Assembly (NCBI GenBank): GCA_026706445.1
Contig: JAPOYT010000157.1
Coordinates: forward strand, 1-59,144
DNA: 59,144 nucleotides
Direction: 5' to 3'
DNA from: Chloroflexota bacterium
Lineage (GTDB): Bacteria; Chloroflexota; Anaerolineae; Aggregatilineales; Phototrophicaceae
The notes under the pieces are model-generated. The model ran no database searches and was not told the DNA's origin. It saw nothing but the letters and a program-made list of their open reading frames with translations. Positions within the stretch are counted from its first letter, which is position 1, and each line of letters starts with the position of its first letter. Below are positions 1 to 59,144 of the stretch, one piece after another. The translations under genes and the position numbers were made by a program.

Positions 1-7
1 TCGCCGC

Positions 8-1129
8 TTACAGACTCACTTTTTTTTTAGTCTGCGCCGCCTGCTCGTCGCTGTTTTCGCTAAATTCGCCCGCTTCTTCGCCCTCGCCGATTTCCTGCCG
101 CTTTTCATCAACAGCCGATTCCACAGCGTTGAGGTCGGCTTGCGCATCGTTGAAGGGTCCGCGCTTTAGGCGGTGAGGGATGGTCAGGCGGATAGCCAAG
201 GTGATATCACGGTCATTGATGGCGGTACGGCCTTCATAAGCGGCGTGGGCGCGCGCCGCTTTCAGGATGACCAGGTCGGCGCGGTGCCCGTCGACGCGCA
301 GGTCGCTGGTGATGCTGGCGATGACGCGCAGGTCCTGTGTCTTATGCGTAACGTCGTCGATGATTTCGCGGGCGGCGGCGATGCGGTCAGAAAGCTGCAG
401 GTCGACCGGATCCCATTCGGATTTGAAATCGAGCGGGTCATTTTCGTAAGCGATATGCCGTTCCAGGATCTCGATGCGGTCGGCGGCGTCTTTGATGCCG
501 GTCACATCAACGGAGAGAGCGAAGCGGTCGAGAAGCTGCGGGCGCAGGTCGCCTTCTTCCGGGTTCATCGTGCCGACCAGGATGAAACGCGCTGGATGGC
601 TGAAACTGATGCCTTCGCGCTCGACGATATTGACGCCCATCGCGGCGCTGTCGAGCAGAAGATCGACAATGTGATCATCGAGCAGATTGATTTCGTCGAC
701 ATAGAGAATGCCGCGGTTAGCGTTCGCCAAGACGCCGGTGTCGAAGTGTCGCTCGCCGAACTGGATCGCCTTTTCGATATCGAGCGTGCCAACGACGCGG
801 TCTTCGGTGGCGCTTACGGGCAGGTCGACGAAGCTAATGCGCCGGCGCTTCAGCGGGATGTCTGTACAATCTTCGTATTTGCCGCGCGCGAAATCGGACC
901 AGGACTCGCGGCGGAAGGGATCATCGTTGAAGGGCGAATCGGCAATGACATCAATCTCGGGCAGGAGAGCGGCCAGGGCGCGCGCCGCGGTCGATTTGCC
1001 GGTGCCGCGTTCGCCGCGAATCAATACGCCGCCAATTCGCATATCGATGGCGTTGAGAATCAGCGCGAGCTTCATCATGTCCTGGCCGACGATGGCCGTA
1101 AAGGGATAGACAGGCGGTCGATTGCTCAT
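8..1129 (-). CDS. Magnesium-chelatase-type AAA+ ATPase (BchI/ChlI family)
   Basis: 373-residue AAA+ ATPase of the ChlI/BchI type, the motor subunit that powers metal insertion into tetrapyrroles together with a VWA-domain partner. Walker A GERGTGKS is at about residues 39-46. Walker B (ILYVDEIN) is at about 140-147, followed by the sensor segment GTMNPEEGDLRPQLLDRF that is typical of ChlI. The last 50 residues are acidic and low in complexity, ending in KKKVSL. The gene reads off the left edge, so a VWA/ChlD-like partner would be expected just beyond it; none is visible here. No other bacteriochlorophyll gene is in the window, so a role in cobalamin synthesis or in an unrelated MoxR-like chaperone pair is equally possible. 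Family assignment is firm; substrate is not. Confidence 0.9.
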   Translation of the reverse strand: MSNRPPVYPFTAIVGQDMMKLALILNAIDMRIGGVLIRGERGTGKSTAARALAALLPEIDVIADSPFNDDPFRRESWSDFARGKYEDCTDIPLKRRRISFVDLPVSATEDRVVGTLDIEKAIQFGERHFDTGVLANANRGILYVDEINLLDDHIVDLLLDSAAMGVNIVEREGISFSHPARFILVGTMNPEEGDLRPQLLDRFALSVDVTGIKDAADRIEILERHIAYENDPLDFKSEWDPVDLQLSDRIAAAREIIDDVTHKTQDLRVIASITSDLRVDGHRADLVILKAARAHAAYEGRTAINDRDITLAIRLTIPHRLKRGPFNDAQADLNAVESAVDEKRQEIGEGEEAGEFSENSDEQAAQTKKKVSL

Positions 1130-1238
1130 TGGTCTACTGATGTCCTACTACTTCGCTCCAACTGAATGCGCCATTATACGGCAGAGGAACCGGCCTGACA
1201 ATTGCGAGCTTGAGAGGGCGTGGCGACGACAGCGCAAG

Positions 1239-1350
1239 CCCCCATCCCCCAGCCCCTTGCCCCCAGAACGAGGGAAGGGGAGCAACGCGCTGCCCGGCGC
1301 GGGCGGTTAAAGTCCCTCCCTCATTTTGGGGGAGGGATTTAGGGTGGGGG
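1239..1350. repeat. C-rich/G-rich inverted repeat between two minus-strand genes
   Basis: The left arm is a run of CCCC-rich hexamers (about 1239-1265) and the right arm is GGGGGAGGG...AGGGTGGGGG (about 1327-1350). The arms are imperfect inverted copies, with a GC-rich middle. Such short palindromic C/G-rich elements are often dispersed in genomes of this kind. The right arm extends into the 3' end of the FHA gene, supplying its last Pro codons and stop codon. Whether it is dispersed in this genome cannot be told from one copy. Confidence 0.55.
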
Positions 1351-3291
1351 AAAGCTTGCTGTTGCTATGTGGGTCGGCGTATCTGTAGGCGCGGGTTTGG
1401 AAGTCAAGGTTGGCGCGGAGGCGGGCGTCGGCTTTGGCAGTTGCGGAATATCACTGATCACCTTAAGAGTCGCCGGGTCGAATCCATGACAGCGGAAGTT
1501 GGCGCTGTAAGCCCAGCCCCGCTCGCCGCTGGCTCGTTCGACTTGCAGCCAACGCTTGTCCGCGCTAATGCCATTGACCAGAACCGGCACATTTTGCAGA
1601 GCCTTGTCGACGCGCTCAAAACCTGTGTCGGGACCGACGTAGAGCAAGGAATCCTGAATCGGCGTACATTCTGGCTCAGCGACTGCGATCGCGATCGCGC
1701 GCGTGGTCGTGCCGCCAATTTCATCTTCGGCGCTGAGGACGACCTGGAAGTCCTTGGCTGGCAGGCCTTGAATTACGATTTCGCCGTATTCTCCGGCAAT
1801 TGTCTCGCGAATCGCCTCAAAGCCGGGCGGCAGAGCCATGTCGACTGCGATTGCGCCTTCCACGCGCCAGACGATGGTCAGATCGCTGCGGACGTTTCGC
1901 AGGAGCGCCGTCTTGTTCGCCTCGAAGCGAGTCACCGTCACCGGCTGATAGACATCCAGCCGGCGCGTTTCGATGTCGGTCGCGTCGCCGTTCAGCGCGA
2001 TCAGGGCGATGTCAATTGGGTCAAGGAATCCGCTGGTATCCAGTCTGTAGCTCGATGCTTCGCCGGGCAATTCGGCGATTGGCGCTCGATCTGCCTCAAT
2101 CACGAAGCGCTCCGCATCAGTTGCATCCCAAGTCAATTCTACCGGCCTGCCTTGCGCGACCTGCTGGTCAGACAGCGAGAAGGACGCGATTGACGGCTGT
2201 GGCGGCCGCGTGATCAGCGCGGCAAGCGCCACAAGCGAGAAGACGAGGGCCAGCGCCGCGCCAAAGAGCGCGCGATTGCCGACCAATGGATTGACCAGCG
2301 CGGTTGCCGGCTGGCCGACCAGAAAGTTATGCGGCTCTCGCGCCTGCGCCAGCAGCGGAAAGGATATTTGCTTCGGTCTGCCGAAGATCTGCCGTCGCCT
2401 AAGTTCGGCCAGGCCGCTGACGCTTGCGCGCTCGCCGGCAGCGAGACGAACTTCAGTCTGCGCCAGCCTTAAATTGAGCAAGCCGTCCGGACAGTTAGCT
2501 CGCAATGATAGTCCCAGGTCTTCGTTTCCCAGGTTGAGCAGGTGGAGGCTGAAAGGGCTTTCTGGCTGCAAGATTGGCGGATCAAGCGCGATGCTTAAGG
2601 CAGTGAATCCACCGACCTGGACCAGCTGAACGAGTTGCAATGCGCTTTCATCCGCATCCAATTGAGTTACGGAAATGGATAGCGGGTACTCGCCAGGCGC
2701 GATGTCGGACCGTCGTGGAGGCGCAATATGCAGCATTATCTCTAGCGTGGCGCCGCCATTTACCGAGAAAATCAGTTGCCTGGGAGTCGTCCAATCGGCT
2801 GGCAATCCGCCTATATCGACGCTGAACTGCGAAGTGGCGCCAGTAAGATTCGTGATGGCGAGCCTTGTCGAAGCGCTTGCGCAGGGCCAAACGTTGATGA
2901 AGGCGCTTTCCAGCTCTGCGCGGAATCCTCTCGCTGTTGGTTGCGCGCGATCTGATACCGCGTCCATCGCAACGGTTGAACTGTCGCTGCGCCGGTTGAA
3001 GATGATGCTCAGCTCGCCAATTTGAATCTGCGCGAAATCTGACAGAAATTGCGGGTCATTGATCGGCACGGGCAGGCCGTCAATTGCCATATAGGGTTCG
3101 GGGGACAAGCTGGTCAGGTATGCGGCATCGCCCCGGCGACTGATGCGGAGTTGATGTTCGACGAGACCAGCGCCGGGGATGCGAATGGAATTGTCGGCGG
3201 CGCGGCCGATCGTGATCGCGTCATCGCCCAGCAGATGCGATTCGCTGCGCCCATCGGGAAACTGTATGTCAATTCGGCCGAAGATCGTCAT
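1339..3291 (-). CDS. FHA-domain membrane protein with C-terminal SH3-like domain
   Basis: About 650 residues. An N-terminal FHA-like domain (about 1-100, with the GR...N/S core in ITIGRAADNSIRI) would bind phosphothreonine peptides in the cytoplasm. It is followed by Ig-like beta-rich regions, one clear membrane segment at about 340-362 (LFGAALALVFSLVALAALI), two further Ig-like segments, an SH3b-like domain at about 545-603 (ending GERGWAYSANFRC), and a Pro/Thr-rich tail. The start at 3291 is preferred because FHA homology begins directly there; an in-frame start at 3378 would add 29 low-complexity residues. No strong ribosome site is seen. The tail ends inside a C-rich repeat, so the native C-terminus may have been altered. 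Function unknown; a signalling or cell-wall-sensing role is inference. Confidence 0.75.
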   Translation of the reverse strand: MTIFGRIDIQFPDGRSESHLLGDDAITIGRAADNSIRIPGAGLVEHQLRISRRGDAAYLTSLSPEPYMAIDGLPVPINDPQFLSDFAQIQIGELSIIFNRRSDSSTVAMDAVSDRAQPTARGFRAELESAFINVWPCASASTRLAITNLTGATSQFSVDIGGLPADWTTPRQLIFSVNGGATLEIMLHIAPPRRSDIAPGEYPLSISVTQLDADESALQLVQLVQVGGFTALSIALDPPILQPESPFSLHLLNLGNEDLGLSLRANCPDGLLNLRLAQTEVRLAAGERASVSGLAELRRRQIFGRPKQISFPLLAQAREPHNFLVGQPATALVNPLVGNRALFGAALALVFSLVALAALITRPPQPSIASFSLSDQQVAQGRPVELTWDATDAERFVIEADRAPIAELPGEASSYRLDTSGFLDPIDIALIALNGDATDIETRRLDVYQPVTVTRFEANKTALLRNVRSDLTIVWRVEGAIAVDMALPPGFEAIRETIAGEYGEIVIQGLPAKDFQVVLSAEDEIGGTTTRAIAIAVAEPECTPIQDSLLYVGPDTGFERVDKALQNVPVLVNGISADKRWLQVERASGERGWAYSANFRCHGFDPATLKVISDIPQLPKPTPASAPTLTSKPAPTDTPTHIATASFPPP

Positions 3292-3470
3292 CGCGTTTGC
3301 TGGCGCCAGCGTCCTCGCATTTGAACGGTGCGGAGCATTGTAGCCCGCCGCCCGTTGCTGGCATAGGCAGAGGCGCATACCGCCGGCGCCAGCGTCGGGA
3401 AAGCGTCGTCTTGATGAGTGACGGCGGCTGTTGTAAGTTTCGCCCTGTAATCATGAGGCGGGACTTTAGC

Positions 3471-4418
3471 ATGAAACGCGAGACGATTATCTGCGTTACG
3501 CCGAATGCCGCGCTGGATCGCACGATGGTCGTGCCAGATTTCGCCATCGGTCGCATTTCGCGGATAGGCGGCGCCGTTGCCGCGCCGGGCGGAAAGGGCG
3601 TGAACGTCATGCGAGCGGTGCGGATTCTGGGCGGGCGGCCGCTGGCGATGGGCTTGCTCGGCGGGCACACCGGGCGCACTGTCGCCGCCATGGTGGAGCA
3701 AGACGGCTACGATGCAAAATGGACGTATTTTGACGGCGAGACGCGGACTTGCGCCATCATCGCAAATGCGGATGGCGTTTCCACCGTAATCAACGAGTCC
3801 GGTCTCATCGGACCATCAGATTGGAAGGCGCTCGCCGATGACATTTGCGTCGCCGCCAAGGCCGACGAAGTGTACGCGGTTTGTCTCTGCGGCAGCCTGC
3901 CTCTTGGCGCGCCCGCCGAGGCGCCATTCGCGCTGATCGCCCAATTGAACGCGCTCGGCGCTCGCGTCTGGGTTGATAGCAGCGGATCGGCGCTGGAGAA
4001 CGCCATCAAGGCGAAGCCTTTCGCGATTAAGGTCAACCGGTCTGAAATGGCGGCCGCTATGGGGACCGAGCTTCAAACAATCCGCGATATCAAGGCGGCG
4101 GCCGGGCGTTTGGTCGCGGATGGCATTGGCCTTGTGGTCGTTTCGCTGGGGGCTGATGGCGCGCTGCTTGTGTCGAGAGAAGTCATTGCGAAAGCGACGC
4201 CGCCGGTGATTCAACCGGTTGATCCGGTCGCCAGCGGCGATTGCCTGCACGCGGGAATCGTCACCGCGTTGGCTCAGGGCAAGGATATCGTCGAGGCCCT
4301 GCGCCGGGGCGTGGCGGCGGGAACAGTGAACGCCCTGTACGCCGGCGGCGCGCAGTTTCCATTTCGTCATTTTCAAAGCGTATTGCAAGATACGCGAGTC
4401 CAGATTCTCGGCGCTTGA
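3471..4418 (+). CDS. PfkB-family hexose-phosphate kinase (1-phosphofructokinase / tagatose-6-phosphate kinase type)
   Basis: 315-residue sugar kinase of the ribokinase/PfkB superfamily, FruK/LacC branch. It probably phosphorylates fructose-1-phosphate, tagatose-6-phosphate or fructose-6-phosphate with ATP in the cytoplasm. The N-terminal substrate motif is GGKGVNVMRAVRILGG; the C-terminal signature is DPVASGDCLHAG, where the Asp of SGD is the expected catalytic base. The start ATG at 3471 gives a canonical N-terminus (TPNAALDRT); a longer reading from 3297 overlaps the divergent FHA gene and is unlikely. There is no PTS or aldolase gene alongside, so the substrate cannot be set from context. 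Family is sure, substrate is open. Confidence 0.88.
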   Translation: MKRETIICVTPNAALDRTMVVPDFAIGRISRIGGAVAAPGGKGVNVMRAVRILGGRPLAMGLLGGHTGRTVAAMVEQDGYDAKWTYFDGETRTCAIIANADGVSTVINESGLIGPSDWKALADDICVAAKADEVYAVCLCGSLPLGAPAEAPFALIAQLNALGARVWVDSSGSALENAIKAKPFAIKVNRSEMAAAMGTELQTIRDIKAAAGRLVADGIGLVVVSLGADGALLVSREVIAKATPPVIQPVDPVASGDCLHAGIVTALAQGKDIVEALRRGVAAGTVNALYAGGAQFPFRHFQSVLQDTRVQILGA

Positions 4419-4550
4419 AGGCAGCAAGATTTACACTTTGTTTACTGTTTTTGTATGGCTTTTTCTCGTCCGGTTTTTATGATGGCAGGCAAATTTGTAG
4501 ATGGGGCGGCGCCGGCTTTGTCTCAAGCATAACGGGAAAGGAGATGGCTT

Positions 4551-5465
4551 GTGATTCATGTGCGCGACATAAGCAAGAGCTACGGCAGCATACGAGCGCT
4601 GCATGGCGTCAGCTTCGACATTCAGCCGGGCGAGATCGTCGGTCTGCTGGGTCCAAATGGGGCCGGCAAATCGACCGCGATCAAGATCATCACCGGCTTC
4701 CTGCATCCGGACGACGGGATGGTAGAGATCGACGGGCAAAACGTCGTGACCGAATTGCATGAGACGCAGGCGAAGATCGGCTATCTGTCGGAGAATACGC
4801 CGCTTTATCCCGAGCTCTCGGTGCAGGCATATCTATCCATGATGGCTGATTTGCGCGATATTCCATCATCCGAGTTCATTTCACTGCTATCCGACGCGGT
4901 GTATGGCGCCGGGCTGCAAGATTATCTGACGCGCTCGATCGCGTCCTTGAGCAAGGGCTTGCGGCAGCGAGTCGGATTGGCGCAGGCGATTTTGCACAAG
5001 CCGCAGTTTCTAATTCTAGACGAGCCAACCGTTGGCTTGGATCCGACCCAGATCATCGAGATCCGCGCCTTGATAAAGTCGCTTTCGCAGGGAAGCACAA
5101 TTCTTTTCTCATCACATATTCTGTCCGAAGTCGAGGCAATTTGCGATCGTGTGATCATCATTATTAATGGCGAGGTGAAAGCGGACCGAAGCCTGCGCGA
5201 ACTGAGCCGGAGCTATGACGCCATCTTGGTGTTGGAGAAAAACGTGGGGGAAGCCGAACAGGCCTTGGCGGCGCTGCATGGCATTGAGCGGATTCAGCCG
5301 ATGCGATCAGCCGATGACTTTCCCGCCTATCGCATTGTCAGCTCGGCCGATATCACGCCGGGGATATTCGCCATCGCCCGCGACAAAAACTGGCCCCTGC
5401 GCGAACTGCGCCGTGACACAATTACGCTCGAAGCCTTTTTCAACCAGCTGGCGACTACAGCTTAG
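4551..5465 (+). CDS. ABC transporter ATP-binding protein (GldA-like)
   Basis: 304-residue ABC ATPase that should drive the membrane protein encoded just downstream. Walker A is GPNGAGKST (about 35-43), the signature is SLSKGLRQRVGLAQ, Walker B is FLILDEPTVGLD, and the switch His lies in SSHILSEVE. A C-terminal extension of about 90 residues resembles those of GldA/NosF-type ATPases. Translation starts at GTG 4551, 8 bases after an AAAGGAG ribosome site at 4536-4542. Only 9 bases separate its stop from the next start, so the three-gene cluster is almost surely one transcript. Confidence 0.92.
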   Translation: MIHVRDISKSYGSIRALHGVSFDIQPGEIVGLLGPNGAGKSTAIKIITGFLHPDDGMVEIDGQNVVTELHETQAKIGYLSENTPLYPELSVQAYLSMMADLRDIPSSEFISLLSDAVYGAGLQDYLTRSIASLSKGLRQRVGLAQAILHKPQFLILDEPTVGLDPTQIIEIRALIKSLSQGSTILFSSHILSEVEAICDRVIIIINGEVKADRSLRELSRSYDAILVLEKNVGEAEQALAALHGIERIQPMRSADDFPAYRIVSSADITPGIFAIARDKNWPLRELRRDTITLEAFFNQLATTA

Positions 5466-5474
5466 GAGGCAGCG

Positions 5475-8417
5475 ATGAAGAAGATCCTTTCGATCGCAGG
5501 CAAAGAGCTCAAACTGTACTTCGGTTCGCCGATGGCGCTGATCTTCGTCGGCGTATTCCTGGCGCTGACCTTATTCGTCTTCTTTTGGGTGGATTCGTTC
5601 TTCGCGCGCGGCGTCGCCGATGTGCGCGCTCTCTTTGAATGGATGCCACTGCTGATGATACTGCTGGTCGCGGCGCTGACCATGCATCAGTGGAGCCGTG
5701 AGGAAGACAGCGGGAATTTGCAGGTGCTGCTGACGCTGCCGGCGCGCCTTAGCGAATTGGTCGCTGGCAAGTTCCTTTCGGCGCTGATCTTGGTGGCGCT
5801 GGCGCTGGCGCTGACCTTATTCCTGCCCTTAACGGTGCAGTCGCTGGGCAATCTCGATTGGGGACCGGTCATCGGCGGCTACCTGGCGGCGCTGCTGCTC
5901 GCGTCCAGTTATATCGCGATCGGATTATTAGTATCGTCACGAACGGACAATCAGTTGGTGGCGCTAATTGGGACGGCAATCATCTGTGGCGCCCTGCAAG
6001 CGGTCGGCTCGCCAGTGGTCACTGACTTGTTCGGCGCGGCTGCCGGCGATCTGCTGCGCCAGTTTGGCACAGGCAGCCGCTTCGAGAGCATCCAGCGCGG
6101 CGTCATAGACCTGCGCGATTTAGTCTACTACGCGTCTTTGGCCGTGTTTTTCCTGGGGCTCAACATTCTGTCGCTCGATAGCAAACGTTGGAGCCGGGGC
6201 GCTCACCTGCGCGCGCATCGTCTGAACGGCGGTCTTGGTATCGCGCTCTTTGGGCTGAACCTGCTCGTATTCAACCTCTTGATTGCGCCGGCAAGCGCGG
6301 CGCGGCTGGACTTGACGCAGCATCGTGAATACAGCTTGTCCGATGTCACCCGGAACCTGCTCGCCGGCTTGCAGGAGCCGCTTTTGATCCGTGGCTATTT
6401 CAGCGAGGAGAGTCACCCGCTGCTGGCGCCGCTGGTTCCGCGCATCAAGGACACGCTGCGGGAGTATGAATTGGCGTCAGACGGCAGGCTGGAATTGGAG
6501 TTCATCGATCCGCTAAGGAACCCCGAGCTGGAGCGCGAAGCGAACCAGATCCATGGCATACGGCCGACGCCGCTGCAAGTCAACGACCGCGGCGGCACCT
6601 CGCTGGTGAACGTGTACTTTGATGTGCTCGTCGCTTATGGCGATCAGAGCGCGGCGCTGAATTTCTCCGAGGTCATCGAGGTGGTCGATACGCCGCTTGG
6701 GGTGGAAGTGCGCCTTCGCAACTTGGAATACGACTTGACGAGCGCTATCCAGCGCGTGGTTTATGGCTTCCAGAGCCTGGAAGCGGTGCTCGCGTCGCTC
6801 AATGAACCGGCGAAACTTACGCTTTACTTGTCTTCAGCGACAATGCCCGAGATGATGGCGGAAGTCAGCCGGACGATGCAAGAGCTAACGCTGGAAATCG
6901 CCGATGCCAATCCGGCAAAAGTGGATTTCGCTGTGATTGATATGTCGGCGTCGGATGTCGGCATCAGCGAGCGGGAATTATTCGATCGGTATCAGATTCA
7001 GCCAGTGGCGGCGAGTTTCTTTTCAGCGGAAACGTTCTTTCTGCATCTGGTAGTCGAAGCTGGCGGCGATATTCAGGTGATTTATCCCGGCGGCGATCTA
7101 AGCCAGGCGGAGATACGCAGCGCCATTGAAGCGGCTTTGAAACGATCATCGTCCGGTTTTCTGAAGGTTATCGGCTTGTGGGCGCCGCCGGCGCAGAGGG
7201 CTGATCAATTTGGGCAGCCGATGCCGAGCTTGCAGCAATACAGCATCCTGGAAGGGACGCTTCGCGAATCATACGAGTTGAGGCGCGTGACCTTGGAAGG
7301 GGGGACGGTTGCAGCCGATATCGATGCGCTCATTTTGATGTCGCCGCACAGCTTGACTGACGCGCAGCGTTACGCGATTGACCAGTATGTCATGCGCGGA
7401 GGCTCGCTTGTCGTGGCGGCCGGGCACTATCGGCTGGGGGTAGATCCTTATGCCGGGACGCTGCTGCTCGACCGCAACGAAGGCGGGATAGAAGATCTGC
7501 TGGAAGCCTACGGCATTTTCATCGGAGACAGCCTGGTGATGGATTACCAGAATGCGCCCTTCCCAATGCAGACGCAGCGCGATGTGGGCGACATGATCGT
7601 CACCGAGATACAAGCGCTCGATTATCCTTTCTTCATTGACGCGCGCCCCAGCGGGCTGGATGCGGACAGTCCCGTGGTCAACAGTTTGCCGCTGGTGACG
7701 ATGAGCTGGGCGTCGCCGGTGACCATCGATGAGTCTGTCCTTGATAAGGATCGTGTTACCACCTTGATCCGCTCAAGCGAGGCGTCTTGGGAGACGACCG
7801 TCGCCAACCCGCAGCCTGACCGGGATCTCTATCCCGAATTTGGCTTTGCCGTGAGTGACGAGCTGTCGTCCTTCCCGCTTGCCCTAGCGGTGGAATCGTC
7901 TTTCAGCAGCTACTTCATCGACAAGCCATCGCCTTTTGAAGCGGGGCAAGCGGACGTGGCGCCGGAAACCGAGACGCCCCCGAGCGAGCCGATCGGCTTG
8001 ATTGAGCGCTCGCCCGACGGGACGCGCATGATCGTGCTCGGCAGTTCGGAATTCGTCAATGATACGGTTTATCAGATATCGGCGAATTTCGCCGGCGATC
8101 GCTTTGTCAGCAACCTTCAATTGATTGCAAACGCGATCGACTGGTTTACGGAAGATGTCTCGCTGGCGTCGATTCGCAGCCGCGGCAGCGTGGCGCGCAT
8201 CCTGCCGTCCATCAGCGAAGAAGCGCAGAATCGCTGGGTGCTGATCAACTACGCGGTCGCTTTAGTCGGTTTGATTCTCATCGCCGTCATCTGGCAGATC
8301 CAGCGCCGAACGGAAAAACCGCTGGAATTGATTCCGCCTGGCGGCGCGCGTGATGCGATAGCTGGGGAAGGGATCGACCTTGAACCAGACGCGAAGATGA
8401 TGAAAGGAGGCGAATGA
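5475..8417 (+). CDS. Fused ABC-2 permease and GldG-like extracellular protein
   Basis: 980 residues joining two proteins that are usually separate. Residues 1-250 form an ABC-2 permease with about six membrane segments, comparable to GldF. From about 255 there is a further membrane segment, then a long extracytoplasmic region with a GldG-like alpha/beta fold (about 290-900), and a last membrane helix (VLINYAVALVGLILIAVIW) followed by a short cytoplasmic tail. It pairs with the ATPase upstream and the DUF4340 protein downstream. In Bacteroidota related proteins act in gliding; in most other phyla their cargo is unknown. Ribosome site AGGAGG lies directly before the ATG. The stop overlaps the next start (ATGATG), showing translational coupling. 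Confidence 0.88.
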   Translation: MKKILSIAGKELKLYFGSPMALIFVGVFLALTLFVFFWVDSFFARGVADVRALFEWMPLLMILLVAALTMHQWSREEDSGNLQVLLTLPARLSELVAGKFLSALILVALALALTLFLPLTVQSLGNLDWGPVIGGYLAALLLASSYIAIGLLVSSRTDNQLVALIGTAIICGALQAVGSPVVTDLFGAAAGDLLRQFGTGSRFESIQRGVIDLRDLVYYASLAVFFLGLNILSLDSKRWSRGAHLRAHRLNGGLGIALFGLNLLVFNLLIAPASAARLDLTQHREYSLSDVTRNLLAGLQEPLLIRGYFSEESHPLLAPLVPRIKDTLREYELASDGRLELEFIDPLRNPELEREANQIHGIRPTPLQVNDRGGTSLVNVYFDVLVAYGDQSAALNFSEVIEVVDTPLGVEVRLRNLEYDLTSAIQRVVYGFQSLEAVLASLNEPAKLTLYLSSATMPEMMAEVSRTMQELTLEIADANPAKVDFAVIDMSASDVGISERELFDRYQIQPVAASFFSAETFFLHLVVEAGGDIQVIYPGGDLSQAEIRSAIEAALKRSSSGFLKVIGLWAPPAQRADQFGQPMPSLQQYSILEGTLRESYELRRVTLEGGTVAADIDALILMSPHSLTDAQRYAIDQYVMRGGSLVVAAGHYRLGVDPYAGTLLLDRNEGGIEDLLEAYGIFIGDSLVMDYQNAPFPMQTQRDVGDMIVTEIQALDYPFFIDARPSGLDADSPVVNSLPLVTMSWASPVTIDESVLDKDRVTTLIRSSEASWETTVANPQPDRDLYPEFGFAVSDELSSFPLALAVESSFSSYFIDKPSPFEAGQADVAPETETPPSEPIGLIERSPDGTRMIVLGSSEFVNDTVYQISANFAGDRFVSNLQLIANAIDWFTEDVSLASIRSRGSVARILPSISEEAQNRWVLINYAVALVGLILIAVIWQIQRRTEKPLELIPPGGARDAIAGEGIDLEPDAKMMKGGE

Positions 8418-9490
8418 TGTTAAGCCGCAGCAACCTTCTGCTCATCGCTCTTCTGGCAATTCAACTCGTCTTGCTCGCCATATCGGTCGTCACGTCAGCC
8501 GGCGCGGAGGCGCGCCCGGTTGAGCCGATCCTTTCTGGCATGAGCGCCGCTGACATTGAAATCATGAGCTTCACCGACGACCTTGACAATGAAGTGAAAC
8601 TGGCGCGCCGTGATGATGGCTGGGTATTGCCCGGCGCTGACGATTTTCCAGTCGACGGCGCCAAGGTCGAAGCGATTCTTGGCAAGATCGCGCGCCTGGA
8701 TATGCGGCGGCTGGTCGCGAAGAATCGGGCGAACTTCGCTCGGCTGGAGGTTGGCGAGGCCGATTTCCGGCGAAGAATCACGCTAGAAAGCGCTGATGAC
8801 AGCGCCGAACTTTATCTTGGCGGCAGTGGCGGCGCCGATACAGTCTACCTGCGGCGCGCTGGTGAAGACAATGTATACCTCGGCGTTGGGCTCAACTCCT
8901 GGGAGCTCTCCACCCAGATTTCGACTTGGCTGGACGCGAGCTATGTGAACGTCCCGCAAGAAGATGTGCTGGAGATTTCCGTCTCAAATGCCGCGGGAAG
9001 CTATAGCTTTGCGCGCGATGGCGACAGCTTGACCTACACCGGCTTGGCCGCCGGCGAGGCATTTGAAGATACGAAGATGCCGATTATCTTGCGTAATGCG
9101 GCGTCGATTCGTCTGCTGGCGCCGCTTGGATTGGCGGAGCCAGACGAATACGGACTGGACGAAGCGCAAGTGACCGTCGACGTGCGCTATCGCGAACTCG
9201 TCGAAATTGAAGAGCCAGCCGAGTCAGAAGCTGAGAGCGATGAAGTCGAAAGCGATGAAGAGTCTTCCGCGGGCGAAACAGAGGAAACTGAGCCGGAGTA
9301 TAGCGAAGAGACCTACACCTTGACTTTCGGCGCGCAAATGGAAGATGGCGTTGTGCTTAAGTCCTCCGCAGCCGAGTATTACGTCCTGGTTCGTGATACG
9401 GTCTTTAATGCCTTCAATGATCTCCGCCGTTCGGACTTGGTCAAGGCGCCGGAAATGGAAGGCGATGTGATAGAGGAGGGCGCAGAGTAG
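8414..9490 (+). CDS. DUF4340 domain protein, membrane-anchored
   Basis: 358 residues with one N-terminal membrane helix (LLLIALLAIQLVLLAISVV) and an extracytoplasmic DUF4340 region of repeated alpha/beta units. DUF4340 proteins are regular partners of GldG-like ABC systems, which fits its position. Residues about 260-290 are a strongly acidic Glu/Ser stretch, probably a flexible linker between two halves of the domain. The start overlaps the stop of the permease-GldG gene by 4 bases. Function beyond membership of the transport complex is unknown. Confidence 0.85.
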   Translation: MMLSRSNLLLIALLAIQLVLLAISVVTSAGAEARPVEPILSGMSAADIEIMSFTDDLDNEVKLARRDDGWVLPGADDFPVDGAKVEAILGKIARLDMRRLVAKNRANFARLEVGEADFRRRITLESADDSAELYLGGSGGADTVYLRRAGEDNVYLGVGLNSWELSTQISTWLDASYVNVPQEDVLEISVSNAAGSYSFARDGDSLTYTGLAAGEAFEDTKMPIILRNAASIRLLAPLGLAEPDEYGLDEAQVTVDVRYRELVEIEEPAESEAESDEVESDEESSAGETEETEPEYSEETYTLTFGAQMEDGVVLKSSAAEYYVLVRDTVFNAFNDLRRSDLVKAPEMEGDVIEEGAE

Positions 9491-9545
9491 CCGTCGTACA
9501 AGCTCTCCCCCAGCTCCAGATGCGAGAAGACGCAGGCGGCGGCAC

Positions 9546-9574
9546 TCGTCATATAACGATATCGCTCTTATAAT
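9546..9574 (+). promoter_or_regulatory. Predicted sigma-70 promoter of glyQS
   Basis: TATAAT at 9569-9574 is a perfect -10 box. A weaker -35 (TCGTCA, 9546-9551) lies 17 bases upstream. It sits 42 bases before the glyQS ATG. Confidence 0.55.
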
Positions 9575-9615
9575 GCTCGCCACAAAATCAAGAGAAAATC
9601 GGGTTAGGACGCCGA

Positions 9616-12615
9616 ATGGCATCACCGCTGACGTTTCAGCAGGTCATATTGAAACTGCACGAATATTGGGCGGCGCAAGACTGCCTCATCTGGGAACCCT
9701 ATAATGTGCAGGTGGGCGCCGGAACGGGAAATCCGGCGACGACTTTGCGCGTATTGGGACCCGAACCTTGGCGGGTAGCTTATGTCGAGCCGTCGGTGCG
9801 CCCCGATGACGGTCGCTTCGGCGAGAATCCCAACCGCATGCAGAAATATTATCAGTATCAGGTGATCCTGAAGCCGGATCCGGGAAATCCGCAGGAGTTG
9901 TATTTGGCATCGTTGGAGGCGCTGGGCGTCAATCAGCGCGAGCATGATATCCGATTCGTCGAAGACAATTGGGAGTCTCCCGCTTTGGGCGCTTGGGGGC
10001 TGGGCTGGGAGGTCTGGCTGGACGGGCAGGAAATCACGCAATTTACCTATTTTCAGCAAGCGGGCGGTATGAATCTGGACCCGGTCAGCGTCGAGATCAC
10101 TTACGGCATCGAGCGGATTGCGCTGGCGCTGCAAGGCAAGGAATCGGCTTGGGATATCGACTGGCTGGACGGCGTCAATTATGGCGATGTGATGTTCGCG
10201 GACGAAGTCGAGCACTGTCGCTATTACTTCGATGTCGCTGATGTCGATGCCTTGAAGACTGTTTACAACACCTATGAGCGCGAATATGCCCAGGCGCTGG
10301 AAGGCGACGCGTTGATCGCCGCCTACGATTATGTGCTCAAATGCAGCCACTTGTTCAATGTGCTGGATACGCGCGGCGCGATCGGCGTCACCGAGCGAGC
10401 GAATTACTTCCGGCGCATGCGCGAGATGACACGGACAATCGCCAAGGAATACGTAGCGCAAAGGGAAGCGCTTGCTTACCCGCTGATGAAGATGAGCGAC
10501 CGCTGGCGGGGCGCGCCGGCGCAAGTGGCGGGCGAGATGCCCGATGCGCCAACCGAGGCGGCTGATGTGTTAGTGGAAATTGGCGTGGAGGAGATGCCGG
10601 CTGATGACGTGGCGTCGGCTTTGAAGCAGGCGCAGACGGCCGCGCCTGCCTTGTTTGCAGACCTGCGTTTGGATCACGATGGGCTGGAGGTGTACACGAC
10701 GCCGCGCCGTATTGTGGTCATCGCGCGCAGCGTTGCGCCGAGGCAAACTGACGAGGAATTCATCGCGAAGGGTCCGCCGGCTGATCGCGCCTATGACGCC
10801 GACGGCGCGCCAACACGAGCCGCGCTGGGATTCGCGCGCGGAAAGGGCGTAGATGTCGCCGATCTGGCGGTTCAGGAGTTGGATGGCGGTCGCTATGTCA
10901 CCGCGGTCGTGCGTAATGAGGGGCGGCCGACGGCAGAGGCGCTGGCTGAAGCGCTTCCCGCTTTTGTCGCCGAGATCAAGTTTGGCAAGTCGATGCGCTG
11001 GAACGATTCGACGGTGGCCTTTTCGCGCCCAGTTCGCTGGATTGTGGCGCTTTTCGGCGAGACGGTTATTCCATTCGAGTTTGCCGGTATTGCAAGCGGG
11101 AATGTAACACGGGGATTGCGTCCATTTGGGTCGCCGGAGCATGCGCTTCGGGGAGCGGATCACTTTAGTAGCGTATGCGGCGAGCAGGGCATAGCGCTGG
11201 ATGTACACGAGAGACAAGCAGACATTCTGTGTCAGGTCAATGCCTTGGCTTCGGAGGCAGGCGGAAGCGCGCTTGCCGATGACGATCTACTCGCTGAAGT
11301 GGCAAACCTCGTCGAATCGCCAACTGCGTTTCGCGGAGCGTTTGATGCTGACTTTCTTGCATTGCCGCGCGATGTGCTAATCGCAGTCATGCGCAAGCAC
11401 CAGCGATACTTCGCCGTGGAAGACAATCGCGGAGAGTTGATGCCGTTCTTCATCGGCGTGCGAAACGGCGACGACAGGCAGCTGGACAAAGTCGTTCACG
11501 GCAATGAGCAAGTTGTCCGCGCGCGCTTTTCCGACGCGCAATTCTTTTATCAAGCGGATATTAAGAAGCCACTGCGCGATTATCTTCCGCGTCTCAACAC
11601 GCTGACCTTTCAAGCTGATCTCGGCTCGATGCGCGAAAAGAATGACCGCGTTGCCGCGACCGTCGAAGATCTTGGTCAGCTAGTTGGCTTCGGTCGCGCG
11701 GACATCCACGTCGCGCGGGAGGCGGCTAAATTGGCCAAAGCCGATTTGGCGACTAGCATGGTGGTCGAGATGACCTCGCTGCAAGGCGTTATGGGGCGCG
11801 AATATGCGCTGCGGGCGGGGATAGACCCGGCGGTTGCGCAGGCGATATTCGAGCATTGGCTGCCGCGCGGCGCTGGCGACATCCTGCCGGCGAGCGATGC
11901 CGGACGATTGCTGGCGATTGCCGACAAGCTCGACAGTTTGGTGGGATTGTTTGCAGTCGGGCTGGCGCCGAGGTCGACCTCCGACCCTTATGGATTGCGG
12001 CGAAATGCGCTGGGCATCATTCAGATTCTCTTGGACCAATCCATATCCGTCGACCTGCAAAAGCTGATTGAGCGAGTGGCAGATGGGCAGCCGCTGGATG
12101 TCAGCGCAAACGCGCGGAAACAGGTCGCTGCCTTTATGTCGGGACGCCTGGCTTTCCTGCTGAGCGAAGAAACCGATTATCCGCGCGATGTCATCAAGGC
12201 AATCCTGCGGGCGCAAGCGCATGACCCCGCTCGCGCGCTGCGTGGGGTCGAAGAACTGGCGACCTGGGTCAGACGTGGCGACTGGGAGGCGATACTCGAT
12301 GCGTTTGCCCGCTGCGCGCGCATCACGCGGGATGAGGAAGAGCGGCCCTTTGACCCGGCTCTTATGCGAGAAGAACAAGAAAACATGCTATATCAATGCT
12401 ATTTGGCAGCCTGTGATTGGCCGGGCGACGCTGGCAACGTTGATGGATTTCTCAGCGCCTTCGAGCGTATGACGCCGGCGGTGACGGCTTTCTTCGACAA
12501 TGTGCTGGTTCATACCGATGATATTGTCTTGCGCAACAACCGCATCGCGCTCTTGCAGCGAATCACCGCCATGCAAAATGGCAGAGCCGATTTGAGCGAG
12601 CTTGAGAACTTCTAG
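9616..12615 (+). CDS. glyQS: Glycyl-tRNA synthetase, alpha and beta subunits fused
   Basis: 999-residue cytoplasmic enzyme that charges tRNA-Gly with glycine using ATP. Residues about 1-300 match the whole GlyQ alpha subunit (start [18 protein letters not shown]; catalytic region including [20 protein letters not shown] and [19 protein letters not shown]). A short linker leads into the GlyS beta subunit at about 318 ([12 protein letters not shown]), which runs to the C-terminus with its HD-like region ([15 protein letters not shown]) and the C-terminal anticodon-binding domain. Most bacteria encode the two chains separately; single-chain forms are known from Chlamydia and a few other groups. 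The ATG at 9616 gives the canonical alpha N-terminus. Confidence 0.96.
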
Positions 12616-12669
12616 CGAGTGAGTGTAACGGTTTGGTTTCTGTTCGAATTGAGAGATGACCGCATTGCG

Positions 12670-12698
12670 TTGCAGGCGCTGCGGTCAAGGGTTATAGT
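12670..12698 (+). promoter_or_regulatory. Predicted sigma-70 promoter of dnaG-rpoD
   Basis: TTGCAG (12670-12675), a 17-base spacer, and TATAGT (12693-12698). It lies about 110 bases before the dnaG ATG and is a close match to the housekeeping consensus. Confidence 0.7.
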
Positions 12699-12710
12699 CA
12701 ATACTGAGCG

Positions 12711-12756
12711 GCGCCTTCGTACGAATCTTCCGACGAATCATGCGTACATAAGGCGC
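12711..12756 (+). promoter_or_regulatory. Inverted repeat in the dnaG leader
   Basis: The arms GCGCCTTCGTACG (12711-12723) and CGTACATAAGGCGC (12743-12756) pair over 12 positions with a small internal bulge, leaving a 19-base loop. It starts just downstream of the predicted transcription start of the dnaG-rpoD unit. It could be an RNA hairpin in the leader or an operator. No poly-T follows, so it is not a terminator. Confidence 0.45.
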
Positions 12757-12809
12757 AAGTGGATGACCGACCTTATCATTGATGCTCAATCTCATCAGGG
12801 AGCGCCACC

Positions 12810-14876
12810 ATGTCAGTGACGGATGAGATCAAGTCTCGCATTGACATTGTCAGCTACATCCAGCGGCACGTTCCCGCGCTAAAGAAGGCGGGGCGCAATC
12901 ACAAAGCCTGCTGTCCCTTCCACAGCGAAAAGACGCCATCTTTCGTGGTCAATCCTGAGCGGCAGACCTGGCACTGTTTTGGCGCCTGTTCCGAGGGTGG
13001 CGACCTCTTCACGTTTGCCCAAAAGATGCACGGCTGGGATTTCAAAGAAGCGCTGCGCGAATTGGCGGCGGAAGCCGATGTAAAGCTGCGAGCGCAGACG
13101 CCGGCGCAGAAGACAGCAGCCGATCGCTTGGATACGCTGCGCAGTCTGGTGAAAACAGCCGCCGAATTTTTCCAGAACCGACTCGAAATGGACGATGCGT
13201 CCGCCGTCCGCCAGTACATCCGAGATGAGCGCGGGCTGAGCGACGAGACTAGCCGCGCGTTTCAACTGGGTTACGCGCCTGAAGGCTGGAACTGGCTGCT
13301 CAATTCTTTGCGCCGGCTGGGATACCGCGACGATGACATCGTCGAAGTCGGATTGGCGGTGCGGAACGAAAGGGACCGCGTCTACGACCGATTCCGCAAT
13401 CGCTTGATGATTCCGATCCGCGATGAGCGTGGACGAGTTGTGGGCTTTGGCGGCCGCGCGCTCGATGCGGATGAGGGCGCGAAGTACATCAATTCGCCAC
13501 AATCGGCGCTATTCGACAAGAGCCGACTGCTTTTTGGGCTGGATACTGGCAGGCAAGCCATTCGCGAGGGCGGCACGGTGGTTATCGTCGAAGGGTATAT
13601 GGATGTTATTCAAGCGCATCAGGCTGGTCATCGCAACGTCGTGGCGCAGATGGGCACGGCTTTGACCGAGAACCAGATCAGGCTCGTCGCCCCGCGTCAT
13701 GCCAGCAAGATAATCTTGGCGCTCGATTCTGACGAAGCTGGGCAAAGCGCCGCTCGCCACAGTCTCGAGGTGGCGCGCCAGGTACTGCGCGATTACGCGG
13801 GCCGACTGTCGGTTGACTTGCGCATCCTGCAAGCGCCCGCGGGCAAAGACCCGGATGACTTGCTGCGTCAGTCGCCTGACAGATGGGACTCTTTAGTCGC
13901 CACTGCCCTGGGCGTTGCCGACTACGTTATTGATACGGAAATGGCGGCGCTGCCGGAGGCGCCAAGCATGCCGGAGCGTGAGGCGCTGGCGCGGCGGGTG
14001 CTGCCGCTCTTGTTGGCCTCCGAGAACAACCTTTACAAACAGGATAATATCCAGAAGCTGTCGCGCCGTCTTCGCATCAGCGAGCGAGATCTGATGTACT
14101 GGTCGCGGGAGAACCTGCCTGCCGAGCGACCAAAGCAGCCACAAGCGCCGGTCGAACCGCCGCCTGAGTATTGGGAGGATGAGTTTGACGCGATCCCGCC
14201 CGAGGCGGGTGAGTACGAGGCGCCGTCAAATAGCGCTGCGGCGACTGGAATCGGATCGCGTTCGACGCGGGCGATTGAACCTTATTGCATTGGCTTGCTG
14301 CTGAAGAATCCTAATTTGCTGTATATGGTAAATCGGAAACTGCGTGAACTGGCGGGCGATGATTACGAGCTATTGCGCGGACCATTATGCGAGCTGGGTG
14401 TGGAAGACTTCACGCAGAGCCAGTATCGGATGCTGATGGCCCATTTGCAGGAGTCGATGGCGCAAGACGACCGCGAACCGTTGGAGCATCTCGGGTCGGC
14501 ATTGGACGCGGATCTTCGGAGCGAATTTGAAGCGTTGTCAATTGAGGCGCCCGAGGCCGTTTCCCAATCCATGAGACGAAACTTCCAGGTAGATTTGAAC
14601 GATATATTTAGGAGGCGCTCATTCTTGGGCAGATCGGGCAATAGCGAGCAAGACGAGCTGATCGGCCGCGCGCTGCAGTTGCGGCTGGAACGCCTGGAAA
14701 ACGAGCGCGTCGAAATGCAGTATCTTCAGGAAGAAGCGCAAGCAGGCGAAATCAGCGATCAGCGCCAGGAAGATCTGCTCAATGCCAAGATCATGCTTTC
14801 CGTGCGAGCGAAAGCGCGAATCAACCGGGCGGTCAGCCAAGTTTCACTCCGATTGCAGCAGACATCGATTTCCTAA
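12810..14876 (+). CDS. dnaG: DNA primase
   Basis: 688-residue replicative primase that lays down RNA primers for Okazaki fragments. The N-terminal CHC2 zinc finger is visible (C35, H38, C56, C60; the second pair is C-x3-C in CFGAC rather than the commoner C-x2-C). The TOPRIM catalytic core begins near residue 257 (VVIVEGYMDVIQAHQAG) and continues with ALDSDEAGQSA, whose acidic residues bind metal. The C-terminal part (about 430-688) has a Pro/Glu-rich linker and then the helicase-binding region. It is followed after 12 bases by rpoD, the classic macromolecular-synthesis operon order, but rpsU is absent upstream. Confidence 0.96.
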   Translation: MSVTDEIKSRIDIVSYIQRHVPALKKAGRNHKACCPFHSEKTPSFVVNPERQTWHCFGACSEGGDLFTFAQKMHGWDFKEALRELAAEADVKLRAQTPAQKTAADRLDTLRSLVKTAAEFFQNRLEMDDASAVRQYIRDERGLSDETSRAFQLGYAPEGWNWLLNSLRRLGYRDDDIVEVGLAVRNERDRVYDRFRNRLMIPIRDERGRVVGFGGRALDADEGAKYINSPQSALFDKSRLLFGLDTGRQAIREGGTVVIVEGYMDVIQAHQAGHRNVVAQMGTALTENQIRLVAPRHASKIILALDSDEAGQSAARHSLEVARQVLRDYAGRLSVDLRILQAPAGKDPDDLLRQSPDRWDSLVATALGVADYVIDTEMAALPEAPSMPEREALARRVLPLLLASENNLYKQDNIQKLSRRLRISERDLMYWSRENLPAERPKQPQAPVEPPPEYWEDEFDAIPPEAGEYEAPSNSAAATGIGSRSTRAIEPYCIGLLLKNPNLLYMVNRKLRELAGDDYELLRGPLCELGVEDFTQSQYRMLMAHLQESMAQDDREPLEHLGSALDADLRSEFEALSIEAPEAVSQSMRRNFQVDLNDIFRRRSFLGRSGNSEQDELIGRALQLRLERLENERVEMQYLQEEAQAGEISDQRQEDLLNAKIMLSVRAKARINRAVSQVSLRLQQTSIS

Positions 14877-14888
14877 GCAGGAGTCAGC

Positions 14889-16460
14889 ATGAAGAATATG
14901 GACGGCGAAAAAAGAATCGGCAGGCACATCGACTACGCCGGCGATGAAGACGGCGGATTGACGGATACCAATGAGCGCAGGCGCCATCGTGATGATTCCG
15001 CCGAGTACGATGCCAACGCGCTTGACGGCGCGGATACCCGATCCGAGGTGATTGAAAATCTGCCGCCGTCCGATGATCCAGTCAAGATGTACCTGAAAGA
15101 GATAGGCCAGGTGCCGCTGCTGGATAGCAATCGGGAGATGTGGTTGAGTACGCAGATCGCCGCCGAACGCCATTTGGAAGCGCTTCGAGACGAGCTGATG
15201 AGCCTTGGAAACGGTTCTTCGGAACCGCGGGAACCGGATTATCTGGATGTCGAGCGATTCGCCTATAAGCGGCTGCGCGAAGATTGGACCAAGCTGGGAA
15301 GCAGCGCGGCCGAGCGAGAAGTGGATATCCCCGATTTGTTCAAGGTGCTGGCCGAGGCGCAGGAGACGGTCAACAATTGGGATCGCGACGCGGATTCGTA
15401 TATTCGAGGTTATCTGACCCAGCGCAGTTGGGGCCGTGATGATGAGTGGACGAAACATGCGCAAGCATTCTTCGAGGTCTTTCACGCGCTTTTCCTTTTT
15501 CCCTTTGAGCACCAGATGCAGATGCAGCGGTATTTCCGCCGCAAGCAGGAATTGCCCTCATTGCATGAGTTTGACAGCTGGATTGAAGATACGGTTGATC
15601 CAATCAGCCTGGCGAAACAGCAGCAAGAGCAGGTTGAGCAGCACGCGGCACAGGCATCGGAAGACCTCACGCGGGCGAATTTGCGCCTGGTCGTCAGCGT
15701 AGCCAAGCGCTATATGGGGCGTGGAATCAGCTTTCTCGATTTGATTCAGGAAGGCAATATCGGTCTTCTGCGCGCTGTCAACAAGTTTGACCACACAAAA
15801 GGATACAAGTTCAGCACATACGCGACCTGGTGGATTCGACAAGCGATCAGCCGCGCAATCGCTGATCAAGCGCGCACGATACGCATCCCGGTGCACATGG
15901 TCGAGACGATCAACCGTATGATGCGCGTTCAGCGCGAACTCATCCAGAAACTGGGCGCCGACCCAGTCACGGAGCAGATCGCTTTGGAAATGGACTTTCT
16001 CAATGATGAAGACCGCAACTCGATCAAGCAGCACCAGAGCGAGGGCACGGCGATAGATCCGGCTCTGAATCGGAAGCTGCGGCGCGCCTCCCAGAAGGTG
16101 CGCAAAATCATGCGCATCAGTCAGGAGCCGATGAGCCTTGACATGCCGGTCGGGCTTGAAGACAGCAGCCAGCTCGGCGATTTCATTCCGGACGAAAATA
16201 TGTTGGGACCGGTTGACGCGGCTGGTCGGCAATTGCTAAAGGAACAGATTCGTTCGGCTCTTGGCGTGCTGAGCGAGCGCGAGCGTCAAGTGCTGGAGAT
16301 GCGCTTCGGCCTAATCGACGGGCATGACAACACATTGGAAGAAGTGGGCCAGTTCTTCGGCGTAACTCGCGAGCGCATTCGTCAAATTGAGGCGAAAGCG
16401 CTGCGCAAGATGCGCCACCCCACGCGTTCGCGAGAACTGCGCGATTATCTCGGGATGTAA
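14889..16460 (+). CDS. rpoD: Primary sigma factor, sigma-70 family
   Basis: 523-residue sigma factor that directs RNA polymerase to -10/-35 promoters. An acidic N-terminus of about 60 residues replaces region 1.1. Region 1.2 is at about 62-90 ([16 protein letters not shown]). A non-conserved insertion of about 150 residues follows, then regions 2.1-2.4 (about 260-325, with [20 protein letters not shown]), region 3 with an unusual extra 25 or so residues, and region 4.2 at the end ([20 protein letters not shown]). Size, region 1.2 and location after dnaG support the housekeeping factor. The consensus-like promoters in this window fit such a factor. Confidence 0.95.
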
Positions 16461-16491
16461 CTGCAAATCTCGCCGATTTTCGCGCCAAACG

Positions 16492-17160
16492 ATGAAGTTA
16501 GACCAACTGCACAACTGGAATCTTGATCCCAAGTCGGCGATTGCGCTGCAGAGTGATTTGGCAACCAAGCTGATCAGTGATATTCCCTTGGCGCTAAACT
16601 CGGTAGAGACCGTCGCTGGCGTCGATGTCAGCGTTCGGCGGGGCCTATCGCGCGCGGCGGTCGTTATTATGCGCTATCCGCAGCTTGAAGTTGTCGAAAT
16701 CGCCTGCGCCGAGCGGAAAACGACCTTTCCATATATTCCTGGTTTGCTCGCCTTTCGCGAAGGCCCGGTGATACTGGAGGCATTAGGCAAACTGCGCAGC
16801 GAACCCGATGCTTACATCTTTGATGGCATGGGTCAGATTCACCCGCGGCGGATGGGCATTGCCGCGCACCTGGGCTTATGGCTAGGGCGACCATCGTTGG
16901 GCTGCGGCAAGTCACACTATATCGGCGAGTATGCGGCGCCGGCGGAAGCGAAAGGCAGCAGCAGCGCCATCAGGCATCGCAATGAGCAAATCGGTGTTGC
17001 GCTGCGCACCAGAACGAAGGTCAAACCGGTATATGTCTCGGCGGGCCACCTGATTGATCTCGAGAGCGCTGTGCGATTGACGTTGTCCTTGATTACGCGC
17101 TACCGCCTGCCGGAGCCGATACGGGCGGCGCACCGAGCGGCGAGCCTGCCTTGCAGCTGA
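16492..17160 (+). CDS. nfi: Endonuclease V
   Basis: 222-residue DNA repair nuclease that cuts near deoxyinosine (deaminated adenine). Family motifs are all present: AGVDVS with the first catalytic Asp, YIPGLLAFREGP with the catalytic Glu, DGMGQIHPRRMGIAAHLGL with the second Asp and the HPR loop, and the Lys of GKSHYIGEY. The ATG at 16492 starts 31 bases after rpoD on the same strand, so it may be read through from the dnaG-rpoD transcript. Length is normal for the family and nothing is missing. Confidence 0.95.
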   Translation: MKLDQLHNWNLDPKSAIALQSDLATKLISDIPLALNSVETVAGVDVSVRRGLSRAAVVIMRYPQLEVVEIACAERKTTFPYIPGLLAFREGPVILEALGKLRSEPDAYIFDGMGQIHPRRMGIAAHLGLWLGRPSLGCGKSHYIGEYAAPAEAKGSSSAIRHRNEQIGVALRTRTKVKPVYVSAGHLIDLESAVRLTLSLITRYRLPEPIRAAHRAASLPCS

Positions 17161-17410
17161 GAAGAGATAATTTGAAGGTACCGAATTCGAGGCGGTTATT
17201 GGAATCTGGTTAAGCCACAGACGAGATCCTAGCGTATACGGTATTGACGCTGGATATCAGCGACATCGCAAACTCACTTCGAGTCCGCTGGATACGTGAG
17301 CAATTTGCGCCAAACCTCTGGCCGCTTTGCTCGCCGTTCCTTGTCGGGACCTGCTCAAGCTGCCAGAGGCCGGGGCCGCAATCAGCGCAACCGCCGCGCC
17401 CCAAATCGCA

Positions 17411-18619
17411 TCACCCTGGCGTGTGCGCCCGCAGGGGAGAATCGCGCCCGAGAAGCTCATTGTACAGCGCCAGTGTTTCGCTAATCACTTGGCGCTCGGT
17501 GAATCCGTCAAGAACAATTTGTCGGCCCGCCGCCCCCATCTTGGCGCGTTCTGCCGGATTGTCGATCAAGCGATGCACAGCGTCCGCGAGCGCGTCAATG
17601 TCATTCGGGGGCACGAGCAAGCCGTTGACGCCGTGACGGATTATTTCGCGACAGCCTGGCCTGTCGGTGGTGACGCAGGCGCGCGCGCAGGCCGCCGCTT
17701 CAATCAATACTTTCGGCACGCCTTCACCGTAAGTTGACGGCAAGCAAACGATATTGCTCTCGCGGTACACTGCGGGCATGTCGTCGCGCGCCCCCAGCCA
17801 TTCGATTAGCCCCTCAGCCTGCCACGACGCCAGTTGGGCGCTTGAGACATTCAGCGGGCTGGTGGCTTCTTCGTAACCGACCACGCGAAAGCGCGCTTTG
17901 CCGCGCAGTCGCCGCGCCACCTCGACGAATTCGCCGATGCCTTTCCGCCAGAGCAGGCGCCCGGCGAAGAGCGCAATTGGCAGTTCAGTCGTATCTTCAC
18001 TGCTTGGCTGGAAGACGGTTTCATCGACGCCAGATCCGCGAATGATTCGCGTCTTGCGCTGGCCAACCAGCCCGCGCTCAATGAATACTTGGCTATCATC
18101 GGGGTTTTGAAAGATGACTCGGGTCCCGCCGCCCCCCAGCGCCAGCTTGAATGCCGGGCGGCTGAGTGTATTCAGCAGCTTCGCCTTGGCCGATTGATCA
18201 ACGAATATATATCCCAGGCCGCTCATCGCATGGACGACTTTTGAGCAGCCGCTCAAGCGGGCGGCGATCCCGCCGTAAATTACCGGTTTGATGCTGACGT
18301 GGTGCAGCAGGTTTGGCTGGAGCTTGCGGTAGAGCGTGAAAAGCGACCAGATAGCGCGAAGCTCAGACAGTGGATTCAAGCCATGCTGGTTTAGTTTCAA
18401 GGGATGATAGCGGAAGCCGTAATCGCTGATGAGCCGCGTCGACTCGCTGTCCGCGTCCGATGTAGCCACGCGCACCTCGAAACCTGCGTCGCGCGCCGCC
18501 AAAGCCAAGGGCAAGCGATGCGACAGGAAAAAACGTGAAATGTTGACCACGTAAAGCAGTACAGGCGCTTTGTCGGGCGCCGATTTGCCTTGGACGCGAT
18601 ACGGATTATCGAGTTTCAC
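17411..18619 (-). CDS. Glycosyltransferase family 4 (GT-B fold)
   Basis: 402 residues. The N-terminal acceptor domain begins LLYVVNISRFFLSHRLPLA; the C-terminal donor domain has LFAGRLLWRKGIGEFVEVAR and the EGVPKVLIEAAACARACVTT loop with the Glu that binds the nucleotide-sugar in retaining GT4 enzymes. Such enzymes build capsular, lipid-linked or exopolysaccharide glycans at the cytoplasmic face of the membrane. The start is GTG at 18619. There is no polysaccharide cluster around it, so donor and acceptor cannot be named. It converges with nfi, with about 250 bases between them holding no feature I can support. Confidence 0.9.
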   Translation of the reverse strand: MKLDNPYRVQGKSAPDKAPVLLYVVNISRFFLSHRLPLALAARDAGFEVRVATSDADSESTRLISDYGFRYHPLKLNQHGLNPLSELRAIWSLFTLYRKLQPNLLHHVSIKPVIYGGIAARLSGCSKVVHAMSGLGYIFVDQSAKAKLLNTLSRPAFKLALGGGGTRVIFQNPDDSQVFIERGLVGQRKTRIIRGSGVDETVFQPSSEDTTELPIALFAGRLLWRKGIGEFVEVARRLRGKARFRVVGYEEATSPLNVSSAQLASWQAEGLIEWLGARDDMPAVYRESNIVCLPSTYGEGVPKVLIEAAACARACVTTDRPGCREIIRHGVNGLLVPPNDIDALADAVHRLIDNPAERAKMGAAGRQIVLDGFTERQVISETLALYNELLGRDSPLRAHTPG

Positions 18620-18649
18620 GGCTGCTTACGGGCAATGACGGGATGCCGT

Positions 18650-19165
18650 TCAGGGCGCGTCGTCCAGTTCCGGCAGCATAATCTCGCTGGTGTCATCGAC
18701 CCCGGCGATCGTCAGACTGAGCGCTTCAACTGGCGCGTGCCTGGCGACATTGGCGCCCGCCAAAACATAGACCAATACACCCAAGGAGGAGAGGCCGAAG
18801 CTGGCCAGAATGCCTATCATTTGCAGTTGGCCGAAATACAGTTCGCTTGTGTCATCGCGAATATGCGTGCCGAAACCCAGGATGTCCGCCAGCCCGGCCA
18901 ACGCGGCAAACAGTATGCCGGTGAGCGCCAGCCGCGTGCCGATCAGTTGCAATAAGTTAGCTGGCACATCGAGAAAGAAGGTGAACTTGAGGTAGGTCAA
19001 GGCGCCAAGGATGAGCAGGGTGTAGCCGACAAGCATCATGGTGACTTGAACCAAGCCGATGCCGACAGTGGGCACGGCGCCAGTGACGCCGGGAAATAGA
19101 CCCATAAAGCAGATCATCGCGCCTAGCGCGCCCAATGCGATGCCAACCTGTGCGAATCGCCACAT
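18650..19165 (-). CDS. Four-helix membrane protein of unknown function
   Basis: 171 residues with four predicted membrane segments (about 5-27, 36-60, 72-95 and 113-138) and a 30-residue soluble acidic tail ending EIMLPELDDAP. I do not recognise the family. It starts 6 bases after the stop of the M19 homologue and is surely cotranscribed with it; the pair may work together at the membrane. The ATG at 19165 is the only reasonable start. Confidence 0.7.
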   Translation of the reverse strand: MWRFAQVGIALGALGAMICFMGLFPGVTGAVPTVGIGLVQVTMMLVGYTLLILGALTYLKFTFFLDVPANLLQLIGTRLALTGILFAALAGLADILGFGTHIRDDTSELYFGQLQMIGILASFGLSSLGVLVYVLAGANVARHAPVEALSLTIAGVDDTSEIMLPELDDAP

Positions 19166-19171
19166 GATTGC

Positions 19172-20269
19172 TTAGCCGTCCGGCAAGGACTCCTCCAGTT
19201 TGCGCAGCATATTGCCGCCCAAGATCTCGGCTGCTTCCGCTCCGCTGAATCCGCCGTCGCGCAGCGCCCGGTTCAACTGCCATAAATCGCTGGACGTGTC
19301 AATTGCGGCCGGCAGCGCATGATATGGATAACCGCCGTCGATATCGCTGCCCAAACCAACATGCGCGACCGAGCCGGTCAATTGGCAAACATAATCGACG
19401 GCCTCTACCCAATGCGAAGCTGTGACCTGGCGCTTGCGATCATTCGGATGCCAGTCTCTCCTAAGGAACCGATTATACATCATGATGCCAATTACCCCAT
19501 CGCGTTCGGCGATGCGATGGATTTGTTCGTCGGAGAGGCAGCGGGGATCGTCGTGAAAGTAGCGCGGATTGCTGTGGCTGGCGATGATAGCGCCCTCATA
19601 AGTCTCAAGCGCGTCCGCGGCTGCTGATTCAGACATCGCCGAAATATCGAGCAAGACATTATAGCCAGCCATGACATCGAGCAACTCATATCCAAGCAGA
19701 GTCAGCCCGCCATCGACGCCGGCCGAAGCGGAGTAACGGGTTGGATACCAGGCGGGCGCCACTACGCGAATGCCATACTCCAGCCATTCTTCAAGCTGTT
19801 TCGGCTCGGCAACGGGTTCAGCACCCTTCATCTTAACGACTAAGCCCTGAACGCGTTTGTCGATTTCGGTCTCGTCACGCCAGGTTTGCCGGACCTGGTC
19901 CAGGTCTTCCCGGGTTTGGATTAGTCGGATTCGGTCATGTTCGTCGGCGAGGCGCCGATAGAAATCCATCTGCCAAAGCGCCAATTGCCGGGCGTCGGCG
20001 GCCGTTCGGTAGGTGTAGCGCTGCCAGGAGGCCAGCCCCGGCGTCGACTCCGACAGGACTTGCAAGCTGCCGAAAACGATCGCCACGCGCGCGAGCATGT
20101 TGTCGCGCAAGCTGGTGACAGCGGGCGGTTTGCCCGGCGTCGAATCTTTCGCCCGTTGGCGCCAAGCCCAGCTTGCATAGTCCAATCCCAACTGCTGGGC
20201 ATTGAAGGCGATATTCTGCTGGGCGTCTACGATGACTGTGTTTGAGGCGCTATTTGTCACGCGTTTCAA
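19172..20269 (-). CDS. Membrane dipeptidase (M19) homologue lacking most zinc ligands
   Basis: 365 residues with the full TIM-barrel outline of peptidase family M19 (renal dipeptidase-like), which normally hydrolyses dipeptides with two zinc ions. In active members an N-terminal HxD, a Glu and two His residues bind zinc. Here the N-terminal motif reads VDAQQNIAFN (His to Gln, Asp to Asn), the Glu motif reads KMKGAEPV (Glu to Lys) and the third motif reads LDISAMSE (His to Ala). The SHSN His and the GSDIDGG Asp remain. It is therefore probably a catalytically dead relative with a binding role. The frame is intact over its full length, so it is not a decayed gene. Start uncertain: TTG 20269 or GTG 20260. 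Confidence 0.85.
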   Translation of the reverse strand: MKRVTNSASNTVIVDAQQNIAFNAQQLGLDYASWAWRQRAKDSTPGKPPAVTSLRDNMLARVAIVFGSLQVLSESTPGLASWQRYTYRTAADARQLALWQMDFYRRLADEHDRIRLIQTREDLDQVRQTWRDETEIDKRVQGLVVKMKGAEPVAEPKQLEEWLEYGIRVVAPAWYPTRYSASAGVDGGLTLLGYELLDVMAGYNVLLDISAMSESAAADALETYEGAIIASHSNPRYFHDDPRCLSDEQIHRIAERDGVIGIMMYNRFLRRDWHPNDRKRQVTASHWVEAVDYVCQLTGSVAHVGLGSDIDGGYPYHALPAAIDTSSDLWQLNRALRDGGFSGAEAAEILGGNMLRKLEESLPDG

Positions 20270-20410
20270 AATGATCCATTGCTATCCTGCTACTGATGAT
20301 ACACGAATTCCCGCTGGTTGACGCAATGCGGGCGGGGGCCATTCCAGTGTCCCTGACTTGTGCTATGCTCGTCATCGATTTAGAAATCTTGTCGCTTGGA
20401 TTCGTCGATC

Positions 20411-22066
20411 ATGCACGTTCTGCGCGTCAACAATATAACGGTAAGTTACGCTGATCGGGAGGTATTTCGCGAGCTCTCCTGGGTGGTCGGCGATCGTGAC
20501 CGCGTCGCGCTGGTGGGACCGAATGGCGCCGGCAAATCGACGCTTCTCAAAGTTATGCTGGGCGAGATCAGGCCCGATCGTGGTCATATCTCCGCCCAGC
20601 AAAGCTTACGCATCGGTTATTTGCCGCAGGATGTCAACCTGCCACGCGGCGAGTCGCTGATCAACACCGCGATGGTCAAGCCGCCTGAGCTGGTGGCGGT
20701 CGAGAAAAGCCTTGACAAAATCGAAGCTCAGTTGGCGGATCCGAATGTTTATGGCGATGGATCGCGGCTGGCTCAGACGCTGGAGCGGCACGAAGCCCTG
20801 CTTGCTCAATTCGAGCGCATGAATGGTGGACGGCATTCGAGCCATGTGCGGGAGCTGCTGGCGATGTTGGGTTTCACCGCCGAGGATTATGACAGACGGA
20901 CAGAAAGCCTTTCGGGCGGGCAGAAGAAAATGGTGGCGCTGGCGCAGTTGGCGGTGGCGGCGCCCGATGTTTTGCTGCTGGATGAGCCGGATAATCATCT
21001 CGATATGGCGGGGAAGCGACAGTTGGAGCGATTCATCCTCAACTACCGCGGCAGCGTCGTCATCATTTCGCATGACCGCTATCTGCTGGATGAGGTGGCC
21101 GAGCAAATCGTAGAACTGGAGAACGGAAAATTAACCGTATATCACGGCAATTATTCGTATTACGTCAACGAACGAAGATTGCGGCGCCTGCGCCAGCAGC
21201 AGCAATATGTGACACAGCAGAAGGAGATCGCCCGCATTGAGGCGATGATCGAGCGTTTTGAGAGCTGGGCGAAACAGGTGCTCAGCCGGAAGCACATGCT
21301 GGCGGCGCGACAACGGCGGCGCATGTTGGAAAAGATGGAAGAGCGCGGCGAAATCATTGAGAAGGTTGGCGAGCAACGATTAATGGGCTTTCAAGTGGAA
21401 GGCTGGCGCGGCAGCAAGAAGGCGCTTGAGCTGAAGCGAGTGACAATGGGTTTCGACGATGATCCGCTTTTCATGGACGCGAACCTGCTGCTTCGCCACG
21501 GCGAGCGCGTTGGCTTGATCGGTCCGAACGGCGCTGGAAAGACGGTGCTGCTCAAGCTGATACTGGGCGAGTTGCAACCGGTGGCTGGCGAGGTTGTCGT
21601 CGGCCCCAGTATCGGCATTGGATTTTATTCTCAGGAGCACCAGACGCTGGATGGCTGGCTCGAGAAGACGCCGCTGGATTTGATCCGCAGCATGCAGAAC
21701 AGCAGCGAACCCAACGCGGTGAATTTTCTCTTGCGCATGGCTTTCAGCTATGAGCAGGTCCGCCAACCGGTGCGGACGCTATCCGGCGGCGAAAGAAGCC
21801 GTCTGCAGTTGGCGCGCGTTATGCTGCAGCAGCCCAATTTGCTGCTGCTTGATGAGCCGACCAATAATCTCGATATCCCATCGGTGGAGGCGCTCGAAGA
21901 CGCGCTGGATGATTTCAACGGAACGGTGCTAATCGTGTCGCATGACCGCTACTTTCTCGATCAAACGGTCGACCGCCTGGTCGAGATCCGCGATGGCGTT
22001 TTGAAGGAATACGTCGGCGGCTATACCGAGTATCTGGTTGCGACGGGACGGCTTAAAGAGAGCTGA
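20411..22066 (+). CDS. ABC-F family ATPase
   Basis: 551 residues with two ABC domains and no membrane segments, the mark of ABC-F proteins that act on the ribosome rather than as transporters. The first domain has GPNGAGKSTLLK, LSGGQKKMVALAQLA and LLLDEPDNHLD; the second has GPNGAGKTVLLK, LSGGERSRLQLARVM and LLLDEPTNNLD. They are joined by a charged helical linker (about 240-320, rich in Arg/Gln/Glu) that in the family reaches the peptidyl-tRNA. The ATG at 20411 is favoured over TTG 20396 by homology. Which ABC-F subfamily it is (translation factor or antibiotic protection) cannot be decided by eye. Confidence 0.92.
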   Translation: MHVLRVNNITVSYADREVFRELSWVVGDRDRVALVGPNGAGKSTLLKVMLGEIRPDRGHISAQQSLRIGYLPQDVNLPRGESLINTAMVKPPELVAVEKSLDKIEAQLADPNVYGDGSRLAQTLERHEALLAQFERMNGGRHSSHVRELLAMLGFTAEDYDRRTESLSGGQKKMVALAQLAVAAPDVLLLDEPDNHLDMAGKRQLERFILNYRGSVVIISHDRYLLDEVAEQIVELENGKLTVYHGNYSYYVNERRLRRLRQQQQYVTQQKEIARIEAMIERFESWAKQVLSRKHMLAARQRRRMLEKMEERGEIIEKVGEQRLMGFQVEGWRGSKKALELKRVTMGFDDDPLFMDANLLLRHGERVGLIGPNGAGKTVLLKLILGELQPVAGEVVVGPSIGIGFYSQEHQTLDGWLEKTPLDLIRSMQNSSEPNAVNFLLRMAFSYEQVRQPVRTLSGGERSRLQLARVMLQQPNLLLLDEPTNNLDIPSVEALEDALDDFNGTVLIVSHDRYFLDQTVDRLVEIRDGVLKEYVGGYTEYLVATGRLKES

Positions 22067-22068
22067 GG

Positions 22069-22860
22069 CTAGGCGCTCGTCGCGCGAATGACGGCGCCGG
22101 GGATGACGAAGTCAAAGTCGTCGTTGGCGATGCGGGCGGGCAGGCGAAAGGCGCGCCTGATGTCAGCCGGCGCTTCGTTAAAGATGGTTTTTATCATATC
22201 GGCATGCTGGCGCGGCGTAGCCATGCGGCGCGTCCAGGCGTCGAAGCGCAGGGTCAAGTCGAAAGTCAAGCGGACCTCGGGCGCAAAGCCAGCGTTCGCC
22301 AGCATTGTAAACCATTCCGAGATTCTGTAATCGCGGACGTGCGACGGATCGCGCAAGAGTTCAATCGCTTGCAGGAACGTATCTTGGGCGTAATCCTCGC
22401 GCGCCATGATATCGCTTATAAGCAGCGCGCCGTCCGCTTTGAGCAGGCGCCGAAACTCGGCCAGCGCTCGCTCGGGCTGCCCCCAGTGATGAGCGCTGTA
22501 TCGCGTCACGACCAGGTCGAAGCTGTCGTTGGCGAAGGGCAGGCGCTCGACGTCAGCCAGCTGAGGCCGAACGTTGCTAAGGCCTCGCTCAATCGCGAGC
22601 AGCCCCACCTGCTCCAGCATCGGCGGAGTGAAATCGCAGGCGATGACCAGATCCGCATGAGCGGCAAATGCCAGCGCGGTATGGCCCGCCCCGCAGCCGG
22701 CGTCAAGTACACGCGAGGTTTGGCCGAGTGATGATAGCTGGACCATCCGATCCAGATCGATTCCGGCCGCATGCACTTTGCTCTTGCGGTAGTTGGAAGC
22801 GACATCGGCGAATTGCTGCTGAACCTGCTGTTTGAGATCTAGCGAGGGGCGCTTCGGCAT
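22069..22860 (-). CDS. Class I SAM-dependent methyltransferase
   Basis: 263 residues of the Methyltransf_11/UbiE type. SAM-binding motif I is VLDAGCGAGHTALAF (about 50-64); the acidic end of motif II is ACDFTPPM; post-I is LADVERLPFANDSFDLVV, followed by RYSAHHW. The C-terminal 80 residues form the usual variable cap. Its stop is 3 bases from the stop of the ABC-F gene, so the two converge tightly. Substrate unknown. Confidence 0.88.
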   Translation of the reverse strand: MPKRPSLDLKQQVQQQFADVASNYRKSKVHAAGIDLDRMVQLSSLGQTSRVLDAGCGAGHTALAFAAHADLVIACDFTPPMLEQVGLLAIERGLSNVRPQLADVERLPFANDSFDLVVTRYSAHHWGQPERALAEFRRLLKADGALLISDIMAREDYAQDTFLQAIELLRDPSHVRDYRISEWFTMLANAGFAPEVRLTFDLTLRFDAWTRRMATPRQHADMIKTIFNEAPADIRRAFRLPARIANDDFDFVIPGAVIRATSA

Positions 22861-22970
22861 TTGGCGGCGCTGTCCTTTTGCATCTGCAATGAAGGCGCTT
22901 GCATTTTCGGCAGGTTTTGGTAGACTACGTTCATGCTACTTTGAATAACGGTCCAATCATAAGGTTTGTC

Positions 22971-23000
22971 TTGACAAGACCGGCGTTATTCGATTACACT
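22971..23000 (+). promoter_or_regulatory. Predicted sigma-70 promoter of rpoB
   Basis: A perfect -35 TTGACA (22971-22976), an 18-base spacer and TACACT (22995-23000). It lies about 183 bases before the rpoB start. Confidence 0.72.
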
Positions 23001-23182
23001 GCTAGTTTGCAGTCCTCTTCCCGTCACAATCTATTGGAACCGTGAAAACTGGTCAATTGCACTGTTTGTGTTGGTTGTGCTTAGTCATTCGCCTTCATCA
23101 CCGCGCAGAAGCAGTGTAGCCATTTTCCTGTTGTCGATTCTCACCCTCAGCCGAGTCAGCTATTTGTCCAAGGAGCCGCGTC
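23001..23182 (+). promoter_or_regulatory. Long leader of rpoB with possible short upstream ORF
   Basis: About 175 untranslated bases separate the promoter from rpoB. A GTG-started frame of 25 codons (23042-23119; three Cys, several Leu) sits in it without a clear ribosome site. I saw no ribosomal-protein binding structure or riboswitch. Ribosome site AAGGAG (23170-23175) is 7 bases before TTG 23183 and fixes the unusual start codon. Confidence 0.4.
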
Positions 23183-26100
23183 TTGAAACACTATTATAAT
23201 GTCAAGAATTACGCACGTACTCCGGAAATCCAGGAACTGCCCTCGCTTATCGATGTACAGAAGAAGTCTTTTGAAGATTTCTTCTATGGGGGCAGGCTGA
23301 AGGAACTCTTCGACGAGATCAATCCGATCCAAAGTTTCAACGAAAATCTGTCGCTGTACTTTCCGGGCAACCATCCGGAGGCGCAGGAGTTTGATTTCAG
23401 CGAGCCGCCTTTGGAGCATCGGCCTTATACGCTGCTGAATGAAACCCAGAAACCCAAAAAGGGCTTGCAGATTTATATGCAAGAGCCCAAATACGATGAA
23501 GAGGAATGCATTGAGCGGGATATGTCGTACGCGGCGCCGCTCTATGTGCAGGTTGCCTTGGTCAATCATGAGCAGGGTGACGAAATCATCCGCCAATACG
23601 TCTTCCTTGGCGAGTTTCCGCTGATGACCGAGAAGGGCACCTTCATCATCAATGGAACCGAACGGGTCGTCGTCAGCCAGTTGATCCGCTCGCCGGGCGT
23701 GTATTTTGACGTTGAAGAAGAACGCGCCACCGGGCGATTGCTGTCAAACGCAAAAATGATACCCGATCGTGGCGCTTGGATGGAGTTTGAGACCAAGCGA
23801 ACCGATTACATCACGATCAAATTCAATCGTAAGCGGACGATTCCGGTTACGGTGCTGCTGCGCGCCTTGGCGGCGGTGGACGATGGGCTGCCGGAGAAGC
23901 TCTCGCCAATCAAGACGGGCGAGGATGAAGAAATCCTGGCGCTGTTCGCCGATGTCGATACGAACGAAACGCACGCGTTCATTCAAGGCTGTTTGAAGAA
24001 TGAGCCCGACTGGACAGCCGCGATGAAGAAGCACAAGACGAAGAAAGTGTCGGAAGCGGCGCTGATCGAATTCTTCAACAAGATGCGTCCTGGCGATCCG
24101 GAGAAGTTGGAAAGCGCGCGCGAATACCTCGAGGGGCAGCTCTTCGACCAAAGGCGCTATGATTTGGAGCGTGTTGGACGCTACAAGTTGAATCAGCGGC
24201 TGGGGCATGGGGGGAGTTTCTCGAAAAAAGACTTTGAGAAAATCGAGCGCCACCGAACGATTATCAAAGCCGATATCGTCAAGCTGGTCGAACACATGAT
24301 TCGCATCAACAATGGCGACCGAGCCAAAGATGATATAGATCATTTGGGCAACCGCCGGGTCAAGACTGTCGGCGAACTGATCGGAAACAAGCTGCGCATC
24401 GGCTTGCGGCGGATGGAGCGCGTGGTCAAGGAGCGCATGTCTATCCGTGAGGCGGAGCAGTTGACGCCGATTTCGCTGGTGAACATCCGCCCGATTGTGG
24501 CGGCTGTGCGCGAATTCTTCGGCTCGTCTCAGCTTTCCCAGTTTATGGAGCAGACGAATCCGCTTTCTGAGCTGACGCATAAGCGCACGCTCTCGGCGCT
24601 GGGACCTGGCGGCCTTCGCCGCGAACGCGCCGGATTTGATGTGCGCGATGTGCATCACAGTCACTATGGGCGCATCTGCCCGATCGAAACGCCGGAAGGA
24701 CCGAACATCGGTTTAATTGGGCGCCTGGCGAGTTATGCGCGCGTGAACGAGCTTGGCTTTATCGAAACGCCCTACCGCCGGGTGGTTAATGAGATGGCCG
24801 TCGACGATCCGAATCTGATCGGCCGGGTGATCCGCGATGATATTGAGAATTCGCGTGGCAAGGTCTTCATAGAAGAAGACACAGTGATCGACAAGAAAAC
24901 TGTCACGAGGCTGAAACGATCCAAGGTAAAGAAAGTACCGGTCATTCCCTTCGCGACGCATGATATCACGTATTTGTCCGCGGATGATGAAGACAAGTTC
25001 ATCATCGCTCAGGCGAACGCGCGCCTGGATGATCGGAATCAGTTCATTTCCAATCGCGTTTCGGCGAGATTTGAACAAGGTTTCGTTTCGGTGGCGCCAC
25101 AGCGAATCGACTATATGGACATCGCGCCGAGGCAGATCGTCGGCATCAGCGCCGCGCTGATTCCCTTTCTGTCGCATGATGCCGCCAATCGCGCCCTGAT
25201 GGGCTCGAATATGCAGCGGCAGGCGGTGCCGCTGATCACGCCCGATGTGTCGGTCGTCAGCACAGGAATGGAACGGCAGGCGGCCTCGGACAGCGGCCAA
25301 GTATTGATGTCTGACATTGAAGCGGAGGTTATCAGCGTGCAGGGCCACCGCGTAATTGTGCGGACGGCGGATGGGGCGGAGCATACTTTCCAGTTGCGCA
25401 AATACGAGCGCTCCAATCAGTCAACTTGTATCGACCAGCGCCCGGTTGTGCATAAGGGCGACTGGATAAAACCGGGCGACATTGTGGCGGACAGTTCGTC
25501 GACTTACGACGGTCATCTGGCGCTGGGTCACGATGTGTTGACCTGCTTTCTGTCTTGGGACGGCGGCAATTACGAGGACGCGCTGCTGGTCAGCGAGGAC
25601 ATGCTGCGCAATGACAAGTTCACCAGCATCCACATTGAAAAGCACGAGATCGAAGCGCGCGACACCAAGTTGGGTCCGGAAGAAATCAATTACGATATAC
25701 CAAATGTCGGAGAGGAAGCTCTTCGTGACCTGACCTTTCCCAATTCCTCGCGCAGATTTCTTCCTTGGCTTGACTCAGAATTGATGAAAGGAGTCGTACG
25801 GGTCGGCACGGAGGTGGGACCGAATGACATCCTCGTAGGCAAAATTACGCCAAAGGGCGAGAAAGAACTCTCGCCGGAAGAGAAACTGCTGCGCGCGATC
25901 TTTGGCGAGCAGGCGCGTGAAGTCAGGGATTCTTCCTTGCGACTGCCTCATGGCGATCGCGGGAAAGTGATCGAAACCAAGATGTACATGCGCGACCTAC
26001 GCGGTGTGGTGGCTAGACTCATTGACGAGAAAAAGATGGAGGCTAAAAGGGAAAACAGCATTGGAACGCAAGACATTCCGGAACTAGGCGCCGCCATGGA

Positions 26101-27409
26101 AGCACTGGCGGAGCGAGGCATCACAGAGCATGCTGACTTGTCCGCCGGTGTTGAGAAGATGGTTCGCGTCAGCGTCGCGCAGCGCCGCAAGCTGACAGTT
26201 GGCGACAAAATGGCCGGGCGGCATGGCAACAAGGGCGTCATCTCCAAGATCGTCACTGTCGAAGACATGCCATATATCGAAGGCGGCGTTCCGGTAGAAA
26301 TCATCCTCAACCCGCTTGGCGTTCCCAGCCGCATGAACATTGGGCAGATTCTTGAGCTCCACCTGGGCTGGGCGGCTGATCGACTTGGTTTCCGCGCGAT
26401 TACGCCGGTGTTCGATGGCGTCAAAGAGCAGGAGATCCAAGCCGAGCTTGGACGCGCCTGGATGATCGACTGGGCTTGGAAGCTTACGACCGAACGCGCT
26501 TGGGAAAGCCAAGAACGATTGGCGGAAATCGCGGGGATAGGCGCCGACGATTTCGATGACGATATGCACGTCATCTGCGCCTATCTGGTTGATCGTGTGG
26601 GCGAGTCCGGCTTGTACGACAATGAAGCGATCATCCTGGAACGCGATGAGATCTACGTAAGGCGAGTCGCCGTAGCCGAGATGCTACGAGAGTTTGGGTA
26701 TGATCCGGACGCGGTGATGGTATATGACAACAGCGAACTCAGCAGCGAAGAGCGCGATGCTCGCGATGCGAACGCCATCGTTGTATCGATTCGTTTGTGG
26801 ATTCAGCATCACGCCAGGGACGAAGTTGAGCTGTCGAAAGAGCTAAGCGCGCGCGAACTGTTTGCAATTGCCGATCGCGTGATGTTTGAAACAAACATTC
26901 CGGTACCGCACTACGGCAAGCATACGCTGTACGACGGCCGCACCGGGGAGCCATTTGACCGTCATGTTGCCGTTGGTTACGTGCATATGCTCAAGCTGGC
27001 GCACCTGGTGGAGGACAAGGCGCACGCGCGCTCGACCGGTCCGTACAGCTTGGTCACGCAGCAGCCGCTCGGCGGCAAGGCGCAGTTCGGCGGTCAGCGC
27101 TTCGGCGAGATGGAAGTTTGGGCGCTGGAGGCTTATGGCGCCGCCCATATCTTGCAAGAAATGCTGACGGTGAAATCCGATGATGTGCAAGGGCGCGTCA
27201 AGACCTACGAAAGCATCGTCAAGGGCGAGCCGATTGAAGAACCGGGCATCCCCACCAGCTTCCGCGTCTTGGTCAAAGAATTGCAGAGCCTGGGCTTGTC
27301 GGTGGAAGCAATCACGGGATCGGGCGATGTGATCCGCTTTGGCAAGTACGACGAACAGTCGCGCAAGCCGCAGCCGGAGACGGGTCTGCTGGGCTTGGGG
27401 ACGGGGTAG
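23183..27409 (+). CDS. rpoB: RNA polymerase beta subunit
   Basis: 1408-residue beta subunit of RNA polymerase. Starts at TTG, fixed by the ribosome site AAGGAG seven bases upstream. Landmarks run in order: N-terminal [20 protein letters not shown], the fork/rifampicin region [20 protein letters not shown] and [14 protein letters not shown], the GPNIGLIG segment, the flap, [15 protein letters not shown], and the C-terminal [20 protein letters not shown]. Two points stand out. About 160 extra residues (about 1083-1241) lie between the TPVFDG motif and the [10 protein letters not shown] motif, where E. coli has fewer than 20. In the rifampicin region, positions equal to E. coli D516 and R529 are Glu and Thr. 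rpoC does not follow and rplJ/rplL do not precede, so the gene is split from its usual partners. Confidence 0.98.
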
Positions 27410-27439
27410 CGCCTGTCAATTAATGTCCAAGCACAATTG

Positions 27440-27468
27440 GGGATGCATCAAGTTGATGTGTCCCTTTT
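27440..27468 (+). terminator. Rho-independent terminator of rpoB
   Basis: 10-bp stem (GGGATGCATC 27440-27449 with GATGTGTCCC 27455-27464, two G-T pairs), 5-base loop, then TTTT. It lies 30 bases past the rpoB stop. Confidence 0.8.
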
Positions 27469-27603
27469 CATTTGACTTATGGGGACCAATTGACGAATGT
27501 CTCTGACTGCCGAATTAAGCGCGAGCTCTGCTTCCATTTGAATGCCGGTCTAGTACTTTTTTGCATTGGGTTAACATTGGCTCGAAACCGAGTTCAGCCT
27601 CGC

Positions 27604-27632
27604 TTGATTTTGCGAATGTTGTATGCTAATCT
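27604..27632 (+). promoter_or_regulatory. Predicted promoter of the nuoA-I unit
   Basis: TTGATT (27604-27609), 17-base spacer, TAATCT (27627-27632) preceded by TGC, an extended -10. It is 46 bases before nuoA. A GCACAAA half-site (27659-27665) lies between promoter and gene and resembles the half-site of the nuoJ palindrome; that link is tentative. Confidence 0.65.
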
Positions 27633-27678
27633 CACTGGTATCTGATTTGTTCCAAAAAGCACAAATGGTTGGAGCCCA

Positions 27679-28041
27679 ATGCCGACCGTCCTGGAATTTG
27701 GTCCCGTCACCGCGCTGCTTGTCATTTCCATTGTCCTGGCGCTGATCATTTCGAATATCTCGCGCTTGATGGGTCCGCACCGGCCGACCTATCGCAAATC
27801 AGTTCCGTATGAAAGCGGCATGAAGCCGATTGGCCCCGCCACCCGCCGCCTGCCGGTCAAGTTTTACTTGGTCGCCGTCCTCTTCATCATCTTCGATATC
27901 GAAGTGATTTTCTTTCTGCCCTGGGCGGTGTCCATGCGTGCCCTGGGCGTGTACGGATTGGCGGTGATGGCGATTTTCACCGTGATCCTGATCGTCGGCT
28001 TCGTGTACGAATGGAAGAAAGGTGGTTTGGAATGGGAGTAA
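27679..28041 (+). CDS. nuoA: NADH-quinone oxidoreductase subunit A
   Basis: 120-residue membrane subunit of complex I (ND3 family). Three membrane segments at about 10-30, 60-82 and 88-110. The conserved loop [11 protein letters not shown] between helices 1 and 2 has Ser where mitochondrial ND3 has its switch-state Cys region, and [21 protein letters not shown] is the family hallmark helix. First gene of the operon; its stop overlaps nuoB by 10 bases, so the two are translationally coupled. Confidence 0.95.
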
Positions 28042-28514
28042 GCTCGAAACTGGGAAATCTTGGGGTCGTAACCACCACCGTTGAACAAGCCGTCAATTGG
28101 GCGCGCACGGGCGCCATGTGGCCCCTGCTGTTTGGCTTGGCTTGCTGCGCGATTGAGTACATGAGCTCGCAGGCGTCGAGTTATGATTTGTCGCGCTTTG
28201 GCATGGAATTGAATCGCGCCACGCCGCGGCAGGCCGATCTGCTGATTGTGTCGGGGCGCCTGACGCGGAAGATGGCGCCGGTCGTGCGCCAGCTTTATGA
28301 CCAGATGGCGGAGCCGAAATGGGTCATTTCGATGGGCGATTGCGCTTCCTGTGGTGGCGTCTACAACAATTACGCGATCGTGCAGGGCGTCGATGAGATC
28401 ATCCCGGTGGATGTCTATATCGCCGGTTGCCCGCCGCGCCCGGAACAGCTGCTGCACGGCATCTTGACCCTGCACGAAAAGGTCCGCGGCGAGCGCATCG
28501 CCGATTGGGCGTGA
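28032..28514 (+). CDS. nuoB: NADH-quinone oxidoreductase subunit B
   Basis: 160-residue subunit that holds cluster N2, the last [4Fe-4S] centre before quinone. Cluster ligands are visible: the tandem Cys pair in [11 protein letters not shown], the Cys of GDCASCGG, and the Cys of [16 protein letters not shown] 28032, inside the end of nuoA, gives the expected short N-terminus ([13 protein letters not shown]); the in-frame ATG at 28011 would add seven residues read from within nuoA. Confidence 0.96.
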
Positions 28515-28557
28515 CTTGAAACTGGCGACTGAATTGAAAAGGCGAGGCGAGTAGCGG

Positions 28558-29127
28558 ATGGAAATACCGGCGACAAGAGACCCGGTGGGCGCTGTACGTG
28601 AAGTCTTCGGCGACGCGGTGCTGCACGTGAAGGAGTTTCGAGGCGAGACGACGATTGTCATTGAAGCCTTGCGCGCGGCCGAAGCGCTGGACTTTCTGCG
28701 CGTCACTTCGGGTCTGGTCTATAACATGCTCTCCGATGTCAGCGCAGTCGATTATTACCCGAACGACTATGGCGCGTCCTTTGACGGGGATGAAAGCGAT
28801 TTTCGGCCAGAGCGATTCGCCGTTTCTTATCACATTCTTTCTATGCTCTACAACCGGCGGCTGCGGGTGAAAGCCTTCGCGGCTGAGGACGATCCGCGCC
28901 TGCCCACCGCAACCGTAGTTTGGCCCGCGGCCAATTGGCTGGAGCGCGAGATCGCCGACATGATGGGCATCGTCTTTGAGGGGCATCCCGATCAGCGGCG
29001 CCTGCTTATGCCGGACGATTGGTATGGTCATCCCCATCGGCGTGATTATCCGCTGGGCAAAGAGACGGTGGCGTTTTCATTCAATGTGGATGAGATTCAC
29101 GAGCACAAGCCCTTCGCGAGGGACTAG
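28558..29127 (+). CDS. nuoC: NADH-quinone oxidoreductase subunit C
   Basis: 189-residue peripheral subunit (30-kDa, Complex1_30kDa family) at the base of the hydrophilic arm beside NuoD. The family signature follows WLEREIADMMGIVFEGHPD and RRLLMPDDWYGHPHRRDYPL. NuoC and NuoD are separate here, unlike the fused E. coli form. Located 43 bases after nuoB and 14 bases before nuoD. Confidence 0.95.
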   Translation: MEIPATRDPVGAVREVFGDAVLHVKEFRGETTIVIEALRAAEALDFLRVTSGLVYNMLSDVSAVDYYPNDYGASFDGDESDFRPERFAVSYHILSMLYNRRLRVKAFAAEDDPRLPTATVVWPAANWLEREIADMMGIVFEGHPDQRRLLMPDDWYGHPHRRDYPLGKETVAFSFNVDEIHEHKPFARD

Positions 29128-29141
29128 CTTCCGAGGAAGAT

Positions 29142-30410
29142 ATGGCAGTCGCAGAGCAACCTCAATCCATTGAAGAGCAGCGCCGCTGGGAGGGCAGCCT
29201 GGATCAGTTGCGCGGCCTGGTTTCGGAACGCGCGATCACTGGCGAGACAATGCTGCTCAATATGGGTCCGCATCATCCCAGCACACATGGCGTACTGAGG
29301 CTTCTGCTTGAGCTTGACGGCGAGCAAATTATCAGCTGCCTGCCCGATATTGGCTTCCTGCACACGGGCATCGAAAAATCAGTTGAGGACAAAAGCTACG
29401 AAAAAGCGGTTCCGCTGACGGACCGCATGGATTATCTCTCGCCGATGTCGAATAACATGGCATTTTCCGCGGCGGTGGAAAAGCTGCTGGAATTGGATGT
29501 GCCTGAGCGTGGACAGATCATCCGCGTTGTCTGCCTGGAATTGGCGCGCTGTGCCAGTCACCTGGTTTGGCTCGGCACGCACGCCATCGACATGGGCGCG
29601 ATGAGCGTGCTGCTTTACGCGTTTCGCGAGCGCGAGCGCATCCTGGGCATGTTTGAGATGCTCTCCGGTCAGCGCATGATGAGCAGCTATATTCGCCCGG
29701 GCGGCGTTTGGCGCGATGTGCCCGACGATTTCTTGCCGACTATTAAACAGTTTCTCCTAGATTTCCCGGCGAAGGTCGACGATTACGAAGCCTTGCTGAC
29801 GAAGAATCCGATTTGGAAAGACCGCGCCCAGGGCGTCGGGGTTATCGAGCCGGACGTGGCGCTCGCTTACGGTATGACCGGACCGGCGTTGCGCGGAAGT
29901 GGCGTCAACTGGGATTTGCGCAAGGCGCAGCCTTACAGCGGCTACGAGACCTACGACTTCAATGTGCCGCTGGGCGAGCATGGCGATGTCTATGACCGTT
30001 ATCTGATTCGTATTCACGAATTCCGCGAAAGCATGAAGATTCTGAATCAGGCGGTCGCGCGCTTGGAGACGGTCCAGGGACCTTATCGTTCTGAGAACAA
30101 CAAGTATTGTCCGCCGCTGCGCAGCGAGCTGGGGCAGAGCATGGAAGCGGTGATTCACCACTTCAAGCTTTGGACCTACGGTTATGACGCGCCGGACGAT
30201 GAGATTTATAACGCCATCGAAAGTCCGCGCGGCGAGATCGGCTGCTACATACACGGGACGGGCGCGAATAAACCGCGGCGCGTGCATTTCAAGACGCCGT
30301 CGTTCATTCATATCAGCGCGCTGCCGGTTGTTGCGAAGGGTTATCTCTTGGCTGATATGGTGGCGATCATCGGCAGCGTCGATATCGTGCTCGGCGATTG
30401 CGACCGTTGA
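29142..30410 (+). CDS. nuoD: NADH-quinone oxidoreductase subunit D
   Basis: 422-residue 49-kDa subunit that forms the quinone site with NuoB. Key parts: LNMGPHHPSTHGVLRLLLEL, whose His contacts quinone, the EKSYEKAVPLTDRMDYL-type segment with its Tyr near the headgroup, and the canonical C-terminus SVDIVLGDCDR (usually GDIDR). The start has a GAGGAAG ribosome site. No residue known to be needed is missing. A 207-base gap with repeat debris follows. Confidence 0.96.
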   Translation: MAVAEQPQSIEEQRRWEGSLDQLRGLVSERAITGETMLLNMGPHHPSTHGVLRLLLELDGEQIISCLPDIGFLHTGIEKSVEDKSYEKAVPLTDRMDYLSPMSNNMAFSAAVEKLLELDVPERGQIIRVVCLELARCASHLVWLGTHAIDMGAMSVLLYAFRERERILGMFEMLSGQRMMSSYIRPGGVWRDVPDDFLPTIKQFLLDFPAKVDDYEALLTKNPIWKDRAQGVGVIEPDVALAYGMTGPALRGSGVNWDLRKAQPYSGYETYDFNVPLGEHGDVYDRYLIRIHEFRESMKILNQAVARLETVQGPYRSENNKYCPPLRSELGQSMEAVIHHFKLWTYGYDAPDDEIYNAIESPRGEIGCYIHGTGANKPRRVHFKTPSFIHISALPVVAKGYLLADMVAIIGSVDIVLGDCDR

Positions 30411-30419
30411 CCACAAACC

Positions 30420-30490
30420 TTCACCACAGAGGGTCGCGTAGACACAGACCTACGAAACGAGGAAACACAGAGGTCACAGAGGAAAACACA
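30420..30490. repeat. CACAGAGG-type repeat fragment in the nuoD-nuoE gap
   Basis: Begins TTCACCACAGAGG (30420-30432) and continues with several ACACAGAG units up to about 30490. The first 13 bases match the ends of the inverted-repeat element at 37553-37706, so this is probably a decayed or partial copy. No matching right end is present. The remainder of the gap up to nuoE shows only the nuoE ribosome site. Confidence 0.5.
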
Positions 30491-30617
30491 CTATTCAATT
30501 ACTAAAACGGAACGAGAAGCGCTGACATCCCGCCCGTACTGGCTCGCTTTCCGCTCCATGGGGGCGGGGGCTAGGCACGGGCGCAAGACGGGTTTCGGCA
30601 ACGAAGGAAAGCAGCAG

Positions 30618-31130
30618 ATGGCGATCATCGGCAATCCAAAATACGAAGAGCGCATCAACGACCATATTGCGAAATATGAAACCAAGCGCTCCGCCGTGAT
30701 GCCGCTGCTCTATATCGCGCAGGAAGAGTACGGCTGGGTCAATCAAGATGGCATCAATGAGGTGGCGCAGATTCTCAATCTCGATCCGACGCAGGTGAAG
30801 TCTATCGCTGGCTTTTACACCATGTATTCGGAGAAGCCCAAAGGCAAGTATTGGCTGCAAGTTTGTACGGATTTGCCCTGCGCGCTGCAGGGCGCCGATG
30901 ATTTCCACTCCTGGCTGAAAGAGGAGTTGGGCGTCGAAGAGGGTGGCGTCTCAGCCGACGGCATGTTCACTGTTGAGCATGTGATGTGCCTCGCCGCTTG
31001 CGACAAGGCGCCAATGCTGCAATGCAACTTCCGTTATGTCGAAAATCTGGACCAAGACAAGATGCGCGAACTGCTGGCGAAATGGCGCGCGGAAGCGGTG
31101 GCAGAGATGAACGGGCGCGGTCAAGGCTAG
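30618..31130 (+). CDS. nuoE: NADH-quinone oxidoreductase subunit E
   Basis: 170-residue thioredoxin-fold subunit of the NADH-dehydrogenase module, carrying [2Fe-2S] cluster N1a. Its ligands are in VCTDLPCAL (C-x4-C) and MCLAACDKAP (C-x3-C). The N-terminal helical bundle ends with SIAGFYTMYSEKPKGK. ATG 30618 follows AAGGAAAG and is preferred to the longer frame from 30558, whose first 20 residues look non-coding. Confidence 0.95.
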   Translation: MAIIGNPKYEERINDHIAKYETKRSAVMPLLYIAQEEYGWVNQDGINEVAQILNLDPTQVKSIAGFYTMYSEKPKGKYWLQVCTDLPCALQGADDFHSWLKEELGVEEGGVSADGMFTVEHVMCLAACDKAPMLQCNFRYVENLDQDKMRELLAKWRAEAVAEMNGRGQG

Positions 31131-31155
31131 CGGGCAGAAGGAACCAAGAGCGATT

Positions 31156-32406
31156 ATGCATATTCTCTTGCGCGGACGCGATATCGACAACATCAAAGCG
31201 CTTGCCGTCTACGAAGAGCATGACGGTTTTGCCGGCATGAAGAAGGCGCTGGCGATGAAACCGGCCGAAGTGATTGACGTCGTCAAAGCCTCTGGCTTGC
31301 GTGGGCGTGGCGGCGCTGGCTTTCCTACGGGCGTCAAGTGGAGTTTCATCCCGCAGCATGAGCCGGTCAAGTTCGTCACCGTCAACGCCGACGAAAGCGA
31401 GACCGGCACCTTCAAAGATCGTGAGATCATGGAGGAGAATCCTTATCAATTAATTGAAGGCTCGCTTATCTGCGCTTACGCCATTCAAGCGAAAGCGGTC
31501 TATATCTATTTGCGCGGCGAATTCTGGGATATTGGCGATCAGCTGGATGAGTGCATTGAAGCGCTGCGCGAGAAGGGTTATGTCGGGAAAAATATCATGG
31601 GTTCCGGCTACGACTGCGAGGTCTACACCCACCTCGGCGCCGGCGCCTATATTTGCGGCGAGGAAAGCGCGCTGCTCAATAGTCTCGAAGGTTATCTGGG
31701 GCAGCCGCGCGTCCGTCCGCCATTCCCGGCGCAAAAGGGCGGTGGACTCTACAAGGAAGCGACCGTTGTCAATAACGTAGAGACCCTGGCGAATGTGCCC
31801 TTCATTTTGAACGAAGGCGCGGACGCCTTTAAGGCGATCGGCACCGAGCAGAGCGCGGGCAATAAGGTTTATTGTGTCAGCGGCCATGTGAAGCGGCCCG
31901 GAAATTATGAGTTGCCGATGGGCACGACCTTCCGAGAACTGCTATATGAACATGCTGGCGGACCGCTTCATGAGGATCGTCCCTTCAAAGCGATGCTGCC
32001 ATCGGGCGGCTCGGGTCCGATCGTGCCTTTGACCGATGAAGTCTTGGATACGCCGATGAGCTATGAAGATTGCGCCAATATCGGTACGATTATCGGCTCG
32101 GCTTCGATCATCGTCATGGATGAGACGGTCGATATGACCTGGGTCGCGTCGAAGGTGACCAAGTTCTTTAAGCACGAGAGCTGCGGCAAATGCACGCCCT
32201 GCCGCGAGGGTACTTACTGGTTGGATAAAGTAATCGATAGGATACTGGATGGGCGCGGGTCGCCGGATGATGTCAAGCGCATCGCCGATGTGGCGGAAAA
32301 TATGGCGGGGACGACACTCTGCGCGCTGGGGGATTTCGCCGCCAACCCGATCATTCATACCATCCGCCATTTTCCGGATGATTTCGCCCAGCATGTGCAG
32401 TCCTAG
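31156..32406 (+). CDS. nuoF: NADH-quinone oxidoreductase subunit F
   Basis: 416-residue NADH-binding subunit with FMN and [4Fe-4S] cluster N3. FMN/NADH region: LRGRGGAGFPTGVKW, then NADESETGTFKDRE and YICGEESALLNSLEG. Cluster ligands: C-x2-C-x2-C in ESCGKCTPCREGTYW and the distant Cys in TTLCALGD. Full length and intact. Gap to nuoE is 25 bases. Confidence 0.97.
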   Translation: MHILLRGRDIDNIKALAVYEEHDGFAGMKKALAMKPAEVIDVVKASGLRGRGGAGFPTGVKWSFIPQHEPVKFVTVNADESETGTFKDREIMEENPYQLIEGSLICAYAIQAKAVYIYLRGEFWDIGDQLDECIEALREKGYVGKNIMGSGYDCEVYTHLGAGAYICGEESALLNSLEGYLGQPRVRPPFPAQKGGGLYKEATVVNNVETLANVPFILNEGADAFKAIGTEQSAGNKVYCVSGHVKRPGNYELPMGTTFRELLYEHAGGPLHEDRPFKAMLPSGGSGPIVPLTDEVLDTPMSYEDCANIGTIIGSASIIVMDETVDMTWVASKVTKFFKHESCGKCTPCREGTYWLDKVIDRILDGRGSPDDVKRIADVAENMAGTTLCALGDFAANPIIHTIRHFPDDFAQHVQS

Positions 32407-32429
32407 GCTATCCAGGGGAGCTCGTCGAA

Positions 32430-32744
32430 ATGGCGCAGTCTGGCAAGGGTCGTCTTATCGCAAGGCTGGTCGGCGGCATATTCAAGTCGTCATTGGAACG
32501 CGAGCGCGACTTTTTTCGCCGCTATCGCGAGTTGAGCGGGTTGATTGAAGAGTCGCCCGAGAACATGAATTTGCTGGTGCTGCGCGGAGAATTGAACTTG
32601 GAACGCCGAGATTACGAGCGCGCGAAAACTGACTTTGAACGCGCCCTTGAATTGGCGCGGGATTTGGACGAAGCCGGAGGCTGGCTCGTGCTGGAACAGG
32701 TGATGCGTGATCGCGCGCTCTACGGCTTGAAATTGGCGCGTTGA
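32430..32744 (+). CDS. Small TPR protein within the nuo operon
   Basis: 104 residues with a basic N-terminus, then a helical region that includes one recognisable TPR unit (NLLVLRGELNLERRDYERA, about 48-66, followed by KTDFERALELA) and a final helix. It is in phase with the operon: 23 bases after nuoF, 52 before nuoG, with a GGGGAG site 11 bases before ATG. No such gene is part of the standard nuo set, and I do not know a family for it. By position it may be an assembly factor or accessory subunit of the NADH module; this is inference. Confidence 0.75.
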   Translation: MAQSGKGRLIARLVGGIFKSSLERERDFFRRYRELSGLIEESPENMNLLVLRGELNLERRDYERAKTDFERALELARDLDEAGGWLVLEQVMRDRALYGLKLAR

Positions 32745-32796
32745 ACCTTGTAGCGGCTGCGTAAGAAGCAGCGGGTTCCGATTTGTGGAGGCTTGA

Positions 32797-35331
32797 ATGT
32801 CCGACACGGTGACAATCAATGTCGATGGAAAAGAATTCGAGGTAGCGGCCGGGTCGAATCTGGTTGATGCCGCGAAATGGCATGCGGGCAATGACATTCC
32901 CGTATTTTGCTATCATCCCAAGATGGAGCCGGTTGGCATGTGCCGCATGTGCCTGGTCGAATTGGGCAGTCCCGCCCGAGATCGCGCCACGGGCGAGGTG
33001 ATGCTAAACGAGGACGGCAGTCCGCAGATTCGTTATTTTCCCAAGCTGCAAACCGCTTGTACGACGACCGTCAGCGACGGCATGCATGTCAAGACGAATA
33101 CGCAGGAAGTGATCGACGCGCGGAACGATGTGCTGGAATTCCTGCTCTCGAGCCATCCGCTGGATTGCCCGATCTGCGATAAGGGCGGCGAGTGTCCGCT
33201 GCAGAACCTGACGATGCGCCATGGACCGCAGTCTTCGCGGATGTATTTCGAAGACAAGCAATTATTAGAAAAGCATTATCCGCTGGGCGATTTGATCTTC
33301 CTGGACCGCGAGCGCTGCATTCAATGCGCGCGCTGCGTTCGCTTTCAGGACGAGGTAGTTGGCGATGACGTGCTGGCTTTCCACGAGCGTGGACGCCGCT
33401 TGCAAATCATCACCAATTCCGATCCCGGTTTTGATACCTACTTCAGCGGCAACACGACCGACATTTGTCCGGTCGGCGCCTTGACAACCTCCGATTTTCG
33501 CTTTGGCGCGCGTCCTTGGGAATTGAACGAAGTGCCGAGCATTTCGCCCTGGGACGCGGCGGGCGAGAATATCAGCTTGAGCATGCGGCTCGACGGCGAC
33601 TTCGACGGCAAGGCGGTCATCAAGCGCGTTATGCCGCGCCAGAACGAGCGCGTTAACGAGATCTGGATTAGCGACAAGACACGATTCGGTCACCACTTTA
33701 CACGCAGCGAAGATCGGCTGCGGCAGCCAATGATGCGGACCGGTGGCGCCTTGCGCGAGTCCAATTGGGGCGCGGTGATGCCGGCTCTGGCTAGCGCCTT
33801 GAAAGCCGCCGATGGCGATGTGGCGGCGATCGCTGGCAGCGGCATGCCCAACGAAGACTTGTGGGAATTGCGAAAATTGGTAGAAGGGCTAGGCGGCTCT
33901 CGGCTGGGCGCCTGGATGCCGACGCAGGGCGGCGCGGAAATCGCGGCGGAAGTTGGCGTCGGCTTCGGGACGAATCTGGGTCAGTTGGGGCGGGGCGACG
34001 CAGTTTTGGTGATCGCCTCGGACCTGGAAGAAGAGGCGCCGATCTGGCATCTGCGGCTGAAGCAAGCGCAAGACCGCGGCGCTTATCTGGTTGTCGCCAA
34101 CGCGCGACATACGCGGCTGGAAGATTTCGCCGTGCAAGGCGCGCGCTATGACAAGGTGGTCGAAGGCGATGCCATCCGCTGCGGCGCGGGCGACGCGGTT
34201 GAAGTGATGCAAAATCTCAGCGCTGATTATCCGGCGATTGCCGAGCGTTTGAGCGGAGCCGAGAATTTAGTGATTGTCGCCGGCGCAGAGGGGCTGACGC
34301 TTTCCGGCAGCGGGGCGCTGGCGCAGGCGGCCGCCAATTTCCTGATCGAAAGCGGACATATCGGCCGGCGCAATAATGGCTTGCTCTTGCCCTTGCCGGG
34401 CGCAAATGGCATGGGCTTGCATTATCTGGGATTCAAGCCCGAGGCGACACTGGACATCATGGAAAATCCGCCGAAAGCGCTGATTGTGGCGCAGGCGGAG
34501 TTGCTTGATGACGATCCGGCCGCCAGTAGCTGGCTCAGCCAAGTTGATACGGTCATCTATGCCAACTTATTTGATGATGGCATATCCGAGCTTGCCGATT
34601 ACGTTTTGCCCATACAAAGTTTCGCCGAGCGCGATGGCAGTTTCGTAAACGGCGAGCGGCGCATACAACGCTTCTATACCGCGCAGGGTCCGATTGGTCA
34701 GGCGCTGCCCGGCTGGAGGCTATTCGGCAGCCTGCGTCAGGAGCTCGGCGCCGGGCATTTGAATCCGTCCGCGGCCGCCGTCATGCTTGACTTGAGCGCC
34801 AATATCGATGCTTTCGCTGGCGCAAGCTACAAGGAGCTCGCGAAGGTGAAGCGCGAATTCCCCGATGTCGGCGGCCGCGATCAATATTATGGCGGCACCG
34901 CTTATACCAATACGGGCGGTCTGGGGATACAGATTCCATCTGCGTCCGACAAGCGCAAAGGGCGGCGTCCGCGGCGCATCGGGACCTACGAGCAGCCAAA
35001 CCTGGAAGAAAACGAAGTTCTTATCATGCCGATCACGCGGCTTTACAACCGCCAGCGCAATTTCCGCCCGACACTGATTCTTGAGCCGCGAATCATGACG
35101 CCGTTTGCCATCATCAATTCTACAGATGCCGCGGCGATGGGAATCAGCGATGGAGATATTGTAGAGATCGTCGCCGGAGAATCGCGCGTTCGCGTTCGGG
35201 CGGCGCTTAGCGAGGATATTGCTGCCGGAGCGGTGGCGCTTCCCCGTCATTTGACGGATGAAGCCATCCCGCTGACGGTCACTGCGGGGCGGATCAGGGT
35301 GGTCGCGGAAGCGATCGCCGCTGGCGGTTGA
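32797..35331 (+). CDS. nuoG: NADH-quinone oxidoreductase subunit G
   Basis: 844-residue iron-sulfur subunit of the NADH module. N-terminal [2Fe-2S] N1b ligands lie in FCYHPKMEPVGMCRMCLVE and a later Cys (QTACTT); N5 uses the His and Cys of SSHPLDCPICDKGGECPLQ; N4 uses RCIQCARCVRF and ICPVGAL. The N7 Cys motif found in E. coli NuoG is absent (ELNEVPSISPWDAAGEN replaces it), as in mitochondrial homologues. The rest is a molybdopterin-oxidoreductase-like fold without metal cofactor, ending in a beta-barrel domain. ATG 32797 has a GGAGG ribosome site. Confidence 0.95.
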   Translation: MSDTVTINVDGKEFEVAAGSNLVDAAKWHAGNDIPVFCYHPKMEPVGMCRMCLVELGSPARDRATGEVMLNEDGSPQIRYFPKLQTACTTTVSDGMHVKTNTQEVIDARNDVLEFLLSSHPLDCPICDKGGECPLQNLTMRHGPQSSRMYFEDKQLLEKHYPLGDLIFLDRERCIQCARCVRFQDEVVGDDVLAFHERGRRLQIITNSDPGFDTYFSGNTTDICPVGALTTSDFRFGARPWELNEVPSISPWDAAGENISLSMRLDGDFDGKAVIKRVMPRQNERVNEIWISDKTRFGHHFTRSEDRLRQPMMRTGGALRESNWGAVMPALASALKAADGDVAAIAGSGMPNEDLWELRKLVEGLGGSRLGAWMPTQGGAEIAAEVGVGFGTNLGQLGRGDAVLVIASDLEEEAPIWHLRLKQAQDRGAYLVVANARHTRLEDFAVQGARYDKVVEGDAIRCGAGDAVEVMQNLSADYPAIAERLSGAENLVIVAGAEGLTLSGSGALAQAAANFLIESGHIGRRNNGLLLPLPGANGMGLHYLGFKPEATLDIMENPPKALIVAQAELLDDDPAASSWLSQVDTVIYANLFDDGISELADYVLPIQSFAERDGSFVNGERRIQRFYTAQGPIGQALPGWRLFGSLRQELGAGHLNPSAAAVMLDLSANIDAFAGASYKELAKVKREFPDVGGRDQYYGGTAYTNTGGLGIQIPSASDKRKGRRPRRIGTYEQPNLEENEVLIMPITRLYNRQRNFRPTLILEPRIMTPFAIINSTDAAAMGISDGDIVEIVAGESRVRVRAALSEDIAAGAVALPRHLTDEAIPLTVTAGRIRVVAEAIAAGG

Positions 35332-35348
35332 CGACCGAGGAAAGACGC

Positions 35349-36923
35349 ATGAGCCGAAATTTGAAGATTGCCATCGCTGTCATTGTCGTGGGAGGGCTGG
35401 TCACTACGATTGTGGCGGCAGCGCTCGTCATCGCCAATTTGAGCGCGATTGCAACCTGGATCGGCTTTGACGATGCGCTCAACCTGGATGGACGCCAGGG
35501 CGCGATCGGCATGCTGCTCAATCCGGAAGCGCGCGTCCAGAACGTTGTGCAATGTGAAGACGATGCCGGCTGCTCCGCGCTTTGGCCGATCATATTTGCC
35601 GCTGGTTTCGCCTTTGTCATCGTGACTGGCTTTGCCTATTGCACCTTGTTGGAGCGACGCCTGCTGGCTTTTTTGCAGCATCGCGTGGGTCCCAACCGCA
35701 TCGGACCGCAGGGTTTCTTGCAGCCAGCGGCCGATGGCGTGAAGCTCGTTTTCAAAGAAGACTTGATCCCCGCTGGCGCTGACAAATGGGTCTTCCGCCT
35801 GGCGCCGATGATTAAGGTGATTCCCATCTTGATGATCGCGGCGGTGATCCCGATGGGACCTGATCTGGTCTTGCCTTGGTTCGCGCCCTCGCTTGGCGAT
35901 GTCTGGTTCCAGGCGCCGCAGGGCTTGGTCGATTCCAATGTCGGCATCCTCTGGGTGATCGCCATCACCAGCATCGCCACTTACGGCGTCGTGCTGGCTG
36001 GATGGTCGAGCGACAACAAATACGCGATGCTGGGCGCCTTGCGCGCCTCCGCGCAGATGATCAGCTATGAGCTCAGTTTCGCATTGACGCTGGCGGTCCC
36101 GGTCATGATCGTCGGCAGCATGTCCATCGGCGATATCATTGATGCGCAGCGCAATGTTTGGGATTGGTTCGTCTTCCAGAATCCCTTGGCGGCCGCTGTG
36201 TTGATTCTGGCGCTGTTGGCGGAGACTAACCGCGCGCCCTTCGACCTCACGGAAGCCGAGCAAGAACTGACGCAGGGCTACATGACCGAATACAGCGGCA
36301 TGAAATTCGCCCTCTTTATGATGGCGGAGTATCTGGGCATGATCGCAGTGAGCCTGGTGGCGGTAGCGGTATTCTTCGGCGGCTATCATCTGTGGCCGAT
36401 GGACGGTTTGCCGATTTTGGCGCCGCTCATCTTCATCATCAAGGTCGTCTTGATGCTTTGCGGCATGATCTGGATTCGGGCGACGCTTCCGCGCATTCGT
36501 TACGACCGCTTGATGCAGTTCGGCTGGAAGGTGATGATTCCGCTGGCGCTGCTGGCGGTGGCTTGGACGGCGGTGTCAATCGTGGTTGGCGACGCCTTGG
36601 GCGGCACGGCATATCCCTTCATTTCTGGCGCTGTCTTCGTCCTGGTCCTGCTGATTGGCGCGGTGGCGCTGCGGCGGATGAGTCGCGAGCGGGACAGCGA
36701 AGAAGCGATTCCGCTGGAGGATGACCCAGCCTATACCGGCGAACGGCGAGGCTTGGGCTGGGCTTTGGTTCACGTTGTCGGCATGTTGATAGCGATTCCC
36801 CTGGCGCAAATTCGATTTCAGTTGAGGGCGCTTGAAGGCATGGCGAGCTTCGGGCGGACGCCGGAAGAAGACCGCATAATGGAAAGCGGCGAGACAGCCA
36901 TCAAAACTGCGGGCGGCGAGTAG
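35349..36923 (+). CDS. nuoH: NADH-quinone oxidoreductase subunit H, extended at both ends
   Basis: 524-residue ND1-family membrane subunit that forms the quinone entry chamber. Typical NuoH is about 320-430 residues. The conserved core starts near residue 80 (CTLLERRLLAFLQHRVGPNR, GFLQPAADGVKLVFKE) and contains NRAPFDLTEAEQELTQGYMT. In front of it is an extra membrane helix (about 7-30) and an extracytoplasmic loop with two Cys (about 31-75). Behind it are a further helix, a charged linker (about 442-466), one more helix and a soluble tail. ATG 35349 with AGGAAAG is chosen over TTG 35328, which overlaps nuoG. Confidence 0.93.
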   Translation: MSRNLKIAIAVIVVGGLVTTIVAAALVIANLSAIATWIGFDDALNLDGRQGAIGMLLNPEARVQNVVQCEDDAGCSALWPIIFAAGFAFVIVTGFAYCTLLERRLLAFLQHRVGPNRIGPQGFLQPAADGVKLVFKEDLIPAGADKWVFRLAPMIKVIPILMIAAVIPMGPDLVLPWFAPSLGDVWFQAPQGLVDSNVGILWVIAITSIATYGVVLAGWSSDNKYAMLGALRASAQMISYELSFALTLAVPVMIVGSMSIGDIIDAQRNVWDWFVFQNPLAAAVLILALLAETNRAPFDLTEAEQELTQGYMTEYSGMKFALFMMAEYLGMIAVSLVAVAVFFGGYHLWPMDGLPILAPLIFIIKVVLMLCGMIWIRATLPRIRYDRLMQFGWKVMIPLALLAVAWTAVSIVVGDALGGTAYPFISGAVFVLVLLIGAVALRRMSRERDSEEAIPLEDDPAYTGERRGLGWALVHVVGMLIAIPLAQIRFQLRALEGMASFGRTPEEDRIMESGETAIKTAGGE

Positions 36924-36985
36924 CGACTTGCCCGTCTTGACAGCGACCTTATCCGTCCGGCAAACATGGACATGAGGACAGAATT

Positions 36986-37480
36986 ATGAACGTCATCAAA
37001 GGGTTCCAAACCACCTTGAAGCATCTGATGGATGATGCGGTTACGGTGCAGTATCCGGAACAAGTGCAGAAATTTCATGATCGATACAAGGGACGGCATC
37101 ACCTTCGCCGCTTTGAAAACGGTCTGGAGAAGTGCATCGGCTGTTCGCTTTGCGCGGCCGCTTGCCCGGCTGACGCTATATGGGTGGAAGCGGCGGAAAA
37201 CACCGATGAAGAACGTTACAGCCCAGGCGAACGCTATGCCAAGACTTATGAGATCAACATGCTGCGCTGCATTTTTTGCGGCTATTGCGAAGACGCCTGC
37301 CCAACCGAAGCAATACAACTCGGCCACGAGCATCAGATGTCGTTCACTGATCGGCGCGATGCGATTTATACAAAAGACATGCTGATCGATCCGCCGCAAG
37401 AAGGCGCGGCTGATACACCGCAGGAAGTTGAAGCGGGGGCTTTCAACCGCTCGATTCCGGATATGGAAGATCCGTCATAG
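36986..37480 (+). CDS. nuoI: NADH-quinone oxidoreductase subunit I
   Basis: 164-residue ferredoxin-like subunit with clusters N6a and N6b, linking NuoG to NuoB. Two full C-x2-C-x2-C-x3-CP motifs: CIGCSLCAAACPADAI and CIFCGYCEDACPTEAI. The N-terminal helix lies along the membrane (VIKGFQTTLKHL). The last 30 residues are an acidic Pro/Glu tail. It is the last gene of the first transcription unit; a 350-base gap follows. Confidence 0.96.
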   Translation: MNVIKGFQTTLKHLMDDAVTVQYPEQVQKFHDRYKGRHHLRRFENGLEKCIGCSLCAAACPADAIWVEAAENTDEERYSPGERYAKTYEINMLRCIFCGYCEDACPTEAIQLGHEHQMSFTDRRDAIYTKDMLIDPPQEGAADTPQEVEAGAFNRSIPDMEDPS

Positions 37481-37552
37481 CGGCGGCGCGCAATAGCCTG
37501 CTTTGGAATCGGTGACAATCGTGGAGATTTTCCCTTTGACGAACACTGTAAA

Positions 37553-37706
37553 TTCTTTACCACAGAGGACACCGAGTACTAACAGAGAACACAGAGTTTT
37601 CATTTTACTTGGCAGAGCGCTCAGTTAGGTGGACATTAGCGATTCTGCAGAAGAGCGTGGATATGAACCAACACAAAGCGCAGAATATTTCCTCTGTGGT
37701 GAAGAA
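37553..37706. mobile_element. 154-bp element with terminal inverted repeats (MITE-like)
   Basis: Left end TTCTTTACCACAGAGGA (37553-37569) and right end TCCTCTGTGGTGAAGAA (37690-37706) are inverted copies with 16 of 17 matches. No ORF lies between them. Inside the left end are further ACAGAG units. Size and ends fit a small non-autonomous element or a REP-type repeat. No clear target duplication was seen. Confidence 0.6.
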
Positions 37707-37768
37707 CTGAGCGGTATTCGATTAAGGGTGATTCGCAAAAGATTTACGACTCCCGCGCTTAATGCGAA

Positions 37769-37797
37769 TTGAAGCGAGTTGGACTTTGTGCTAAAAT
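37769..37797 (+). promoter_or_regulatory. Predicted promoter of the nuoJ-N unit
   Basis: TTGAAG (37769-37774), 17-base spacer, TAAAAT (37792-37797) preceded by TGC, an extended -10. It lies 33 bases before the nuoJ ATG and gives the membrane-arm genes their own start. Confidence 0.7.
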
Positions 37798-37807
37798 GCA
37801 CAAAGTC
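37782..37807. promoter_or_regulatory. 26-bp perfect palindrome centred on the nuoJ -10 box
   Basis: Arms GACTTTGTGC (37782-37791) and GCACAAAGTC (37798-37807) are perfect inverted copies with TAAAAT as the 6-base centre. A dimeric repressor bound here would cover the -10 box. As RNA it could only form if transcription began further upstream, with no U-run after it, so an operator is the better reading. Confidence 0.65.
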
Positions 37808-37830
37808 ATTCTGAACAGGAATTAAGTTGT

Positions 37831-39219
37831 ATGGAATGGTTGTTCCTGGCTGTTAGCTTTGTAGCCGTCCTGGCGGCCGGCATGATGCTGACGCGGCAGA
37901 ACGCGGTACACAGCGCCCTCTTCCTGATCGTCAACTTTGGTTGCGTCGCTTTCCTATATTTGATGCTGGACGCGCCCTTCCTGGCGATGGTGCAGGTGAC
38001 CGTCTATACCGGCGCGATCATGGTGCTTTTTCTCTTCGTTATCATGCTGTTAGGCGCTGAAACGACCACCGATACGTCGGGGCGGATGCGCTGGCTGGGT
38101 TTGGCCGGTTCCGCAGTCGCCATCATATTGCTGTTGATCTTCGCCTTTCCCATCGCATCGGATATGCTCGCGGATGAAATGGCGCCGCCGCAGGATTCGC
38201 GCGCGCAGTTGCGGGTCATCAATGCGATTCCGGGCGGCGATGCGGAAGAATTCATGGTGATGGAAATGGGTTTCGCCATGCCGCTGGTTGGCACGGTTAG
38301 CGCCAGCGTCGCCCTGGACGCGGTCGACGAGTCGATGGCCGACAGCCGTATCGATTCCGTCGTCTACAGCGATTCGCCCGAAGCGATCCGCGGATACACC
38401 GAGCTAGAAGCGGGCGCCTACACGGTGGTGGTCGGCGTCGATGACGGCAGCTATGTCTCCGGACCCGTCTTCATAAAGGATCTGGTTTTGCCGCCGGATT
38501 CCGCCTTTTCCGTGGTGGTTTATGAAAATGAAGAAGGCATGGTCGATGTGACCGTGCTGTCCGATGACATCAGCGCGCCCGACGTCGGTGCGATGCGCCT
38601 GACGCTCTTCAACGCCGTGACCGATCGGCAGGTGTCGCTGGTCAATATCGGTCAATACACGGCGCGGCGCACACTCTGCGATGACGCTGCTTGCACCAGC
38701 TTGATTCCGCATCGCCGCCTGATTGATCAGTTGCCGGCCGGCGATCATACCAGCATCGCGCTTGATGAAGGCGCATACAACCTGGCATTCGTCGATCAAG
38801 ACCAGAATATCTTGCGTACACTGGCTGACTACAAAGCCGAGCGCGGGCTTATCGAGACGCGCGTGCTGGTGCGCGAGCCGGGCGTGCCGGGCAGCCAGCC
38901 CAGCTATCGCGCCGCCGTCTTTACCGCTTTGGGCGCCCCCGCATTCGGCAGTCCCGAATCGGTGGGGCAGGTTCTGTTCATCGAATATGTGCTGCCGGTG
39001 ATGCTGGTGGGCATGCTGCTGCTGGTCGCTCTCATTGGCGTGATCGTGCTGGCGCGGCCCGATGCCTTGGCGCAGGCCGAGCGCCGCCGCATTAATCGCC
39101 GCCGCCGCGTCAATCGGCCGCTGGTCAGCGTCATTTCGCAGCAGACGGGCTCGGATGTATTGAGCGGCGAGTATATGGCGAAGCTGACTGGCGGATCCGA
39201 CGATGGCTCGGACCAGTAG
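37831..39219 (+). CDS. nuoJ: NADH-quinone oxidoreductase subunit J with inserted DUF4397-like region
   Basis: 462 residues, against about 165-220 for usual NuoJ (ND6). Helices 1-4 are at about 3-22, 28-47, 54-76 and 88-110, including the conserved LAMVQVTVYTGAIMVLFLFV helix. Helix 5 is at about 384-407 (EYVLPVMLVGMLLLVALIGV). Between helices 4 and 5 are about 240 extra residues (120-360) of beta-rich sequence: QLRVINAIPGG, RGYTELEAGAYTVVVGVDDG, then a second unit MRLTLFNAVTDRQVSLVNIG. This spacing resembles DUF4397 repeats. Two Cys (283, 288) might form a disulfide. With the usual NuoJ topology, N-terminus outside, the insert is extracytoplasmic. A basic C-terminal tail follows helix 5. The reading frame is unbroken and flanks are canonical. 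Confidence 0.92.
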   Translation: MEWLFLAVSFVAVLAAGMMLTRQNAVHSALFLIVNFGCVAFLYLMLDAPFLAMVQVTVYTGAIMVLFLFVIMLLGAETTTDTSGRMRWLGLAGSAVAIILLLIFAFPIASDMLADEMAPPQDSRAQLRVINAIPGGDAEEFMVMEMGFAMPLVGTVSASVALDAVDESMADSRIDSVVYSDSPEAIRGYTELEAGAYTVVVGVDDGSYVSGPVFIKDLVLPPDSAFSVVVYENEEGMVDVTVLSDDISAPDVGAMRLTLFNAVTDRQVSLVNIGQYTARRTLCDDAACTSLIPHRRLIDQLPAGDHTSIALDEGAYNLAFVDQDQNILRTLADYKAERGLIETRVLVREPGVPGSQPSYRAAVFTALGAPAFGSPESVGQVLFIEYVLPVMLVGMLLLVALIGVIVLARPDALAQAERRRINRRRRVNRPLVSVISQQTGSDVLSGEYMAKLTGGSDDGSDQ

Positions 39220-39237
39220 CCGCGGGAGAAAAAGGCG

Positions 39238-39546
39238 ATGAATCCGATTGGCGCCGAGCCCTATATCGTCTTGAGCATGGTATTGTTTCTGCTGGGGGCG
39301 CTTGGCGTCCTTATGCGGCGGAACGCCATCCTGGTATTCATGTCAGTCGAGTTGATGCTGAATTCGGCGAACCTCGCGCTGGTCGCCTTTGCTCGCGAGT
39401 GGGGCCAGGTGAACGGGCATGTCTTCGTATTCTTCGTGATGACCGTGGCCGCGGCGGAAGTGGCAGTAGGCTTGGCGCTGATTGTGAACATATTCCGCGA
39501 GCGCCAGAGCATTAATATTGACGATTTGCAGCAGATGCAAGGCTGA
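39238..39546 (+). CDS. nuoK: NADH-quinone oxidoreductase subunit K
   Basis: 102-residue ND4L-family membrane subunit with three helices. The two functionally key Glu residues are present in [18 protein letters not shown] and [15 protein letters not shown]. Normal size, 18 bases after nuoJ. Confidence 0.96.
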
Positions 39547-39575
39547 GCGTTCGCCGTCGGAAGAGGCTCTAGCTA

Positions 39576-42071
39576 ATGGAAAACCTCCCGCTCCTCGTTC
39601 CACTTGTGATACTTGCGCCGGCATTGGGCGCATTTATCAACTTCTTCTTCGGCGCCAAGTTTGAGGAGAAGTGGTCGGGTTACATCGGCTGTTTCGCTTC
39701 CGTCTTTGCATTCATTGTTTCATTGCTTCTCTTGACTTATGTGACTGGAACCAACGGCGCGGCGGCGGTCGTTAATCCGCCCTTTGTGGATGGCTGGCTG
39801 CGGATTGAATCCATCGGCCTCGATATCTCCTGGCAGCAGCGCGTCGACTCGCTGAGCGTGACGATGATGCTGGTTGTGACCGGCGTCGGCTCGCTTATCC
39901 ATCTGTATGCCCGCGGTTATATGCACGGGGACAAGTGGTATCCGCGCTTCTTCGCCTACTTGAATATGTTCCTGGCTTTCATGCTCATCTTGGTGACGGG
40001 CAACAACTTCCTGATGCTCTTCGTTGGCTGGGAGGGCGTCGGGCTTTGCTCGTTCTTGCTCATCGGATTCTGGTGGGACAAGAAGGCGCCCGAGGGCTGG
40101 AAGAATAGCAACGCGGCGCGTAAAGCCTTCATCGTCAATCGCATCGGCGATTTCGGCTTGCTGATGGCGATGTTTCTCATCTTTTGGACCTTCGGCACGC
40201 TGGATTTTCACCGGGCGGGCGAGCTGCCCAATACGGAAGCGAAATACCTCGTCCATTGGCGCGAACACAATGGCCTGCTGGAACACAAGGAAGAAGCGGA
40301 TAAGGACGCCGCTGGCGACGCCCATGAAAAGGCTTACAAGTGCGTCCCGGCTGGCGCCGACCACGACGCAATGGACGCCCATGCCGATGACGCGCCGGGC
40401 AAACCGAATCCGCTGGCGAGCGACATCCGCGCCATCTATTGCGACAATGATCATTTTGATATCGCCCTGCTGGGCGTATTTGGCCAAACGACCGAGCGTT
40501 TCGGAACGGGAGAAACGGTCGACTTCGGCAGTTTCCAGATGGCTTTCGATGATGTCATCTTGTTGATCGCCCTGTTCATCCTGCTCGGCGTCACCGGCAA
40601 GTCGGCGCAGATTCCTCTCTTCGTTTGGCTGCCTGACGCAATGGCTGGTCCGACGCCGGTCAGCGCTTTGATACACGCGGCGACCATGGTCACCGCTGGC
40701 GTCTTCATATTGGTGCGCTCCAACGTTTTCTTGTGGGAGTTGAATCACGGCGGTTATGTTATCGGGCTGGTCATCACGCTGGTAGGAGCAGGCACGGCGC
40801 TTATGGCGGGTTATATCGCGCTAGGTCAGTGGGATATCAAGCGGGTGCTCGCCTATTCGACGATTTCGCAGCTCGGCTTTATGGTGGCGGCGGTCGGCAT
40901 TGGCGCTTATGTCGCGGCTATGTTCCACCTGGTGACGCACGCCGTATTCAAGGCGCTGTTATTCCTCGGCAGCGGCTCAGTTATCCACGGTGTTGAGCAC
41001 GGTCATCACCACGCGCATGAACATGGGCACAGCCATGACGCTGACCAGACTGATGACCATCACCACGAAGATGAAGAAGAATTCGACGCGCAGGACATGC
41101 GCAATATGGGCGGCTTGCGCAAGCGGATGCCCATCACTTACCTCACCTATTTGATTGGCACGCTGGCGCTGGCAGGTATTTTCCCCTTCGCTGGATTCTG
41201 GTCGAAAGACGAGATTCTCGCCGATGCCTGGTACGAAGGCTTTGAACTGAATGAACTGAGCGGCTTCATCGCATTTGGCGTATTGCTGGTCGCCGCTGCT
41301 TTTACCGCCTTCTATATGTGGCGGCAGATTGTGCTGGTTTTCCTGGATCAGCCACGCAGCGAAGCGGCTGAACAAGCGCCGGAGAGCAATGGCGCGATGC
41401 TGCTGCCGTTGCTGATTTTGGCGGTGTTCACGCTCATCATCGGTTTCATCAATGTGCCGAAAGCGACGCCGATATTCGATGGGATTTACCATCCCTACGA
41501 ATTCAAGCATTTTTTGGAGCACAGCCTGGTCAGCGTGTCGCGCGGGCACGTGCTGGATTTCAACCTCTCCATCGCCGGCATCGCCTTGGCGCTGGGCATC
41601 GTATCGATCCTGGTTGCCAACCGCGTCTACAAGGGCAAGGGACTGGCGAGCGGCAATCGCGATTTGCTGGAAGCGGGCGGCGCGTCGCGTCCGCTATTCA
41701 GGTTGGCGAATGCTCGGCTTTACTGGGACGAATTCTATTCGGCGGTTGTAGAGCAGCCATTCAACCGACTGGCGAGCTTCCTGGCTGACCGAGTCGACTG
41801 GGATTTCCTGCACAATTATTTCCACGACAGCATAATCAAGCGCGGCTTCGACACGATCGCTGAATTGCTCGGCAAGCCCTTTGATCTTGGCATTGTCGAT
41901 GGCGCGGTCAATGGCGTTGGCGCCTTTGTGCAACGCGCGGCCGAGTGGATGCGGCGCTCACAGACCGGCTACGTGCGTCTCTACGCGATTGTGCTCTTCA
42001 TCGGCGTCGTGGCCGTCATTACCCTCATGATCTATCCCTTTGTTCAGACGCTGCTCGCCGGCGGCTCTTAA
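39576..42071 (+). CDS. nuoL: NADH-quinone oxidoreductase subunit L with two inserted loops
   Basis: 831 residues, against about 610-680 usually. It is the distal antiporter-like proton-pumping subunit (ND5). The core is canonical: FVGWEGVGLCSFLLIGFW, QIPLFVWLPDAMAGPTPVSA, HAATMVTAGVFILVRSN and KRVLAYSTISQLGFM. Two insertions are seen. At about 218-310 there is a hydrophilic loop rich in Asp, Glu, Ala and His with two Cys. At about 473-505, directly after FLGSGSVIHGVEH, is a run of about ten His with Glu/Asp, before DMRNMGGLRKRMP resumes the family sequence. The C-terminal lateral helix region is present to the end. Confidence 0.95.
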   Translation: MENLPLLVPLVILAPALGAFINFFFGAKFEEKWSGYIGCFASVFAFIVSLLLLTYVTGTNGAAAVVNPPFVDGWLRIESIGLDISWQQRVDSLSVTMMLVVTGVGSLIHLYARGYMHGDKWYPRFFAYLNMFLAFMLILVTGNNFLMLFVGWEGVGLCSFLLIGFWWDKKAPEGWKNSNAARKAFIVNRIGDFGLLMAMFLIFWTFGTLDFHRAGELPNTEAKYLVHWREHNGLLEHKEEADKDAAGDAHEKAYKCVPAGADHDAMDAHADDAPGKPNPLASDIRAIYCDNDHFDIALLGVFGQTTERFGTGETVDFGSFQMAFDDVILLIALFILLGVTGKSAQIPLFVWLPDAMAGPTPVSALIHAATMVTAGVFILVRSNVFLWELNHGGYVIGLVITLVGAGTALMAGYIALGQWDIKRVLAYSTISQLGFMVAAVGIGAYVAAMFHLVTHAVFKALLFLGSGSVIHGVEHGHHHAHEHGHSHDADQTDDHHHEDEEEFDAQDMRNMGGLRKRMPITYLTYLIGTLALAGIFPFAGFWSKDEILADAWYEGFELNELSGFIAFGVLLVAAAFTAFYMWRQIVLVFLDQPRSEAAEQAPESNGAMLLPLLILAVFTLIIGFINVPKATPIFDGIYHPYEFKHFLEHSLVSVSRGHVLDFNLSIAGIALALGIVSILVANRVYKGKGLASGNRDLLEAGGASRPLFRLANARLYWDEFYSAVVEQPFNRLASFLADRVDWDFLHNYFHDSIIKRGFDTIAELLGKPFDLGIVDGAVNGVGAFVQRAAEWMRRSQTGYVRLYAIVLFIGVVAVITLMIYPFVQTLLAGGS

Positions 42072-42086
42072 GGAGAACGCAGTCCT

Positions 42087-43694
42087 ATGGATGTAACTGG
42101 ACTCTCGCTCACAACGATCACCTTGTTCCTGCCCATGGTTGGTCTTGCCATTTTGCTGTTTATGAATGGCGAGACGCAAAAGGCGAATCTAAAGTGGGTT
42201 GCCTTCGCGACCAGCATCGTCACCTTTGTCGCTTCGGTGTTGATGTGGATCAACTTTGATCCGGGCACGTCCGAGCTGCAGATGGTGCAGCGCAACACCT
42301 GGGCGGAAGTCTCGCTGGGCGAGTCAGTCATCAATATCAGCTATTTCGTCGGCGTGGATGGCATCAGCATGCTCTTGGTTCTGCTGACGACTTTCATCAT
42401 GCCAATTTCGATTCTGGGCTCCTTCGGCAGCCATATATTTGAAGAGCGCGGACGCGAGAAGCTCTATTACATATTCTTGATGCTGCTCGAATGGTCGATG
42501 ATCGGCGTTTTCGTCGTGCACGATTTGATCATTTTCTACGTCTTCTGGGAAGTTACGCTGGTGCCGATGTATTTCCTGATTGGCATCTGGGGTTCTGAAG
42601 AGCGCATATACGCCGCCGTCAAGTTTTTTCTCTATACGATGGCTGGTTCAATCTTGATGCTGATCGCCATTCTCTACGTCGGCAATCGCGCCGGCACCTT
42701 CAGCACGTATAGCGCCGGCGGCGATATCGGCGTGATCGAGCGCGTGCAAACCTGGGAAGGCGAAGGCACCTATTGGGATGCGGCCGACCCGGAGGCGGCG
42801 GGAGAGGAAGCCGGCTTCCTGCTCAATTCGGTGGAGAGCTGGCTCTTCCTGGGTTTCCTGGTTGCCTTCGCGATTAAAGTGCCGATCTTCCCCTTCCACA
42901 GCTGGCTGCCTGACGCTCATGTGCAAGCGCCGACCGCCGGCTCCGTGATTCTGGCAGGCGTACTGCTGAAGATGGGCACCTATGGCATCGTCCGCTTCAA
43001 CCTGAACTTGTTTCCCGAGGCGACCGTGGCTTGGGCGCCGACCATCGCCTTCCTCGGCGTCGTCGGCATCATCTACGGCGCCTGGGTCAGTTACGCGCAG
43101 GATAACGTGAAGAAGCTGGTCGCCTATTCATCGGTCAGCCATCTTGGATTCGTGGTCGTGGGCATATTCGCGCTCAACGCGCAGGGCTTGCAAGGCGCGA
43201 CCCTGCAAATGGTCAATCACGGCATCAGCACTGGCGGTCTATTCTTGATTGTCGGTATGCTTTATGAACGCTGGCACACCAAAGAAATGGCCGACTACGG
43301 CGGCGTCTGGAAAGTGATGCCGCTCTTCGGCGCGATCAGCTTGGTAATTTCGCTAAGCAGCATGGGCTTGCCCGGTTTGAACGGCTTCATCGGCGAATTC
43401 ACCATTTTGCTTGGCTCGCTGGGCAGCGATTACCTGGGCTTCGCCTTCACGCTCTTCGCGACGCTCGGTGTCATCATGGCGGCTGTGTATCTGCTGAAAA
43501 TGTTCCAGCACGTATTCATGGGCGAGTTGAAGAAGCCCCTGAGCAGCGAAGAAGGCTACAAGCTCAGCTGGAGCGAGAAAGCGGCTTTCATTCCGATCAT
43601 CATCATGATCTTCTGGATGGGCATTCAGCCGATCGTTTTCTTCAATATGCTCGATGTGTCGGTGGATAGCATCGTCGCGCTGTTCGTTCGCTAG
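42087..43694 (+). CDS. nuoM: NADH-quinone oxidoreductase subunit M
   Basis: 535-residue antiporter-like membrane subunit (ND4). Characteristic segments: FYVFWEVTLVPMYFLIGIWG with the key Glu, FPFHSWLPDAHVQAPTAGSV, KKLVAYSSVSHLGFVVVG and GLPGLNGFIGEF. About 14 helices. A hydrophilic stretch at about 205-245 (Glu/Trp-rich, between helices) is longer than usual. 15 bases after nuoL. Confidence 0.96.
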   Translation: MDVTGLSLTTITLFLPMVGLAILLFMNGETQKANLKWVAFATSIVTFVASVLMWINFDPGTSELQMVQRNTWAEVSLGESVINISYFVGVDGISMLLVLLTTFIMPISILGSFGSHIFEERGREKLYYIFLMLLEWSMIGVFVVHDLIIFYVFWEVTLVPMYFLIGIWGSEERIYAAVKFFLYTMAGSILMLIAILYVGNRAGTFSTYSAGGDIGVIERVQTWEGEGTYWDAADPEAAGEEAGFLLNSVESWLFLGFLVAFAIKVPIFPFHSWLPDAHVQAPTAGSVILAGVLLKMGTYGIVRFNLNLFPEATVAWAPTIAFLGVVGIIYGAWVSYAQDNVKKLVAYSSVSHLGFVVVGIFALNAQGLQGATLQMVNHGISTGGLFLIVGMLYERWHTKEMADYGGVWKVMPLFGAISLVISLSSMGLPGLNGFIGEFTILLGSLGSDYLGFAFTLFATLGVIMAAVYLLKMFQHVFMGELKKPLSSEEGYKLSWSEKAAFIPIIIMIFWMGIQPIVFFNMLDVSVDSIVALFVR

Positions 43695-43702
43695 GAGAGA
43701 AG

Positions 43703-45241
43703 ATGTTTGAATCGCCCACAATCGCGGAATTCCTGGCGCAATCCAACTTGGCTTCCACGCTGCCCGGCATCCTTTTGCTGGCTTGGACGCTGATTCTGGT
43801 CCTGGTCGATCTCTTCGCCGGGGAAGAGCGGGAGCACTGGACGCCGGTTGCGGCTTGCATCGGCTTGGGCATCAGCTTTGTGGCGAATGCTTTCGTGTAC
43901 TCGCCGGCGGAAGGCGAGCAGATCGCGCTCTACGGAATGTTCATCGCCGATGCCTTCACCGGTTTCCTGAATATGGTGATTCTGGTCGCTACTTTGATTG
44001 CAGTCTTGATGAGTTGGGATTATCTCAAGCGCGCGGATATCCATCGCGGCGAGTATTATATCCTGGCGCTGATTTCATCGGCCGGCGCCATGTTCATGGT
44101 CGCGGCTAACGACTTGATCATCATCTTCGTCGCCCTCGAGTTGTTGAGCATCCCGCTTTACATCCTGGCCGCCTTCCGCTCGATCAAGAACGATGGCAGC
44201 GAATTGTCGCTGAAATCCGAAGAAAGCGGCATGAAGTATTTCATCCTGGGCGCCTTTTCCAGCGCTTTCCTCGTTTTCGGCGCGGCGCTGGTGTATGGCG
44301 CGACCGGCGCGACAAATATCCCGCAGATCTTCAGCATGGCGGGCGGGATCGTCGGCGGGACGTCGGCGGCGGCATTCTATCTATTGATTGGCGCGGCGCT
44401 GCTCGTCGTGGGCTTGGGATTCAAAGTGGCGGTCGTGCCCTTCCATATGTGGACGCCCGATGTATATGAAGGGGCGCCGACGCCGGTGACCGCCTTCATG
44501 AGCGTCACGGCCAAGGTCGGCGGATTCGCGGCATTGCTGCGCGTGCTGATCACCGGACTCTCGGTCCTGGTCTTGGCCGAGGGTGAAGCAGCCGCCTGGC
44601 AATCGACGACGACAATTATCGCTATTTTGACCTTGGTGCTCGGCAACTTTGTGGCGATATCGCAGCGTAATCTCAAGCGCATGCTGGCTTATTCATCGAT
44701 CGCGCATGCCGGTTATATCATGGTTGCAGTGGCGGCGGCCGGGGCAGCCCATGTAGCTGACGCAGCCACGCAGAGCGCGCTGGTGTACATGATGGCTTAT
44801 ATGTTCACCAATCTCGGCGCCTTCGCCGTCGTCATGGCGATCGAGCGAGAAGACGGCAGCGGCGGCAATATCGACGACATCACCGGTCTGGCGAAGACGC
44901 GGCCGCTGATGGCGATGGCGATGACATTCTTCATGCTCAGTTTGACGGGCATCCCATTGACGGCCGGCTTCGTCGGCAAGTTCATGATCTTCTCTTCGGC
45001 GATTCAGGCTGGTTTGATCGGATTAGCGGTTATTGGCGTGCTGACCAGCGTCGTCAGCGCCTTCTATTATGTGCGCGTGGTCGTCAACATGTACCTGCGT
45101 GACAGCGCGGTCGATGCGCAGCCAGCGCTGGAAACGCCTTACGTTCGCTGGGCGATCAATATATCGCTGGCCGGCACGATGATCTTCGGCATTTTCTATC
45201 CGCTGGCGACCAACCTAGTCAGCATGGTGAGCATCGTTTGA
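43703..45241 (+). CDS. nuoN: NADH-quinone oxidoreductase subunit N
   Basis: 512-residue antiporter-like membrane subunit (ND2), last of the fourteen. Markers: FVALELLSIPLYILAAF, VPFHMWTPDVYEGAPTPVTA, KRMLAYSSIAHAGYIMV and LTGIPLTAGFVGKFMIF. Starts 8 bases after nuoM. Downstream there is only a weak terminator candidate: a GAGC/GCTC hairpin near 45280-45290 followed by TTTT. Confidence 0.96.
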   Translation: MFESPTIAEFLAQSNLASTLPGILLLAWTLILVLVDLFAGEEREHWTPVAACIGLGISFVANAFVYSPAEGEQIALYGMFIADAFTGFLNMVILVATLIAVLMSWDYLKRADIHRGEYYILALISSAGAMFMVAANDLIIIFVALELLSIPLYILAAFRSIKNDGSELSLKSEESGMKYFILGAFSSAFLVFGAALVYGATGATNIPQIFSMAGGIVGGTSAAAFYLLIGAALLVVGLGFKVAVVPFHMWTPDVYEGAPTPVTAFMSVTAKVGGFAALLRVLITGLSVLVLAEGEAAAWQSTTTIIAILTLVLGNFVAISQRNLKRMLAYSSIAHAGYIMVAVAAAGAAHVADAATQSALVYMMAYMFTNLGAFAVVMAIEREDGSGGNIDDITGLAKTRPLMAMAMTFFMLSLTGIPLTAGFVGKFMIFSSAIQAGLIGLAVIGVLTSVVSAFYYVRVVVNMYLRDSAVDAQPALETPYVRWAINISLAGTMIFGIFYPLATNLVSMVSIV

Positions 45242-45277
45242 AACTAGCTGCCAGACGACATTCCGCGTTTACGGGGT

Positions 45278-45300
45278 TGAGCGGTCGCTCGCCTCGTTTT
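45278..45300 (+). terminator. Possible terminator after nuoN
   Basis: Short GAGCGGTCGCTC hairpin followed by GCCTCGTTTTC. The stem is short and the T-run is 7 bases away, so this is weak. Confidence 0.3.
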
Positions 45301-45352
45301 CATTTCTCTTAAGTTTCGGTATCATCATCTTACGTTCACCTGATGGACAATC

Positions 45353-46270
45353 ATGACACGTAGAGAGCGAGCCGGTTTCATCTGGATAATCTTGGCGGCG
45401 GCCGGTTTCTCCGTCATGCCGACTATGGTTAAGCTCACCTATCTGCATTCGACATTCGAGCCGATGGATATCGCTATTTGGCGCTTTGTGCTGGCTGCGC
45501 CGATCATGTGGGCGATTGTGCTGCTTAACGGAAGATCGGCTCGAAGCGACACCAAGCAAAGCCTGCCAACCGCCCGCTTGCTTTTCATCGGCGCAATCAT
45601 TTCCGCTGCGGTGCTGGCGGCATTCTTCGCTTTGGATCGCCTCCCGGCCAGCACTTACATCGTGCTGCTGTACGCTTACCCGGCGATGGTGGCGCTGCTT
45701 TCGCGGCTGCTGGGCGATGCAATCCGCCCACGGACCTGGCTCGCCCTCGGCTTGGCTTTGATCGGCGTCGCCCTGACCGCGCCAAACCTCTCGACAGCGA
45801 CCGACGCCGACGCTATTGGCGTGGCTTTGGCGCTGCTGAATGCGGCAATCATTGCGATATACTATATCCTGACGCGGCGCGCGCTTGACGGCGTGGTCGA
45901 TGTTTCGCGGGCGAGCGCCGTCATGATGCTCGGCACCTTGGTCATCATGCTACTGCTGATTCCCCTTCGCGGCCTGCAATTCCCACAGAATCCGCAGACG
46001 GTTCTTCTGCTAATTGGCATCGGGATATTCGGAACAGTCTTGCCGGTGTTCGGCGTGAACATCGCGGTCCAGCGCATCGGCGCCGCGCAGGCATCGCTGG
46101 TCAGCACCGTCGAGCCTATCATGTCGATGGTCATATCGATGCTGATCCTGGGCGAGATGATCTTCGCGCTGCAGTGGCTGGGCGCGGCCTTGATCGTTGG
46201 CAGCGTCATCGTGTTGCAGTTGCGGCCGCGCAATCGGATTGATCTCAGTATCGCTCATGAGGCGGGATAG
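45353..46270 (+). CDS. EamA-family (DMT superfamily) transporter
   Basis: 305 residues with ten predicted membrane helices in two EamA repeats. First repeat starts WIILAAAGFSVMPTMVKL; second begins near residue 155 (AIGVALALLNAAIIAIYYIL) and ends with the typical VEPIMSMVISMLILGEMI segment. Members export amino acids, nucleosides or other metabolites; the substrate is not readable here. Separate from nuoN by 111 bases. Confidence 0.9.
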   Translation: MTRRERAGFIWIILAAAGFSVMPTMVKLTYLHSTFEPMDIAIWRFVLAAPIMWAIVLLNGRSARSDTKQSLPTARLLFIGAIISAAVLAAFFALDRLPASTYIVLLYAYPAMVALLSRLLGDAIRPRTWLALGLALIGVALTAPNLSTATDADAIGVALALLNAAIIAIYYILTRRALDGVVDVSRASAVMMLGTLVIMLLLIPLRGLQFPQNPQTVLLLIGIGIFGTVLPVFGVNIAVQRIGAAQASLVSTVEPIMSMVISMLILGEMIFALQWLGAALIVGSVIVLQLRPRNRIDLSIAHEAG

Positions 46271-46280
46271 GATCATTGGC

Positions 46281-46808
46281 ATGACATACTCCGAGAAACT
46301 ACCAAGCGAATTGATTGCGGACCTGAAGCGCAATCGAGAGGGGCGCTTGTCGTCGCGCCAACGCATGGAGTTGGTGACCGAGCCGCTGGCGACGCTCCTC
46401 TTGCTGTCCGTGCCCCTGATCTTAATCGCGGGACGTTATGGGCCGGCCGGGCGCGCTTTCGTCTTTGTGCTGGTGGCTGGCTTCGTACTCACTATAGTCA
46501 TGCGTGTGCTGCGCTTCTCTCGGATCAAGCTCTGCTATCGCGTGCTCTTCGCCGAGCGGCTGTCGGCGCGCTGGATGTTTTGGCGCAAAACGAAGTTGAC
46601 GGATAGATCCGGCGACGCCTTCCGCTTTGATCACCGGCTTTCGCGCAAGACCAAGATCAAGCCGGATCAGTCCTTGCATGTTTATTATGTTGAGGTGGCC
46701 GGAAGGCGAATCTTGCTGAATATGACGCCGCGCGATCATCCGCAAGCCGATTTCGCCGAGCCCGGCGACAACTTCACCTATGCTGGCGGTACGCTTTATG
46801 GCGACTGA
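46281..46808 (+). CDS. Small membrane protein of unknown function
   Basis: 175 residues. A basic cytoplasmic N-terminus is followed by two membrane helices (about 34-52 and 56-76), then a basic soluble region (about 85-175) of mixed beta character with RRILLNMTPRDHP. I know no family. ATG 46281 begins 10 bases after the EamA stop; its end overlaps the next start, so it sits inside a three-gene run with the transporter and the deacylase. Confidence 0.65.
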   Translation: MTYSEKLPSELIADLKRNREGRLSSRQRMELVTEPLATLLLLSVPLILIAGRYGPAGRAFVFVLVAGFVLTIVMRVLRFSRIKLCYRVLFAERLSARWMFWRKTKLTDRSGDAFRFDHRLSRKTKIKPDQSLHVYYVEVAGRRILLNMTPRDHPQADFAEPGDNFTYAGGTLYGD

Positions 46809-47340
46809 GGAAGGCGGCGCGCGGCAAACTGACGACCCCCATTCGCGCGCTGCCATGCGCCCGATGGGAGTGGAGCAAGTTCAAGCGGCGCTGGATCGAC
46901 TGCAGCTCGGCATCCAGATTGTCACATTCGACAGCTCCACCGCGACCTCGCAGCAGGCGGCGGAAAATGTCGGCTGTCAGTTGGGGCAGATCGTCAAGAG
47001 CCTCGGTTATATGATCAATAAGACAACTCCCGTTTTGATATTGGCCAGTGGTGATCAGTCAATTGACGAGCGCAAGCTGGGCGCGTTGTTTGGGGTCGGG
47101 CGCAAGAAAGCGCGCATGATGACAGCCGAGCAATGTATAACGGTGCTTGGTTACGCGCCCGGAGCGGTCCCGCCAGTCGCTCATCGGACGGGCGATCTCA
47201 CTATTATTATGGATGAAAGTTTGCGGCGATTCGAAATTGTCTACGCTGCGGGCGGCGCCGCCAACGCGATTTTCCCCGTTCAGGTATCGACGCTTGAACT
47301 GGTGACGGGCGGCTTGTATGCCGATGTGGCGCACGCTTGA
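46798..47340 (+). CDS. YbaK/EbsC-type aminoacyl-tRNA deacylase
   Basis: About 180 residues. YbaK/ProX-like proteins hydrolyse mischarged tRNA (for example Cys- or Ala-tRNA-Pro). The family lysine motif is in GQIVKSLGYMI; the glycine-rich region VGRKKARMMTAEQ and the late PPVAHRTGDLTIIMDESLRR segment fit. A beta-barrel fold of about 155 residues starts near MRPMGVEQVQ (46855), so that ATG is the other likely start; 46798 overlaps the previous gene by 11 bases. Confidence 0.88.
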   Translation: MATEEGGARQTDDPHSRAAMRPMGVEQVQAALDRLQLGIQIVTFDSSTATSQQAAENVGCQLGQIVKSLGYMINKTTPVLILASGDQSIDERKLGALFGVGRKKARMMTAEQCITVLGYAPGAVPPVAHRTGDLTIIMDESLRRFEIVYAAGGAANAIFPVQVSTLELVTGGLYADVAHA

Positions 47341-47353
47341 CCTGCCGCGAAAC

Positions 47354-47429
47354 TGTAGGGGCGTTTCGTTGAAACGCCCGCAATTATCATCTGTCAAGAG
47401 CGCGGGCGGCACAGCGTGCCACCCCTACA
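47354..47429. repeat. 76-bp double-hairpin repeat with TGTAGGGG ends
   Basis: Ends TGTAGGGG (47354-47361) and CCCCTACA (47422-47429) are perfect inverted copies. Inside are two hairpins: GGCGTTTC/GAAACGCC with a 3-base loop, and GGCAC/GTGCC with a 3-base loop. It sits between the convergent ybaK-type and mfd genes. The form is that of small dispersed non-autonomous elements. A role as transcription stop is possible but no T-run follows. Confidence 0.6.
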
Positions 47430-47450
47430 ATGACCTTCTGTGGCGAATCC

Positions 47451-50400
47451 CTAAGGGCTGAATGCGCCCACGAGTTTGATGCTGTCCTCCAGCGCCTCGA
47501 GAATTTCCAGCAATCGCTCTTGCCAGCGCCCTTCTTCGGCCCGCATCCGCACATCGGTACGCGTGACATTCACATCTTCGCCAAGCGTCAGGGACAGTAG
47601 CTCGCGGTTGATGGTGGCGAGGAAGGGCAGCTTGATTCGCACTTCAGCGCGCGGGAGCAAAACGTGGGTTGCCCGAATCGCCTGCGCTATGACTTTGACT
47701 CGAATTTGATAGAGCAGCCCTTCAACCGCGGCTGGCAGCGGACCAAAGCGATCAATCAGTTCGCCGCGCATGAGTTCGATTTCGTCGATGCTTTTGATGT
47801 CGCCAATACGGCGATAAAGCTGCAGGCGCAGCGCCATTTCGGGAATCCAATCGGTCGGGAAGTAGGCTGGCAGCGGCAGGTCGATGATGAGACGCTCGCG
47901 CGCGGATGCGGGCGCCGCAGCGGCATCGCCAGCGGATGCGCCGCCCTTTTGATCTTTGACCGCCTGCTGCAGCATCTCGGTGTAGAGATGCAAGCCGACG
48001 CTGGCGATATGCCCCGATTGCCGCATGCTGAGGATGTCGCCGCTGCCTCTCATTTCCAGGTCGCGGATCGCGATCTGAAAGCCGGCGCCCAGCTGCGTGT
48101 TTTCCGCCAGGGTTTCCAGTCGGGAGCGCGCCTCTTGCGACAGTGTGCCGGAAGCGTAAAAGAAGTAGGCGTAAGCTTGCTGCGCCGAGCGCCCAACGCG
48201 CCCGCGCAGTTGATAAAGCTGGGCGACGCCAAAGAAATCGGCGCGATCGACAAGCAGGGTGTTGACGCGTGGCATGTCGATGCCGTTCTCGATGATGGAT
48301 GTTGAAATCAAGATGTCGTATTCGCCGCGTGTAAACTCGGACATGACTTTTTCCAGCGCGCGCGGCGCCATCTGCCCATGCGCGATGGCGATAGACGCTT
48401 CCGGTACGATTCGTTCAATTCTGTTGCGAATGATATGGATCGATTTTACGCGATTATGCACGACGAAGACTTGCCCGCCACGCTCGAGTTCGCGCATGAT
48501 CGCGTGTCGCGCCAGCTTGTCATCCCAAGAACCAACATGCGTGATCACCGGCAGGCGTTCTTCCGGCGGCGACTGAATCATGCTGATATCGCGAATACCG
48601 CTCAAGCTCAGATAGAGCGTGCGCGGTATCGGCGTCGCCGTCAGCGTTAAGATGTCGATGCGCGCGCGCAGCTTCTTGAAATGTTCCTTGTGTTTCACGC
48701 CGAAACGTTGTTCTTCGTCGATGATCATCAAGCCTAGCTGCTTGAAAGCTATGTCTTTCGAAAGCAGGCGATGAGTCCCGATCACGATGTCGACCTCGCC
48801 GCTGGCAAGGCGGTCACGAATCTCTTTCTGCTGCGGCTTGCTGCGAAAGCGAGAGAGCATCTCGATCACCACGGGAAAGGCATGTAAGCGCGCCATGAAA
48901 TTGTCATAATGCTGCTGCGCAAGCACCGTGGTCGGCACCAGCACGGCGACCTGGGCGCCATCTTGCACCGCCTTAAAGGCGGCGCGCAAGGCGACTTCGG
49001 TCTTCCCAAAGCCGACATCGCCGCAGACCAAGCGATCCATTGGCTTGCGACCGTGCATATCGGCTTTGACTTCGTGAATGACCCGCAGCTGATCTTCGGT
49101 TTCGACGAAGGGAAAGCCGGCTTCCATCTCGTGTTGCCAGGCGCTGTCCGGGCTGAATGCGATCCCAGAGGCTTGCGCCCGCCGGCTGTAAATCTGGAGC
49201 AGTTCTTTCGCTTCTTCTTCGGCGTTTCGCTTGGCTTTGTCGCGCGCCTTTATCCATTGGTCCGGCTTGCCCAGTTGGTTGAGCTTAGGCGGCGTTTCTT
49301 CGGCGCCGACATAGCGCGATAGTCGATCGGCTTGGTGGATTGGAACGTAGATGGTATCGGCATTCTGATACTCGACCAGCAGGTATTCGCGCTCGGTCGC
49401 ATGGACGGTGCGGTGGCGCATGCCCATGAATCGGCCGATGCCAAAGTCGACATGTACGACATGGGCGCCGATCGCCCAATCGGTGTATGAGGTGTCGGCC
49501 GCCACCCTAGCCCTCGCGCCTTTGGCTTCGCTGCGGCGCCGCGGTTCCGGGCGCGACCAGCCGAAGATCTCCGCGTCAGTGATGAAATGCAGCGCGCCAC
49601 TGTCGTTCGCCAGCGACCAGCCTTCAGCCGCCGATCCGCGGACGAAACGCAGGGCGCCTGGCGGCGGCGCGTCTTCGATAACTTCCACCGATGGGATATA
49701 CGCCGAGGCATCCTGTTCGTACCAGAGATTCTCCAGGCGCTCCACCTGTTCGGTGATGATCACGGCGCGGTCGCCGCGATTGCGCAGTTGGCGCACGCGA
49801 TTGAGCATCGGGCGCAGCTGCCCGCCGAATCGCTCGCCCGGTTCAAAGTCGCGCGCCGCTTCACTCACGGGTATGTTGGCAAGCGAAAGGCAGATCAATC
49901 GCTCAATGTCGGGCTTCAAGGCGCGCCAAGGTTGATACGGCGCCGGATGATCGGGCCATATCTGCGAAGTAGACATAGCGTCGACGCGGTTTTCCTCAGC
50001 GGTCTCGACGATCTCTTGCGCCGTCATTTCCAGGAAATCCGGCTCTTCCACCAGCAGCAGCGCGTTGTCCGGCGCATAATTCAGCAGGCTGGCGCGCTCG
50101 TCAAAGAGGAGTGGCAGGTAGTGCTCGAGGTGAGCGAAGGCGCTGCCTTGGCAAAGCGACTCGATATCGGCGCTGAGGCTTGTCGCGCCCGCCTCGCCAT
50201 CGCTATTCGTCTGCGACAGCTTGGCAAGCTTAGCGCCGACTGCTGGCGTCAATTTTGGCAGCGCTTCCCGCGCTGGCACAATTCTTGCCGAATCCACGCG
50301 CTTGACGCTGCGCTGGTCGCCTGGGTCGAATAGCCGCAGGCTTTCAATCTCGTCGTCAAAGAATTCAATGCGCAGCGGATAATCGCTCGCCAGGGGATAG

Positions 50401-50969
50401 ATGTCGAGGATGCCGCCACGCCGGCTGAAGGTCCCGGGCTCGATCACGACCGGCGCCGGTTCGTATCCGATGCCGATCCAGCGCAGTATCAGCGATTCCA
50501 TTTGGAAGCGCCGGCCAGTCTCCAGCTTGATAGTTGCGGCGCAGAATGCTTGCAGGGGCAGCGTCGCCTGCATCAGGGCGCGCGCCGAGGCAACCACAAT
50601 CGGATGCGCCCGGTCGCCGCCGAAAGCCAGGGCGGAAAGCGTGTCGATGCGGTTGCGGATGACGCTGGCGTCCCAGGGCGCGCGATCATAGAAGAGGACG
50701 GAAGGTTCGGCGAAGCGATTCAGGCGCGCGCTGTCGTCGAGCCAGAGCGGCAACTGCTCGCTGACGTTGTACGCGCGGCGCACATCGGCGGTCAGGTAAA
50801 TCACGGGACCGTCCCAGTCATTGGCTAGCGCCGCCAGCAAGAACGGACGCGCCGAACGCACGATATTGAAGGAATCGCTTCGGTTGCCAGCCGTGATTTG
50901 GGCGAGCAGGGTCTGATAACCCTTGCATTCGCGCGCGAGGTCAAGCAGGCCCGAGAGGTGCTGTTCCAT
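47451..50969 (-). CDS. mfd: Transcription-repair coupling factor
   Basis: 1172-residue ATPase that removes stalled RNA polymerase and recruits UvrA. The N-terminal UvrB-like domains cover about 1-340. The RNA-polymerase interaction (CarD-like) domain is at about 496-553 (HVVHVDFGIGRFMGM, then EYLLVEYQNADTIYVP). The RecG-like motor has Walker A GDVGFGKTEVALRA (about 650), the DEEQRFGVK box (about 750), LTATPIPRTLY and the helicase motif VI QLRGRVGRS. The TRCF C-terminal domain closes it. ATG 50969 follows AAAGG; an in-frame ATG at 51005 would add 12 residues. A TATACT -10 lies at 51005-51010 but without a good -35. Confidence 0.96.
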   Translation of the reverse strand: MEQHLSGLLDLARECKGYQTLLAQITAGNRSDSFNIVRSARPFLLAALANDWDGPVIYLTADVRRAYNVSEQLPLWLDDSARLNRFAEPSVLFYDRAPWDASVIRNRIDTLSALAFGGDRAHPIVVASARALMQATLPLQAFCAATIKLETGRRFQMESLILRWIGIGYEPAPVVIEPGTFSRRGGILDIYPLASDYPLRIEFFDDEIESLRLFDPGDQRSVKRVDSARIVPAREALPKLTPAVGAKLAKLSQTNSDGEAGATSLSADIESLCQGSAFAHLEHYLPLLFDERASLLNYAPDNALLLVEEPDFLEMTAQEIVETAEENRVDAMSTSQIWPDHPAPYQPWRALKPDIERLICLSLANIPVSEAARDFEPGERFGGQLRPMLNRVRQLRNRGDRAVIITEQVERLENLWYEQDASAYIPSVEVIEDAPPPGALRFVRGSAAEGWSLANDSGALHFITDAEIFGWSRPEPRRRSEAKGARARVAADTSYTDWAIGAHVVHVDFGIGRFMGMRHRTVHATEREYLLVEYQNADTIYVPIHQADRLSRYVGAEETPPKLNQLGKPDQWIKARDKAKRNAEEEAKELLQIYSRRAQASGIAFSPDSAWQHEMEAGFPFVETEDQLRVIHEVKADMHGRKPMDRLVCGDVGFGKTEVALRAAFKAVQDGAQVAVLVPTTVLAQQHYDNFMARLHAFPVVIEMLSRFRSKPQQKEIRDRLASGEVDIVIGTHRLLSKDIAFKQLGLMIIDEEQRFGVKHKEHFKKLRARIDILTLTATPIPRTLYLSLSGIRDISMIQSPPEERLPVITHVGSWDDKLARHAIMRELERGGQVFVVHNRVKSIHIIRNRIERIVPEASIAIAHGQMAPRALEKVMSEFTRGEYDILISTSIIENGIDMPRVNTLLVDRADFFGVAQLYQLRGRVGRSAQQAYAYFFYASGTLSQEARSRLETLAENTQLGAGFQIAIRDLEMRGSGDILSMRQSGHIASVGLHLYTEMLQQAVKDQKGGASAGDAAAAPASARERLIIDLPLPAYFPTDWIPEMALRLQLYRRIGDIKSIDEIELMRGELIDRFGPLPAAVEGLLYQIRVKVIAQAIRATHVLLPRAEVRIKLPFLATINRELLSLTLGEDVNVTRTDVRMRAEEGRWQERLLEILEALEDSIKLVGAFSP

Positions 50970-51151
50970 TATTGCCTTTGGTAGCTGGATGATTGCGACG
51001 CACAAGTATATCAGAGTCGCGATTGCGGAACTAGAGACGCTCGCGCAATCGCTGACGAAGCGAAGCGGGCGCCAGCGCGCGAATCGATGCTTGCGAAATC
51101 GCCGGCAACAGAAGTAAAGTTCAGCGAGCGCATCTCAGCGGAGCTTCGGCT

Positions 51152-52294
51152 GTGACGCGTGCCCTTCGCAAATTCTGTATAGCGCTTTTCATGGTCGCGG
51201 TTGTCTCGGTTTCGGCACAAACGCTGGATACGCAGCGCGCCGCCTGTGATACGACCGACCGCAGACGGCAGAGCCGCTTCTATCAGCGCGGCTTCCCGCC
51301 GGATGATCAGACGGACGACGCCCTGTGGCGCTATTCCGATTTGGAAGCGTAAGGCATTGATCGGACTATCATTGACGGTGGCTTAGCGCTGCTGGCGGAG
51401 TCGCCGACTCGGCAATCGCTCATTCTGATGCGGAATGGCTACGTCGTTTTCGAATCTTATTTCAACGGCAGCCGCGCCACGGACAGCAACAATATCGCCA
51501 GCGTCTCCAAGAGCATGCTTTCGGCGCTGATAGGCATTGCGATTGAGCAGGGAGATTTCCAGTCAACCGATGACCGAATCGCCGATTATCTGCCTGAGTA
51601 TTTTGAAACTGTTGCCGATCCGAAACTGCGCGCTTTGACGCTTCACCAGATGCTGACGATGACGCATGGGCTGGCCTGGGAAGAAAACGAGACTGAGCGC
51701 GCGCTGAACCGCAGCGAAGATTGGGTAGCGGATATCTTCAGCCTGCCTTTGCGCAGCGAGCCGGGGACCGTTTTCGATTACAGCACGGGCGCATCGCAGG
51801 TCCTTTCGGCTGTTCTGACGGAGGCGGCCGGCATGAGCGCTTGCGAATTCGCCCATCGCTTCTTGTTTGAGCCGCTTGGCATGGAAGCCGAATTCTGGGG
51901 CGTCGGCCCACAGGGCTACTTCACTGGCGGCCACAGCGTGAGCATGACCGCGCGGGAAATGGCGCGTTTTGGTCAGCTCTTCCTTGACGAGGGGCGCTGG
52001 CAGGGCGAGCAGGTTGTGCCTGGCTGGTGGGTGGCTGCTTCGACGGCGCCGCAAGTCGATATCGGCAACAATTATGCCGGTTACGGCTATTATTGGTGGC
52101 TGAACCGCATCGGCGGCTACGATATGTATTCGGCGCTAGGCGCGGGCGGACAGATTCTGCACGTCATTCCCGAGCTGGAGCTGGTGATGGTGACCACGCA
52201 CAGTTTCCGCGGCAATCAGCGCGATTACGCGGAAGAAGCCGAGACGTATCAGTTCCTCTGGGATTATCTCATCCCGTCAATCGCCGGTTCCTAA
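51152..52294 (+). pseudogene. Beta-lactamase-family serine hydrolase interrupted by an in-frame TAA
   Basis: One continuous frame from GTG 51152 to 52294 broken only by TAA at 51350-51352. The first part has a signal peptide (KFCIALFMVAVVSVSAQ) and leads to YSDLEA; after the stop it resumes GIDRTIIDGGLALLAESPT and runs into a full serine hydrolase (NGYVVFESYFNG; SxxK as SVSK; YST; GAGGQ). Relatives commonly have an EAQGID-like motif here, so CAA has probably become TAA. The 288-codon remainder from ATG 51428 holds the catalytic core but lacks the secretion signal. Dead gene, suppressed stop or sequence error are the options. Confidence 0.75.
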
Positions 52295-53499
52295 TCCACC
52301 AGCGCTTGGTAGGTCAGGACGCGGAAGTCCTGCTGGAAGGGCAGCATATTGTCCATCAGTTGCGTCATGATGATGCCGACCAGCCGCTCTTGCGGATCAA
52401 CCCAGAAGTTGGTCGCCGCCGCGCCGCTCCAGCCATAATTTCCGTCGGAGTTGAGGACGCCAGTTTGCGCTGCGTCCATGACGACATCGAATCCTAGCCC
52501 GAAGCCCCGTCCCGGTATGGGTGACGGTCCGATGGCGAGCGGCAGCAATTCCGGACGAATATGATTCCGGGTCATAAATTCGAGTGTCTTGCGCCCGATG
52601 ATCCGCACATCATCCAATACGCCCTGGTTCAAGAGCATATTGGCGAAGCGCCAGTAATCGCCTGTGGTGGAGACCAAGCCACCGCCGCCGGAGGGCGCGC
52701 TGGCCGGTTTGCTGTAGTCGTGGCTGGGGATTTTGGGATCGCCCTTGTATTCGCGGAATCCGCCTGTCTGCGGCAGGTGCTGATACAGCTTGGCGAAGCG
52801 GTCAATTCTATCGGCTGAAACGTGAAAAGCAGTGTCGATCATGCCGAGCGGCTGAAAGATCTCGGCCGCGAGATAGTCCTCAAAAGGCATGTCAGCCAGC
52901 ACCTGCACCAGGTAACCGCAGACATCGGTCGCGATGCTGTAATTCCAGGCGCTGCCCGGCTGAAAGCGCAGCGGCAGCTCAGCCATGCCGGTGATCTTTT
53001 CTTCGAGCGTGGCGGTTTCGCTGCGGAAAATGGAATTGCGGTACATCTCATCAATTGGCGAATCGAGGTAAAATCCATAACTCAGTCCGGCGGTATGCGT
53101 GAGCAGGTGTTGGATCGTCATCGGCGGATTCTGCGGCTCAAGCTGCTGGCCCAGGTAGCCGAGCCCGCTGAGGACCTTGGTCTTGCCAAATTGTGGAATA
53201 TAGCGGCTGACCGGCTCCGAAAGTTGAAACTTGCCCCGCTCGTAAAGCTGCATTAACGCGATGGATGTGATCGGCTTGGTCATGCTGTAGATGCGGAAGA
53301 TGGTATCGCGCTCCATCGGCAATTTGTTTTCGGCATCGCGGAAGCCGCAGGCTTCAAAATGCGCGACCTCCGAATTGCGCGCGACCAGGGTGACGAAGCC
53401 GGCTTCTTTATTGCGGTCGACGTATTGCTGCAGGCGAGAACCGATATTGCTTAGCCGTGCTGCTGAAATGCCCACCGCTTCAGGCGCTACAATCTGCAT
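52291..53499 (-). CDS. Serine hydrolase, beta-lactamase / EstB-like family
   Basis: 402-residue enzyme with the class C beta-lactamase fold, probably an esterase or peptidase. The nucleophile is Ser in YSMTKPIT (SxxK), the second motif Tyr is in WNYSIATDV, and the third motif region is near the C-terminus (YGWSGAAATNFW). No signal peptide, so cytoplasmic. ATG 53499 is set by AGGAGG eight bases upstream; a longer in-frame start at 53535 overlaps pth. It converges with the interrupted hydrolase, overlapping it by 4 bases at their stops, though the two are only distantly alike. Confidence 0.9.
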   Translation of the reverse strand: MQIVAPEAVGISAARLSNIGSRLQQYVDRNKEAGFVTLVARNSEVAHFEACGFRDAENKLPMERDTIFRIYSMTKPITSIALMQLYERGKFQLSEPVSRYIPQFGKTKVLSGLGYLGQQLEPQNPPMTIQHLLTHTAGLSYGFYLDSPIDEMYRNSIFRSETATLEEKITGMAELPLRFQPGSAWNYSIATDVCGYLVQVLADMPFEDYLAAEIFQPLGMIDTAFHVSADRIDRFAKLYQHLPQTGGFREYKGDPKIPSHDYSKPASAPSGGGGLVSTTGDYWRFANMLLNQGVLDDVRIIGRKTLEFMTRNHIRPELLPLAIGPSPIPGRGFGLGFDVVMDAAQTGVLNSDGNYGWSGAAATNFWVDPQERLVGIIMTQLMDNMLPFQQDFRVLTYQALVD

Positions 53500-53531
53500 T
53501 TGCAAGCCCCTCCTGTCATTTGATTTATGCT

Positions 53532-54566
53532 TCACTTGGCCGCGATCCGCTCAATCAATTTGCCCTTGTATTCCAGCGCCTTTGGATGCTGCGGATTGAT
53601 GGCCAGCGCTCTCTCGACAGCCGCCGCCGCCGCGCCCTTGTCGCGCGTAGACAAGTGTTCGGCCAGCAGGAGATAGCGGGCAATCGCTTTCTTTGTGTTG
53701 TCCTGCGCCAAGAACCATTCGGCGATCGCGCGCTGCACGTCGACCAATTCAGGTTTGAGCGTCACCGCTTTGATCCGTTCCGCGTTAGCCTGGCGGTTTT
53801 CGCCCTGGCTTTCATATAGCTCCGCCAGGCGCAGATGCCCCGATACGGCCTCATCGAACTGCCCCAGTTTCTTTTGGATCGAAACGAGTTTCATCAGCGC
53901 CTTGGGGTCGGATGGCGCCAGATCATGAGCGCGCCGGTAGATCGCCAGCTGCTCTTCCAGCTGCGGCTTGGATCGCGAAACAGCCTGACGCGGCGCATCG
54001 CCATTGAATTTGGACATGGCGGCTTCAATGCCGTCGCAGAGCCAGACTTCGATCGCATCGGCCGCCCTCACTGCTACTTCATCCGCAAGGATCGCATCAT
54101 CACCCGCGAAGCGCTGCAGCACGAAATCGACTGGCTGCATCTTGCCCGGCGGCCGGCCGATGCCGAAACGAACACGGGCGAAGCCATTATCGCCGAGGCG
54201 CCCAATGATGCTGCGCAAGCCTTTCTGCCCGCCATGCCCGCCCGATTTCCGCAAGCGCAGTTTGCCGAAAGGCGTATCCAGGTCGTCATGCGCGACAATC
54301 AAGTTTTCGCTGGCGATATCGTAATAGTCCATCAGCGCGCGCACGGATTCGCCGCTTCGGTTCATATACGTCAGCGGCTTCGCCAGTTTGACCCGTTCAC
54401 CGCGGATGACGCCGTCCCAAGTTTGCGCGCGCCGCTCGCTGCGTCCGCCGCCGAGATTGTGGCGGCGCGCCAACTCGTCGATCACGCGCCAGCCGACATT
54501 ATGACGTGTCTTTTCGTATTTGGCGCCGGGATTCCCCAGCCCTACAATCAGGCGTTTTTCAGCCAT
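53532..54566 (-). CDS. pth: Peptidyl-tRNA hydrolase fused to a TPR domain
   Basis: 344 residues. Residues 1-190 are a complete Pth, which frees tRNA from dropped-off peptidyl-tRNA: LIVGLGNPGAKYEKTRHNVG with catalytic His22, the KPLTYMNRSG substrate loop, and HDDLD with the catalytic Asp. The usual HN pair in GGHGGHNG is QK here (GGHGGQKGL). From about 205 to 344 a helical region with TPR units follows (IYRRAHDLAPSDPKALMKL; VERALAINPQHPKALEYKG). Most Pth proteins are only about 190 residues. ATG 54566 is chosen because homology starts there. Confidence 0.93.
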   Translation of the reverse strand: MAEKRLIVGLGNPGAKYEKTRHNVGWRVIDELARRHNLGGGRSERRAQTWDGVIRGERVKLAKPLTYMNRSGESVRALMDYYDIASENLIVAHDDLDTPFGKLRLRKSGGHGGQKGLRSIIGRLGDNGFARVRFGIGRPPGKMQPVDFVLQRFAGDDAILADEVAVRAADAIEVWLCDGIEAAMSKFNGDAPRQAVSRSKPQLEEQLAIYRRAHDLAPSDPKALMKLVSIQKKLGQFDEAVSGHLRLAELYESQGENRQANAERIKAVTLKPELVDVQRAIAEWFLAQDNTKKAIARYLLLAEHLSTRDKGAAAAAVERALAINPQHPKALEYKGKLIERIAAK

Positions 54567-54637
54567 AGCGATCTCAAACTGCCGTACATTCAATATGGTA
54601 GCAGACACATCGACAGCTTGTATAGCGAGTACACCGC

Positions 54638-55408
54638 CTACAGAGGGCTGTCGTCGACGTAACGCGGATAGGCGCTCTTCGCTGACTCGGCGCGGGCGAG
54701 ATCCAAGTCCAAGGAGATGAAGGGACGGCCTGCGTCGGTCACGGCGAGAACGACGCCATCGGGGTCACAGATCCAGCCGGCGCCGCCCAGCTGGACGTGA
54801 TCGGCGCGCCCGGCGTGATTCGAGGAAAGGCAAAAGGCGCCGGCAACGACGGCAGCCGTCCGGCCGCCAGCCAGCCACTTGTCATTGCTGAAAGCCGGGG
54901 TGCTGCGTGGATTCAGCAGCAAATGGATGCCGCGCTGGCCGTATTCGCGCGCGTGCTGCATGAACCAGATTTCGGTGCAGATGCTTACCCCGACGGAGAG
55001 CTCGCCCAAACAGAAGGTTTGGAACTCTATCGGCGCGCGATCATACCAGTTGGCTTCCCAATAGCCGTCGTCGTTCGGGAGATAAGTCTTCCGGTGAGTC
55101 CATTGTAGTCCGCGGTCGGCATTCCAAGCGTAGGCGACATTGTATCGTTTGCCGTCTTCGTTTCGCGGCGCCGTGCCGATTATTATTGGAGCGCCGAGTT
55201 CAGGCAGGCGCGCCAGCCAGCGCTCGTGAGCCGACAATGCGGCGCGCCAGACCGTCTCGTCGTATACGGGCGCGGTACAAAACCAGGGCGCGAAACACAT
55301 CTCGGGCAGCAGCACCAGATCGGATCGCTCGCGGGAAACATGCTCCCGCAGCGCGGCCCATTCGCCCGGCAATTGGCTGGCGTCAAGCTGCGCGATCGTC
55401 GCCTTCAT
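54638..55408 (-). CDS. Carbon-nitrogen hydrolase (nitrilase superfamily)
   Basis: 256 residues with the Glu-Lys-Cys triad of the superfamily: Glu in LLPEMCFAPW, Lys in WTHRKTYLPND, and Cys in VGVSICTEIWF. These enzymes hydrolyse amides or N-carbamoyl groups. Which branch is not clear. Its ATG overlaps the stop of the ABC exporter gene by 4 bases (ATGA), so they are coupled and probably functionally linked. Confidence 0.92.
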   Translation of the reverse strand: MKATIAQLDASQLPGEWAALREHVSRERSDLVLLPEMCFAPWFCTAPVYDETVWRAALSAHERWLARLPELGAPIIIGTAPRNEDGKRYNVAYAWNADRGLQWTHRKTYLPNDDGYWEANWYDRAPIEFQTFCLGELSVGVSICTEIWFMQHAREYGQRGIHLLLNPRSTPAFSNDKWLAGGRTAAVVAGAFCLSSNHAGRADHVQLGGAGWICDPDGVVLAVTDAGRPFISLDLDLARAESAKSAYPRYVDDSPL

Positions 55409-57345
55409 GCCATTTCGCGCTGTCCGCTGAACTGTGTCTCATAAAGCCCGGCGTACAAACCGTCTTGATTCAGGAGTTCGGCGTGGCTACCCGCCTCGAC
55501 GATGGCGCCGCGATCCAGCACCAAGATCGTGTCGGCGGCCAAAATCGTGCTCAGCCGATGGGCGATCACGATGCTGGTGCGCCCGCGCATAATTTGGCTG
55601 AGCGCGTCCTGAATAAGCGCTTCCGACTGGCTGTCAAGATGGCTGGTGGCTTCGTCGAGCACAAGAATCCGCGGATCCTTCAAGATGACGCGGGCGATCG
55701 CGATCCGCTGCTTTTCGCCGCCGCTGAGCCGATAGCCGCGCTCGCCGACAATGGAGTCGTAGCCGTCGCTCAGACCCATCACGAAATCATGGATATGGGC
55801 TGCTTTCGCCGCCGCTTCGAGTTCGGCTTGCGATGCGTCCGGCTTGGCATAGAGCAGGTTGGTGCGGATTGTATCATGGAAGAGGTAGGTCTCCTGCGTC
55901 ACCATGCCGATGTTCTGCGCCATCGCGCTCAGGGTCAGGTCGCGCAGGTCATAACCATCGAGCGTAACCCGTCCCGCCGACGGATCGTATAGGCGCGGGA
56001 TCAAGTAGGTCAGTGTCGTCTTGCCGGCGCCGCTGGGACCGACCAGCGCGACAAGTTGGCCCGGCTCGATGCGAAATGAGATGTTTTCCAGCGCCATCTC
56101 GCGCGCTTGATGCGCCGCGCCGGTCGCAGGCGCGCCGTTCTTCCGCCGTCCGCTCTCGCCCGACCGCGTCGCGTCGACGCTGGCAAATCGGCCGATTCGT
56201 TCGACATCGGAAAGCAGCTGAGCGTCATCGATGCGATAGCGAAAGCTGACATCCTTGAAAGCCAGCTTGCCCTCGACTTCATCCAGTTGAGTGGCATCGT
56301 CCGCCTCGGCGATTTCCAGCGGCAGATCGATGATCTCAAACACGCGCTCGAAGCTGACAATGGACTGCGCAAATTCCACGGGCGCGTTGGCTAGCATCTC
56401 AAGAGGAAAATACAGCCGCGTCGCGTATACGACGAAGGCGACAATGGTGCCGATTGAGAGCGCCTCCCCGATAACAAGCATTCCGCCGATCCAGTAGATC
56501 AGCGCAGTGCCGATGTAATCCAAAAGACCGAGAACGGTGGAGAATTGAATCCCCATTACCGCGCGCTTGATGCCGGCATCGCGAACATCAGCAGCGCGCC
56601 GATCGAAATGATCGACCTCCGCTTCCAGCCGCCCAAAGAGCTTAACGAGCAAGGCGCCGCTGATATTGAGTGTTTCGTTCATCATCGCGTTCATCTGCGC
56701 GTCGATCACCCGCTGCTCGCGCGAGATCCGCTCCAGGCGCGCGCCCAGCCGCCGCATGATGATGAGGTAGAATGGCAGCACTGTGACGCTAATAATGGTC
56801 AAGCGCCATTCCAAATGCAGCATGATCGCCAGGGAGGCGACAACCATAAAGAAATTGGTGATAATCGCGACGATGGTGTTGCTTACGGCATTCTGCGCGC
56901 CGATTACGTCGTTGTTCAGGCGGCTCATCAGCTCGCCCGTTTTGGTATTGGTGAAGAAACGGAGCGACATTTGCTGCAGGTGGCGATAAAGCGAAACCCG
57001 CAGGTCGTAGATCACGCCTTCGGCGATGGTGACATTCAGCTTGCGCTGCACTATCCGGACGCCAGAGACGGCTATCGGCAAAACGAGCATCGCCAGCGCC
57101 AAGACATTGAGCATGCCAATATCCTTGGCCGGAAGCGCGACATCAATGATCTGACGGAAGATCAGGGGATTGATCAATCCCAGGCTGGTCGTCAGCACGA
57201 TGGCGATCAGCATGCCGACTATGTGAAGTCGGTACGGCTTTGCGTATCGCAGAACGCGAAGAAGGAGGCGCCCCGAGACATTGGGTTTCGCCTTCGTCTC
57301 CTGCCTCCACATGCGGCGGTACCAGCCGCCGCCGATCATGCCCAT
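55405..57345 (-). CDS. ABC exporter, fused membrane and ATPase domains
   Basis: 646 residues; a half-transporter of the MsbA/LmrA type that dimerises in the membrane. Six helices lie in about 30-330. The ATPase domain has Walker A GPSGAGKTTL (about 436), signature LSGGEKQRIAIARV (about 543) and Walker B ILVLDEATSHLD. A stretch of about 30 residues rich in Arg, Gly and Ser (about 383-413) is inserted near the start of the ATPase domain between the strand that carries FRYRID and the one that carries LENISFRI. The cargo is unknown. AGGAGG lies 12 bases before the ATG. Confidence 0.93.
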   Translation of the reverse strand: MGMIGGGWYRRMWRQETKAKPNVSGRLLLRVLRYAKPYRLHIVGMLIAIVLTTSLGLINPLIFRQIIDVALPAKDIGMLNVLALAMLVLPIAVSGVRIVQRKLNVTIAEGVIYDLRVSLYRHLQQMSLRFFTNTKTGELMSRLNNDVIGAQNAVSNTIVAIITNFFMVVASLAIMLHLEWRLTIISVTVLPFYLIIMRRLGARLERISREQRVIDAQMNAMMNETLNISGALLVKLFGRLEAEVDHFDRRAADVRDAGIKRAVMGIQFSTVLGLLDYIGTALIYWIGGMLVIGEALSIGTIVAFVVYATRLYFPLEMLANAPVEFAQSIVSFERVFEIIDLPLEIAEADDATQLDEVEGKLAFKDVSFRYRIDDAQLLSDVERIGRFASVDATRSGESGRRKNGAPATGAAHQAREMALENISFRIEPGQLVALVGPSGAGKTTLTYLIPRLYDPSAGRVTLDGYDLRDLTLSAMAQNIGMVTQETYLFHDTIRTNLLYAKPDASQAELEAAAKAAHIHDFVMGLSDGYDSIVGERGYRLSGGEKQRIAIARVILKDPRILVLDEATSHLDSQSEALIQDALSQIMRGRTSIVIAHRLSTILAADTILVLDRGAIVEAGSHAELLNQDGLYAGLYETQFSGQREMA

Positions 57346-57554
57346 TCGCTTTCGCCGCCTCCTGCAATGACTATAGCATAGCTGCTTCGGTCGCCTTGAA
57401 GGGACTGTCAGAATGTCTAGGTGGACTGCTCTTTTGGCCAGGCGCTAGGAACCGGCGTCCCTCATCGCGGGAAATGCCTTTGAACAGCGCGCGAAGTCTC
57501 GATACCTCAGGCGCGCTCGGCGATTTTGCAGATTGAATACGGGTCTGGCGCGCC

Positions 57555-57947
57555 CTAGCGATCCATTGCCAAGCCGCGCACGATCGCGCGCGCGTCATTC
57601 ATATTAGGCGCGAAGAGGATTTCGCGCCCTTCGACGGCGTTGTTAAAAGTCTTCTGTATCGTCTGATAGATGGTGCGGATAGCGCCGTTTGCGCCGACGA
57701 CAACGCGGGCGCCTTCGTTGGGACGCGCTTCGCCCGATGCCAGCAATGTCTTGGCGGCGGTCAAGATGTCACGTGGGATGGTCGTGCCTTCCAGGTCGAT
57801 GATCAAGTCGACAAAGTGCTCCACGCTGCCGATCAATTGGTCGGCTTTATGCACCGCTTCCTCCAACTCTTCCCAATCCCATTCCGACTCGAATTCAAGG
57901 AGGATTACGGTCTTCTTTTTGTTGTCCCAGCGAGTGACGATCGCCAT
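57555..57947 (-). CDS. Small alpha/beta protein of unknown function
   Basis: 130 residues with alternating strands and helices: IVTRWDNKKKTVILLEFES, an acidic helix WDWEELEEAVHKADQLIG, hydrophobic strand VDLIIDLEG, helix, strand VVVGAN and helix. The pattern recalls STAS/SpoIIAA-like domains, but I cannot name a family. No signal peptide or membrane helix. It has its own start and about 200 bases on either side without other genes; it appears to be a single-gene unit. Confidence 0.65.
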   Translation of the reverse strand: MAIVTRWDNKKKTVILLEFESEWDWEELEEAVHKADQLIGSVEHFVDLIIDLEGTTIPRDILTAAKTLLASGEARPNEGARVVVGANGAIRTIYQTIQKTFNNAVEGREILFAPNMNDARAIVRGLAMDR

Positions 57948-58080
57948 CGTGCCTGTCCTGTTGCTAGCCGAAAGTTACACATCGGTATACGTATGATTAT
58001 GCCAGGAGTTGCCGACGATTCCAGTGCTATCTTTTCTTCGCGCGCGTCTTGGCGGCAAGTCGAATGCGACTCGACCGGAC

Positions 58081-58872
58081 TCAGATTCCGACGATTTGGA
58101 AGGCGACAGGCGAGGTCACGGGCTGACCATTTACGCTGATATCGACGCTCCAGAAACCGACTGTGAATGGCGCATCGGACTGATCAATGAAGAACCAGAT
58201 ACAATTGTCGTTGATTTCGTGTTCCCGCTGGAAGCTGAAGCTGACCACTTCCGTTCCCGCGCGGCGCCAGCTGGACGTAATCGTTGCGCCGGCTGGAATC
58301 GCAAAGGCGCGCCCGACGACGTATATCGCTGTCGACGCTGGCGTGAAGCGTGGATTGACATCAATGGCGCAGTCGAATTCATTGACGCCCGAGGCCATGC
58401 TGATGTTTTCCAGGCGCGGTCCCCGCTGCGTCGATGTTGGCGGCGGCGTTAGGGCGGGTGGCGTAACGATCGCTATCGGCGCTTGGGTATGCGGCGCCTG
58501 AGCAGTGACCGAATGCGCGGGCTCATTTGCGGCCGGGTTTGGCGGCGCCAAGGTATTGAATTCCTCCACTTGCTGAAGGCTTTGTTCAATGTAGGCGCTC
58601 TCGGTGCCCAGGCTGATCAGATTGGAGGCGAGAAAGGCGCCCGCCGCGTCCGCCTGGGCAACGCGCGTGCCGGCGTAATCCAGCGTCGTTTGTATGCGGG
58701 CGCGCGCGACTGTAGCGGTGACGCGCAGCATTTCGATGCTGGAAAGGGCTTCAGCGTAGACGGCTGTCACCGTCTGCTGCGGCTCGCTGGAGCGGCAGGC
58801 GCTCAGCGTGAGGGCGGCGGCCACCACGCTGCACATGATAATGCGCGCAGTCGGCGAGAATCTGCTGACCAT
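58081..58872 (-). CDS. Predicted lipoprotein, function unknown
   Basis: 263 residues. A lipoprotein signal ends in LSAC (Cys about 26). Then comes a helical region (about 35-105, AYIEQSLQQVEEFN), a Pro/Thr-rich linker (about 112-150) and a beta-rich C-terminal domain (about 155-263) that includes DCAIDVNPRFTPASTAIYVV and FTVGFWSVDISVNGQPV. The last domain looks like a ligand- or wall-binding sandwich but I know no family for it. ATG 58872 removes 11 unlikely residues from the longer frame. Confidence 0.72.
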   Translation of the reverse strand: MVSRFSPTARIIMCSVVAAALTLSACRSSEPQQTVTAVYAEALSSIEMLRVTATVARARIQTTLDYAGTRVAQADAAGAFLASNLISLGTESAYIEQSLQQVEEFNTLAPPNPAANEPAHSVTAQAPHTQAPIAIVTPPALTPPPTSTQRGPRLENISMASGVNEFDCAIDVNPRFTPASTAIYVVGRAFAIPAGATITSSWRRAGTEVVSFSFQREHEINDNCIWFFIDQSDAPFTVGFWSVDISVNGQPVTSPVAFQIVGI

Positions 58873-58892
58873 AGTGCGAGCGATTATAACGC

Positions 58893-58927
58893 AAGAAACA
58901 AACACCGCCCTGCGGAACGCAAGGCGG
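58893..58927 (-). terminator. Rho-independent terminator after the putative tmRNA
   Basis: On the minus strand, a stem of CCGCC-TTGCG with CGCAG-GGCGG, a 3-base loop, then TGTTTGTTTCTT. It lies about 10 bases beyond the presumed RNA 3' end and shows that a minus-strand transcript enters from the right. Confidence 0.75.
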
Positions 58928-58937
58928 CGAATGAGAG

Positions 58938-59144
58938 TGGAAGCGCCGGGGACCTGCCCCCCGGGTCCGCTGGTTTCGAAACTCGCACTTCTACAAGCTT
59001 AGCTCTCTGAAAGGTTTCGCGCAGCGCAGCCCAGAGCGCGCGGTTCACGTTGCGCTAGCCGATTAGGCTTGGCGCCGTCTTATCGGCGTAGACGGCGGGC
59101 GCCCTAGCTTTTTATGACACTCGTTGCAGTTCGTGAAGGGAGAC
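58938..59144 (-). ncRNA. ssrA: Probable tmRNA, 3' part only (cut by the window end)
   Basis: On the minus strand the motif CTAAGCTTGTAGAAG matches the conserved CTAAGC(A)TGTAG block that precedes the tmRNA tRNA-like domain. Then come CGGAC, an arm of CCGGGG and CCCCGG, and CGCTTCCA, in the same order and spacing as the E. coli 3' end; CCA is not fully encoded. Upstream are pairing segments that fit pseudoknots, such as GCCGTCT with AGACGGC. A terminator follows. The loop of the T-arm reads GGCAGGT, not the usual TTC-type loop. The tag frame and 5' end are outside the window. No protein frame fits the region. Confidence 0.6.

What the first reader, a model, noticed from the sequence alone, without database searches (positions are those of the whole stretch)
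38191..38910. A DUF4397-like extracytoplasmic module inserted in NuoJ
Seen: NuoJ is 462 residues with about 240 residues between helices 4 and 5, in frame and flanked by canonical sequence. The insert has two beta-rich repeats (RVINAIPGG...GYTELEAGAYTVVVG; MRLTLFNAVTDRQVSL) with the look of DUF4397. Known: NuoJ/ND6 is normally short and the helix 4-5 loop faces outside. Inference: complex I here carries an added outer-face domain, perhaps for docking to a wall component or partner enzyme. I know of no described complex I with this feature.
Basis: partly seen in the sequence, partly recalled or inferred. Interest (0 to 1): 0.82.

Follow-up and report, generated by a model that had tools for sequence, protein, structure and literature searches.

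The report
Extra outer domain on complex I
In one order of Chloroflexota bacteria, the membrane subunit NuoJ of the respiratory enzyme complex I carries a roughly 240-residue double domain that should stick out on the outer face of the cell membrane; it was gained once, is kept by selection and is found in no other complex I that I could check.

Summary
NuoJ (37831-39219, 462 aa) is one intact reading frame. Between TM4 and TM5 it carries about 240 extra residues that Pfam calls DUF4397 above its curated cut-off (E 1.6e-9). Profile comparison shows two DUF4397 repeats, related to each other and to a secreted DUF4397 protein of the same genome. It is not an assembly error: the insert occurs at the same place, in the same operon, in five families of the order (37 of 37 aligned proteins have DUF4397). 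One of these genomes is a closed chromosome whose length equals that of the cultured Phototrophicus methaneseepsis ZRK33. The three early-branching families f6, f60 and f61, and every other order or class sampled, have an ordinary NuoJ. The tree needs one gain and one clean loss. Selection preserves the insert (dN/dS about 0.15). Charge pattern and even cysteine counts place it outside the cytoplasm. AlphaFold failed on the allowed shallow alignment, so the fold is unproven. Function is inferred: an outer docking or stabilising cap. The NuoH subunit of the clade also gained an outer cysteine pair. New variant of a known kind; testable in a culture with deposited proteomics data.

The parts
37831..39219 (+). 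nuoJ, complex I subunit J, 462 aa with insert
   Evidence: Oxidored_q3 E 1.3e-36
37831..38166 (+). NuoJ TM1-TM4 (residues 1-112), canonical, with the conserved TM3 motif VYTGAIMVLFLFVIMLLG
   Evidence: invariant columns
38167..38943 (+). insert in the TM4-TM5 loop (residues about 113-371), extracytoplasmic
   Evidence: the loop is only about 20-26 aa in f6/f60 and similarly short in f61
38203..38580 (+). first DUF4397-type repeat (residues about 125-250)
   Evidence: Pfam best stretch residues 178-265; hhalign against the secreted DUF4397 protein, prob 97.4
38587..38916 (+). second DUF4397-type repeat (residues about 253-362)
   Evidence: repeat 1 against repeat 2, prob 96.2, E 2.7e-9
38677..38694 (+). 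Cys283 and Cys288 of the insert, a likely disulfide, conserved in the genus only
   Evidence: cysteine counts in inserts are 0, 2 or 4, never odd
38944..39216 (+). NuoJ loop end, TM5 and Arg-rich cytoplasmic C-tail (residues 372-462)
35328..36923 (+). nuoH of the same operon, with an N-terminal extension (extra TM plus outer loop; true start probably ATG at 35349)
35553..35573 (+). NuoH Cys76/Cys82 pair just before TM1 (QCEDDAGC), shared by f1-f5, f60 and f61
39238..39546 (+). nuoK, directly downstream (operon context)

Best explanation
The gene encodes a functional NuoJ in which a tandem DUF4397 module, most likely derived from the secreted DUF4397 proteins common in these bacteria, was inserted once into the TM4-TM5 loop in the common ancestor of five families of one Chloroflexota order (probably Aggregatilineales). 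The five helices thread as in every NuoJ, so the module is held outside the cytoplasm as a fixed cap over the NuoJ part of the membrane arm. My proposal is that it works as a non-catalytic binding or stabilising cap: one or both repeats provide an outer surface that holds a lineage-specific partner, such as a neighbouring respiratory complex, an accessory subunit or an envelope component. Shown: the gene structure, domain identity, two repeats, single origin, purifying selection. Strongly inferred: the outer location. Only inferred: the binding role and the partner.
For: DUF4397 above cut-off in NuoJ and matched in all 37 aligned homologues. Nearly all f1-f5 genomes whose main nuo operon was found have long NuoJ frames (checks). 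None of 359 genomes of other orders of the class matched the insert-bearing NuoJ profile over its length, nor any from outside the order in the phylum sample. One gain plus one loss on a NuoH/I/J/K tree, with the f1-f5 branch at SH-aLRT 99. dN/dS 0.15 in the insert against 0.035 in the core. K+R per 100 residues: insert 5.8 and L2-3 0, against L3-4 16.0 and C-tail 17.6; insert cysteines 0, 2 or 4. Related DUF4397 proteins of the order begin with signal-peptide-like segments. Catalytic core residues are kept.
Against: No direct evidence of binding or of a partner. One lineage (G308, f4) lost the insert cleanly and kept the operon, so it is not essential everywhere. The insert evolves about four times faster than the core and varies from 216 to 295 aa. 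The fold could not be modelled with confidence.
Confidence: 0.6

Rival explanations
1. Tolerated passenger: the TM4-TM5 loop accepts foreign domains and the DUF4397 pair is kept without a specific task (constructive neutral evolution). It folds and is exported, and selection only removes misfolding variants.
For: Clean loss in G308; fast divergence and length variation; an unrelated insert of roughly 115 aa in the same loop in two f125 genomes of the phylum shows the site is permissive.
Against: Kept across five families at about 30% identity with conserved DUF4397 positions (R128, G195, Y197, R256, N261); only one loss seen in the genomes checked.
Confidence: 0.27
2. The insert anchors complex I to the cell wall or S-layer.
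For: DUF4397 occurs in secreted proteins of these genomes; these bacteria are thought to be monoderm (own knowledge).
Against: No known wall-binding motif was found; Pfam gives only DUF4397 above cut-off in the insert.
Confidence: 0.12
3. The insert is a ligand, metal or redox sensor that regulates the pump.
For: Cysteine pairs in three separate lineages; it sits on a core subunit close to the quinone-module side.
Against: 26 of 37 inserts have no cysteine; the positions conserved across the order are structural Gly/Pro/Ala/Leu plus Arg/Asn of the DUF4397 pattern, with no recognisable catalytic set.
Confidence: 0.06
4. Artefact: two genes fused by an assembly or sequencing error, or a pseudogene.
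For: None found.
Against: Same single ORF in genomes from five families, including one single-contig genome; dN/dS far below 1.
Confidence: 0.01

Closest known systems
NuoJ / ND6 (Oxidored_q3, PF00499) of ordinary bacterial complex I
   Same: Five-helix core, invariant TM3 region, operon place between nuoI and nuoK
   Different: NuoJ/ND6 matches in the PDB are 161-252 aa and the longest NCBIfam NuoJ model that matched is 282 aa; here 462 aa with a tandem domain in the TM4-TM5 loop
DUF4397 (PF14344) secreted proteins of Chloroflexota
   Same: Domain identity and tandem arrangement; the nearest in this genome is a secreted protein with several repeats on contig C146
   Different: Those begin with a signal-peptide-like segment and are not part of an enzyme; here the domain lies inside a loop of a core membrane subunit
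Extracellular domain of peptide transporters PepT1/PepT2 (SLC15), two Ig-like domains between two TM helices
   Same: Same design: two beta domains in tandem in one outer loop of a membrane protein; weak profile hit to PepT2, E 5e-5
   Different: Different protein family; the hit is weak and partly helped by TM residues; analogy only
Supernumerary (accessory) parts of complex I, as in mitochondria or Thermus Nqo15
   Same: Lineage-specific additions to the conserved 14-subunit core
   Different: Those are separate subunits; this is built into a core subunit and on the outer face

Membership tests
NuoJ / Oxidored_q3 (PF00499) | Profile match over both halves above the curated cut-off | tested here: met
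NuoJ / Oxidored_q3 (PF00499) | Place in a nuo operon between nuoI and nuoK | tested here: met
NuoJ / Oxidored_q3 (PF00499) | Full-length match to an NCBIfam NuoJ equivalog above cut-off | tested here: not met
   best 114.7 bits against a cut-off of 192. The insert splits the match, and these models are built on short NuoJs; both halves still match.
DUF4397 (PF14344) | Score above the Pfam gathering cut-off | tested here: met
   38.8 against 30.6 bits; 37 of 37 homologues match at E up to 0.01
DUF4397 (PF14344) | Beta-sandwich fold | tested here: inconclusive
   beta-rich, but mean pLDDT 42 and 39, too low for a fold search
DUF4397 (PF14344) | Extracytoplasmic location | tested here: met
   (charge pattern, cysteine parity, secreted relatives); by inference, not experiment
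Working complex I | Activity and assembly of the complex with this NuoJ | not testable with these tools
   needs the enzyme from a cultured member

The most novel reading that the evidence does not exclude
The outer face of complex I in this order was rebuilt stepwise: first an outer cysteine pair before TM1 of NuoH (f1-f5, f60, f61), then the tandem DUF4397 cap on NuoJ (f1-f5), then extra NuoH helices (f1). Together they form a lineage-specific outer platform that binds a dedicated partner complex, a kind of complex I attachment not described before.
Probability: 0.15. Interest if true: 0.8.

Novelty: new variant of a known kind. Interest (0 to 1): 0.6.

Why it matters
The core subunits of complex I are among the most conserved membrane proteins known, and lineage-specific additions are normally separate accessory subunits. 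A tandem domain built into a core subunit on the outer side, gained once and kept across five families, gives a natural experiment: the order holds genomes before the gain (f6, f60, f61), after it, and one after a loss (G308), plus a second NuoJ of ordinary length in the same cell. One carrier appears to be the cultured Phototrophicus methaneseepsis ZRK33, so existing proteomics data and cryo-EM could test what an outer cap does to a proton pump.

Tried and rejected
Fusion, assembly error or pseudogene: rejected. Structure prediction of the whole protein and of the insert alone: both failed on the only alignment allowed (9 sequences, 83-95% identical for the whole protein, 75-93% for the insert); no fold search was run because low-confidence models give meaningless matches. 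PDB sequence search with the insert alone: nothing. The idea that the insert's cysteine pair is conserved: rejected, it is confined to the genus, with separate pairs in f5 and one f2 genome. The idea that the NuoH cysteine pair and the NuoJ insert arose together: rejected, f60 and f61 have the NuoH pair without the insert and G308 keeps the pair without the insert. Long NuoJ frames outside the order: most were upstream read-through; the real exception, f125, has an unrelated insert. Rfam around the gene: nothing. Papers holding both NuoJ and DUF4397: none.

Full report
What is there. Window 37831-39219 (+) is one open frame of 462 codons between nuoI (36986-37480) and nuoK (39238-39546), in a nuo operon that runs through nuoD, E, F, G, H, I, J, K, L, M and N. 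Pfam finds Oxidored_q3 (NuoJ/ND6) on both sides of an extra stretch, and DUF4397 inside it above the curated cut-off (38.8 against 30.6 bits). A search of the whole genome with DUF4397 finds it in only two places: NuoJ and a secreted protein on contig C146.

Two repeats. Profiles cut from the family alignment at residues 122-250 and 251-366 match each other (hhalign probability 96.2, E 2.7e-9). Repeat 1 matches the secreted DUF4397 protein of the same genome at probability 97.4; repeat 2 reaches 81.3. Pairwise hhalign values are not database E-values, but with the Pfam result the domain identity is safe.

Not an artefact, and not local. With NuoJ as query, the 33 other genomes of the genus have full-length matches at 64-95% identity, and members of five families of the same order have NuoJ reading frames of about 400-570 codons. 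I extracted and aligned 37 of them: all are single ORFs next to nuoK, with the insert at the same place, and all 37 match both Pfam families. The frames not extracted are judged by length only. Of 141 genomes in families f1-f5, I count about 134 with the insert or a contig-end fragment consistent with it, one with a true loss, and six in which no NuoJ of the main operon was recovered. The loss is G308 (f4, 204 aa): its nuoI, nuoJ and nuoK are intact and its tail is of f4 type.

Where it is absent. Families f6, f60 and f61 of the same order have NuoJ of about 180-225 aa without insert. In an even sample of 396 genomes of the class, full-length matches to the insert-bearing profile came only from this order; a sample of 400 from the phylum gave the same answer. 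Only Chloroflexota were sampled broadly, so an independent case in another phylum is not excluded.

History. A tree of NuoH, NuoI, NuoK and the NuoJ core, with the insert columns left out, needs two changes: one gain on the branch leading to f1-f5 (SH-aLRT 99) and one loss, in G308. This is a quick tree without bootstrap, and f5 rows are only 34% filled. Related DUF4397 proteins in other genomes of the order begin with signal-peptide-like segments, a likely source of the domain.

A named member. G379 (family f1) is a single contig of 5,631,885 bases. The paper on Phototrophicus methaneseepsis ZRK33 gives exactly that genome size and one contig (PMC8941918). I conclude, by inference from this number, that the cultured ZRK33 carries the insert (L078:2991-4436, 482 aa). 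A later paper deposits its proteomics data as PXD023380 and reports NADH-quinone oxidoreductase genes upregulated in situ (PMC11005417).

Selection and location. Within the genus, median dN/dS is 0.035 in the helix core, 0.153 in the insert and 0.10 in the C-tail: the insert is constrained but looser than the core. Loops 3-4 and the C-tail are rich in Lys/Arg (16.0 and 17.6 per 100), while loop 2-3 and the insert are poor (0 and 5.8), which puts the insert outside by the positive-inside rule. Cysteines in the insert are 0, 2 or 4 in every sequence, never odd (26, 10 and 1 of 37), as expected for an oxidising compartment. From general knowledge, the TM4-TM5 loop of NuoJ/ND6 is on the outer side.

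Fold. Both show helices where expected and strands in the insert, but they prove nothing. The PDB profile search gives ordinary NuoJ/ND6 chains of 161-252 aa and a weak match to peptide transporter PepT2 (E 5e-5), whose outer loop holds two Ig-like domains (own knowledge). This is an analogy in design only.

NuoH. In f1-f5 and in f60 and f61, NuoH has a cysteine pair (C-x3 to C-x6-C) just before TM1, on the outer side; f6 and other orders lack it. In f1 one or more extra TM segments precede it. G308 keeps the pair although it lost the NuoJ insert, so the two features are separable. The outer face near NuoH and NuoJ was thus changed more than once in this lineage.

Function. I commit to an outer docking or stabilising cap as the most likely role. 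DUF4397 is a non-enzymatic domain as far as known, no catalytic residue set is conserved, the core machinery is unchanged, and constraint is intermediate, as for a surface domain. The partner is unknown; a tolerated passenger is the main rival. The same genome also holds a second, ordinary NuoJ (170 aa) in nuoAHJKLM-type clusters on C66 and C248, so the cap belongs to one complex only.

Verdict. As far as the searched papers and structures go, it is undescribed.

Noticed in passing
35553-35573 (NuoH), L099, L100, L162 and others: NuoH has an outer cysteine pair just before TM1 in families f1-f5, f60 and f61; absent in f6 and in the other orders looked at. f1 also has one or more extra N-terminal TM segments (NuoH up to 741 codons in L087, if its start is right).
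   Followed up: partly
L158:1097-2089 (+) and L159 (minus strand; G734, G770; family f125 of the phylum): NuoJ of 331 aa with an unrelated insert of roughly 115 aa in the same TM4-TM5 loop; only weak Pfam hits (P2 domain, below cut-off). An independent insertion at the same site.
   Followed up: partly
39576-42071 (NuoL): NuoL is 831 aa, with a His/Asp-rich loop (GHHHAHEHGHSHDADQTDDHHHEDEEE) and an extra loop of about 70-100 residues ahead of the GKSAQIPL region, both absent from ordinary NuoL as far as I recall.
   Followed up: no
L198 (G000:C66) and L199 (G000:C248): Second nuo cluster (nuoA, H, J, K, L, M, M/N; no nuoEFG or nuoI seen beside it) with a 170-aa NuoJ without insert, present twice; one copy may be a strain variant or contamination.
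   Followed up: partly
L171 (G308, family f4): Clean secondary loss of the NuoJ insert, with the NuoH cysteine pair kept: a natural deletion.
   Followed up: yes
37481-37830: Gap of about 350 bases between nuoI and nuoJ, widened to over 1.2 kb in family f3 loci (L094, L106, L114); no Rfam match in the window.
   Followed up: partly
NuoJ C-tail, 39055-39216: Conserved Arg-rich cytoplasmic tail (RRKVSRPLTSVIxxQTG in f1) that is absent in f6 and f60.
   Followed up: no
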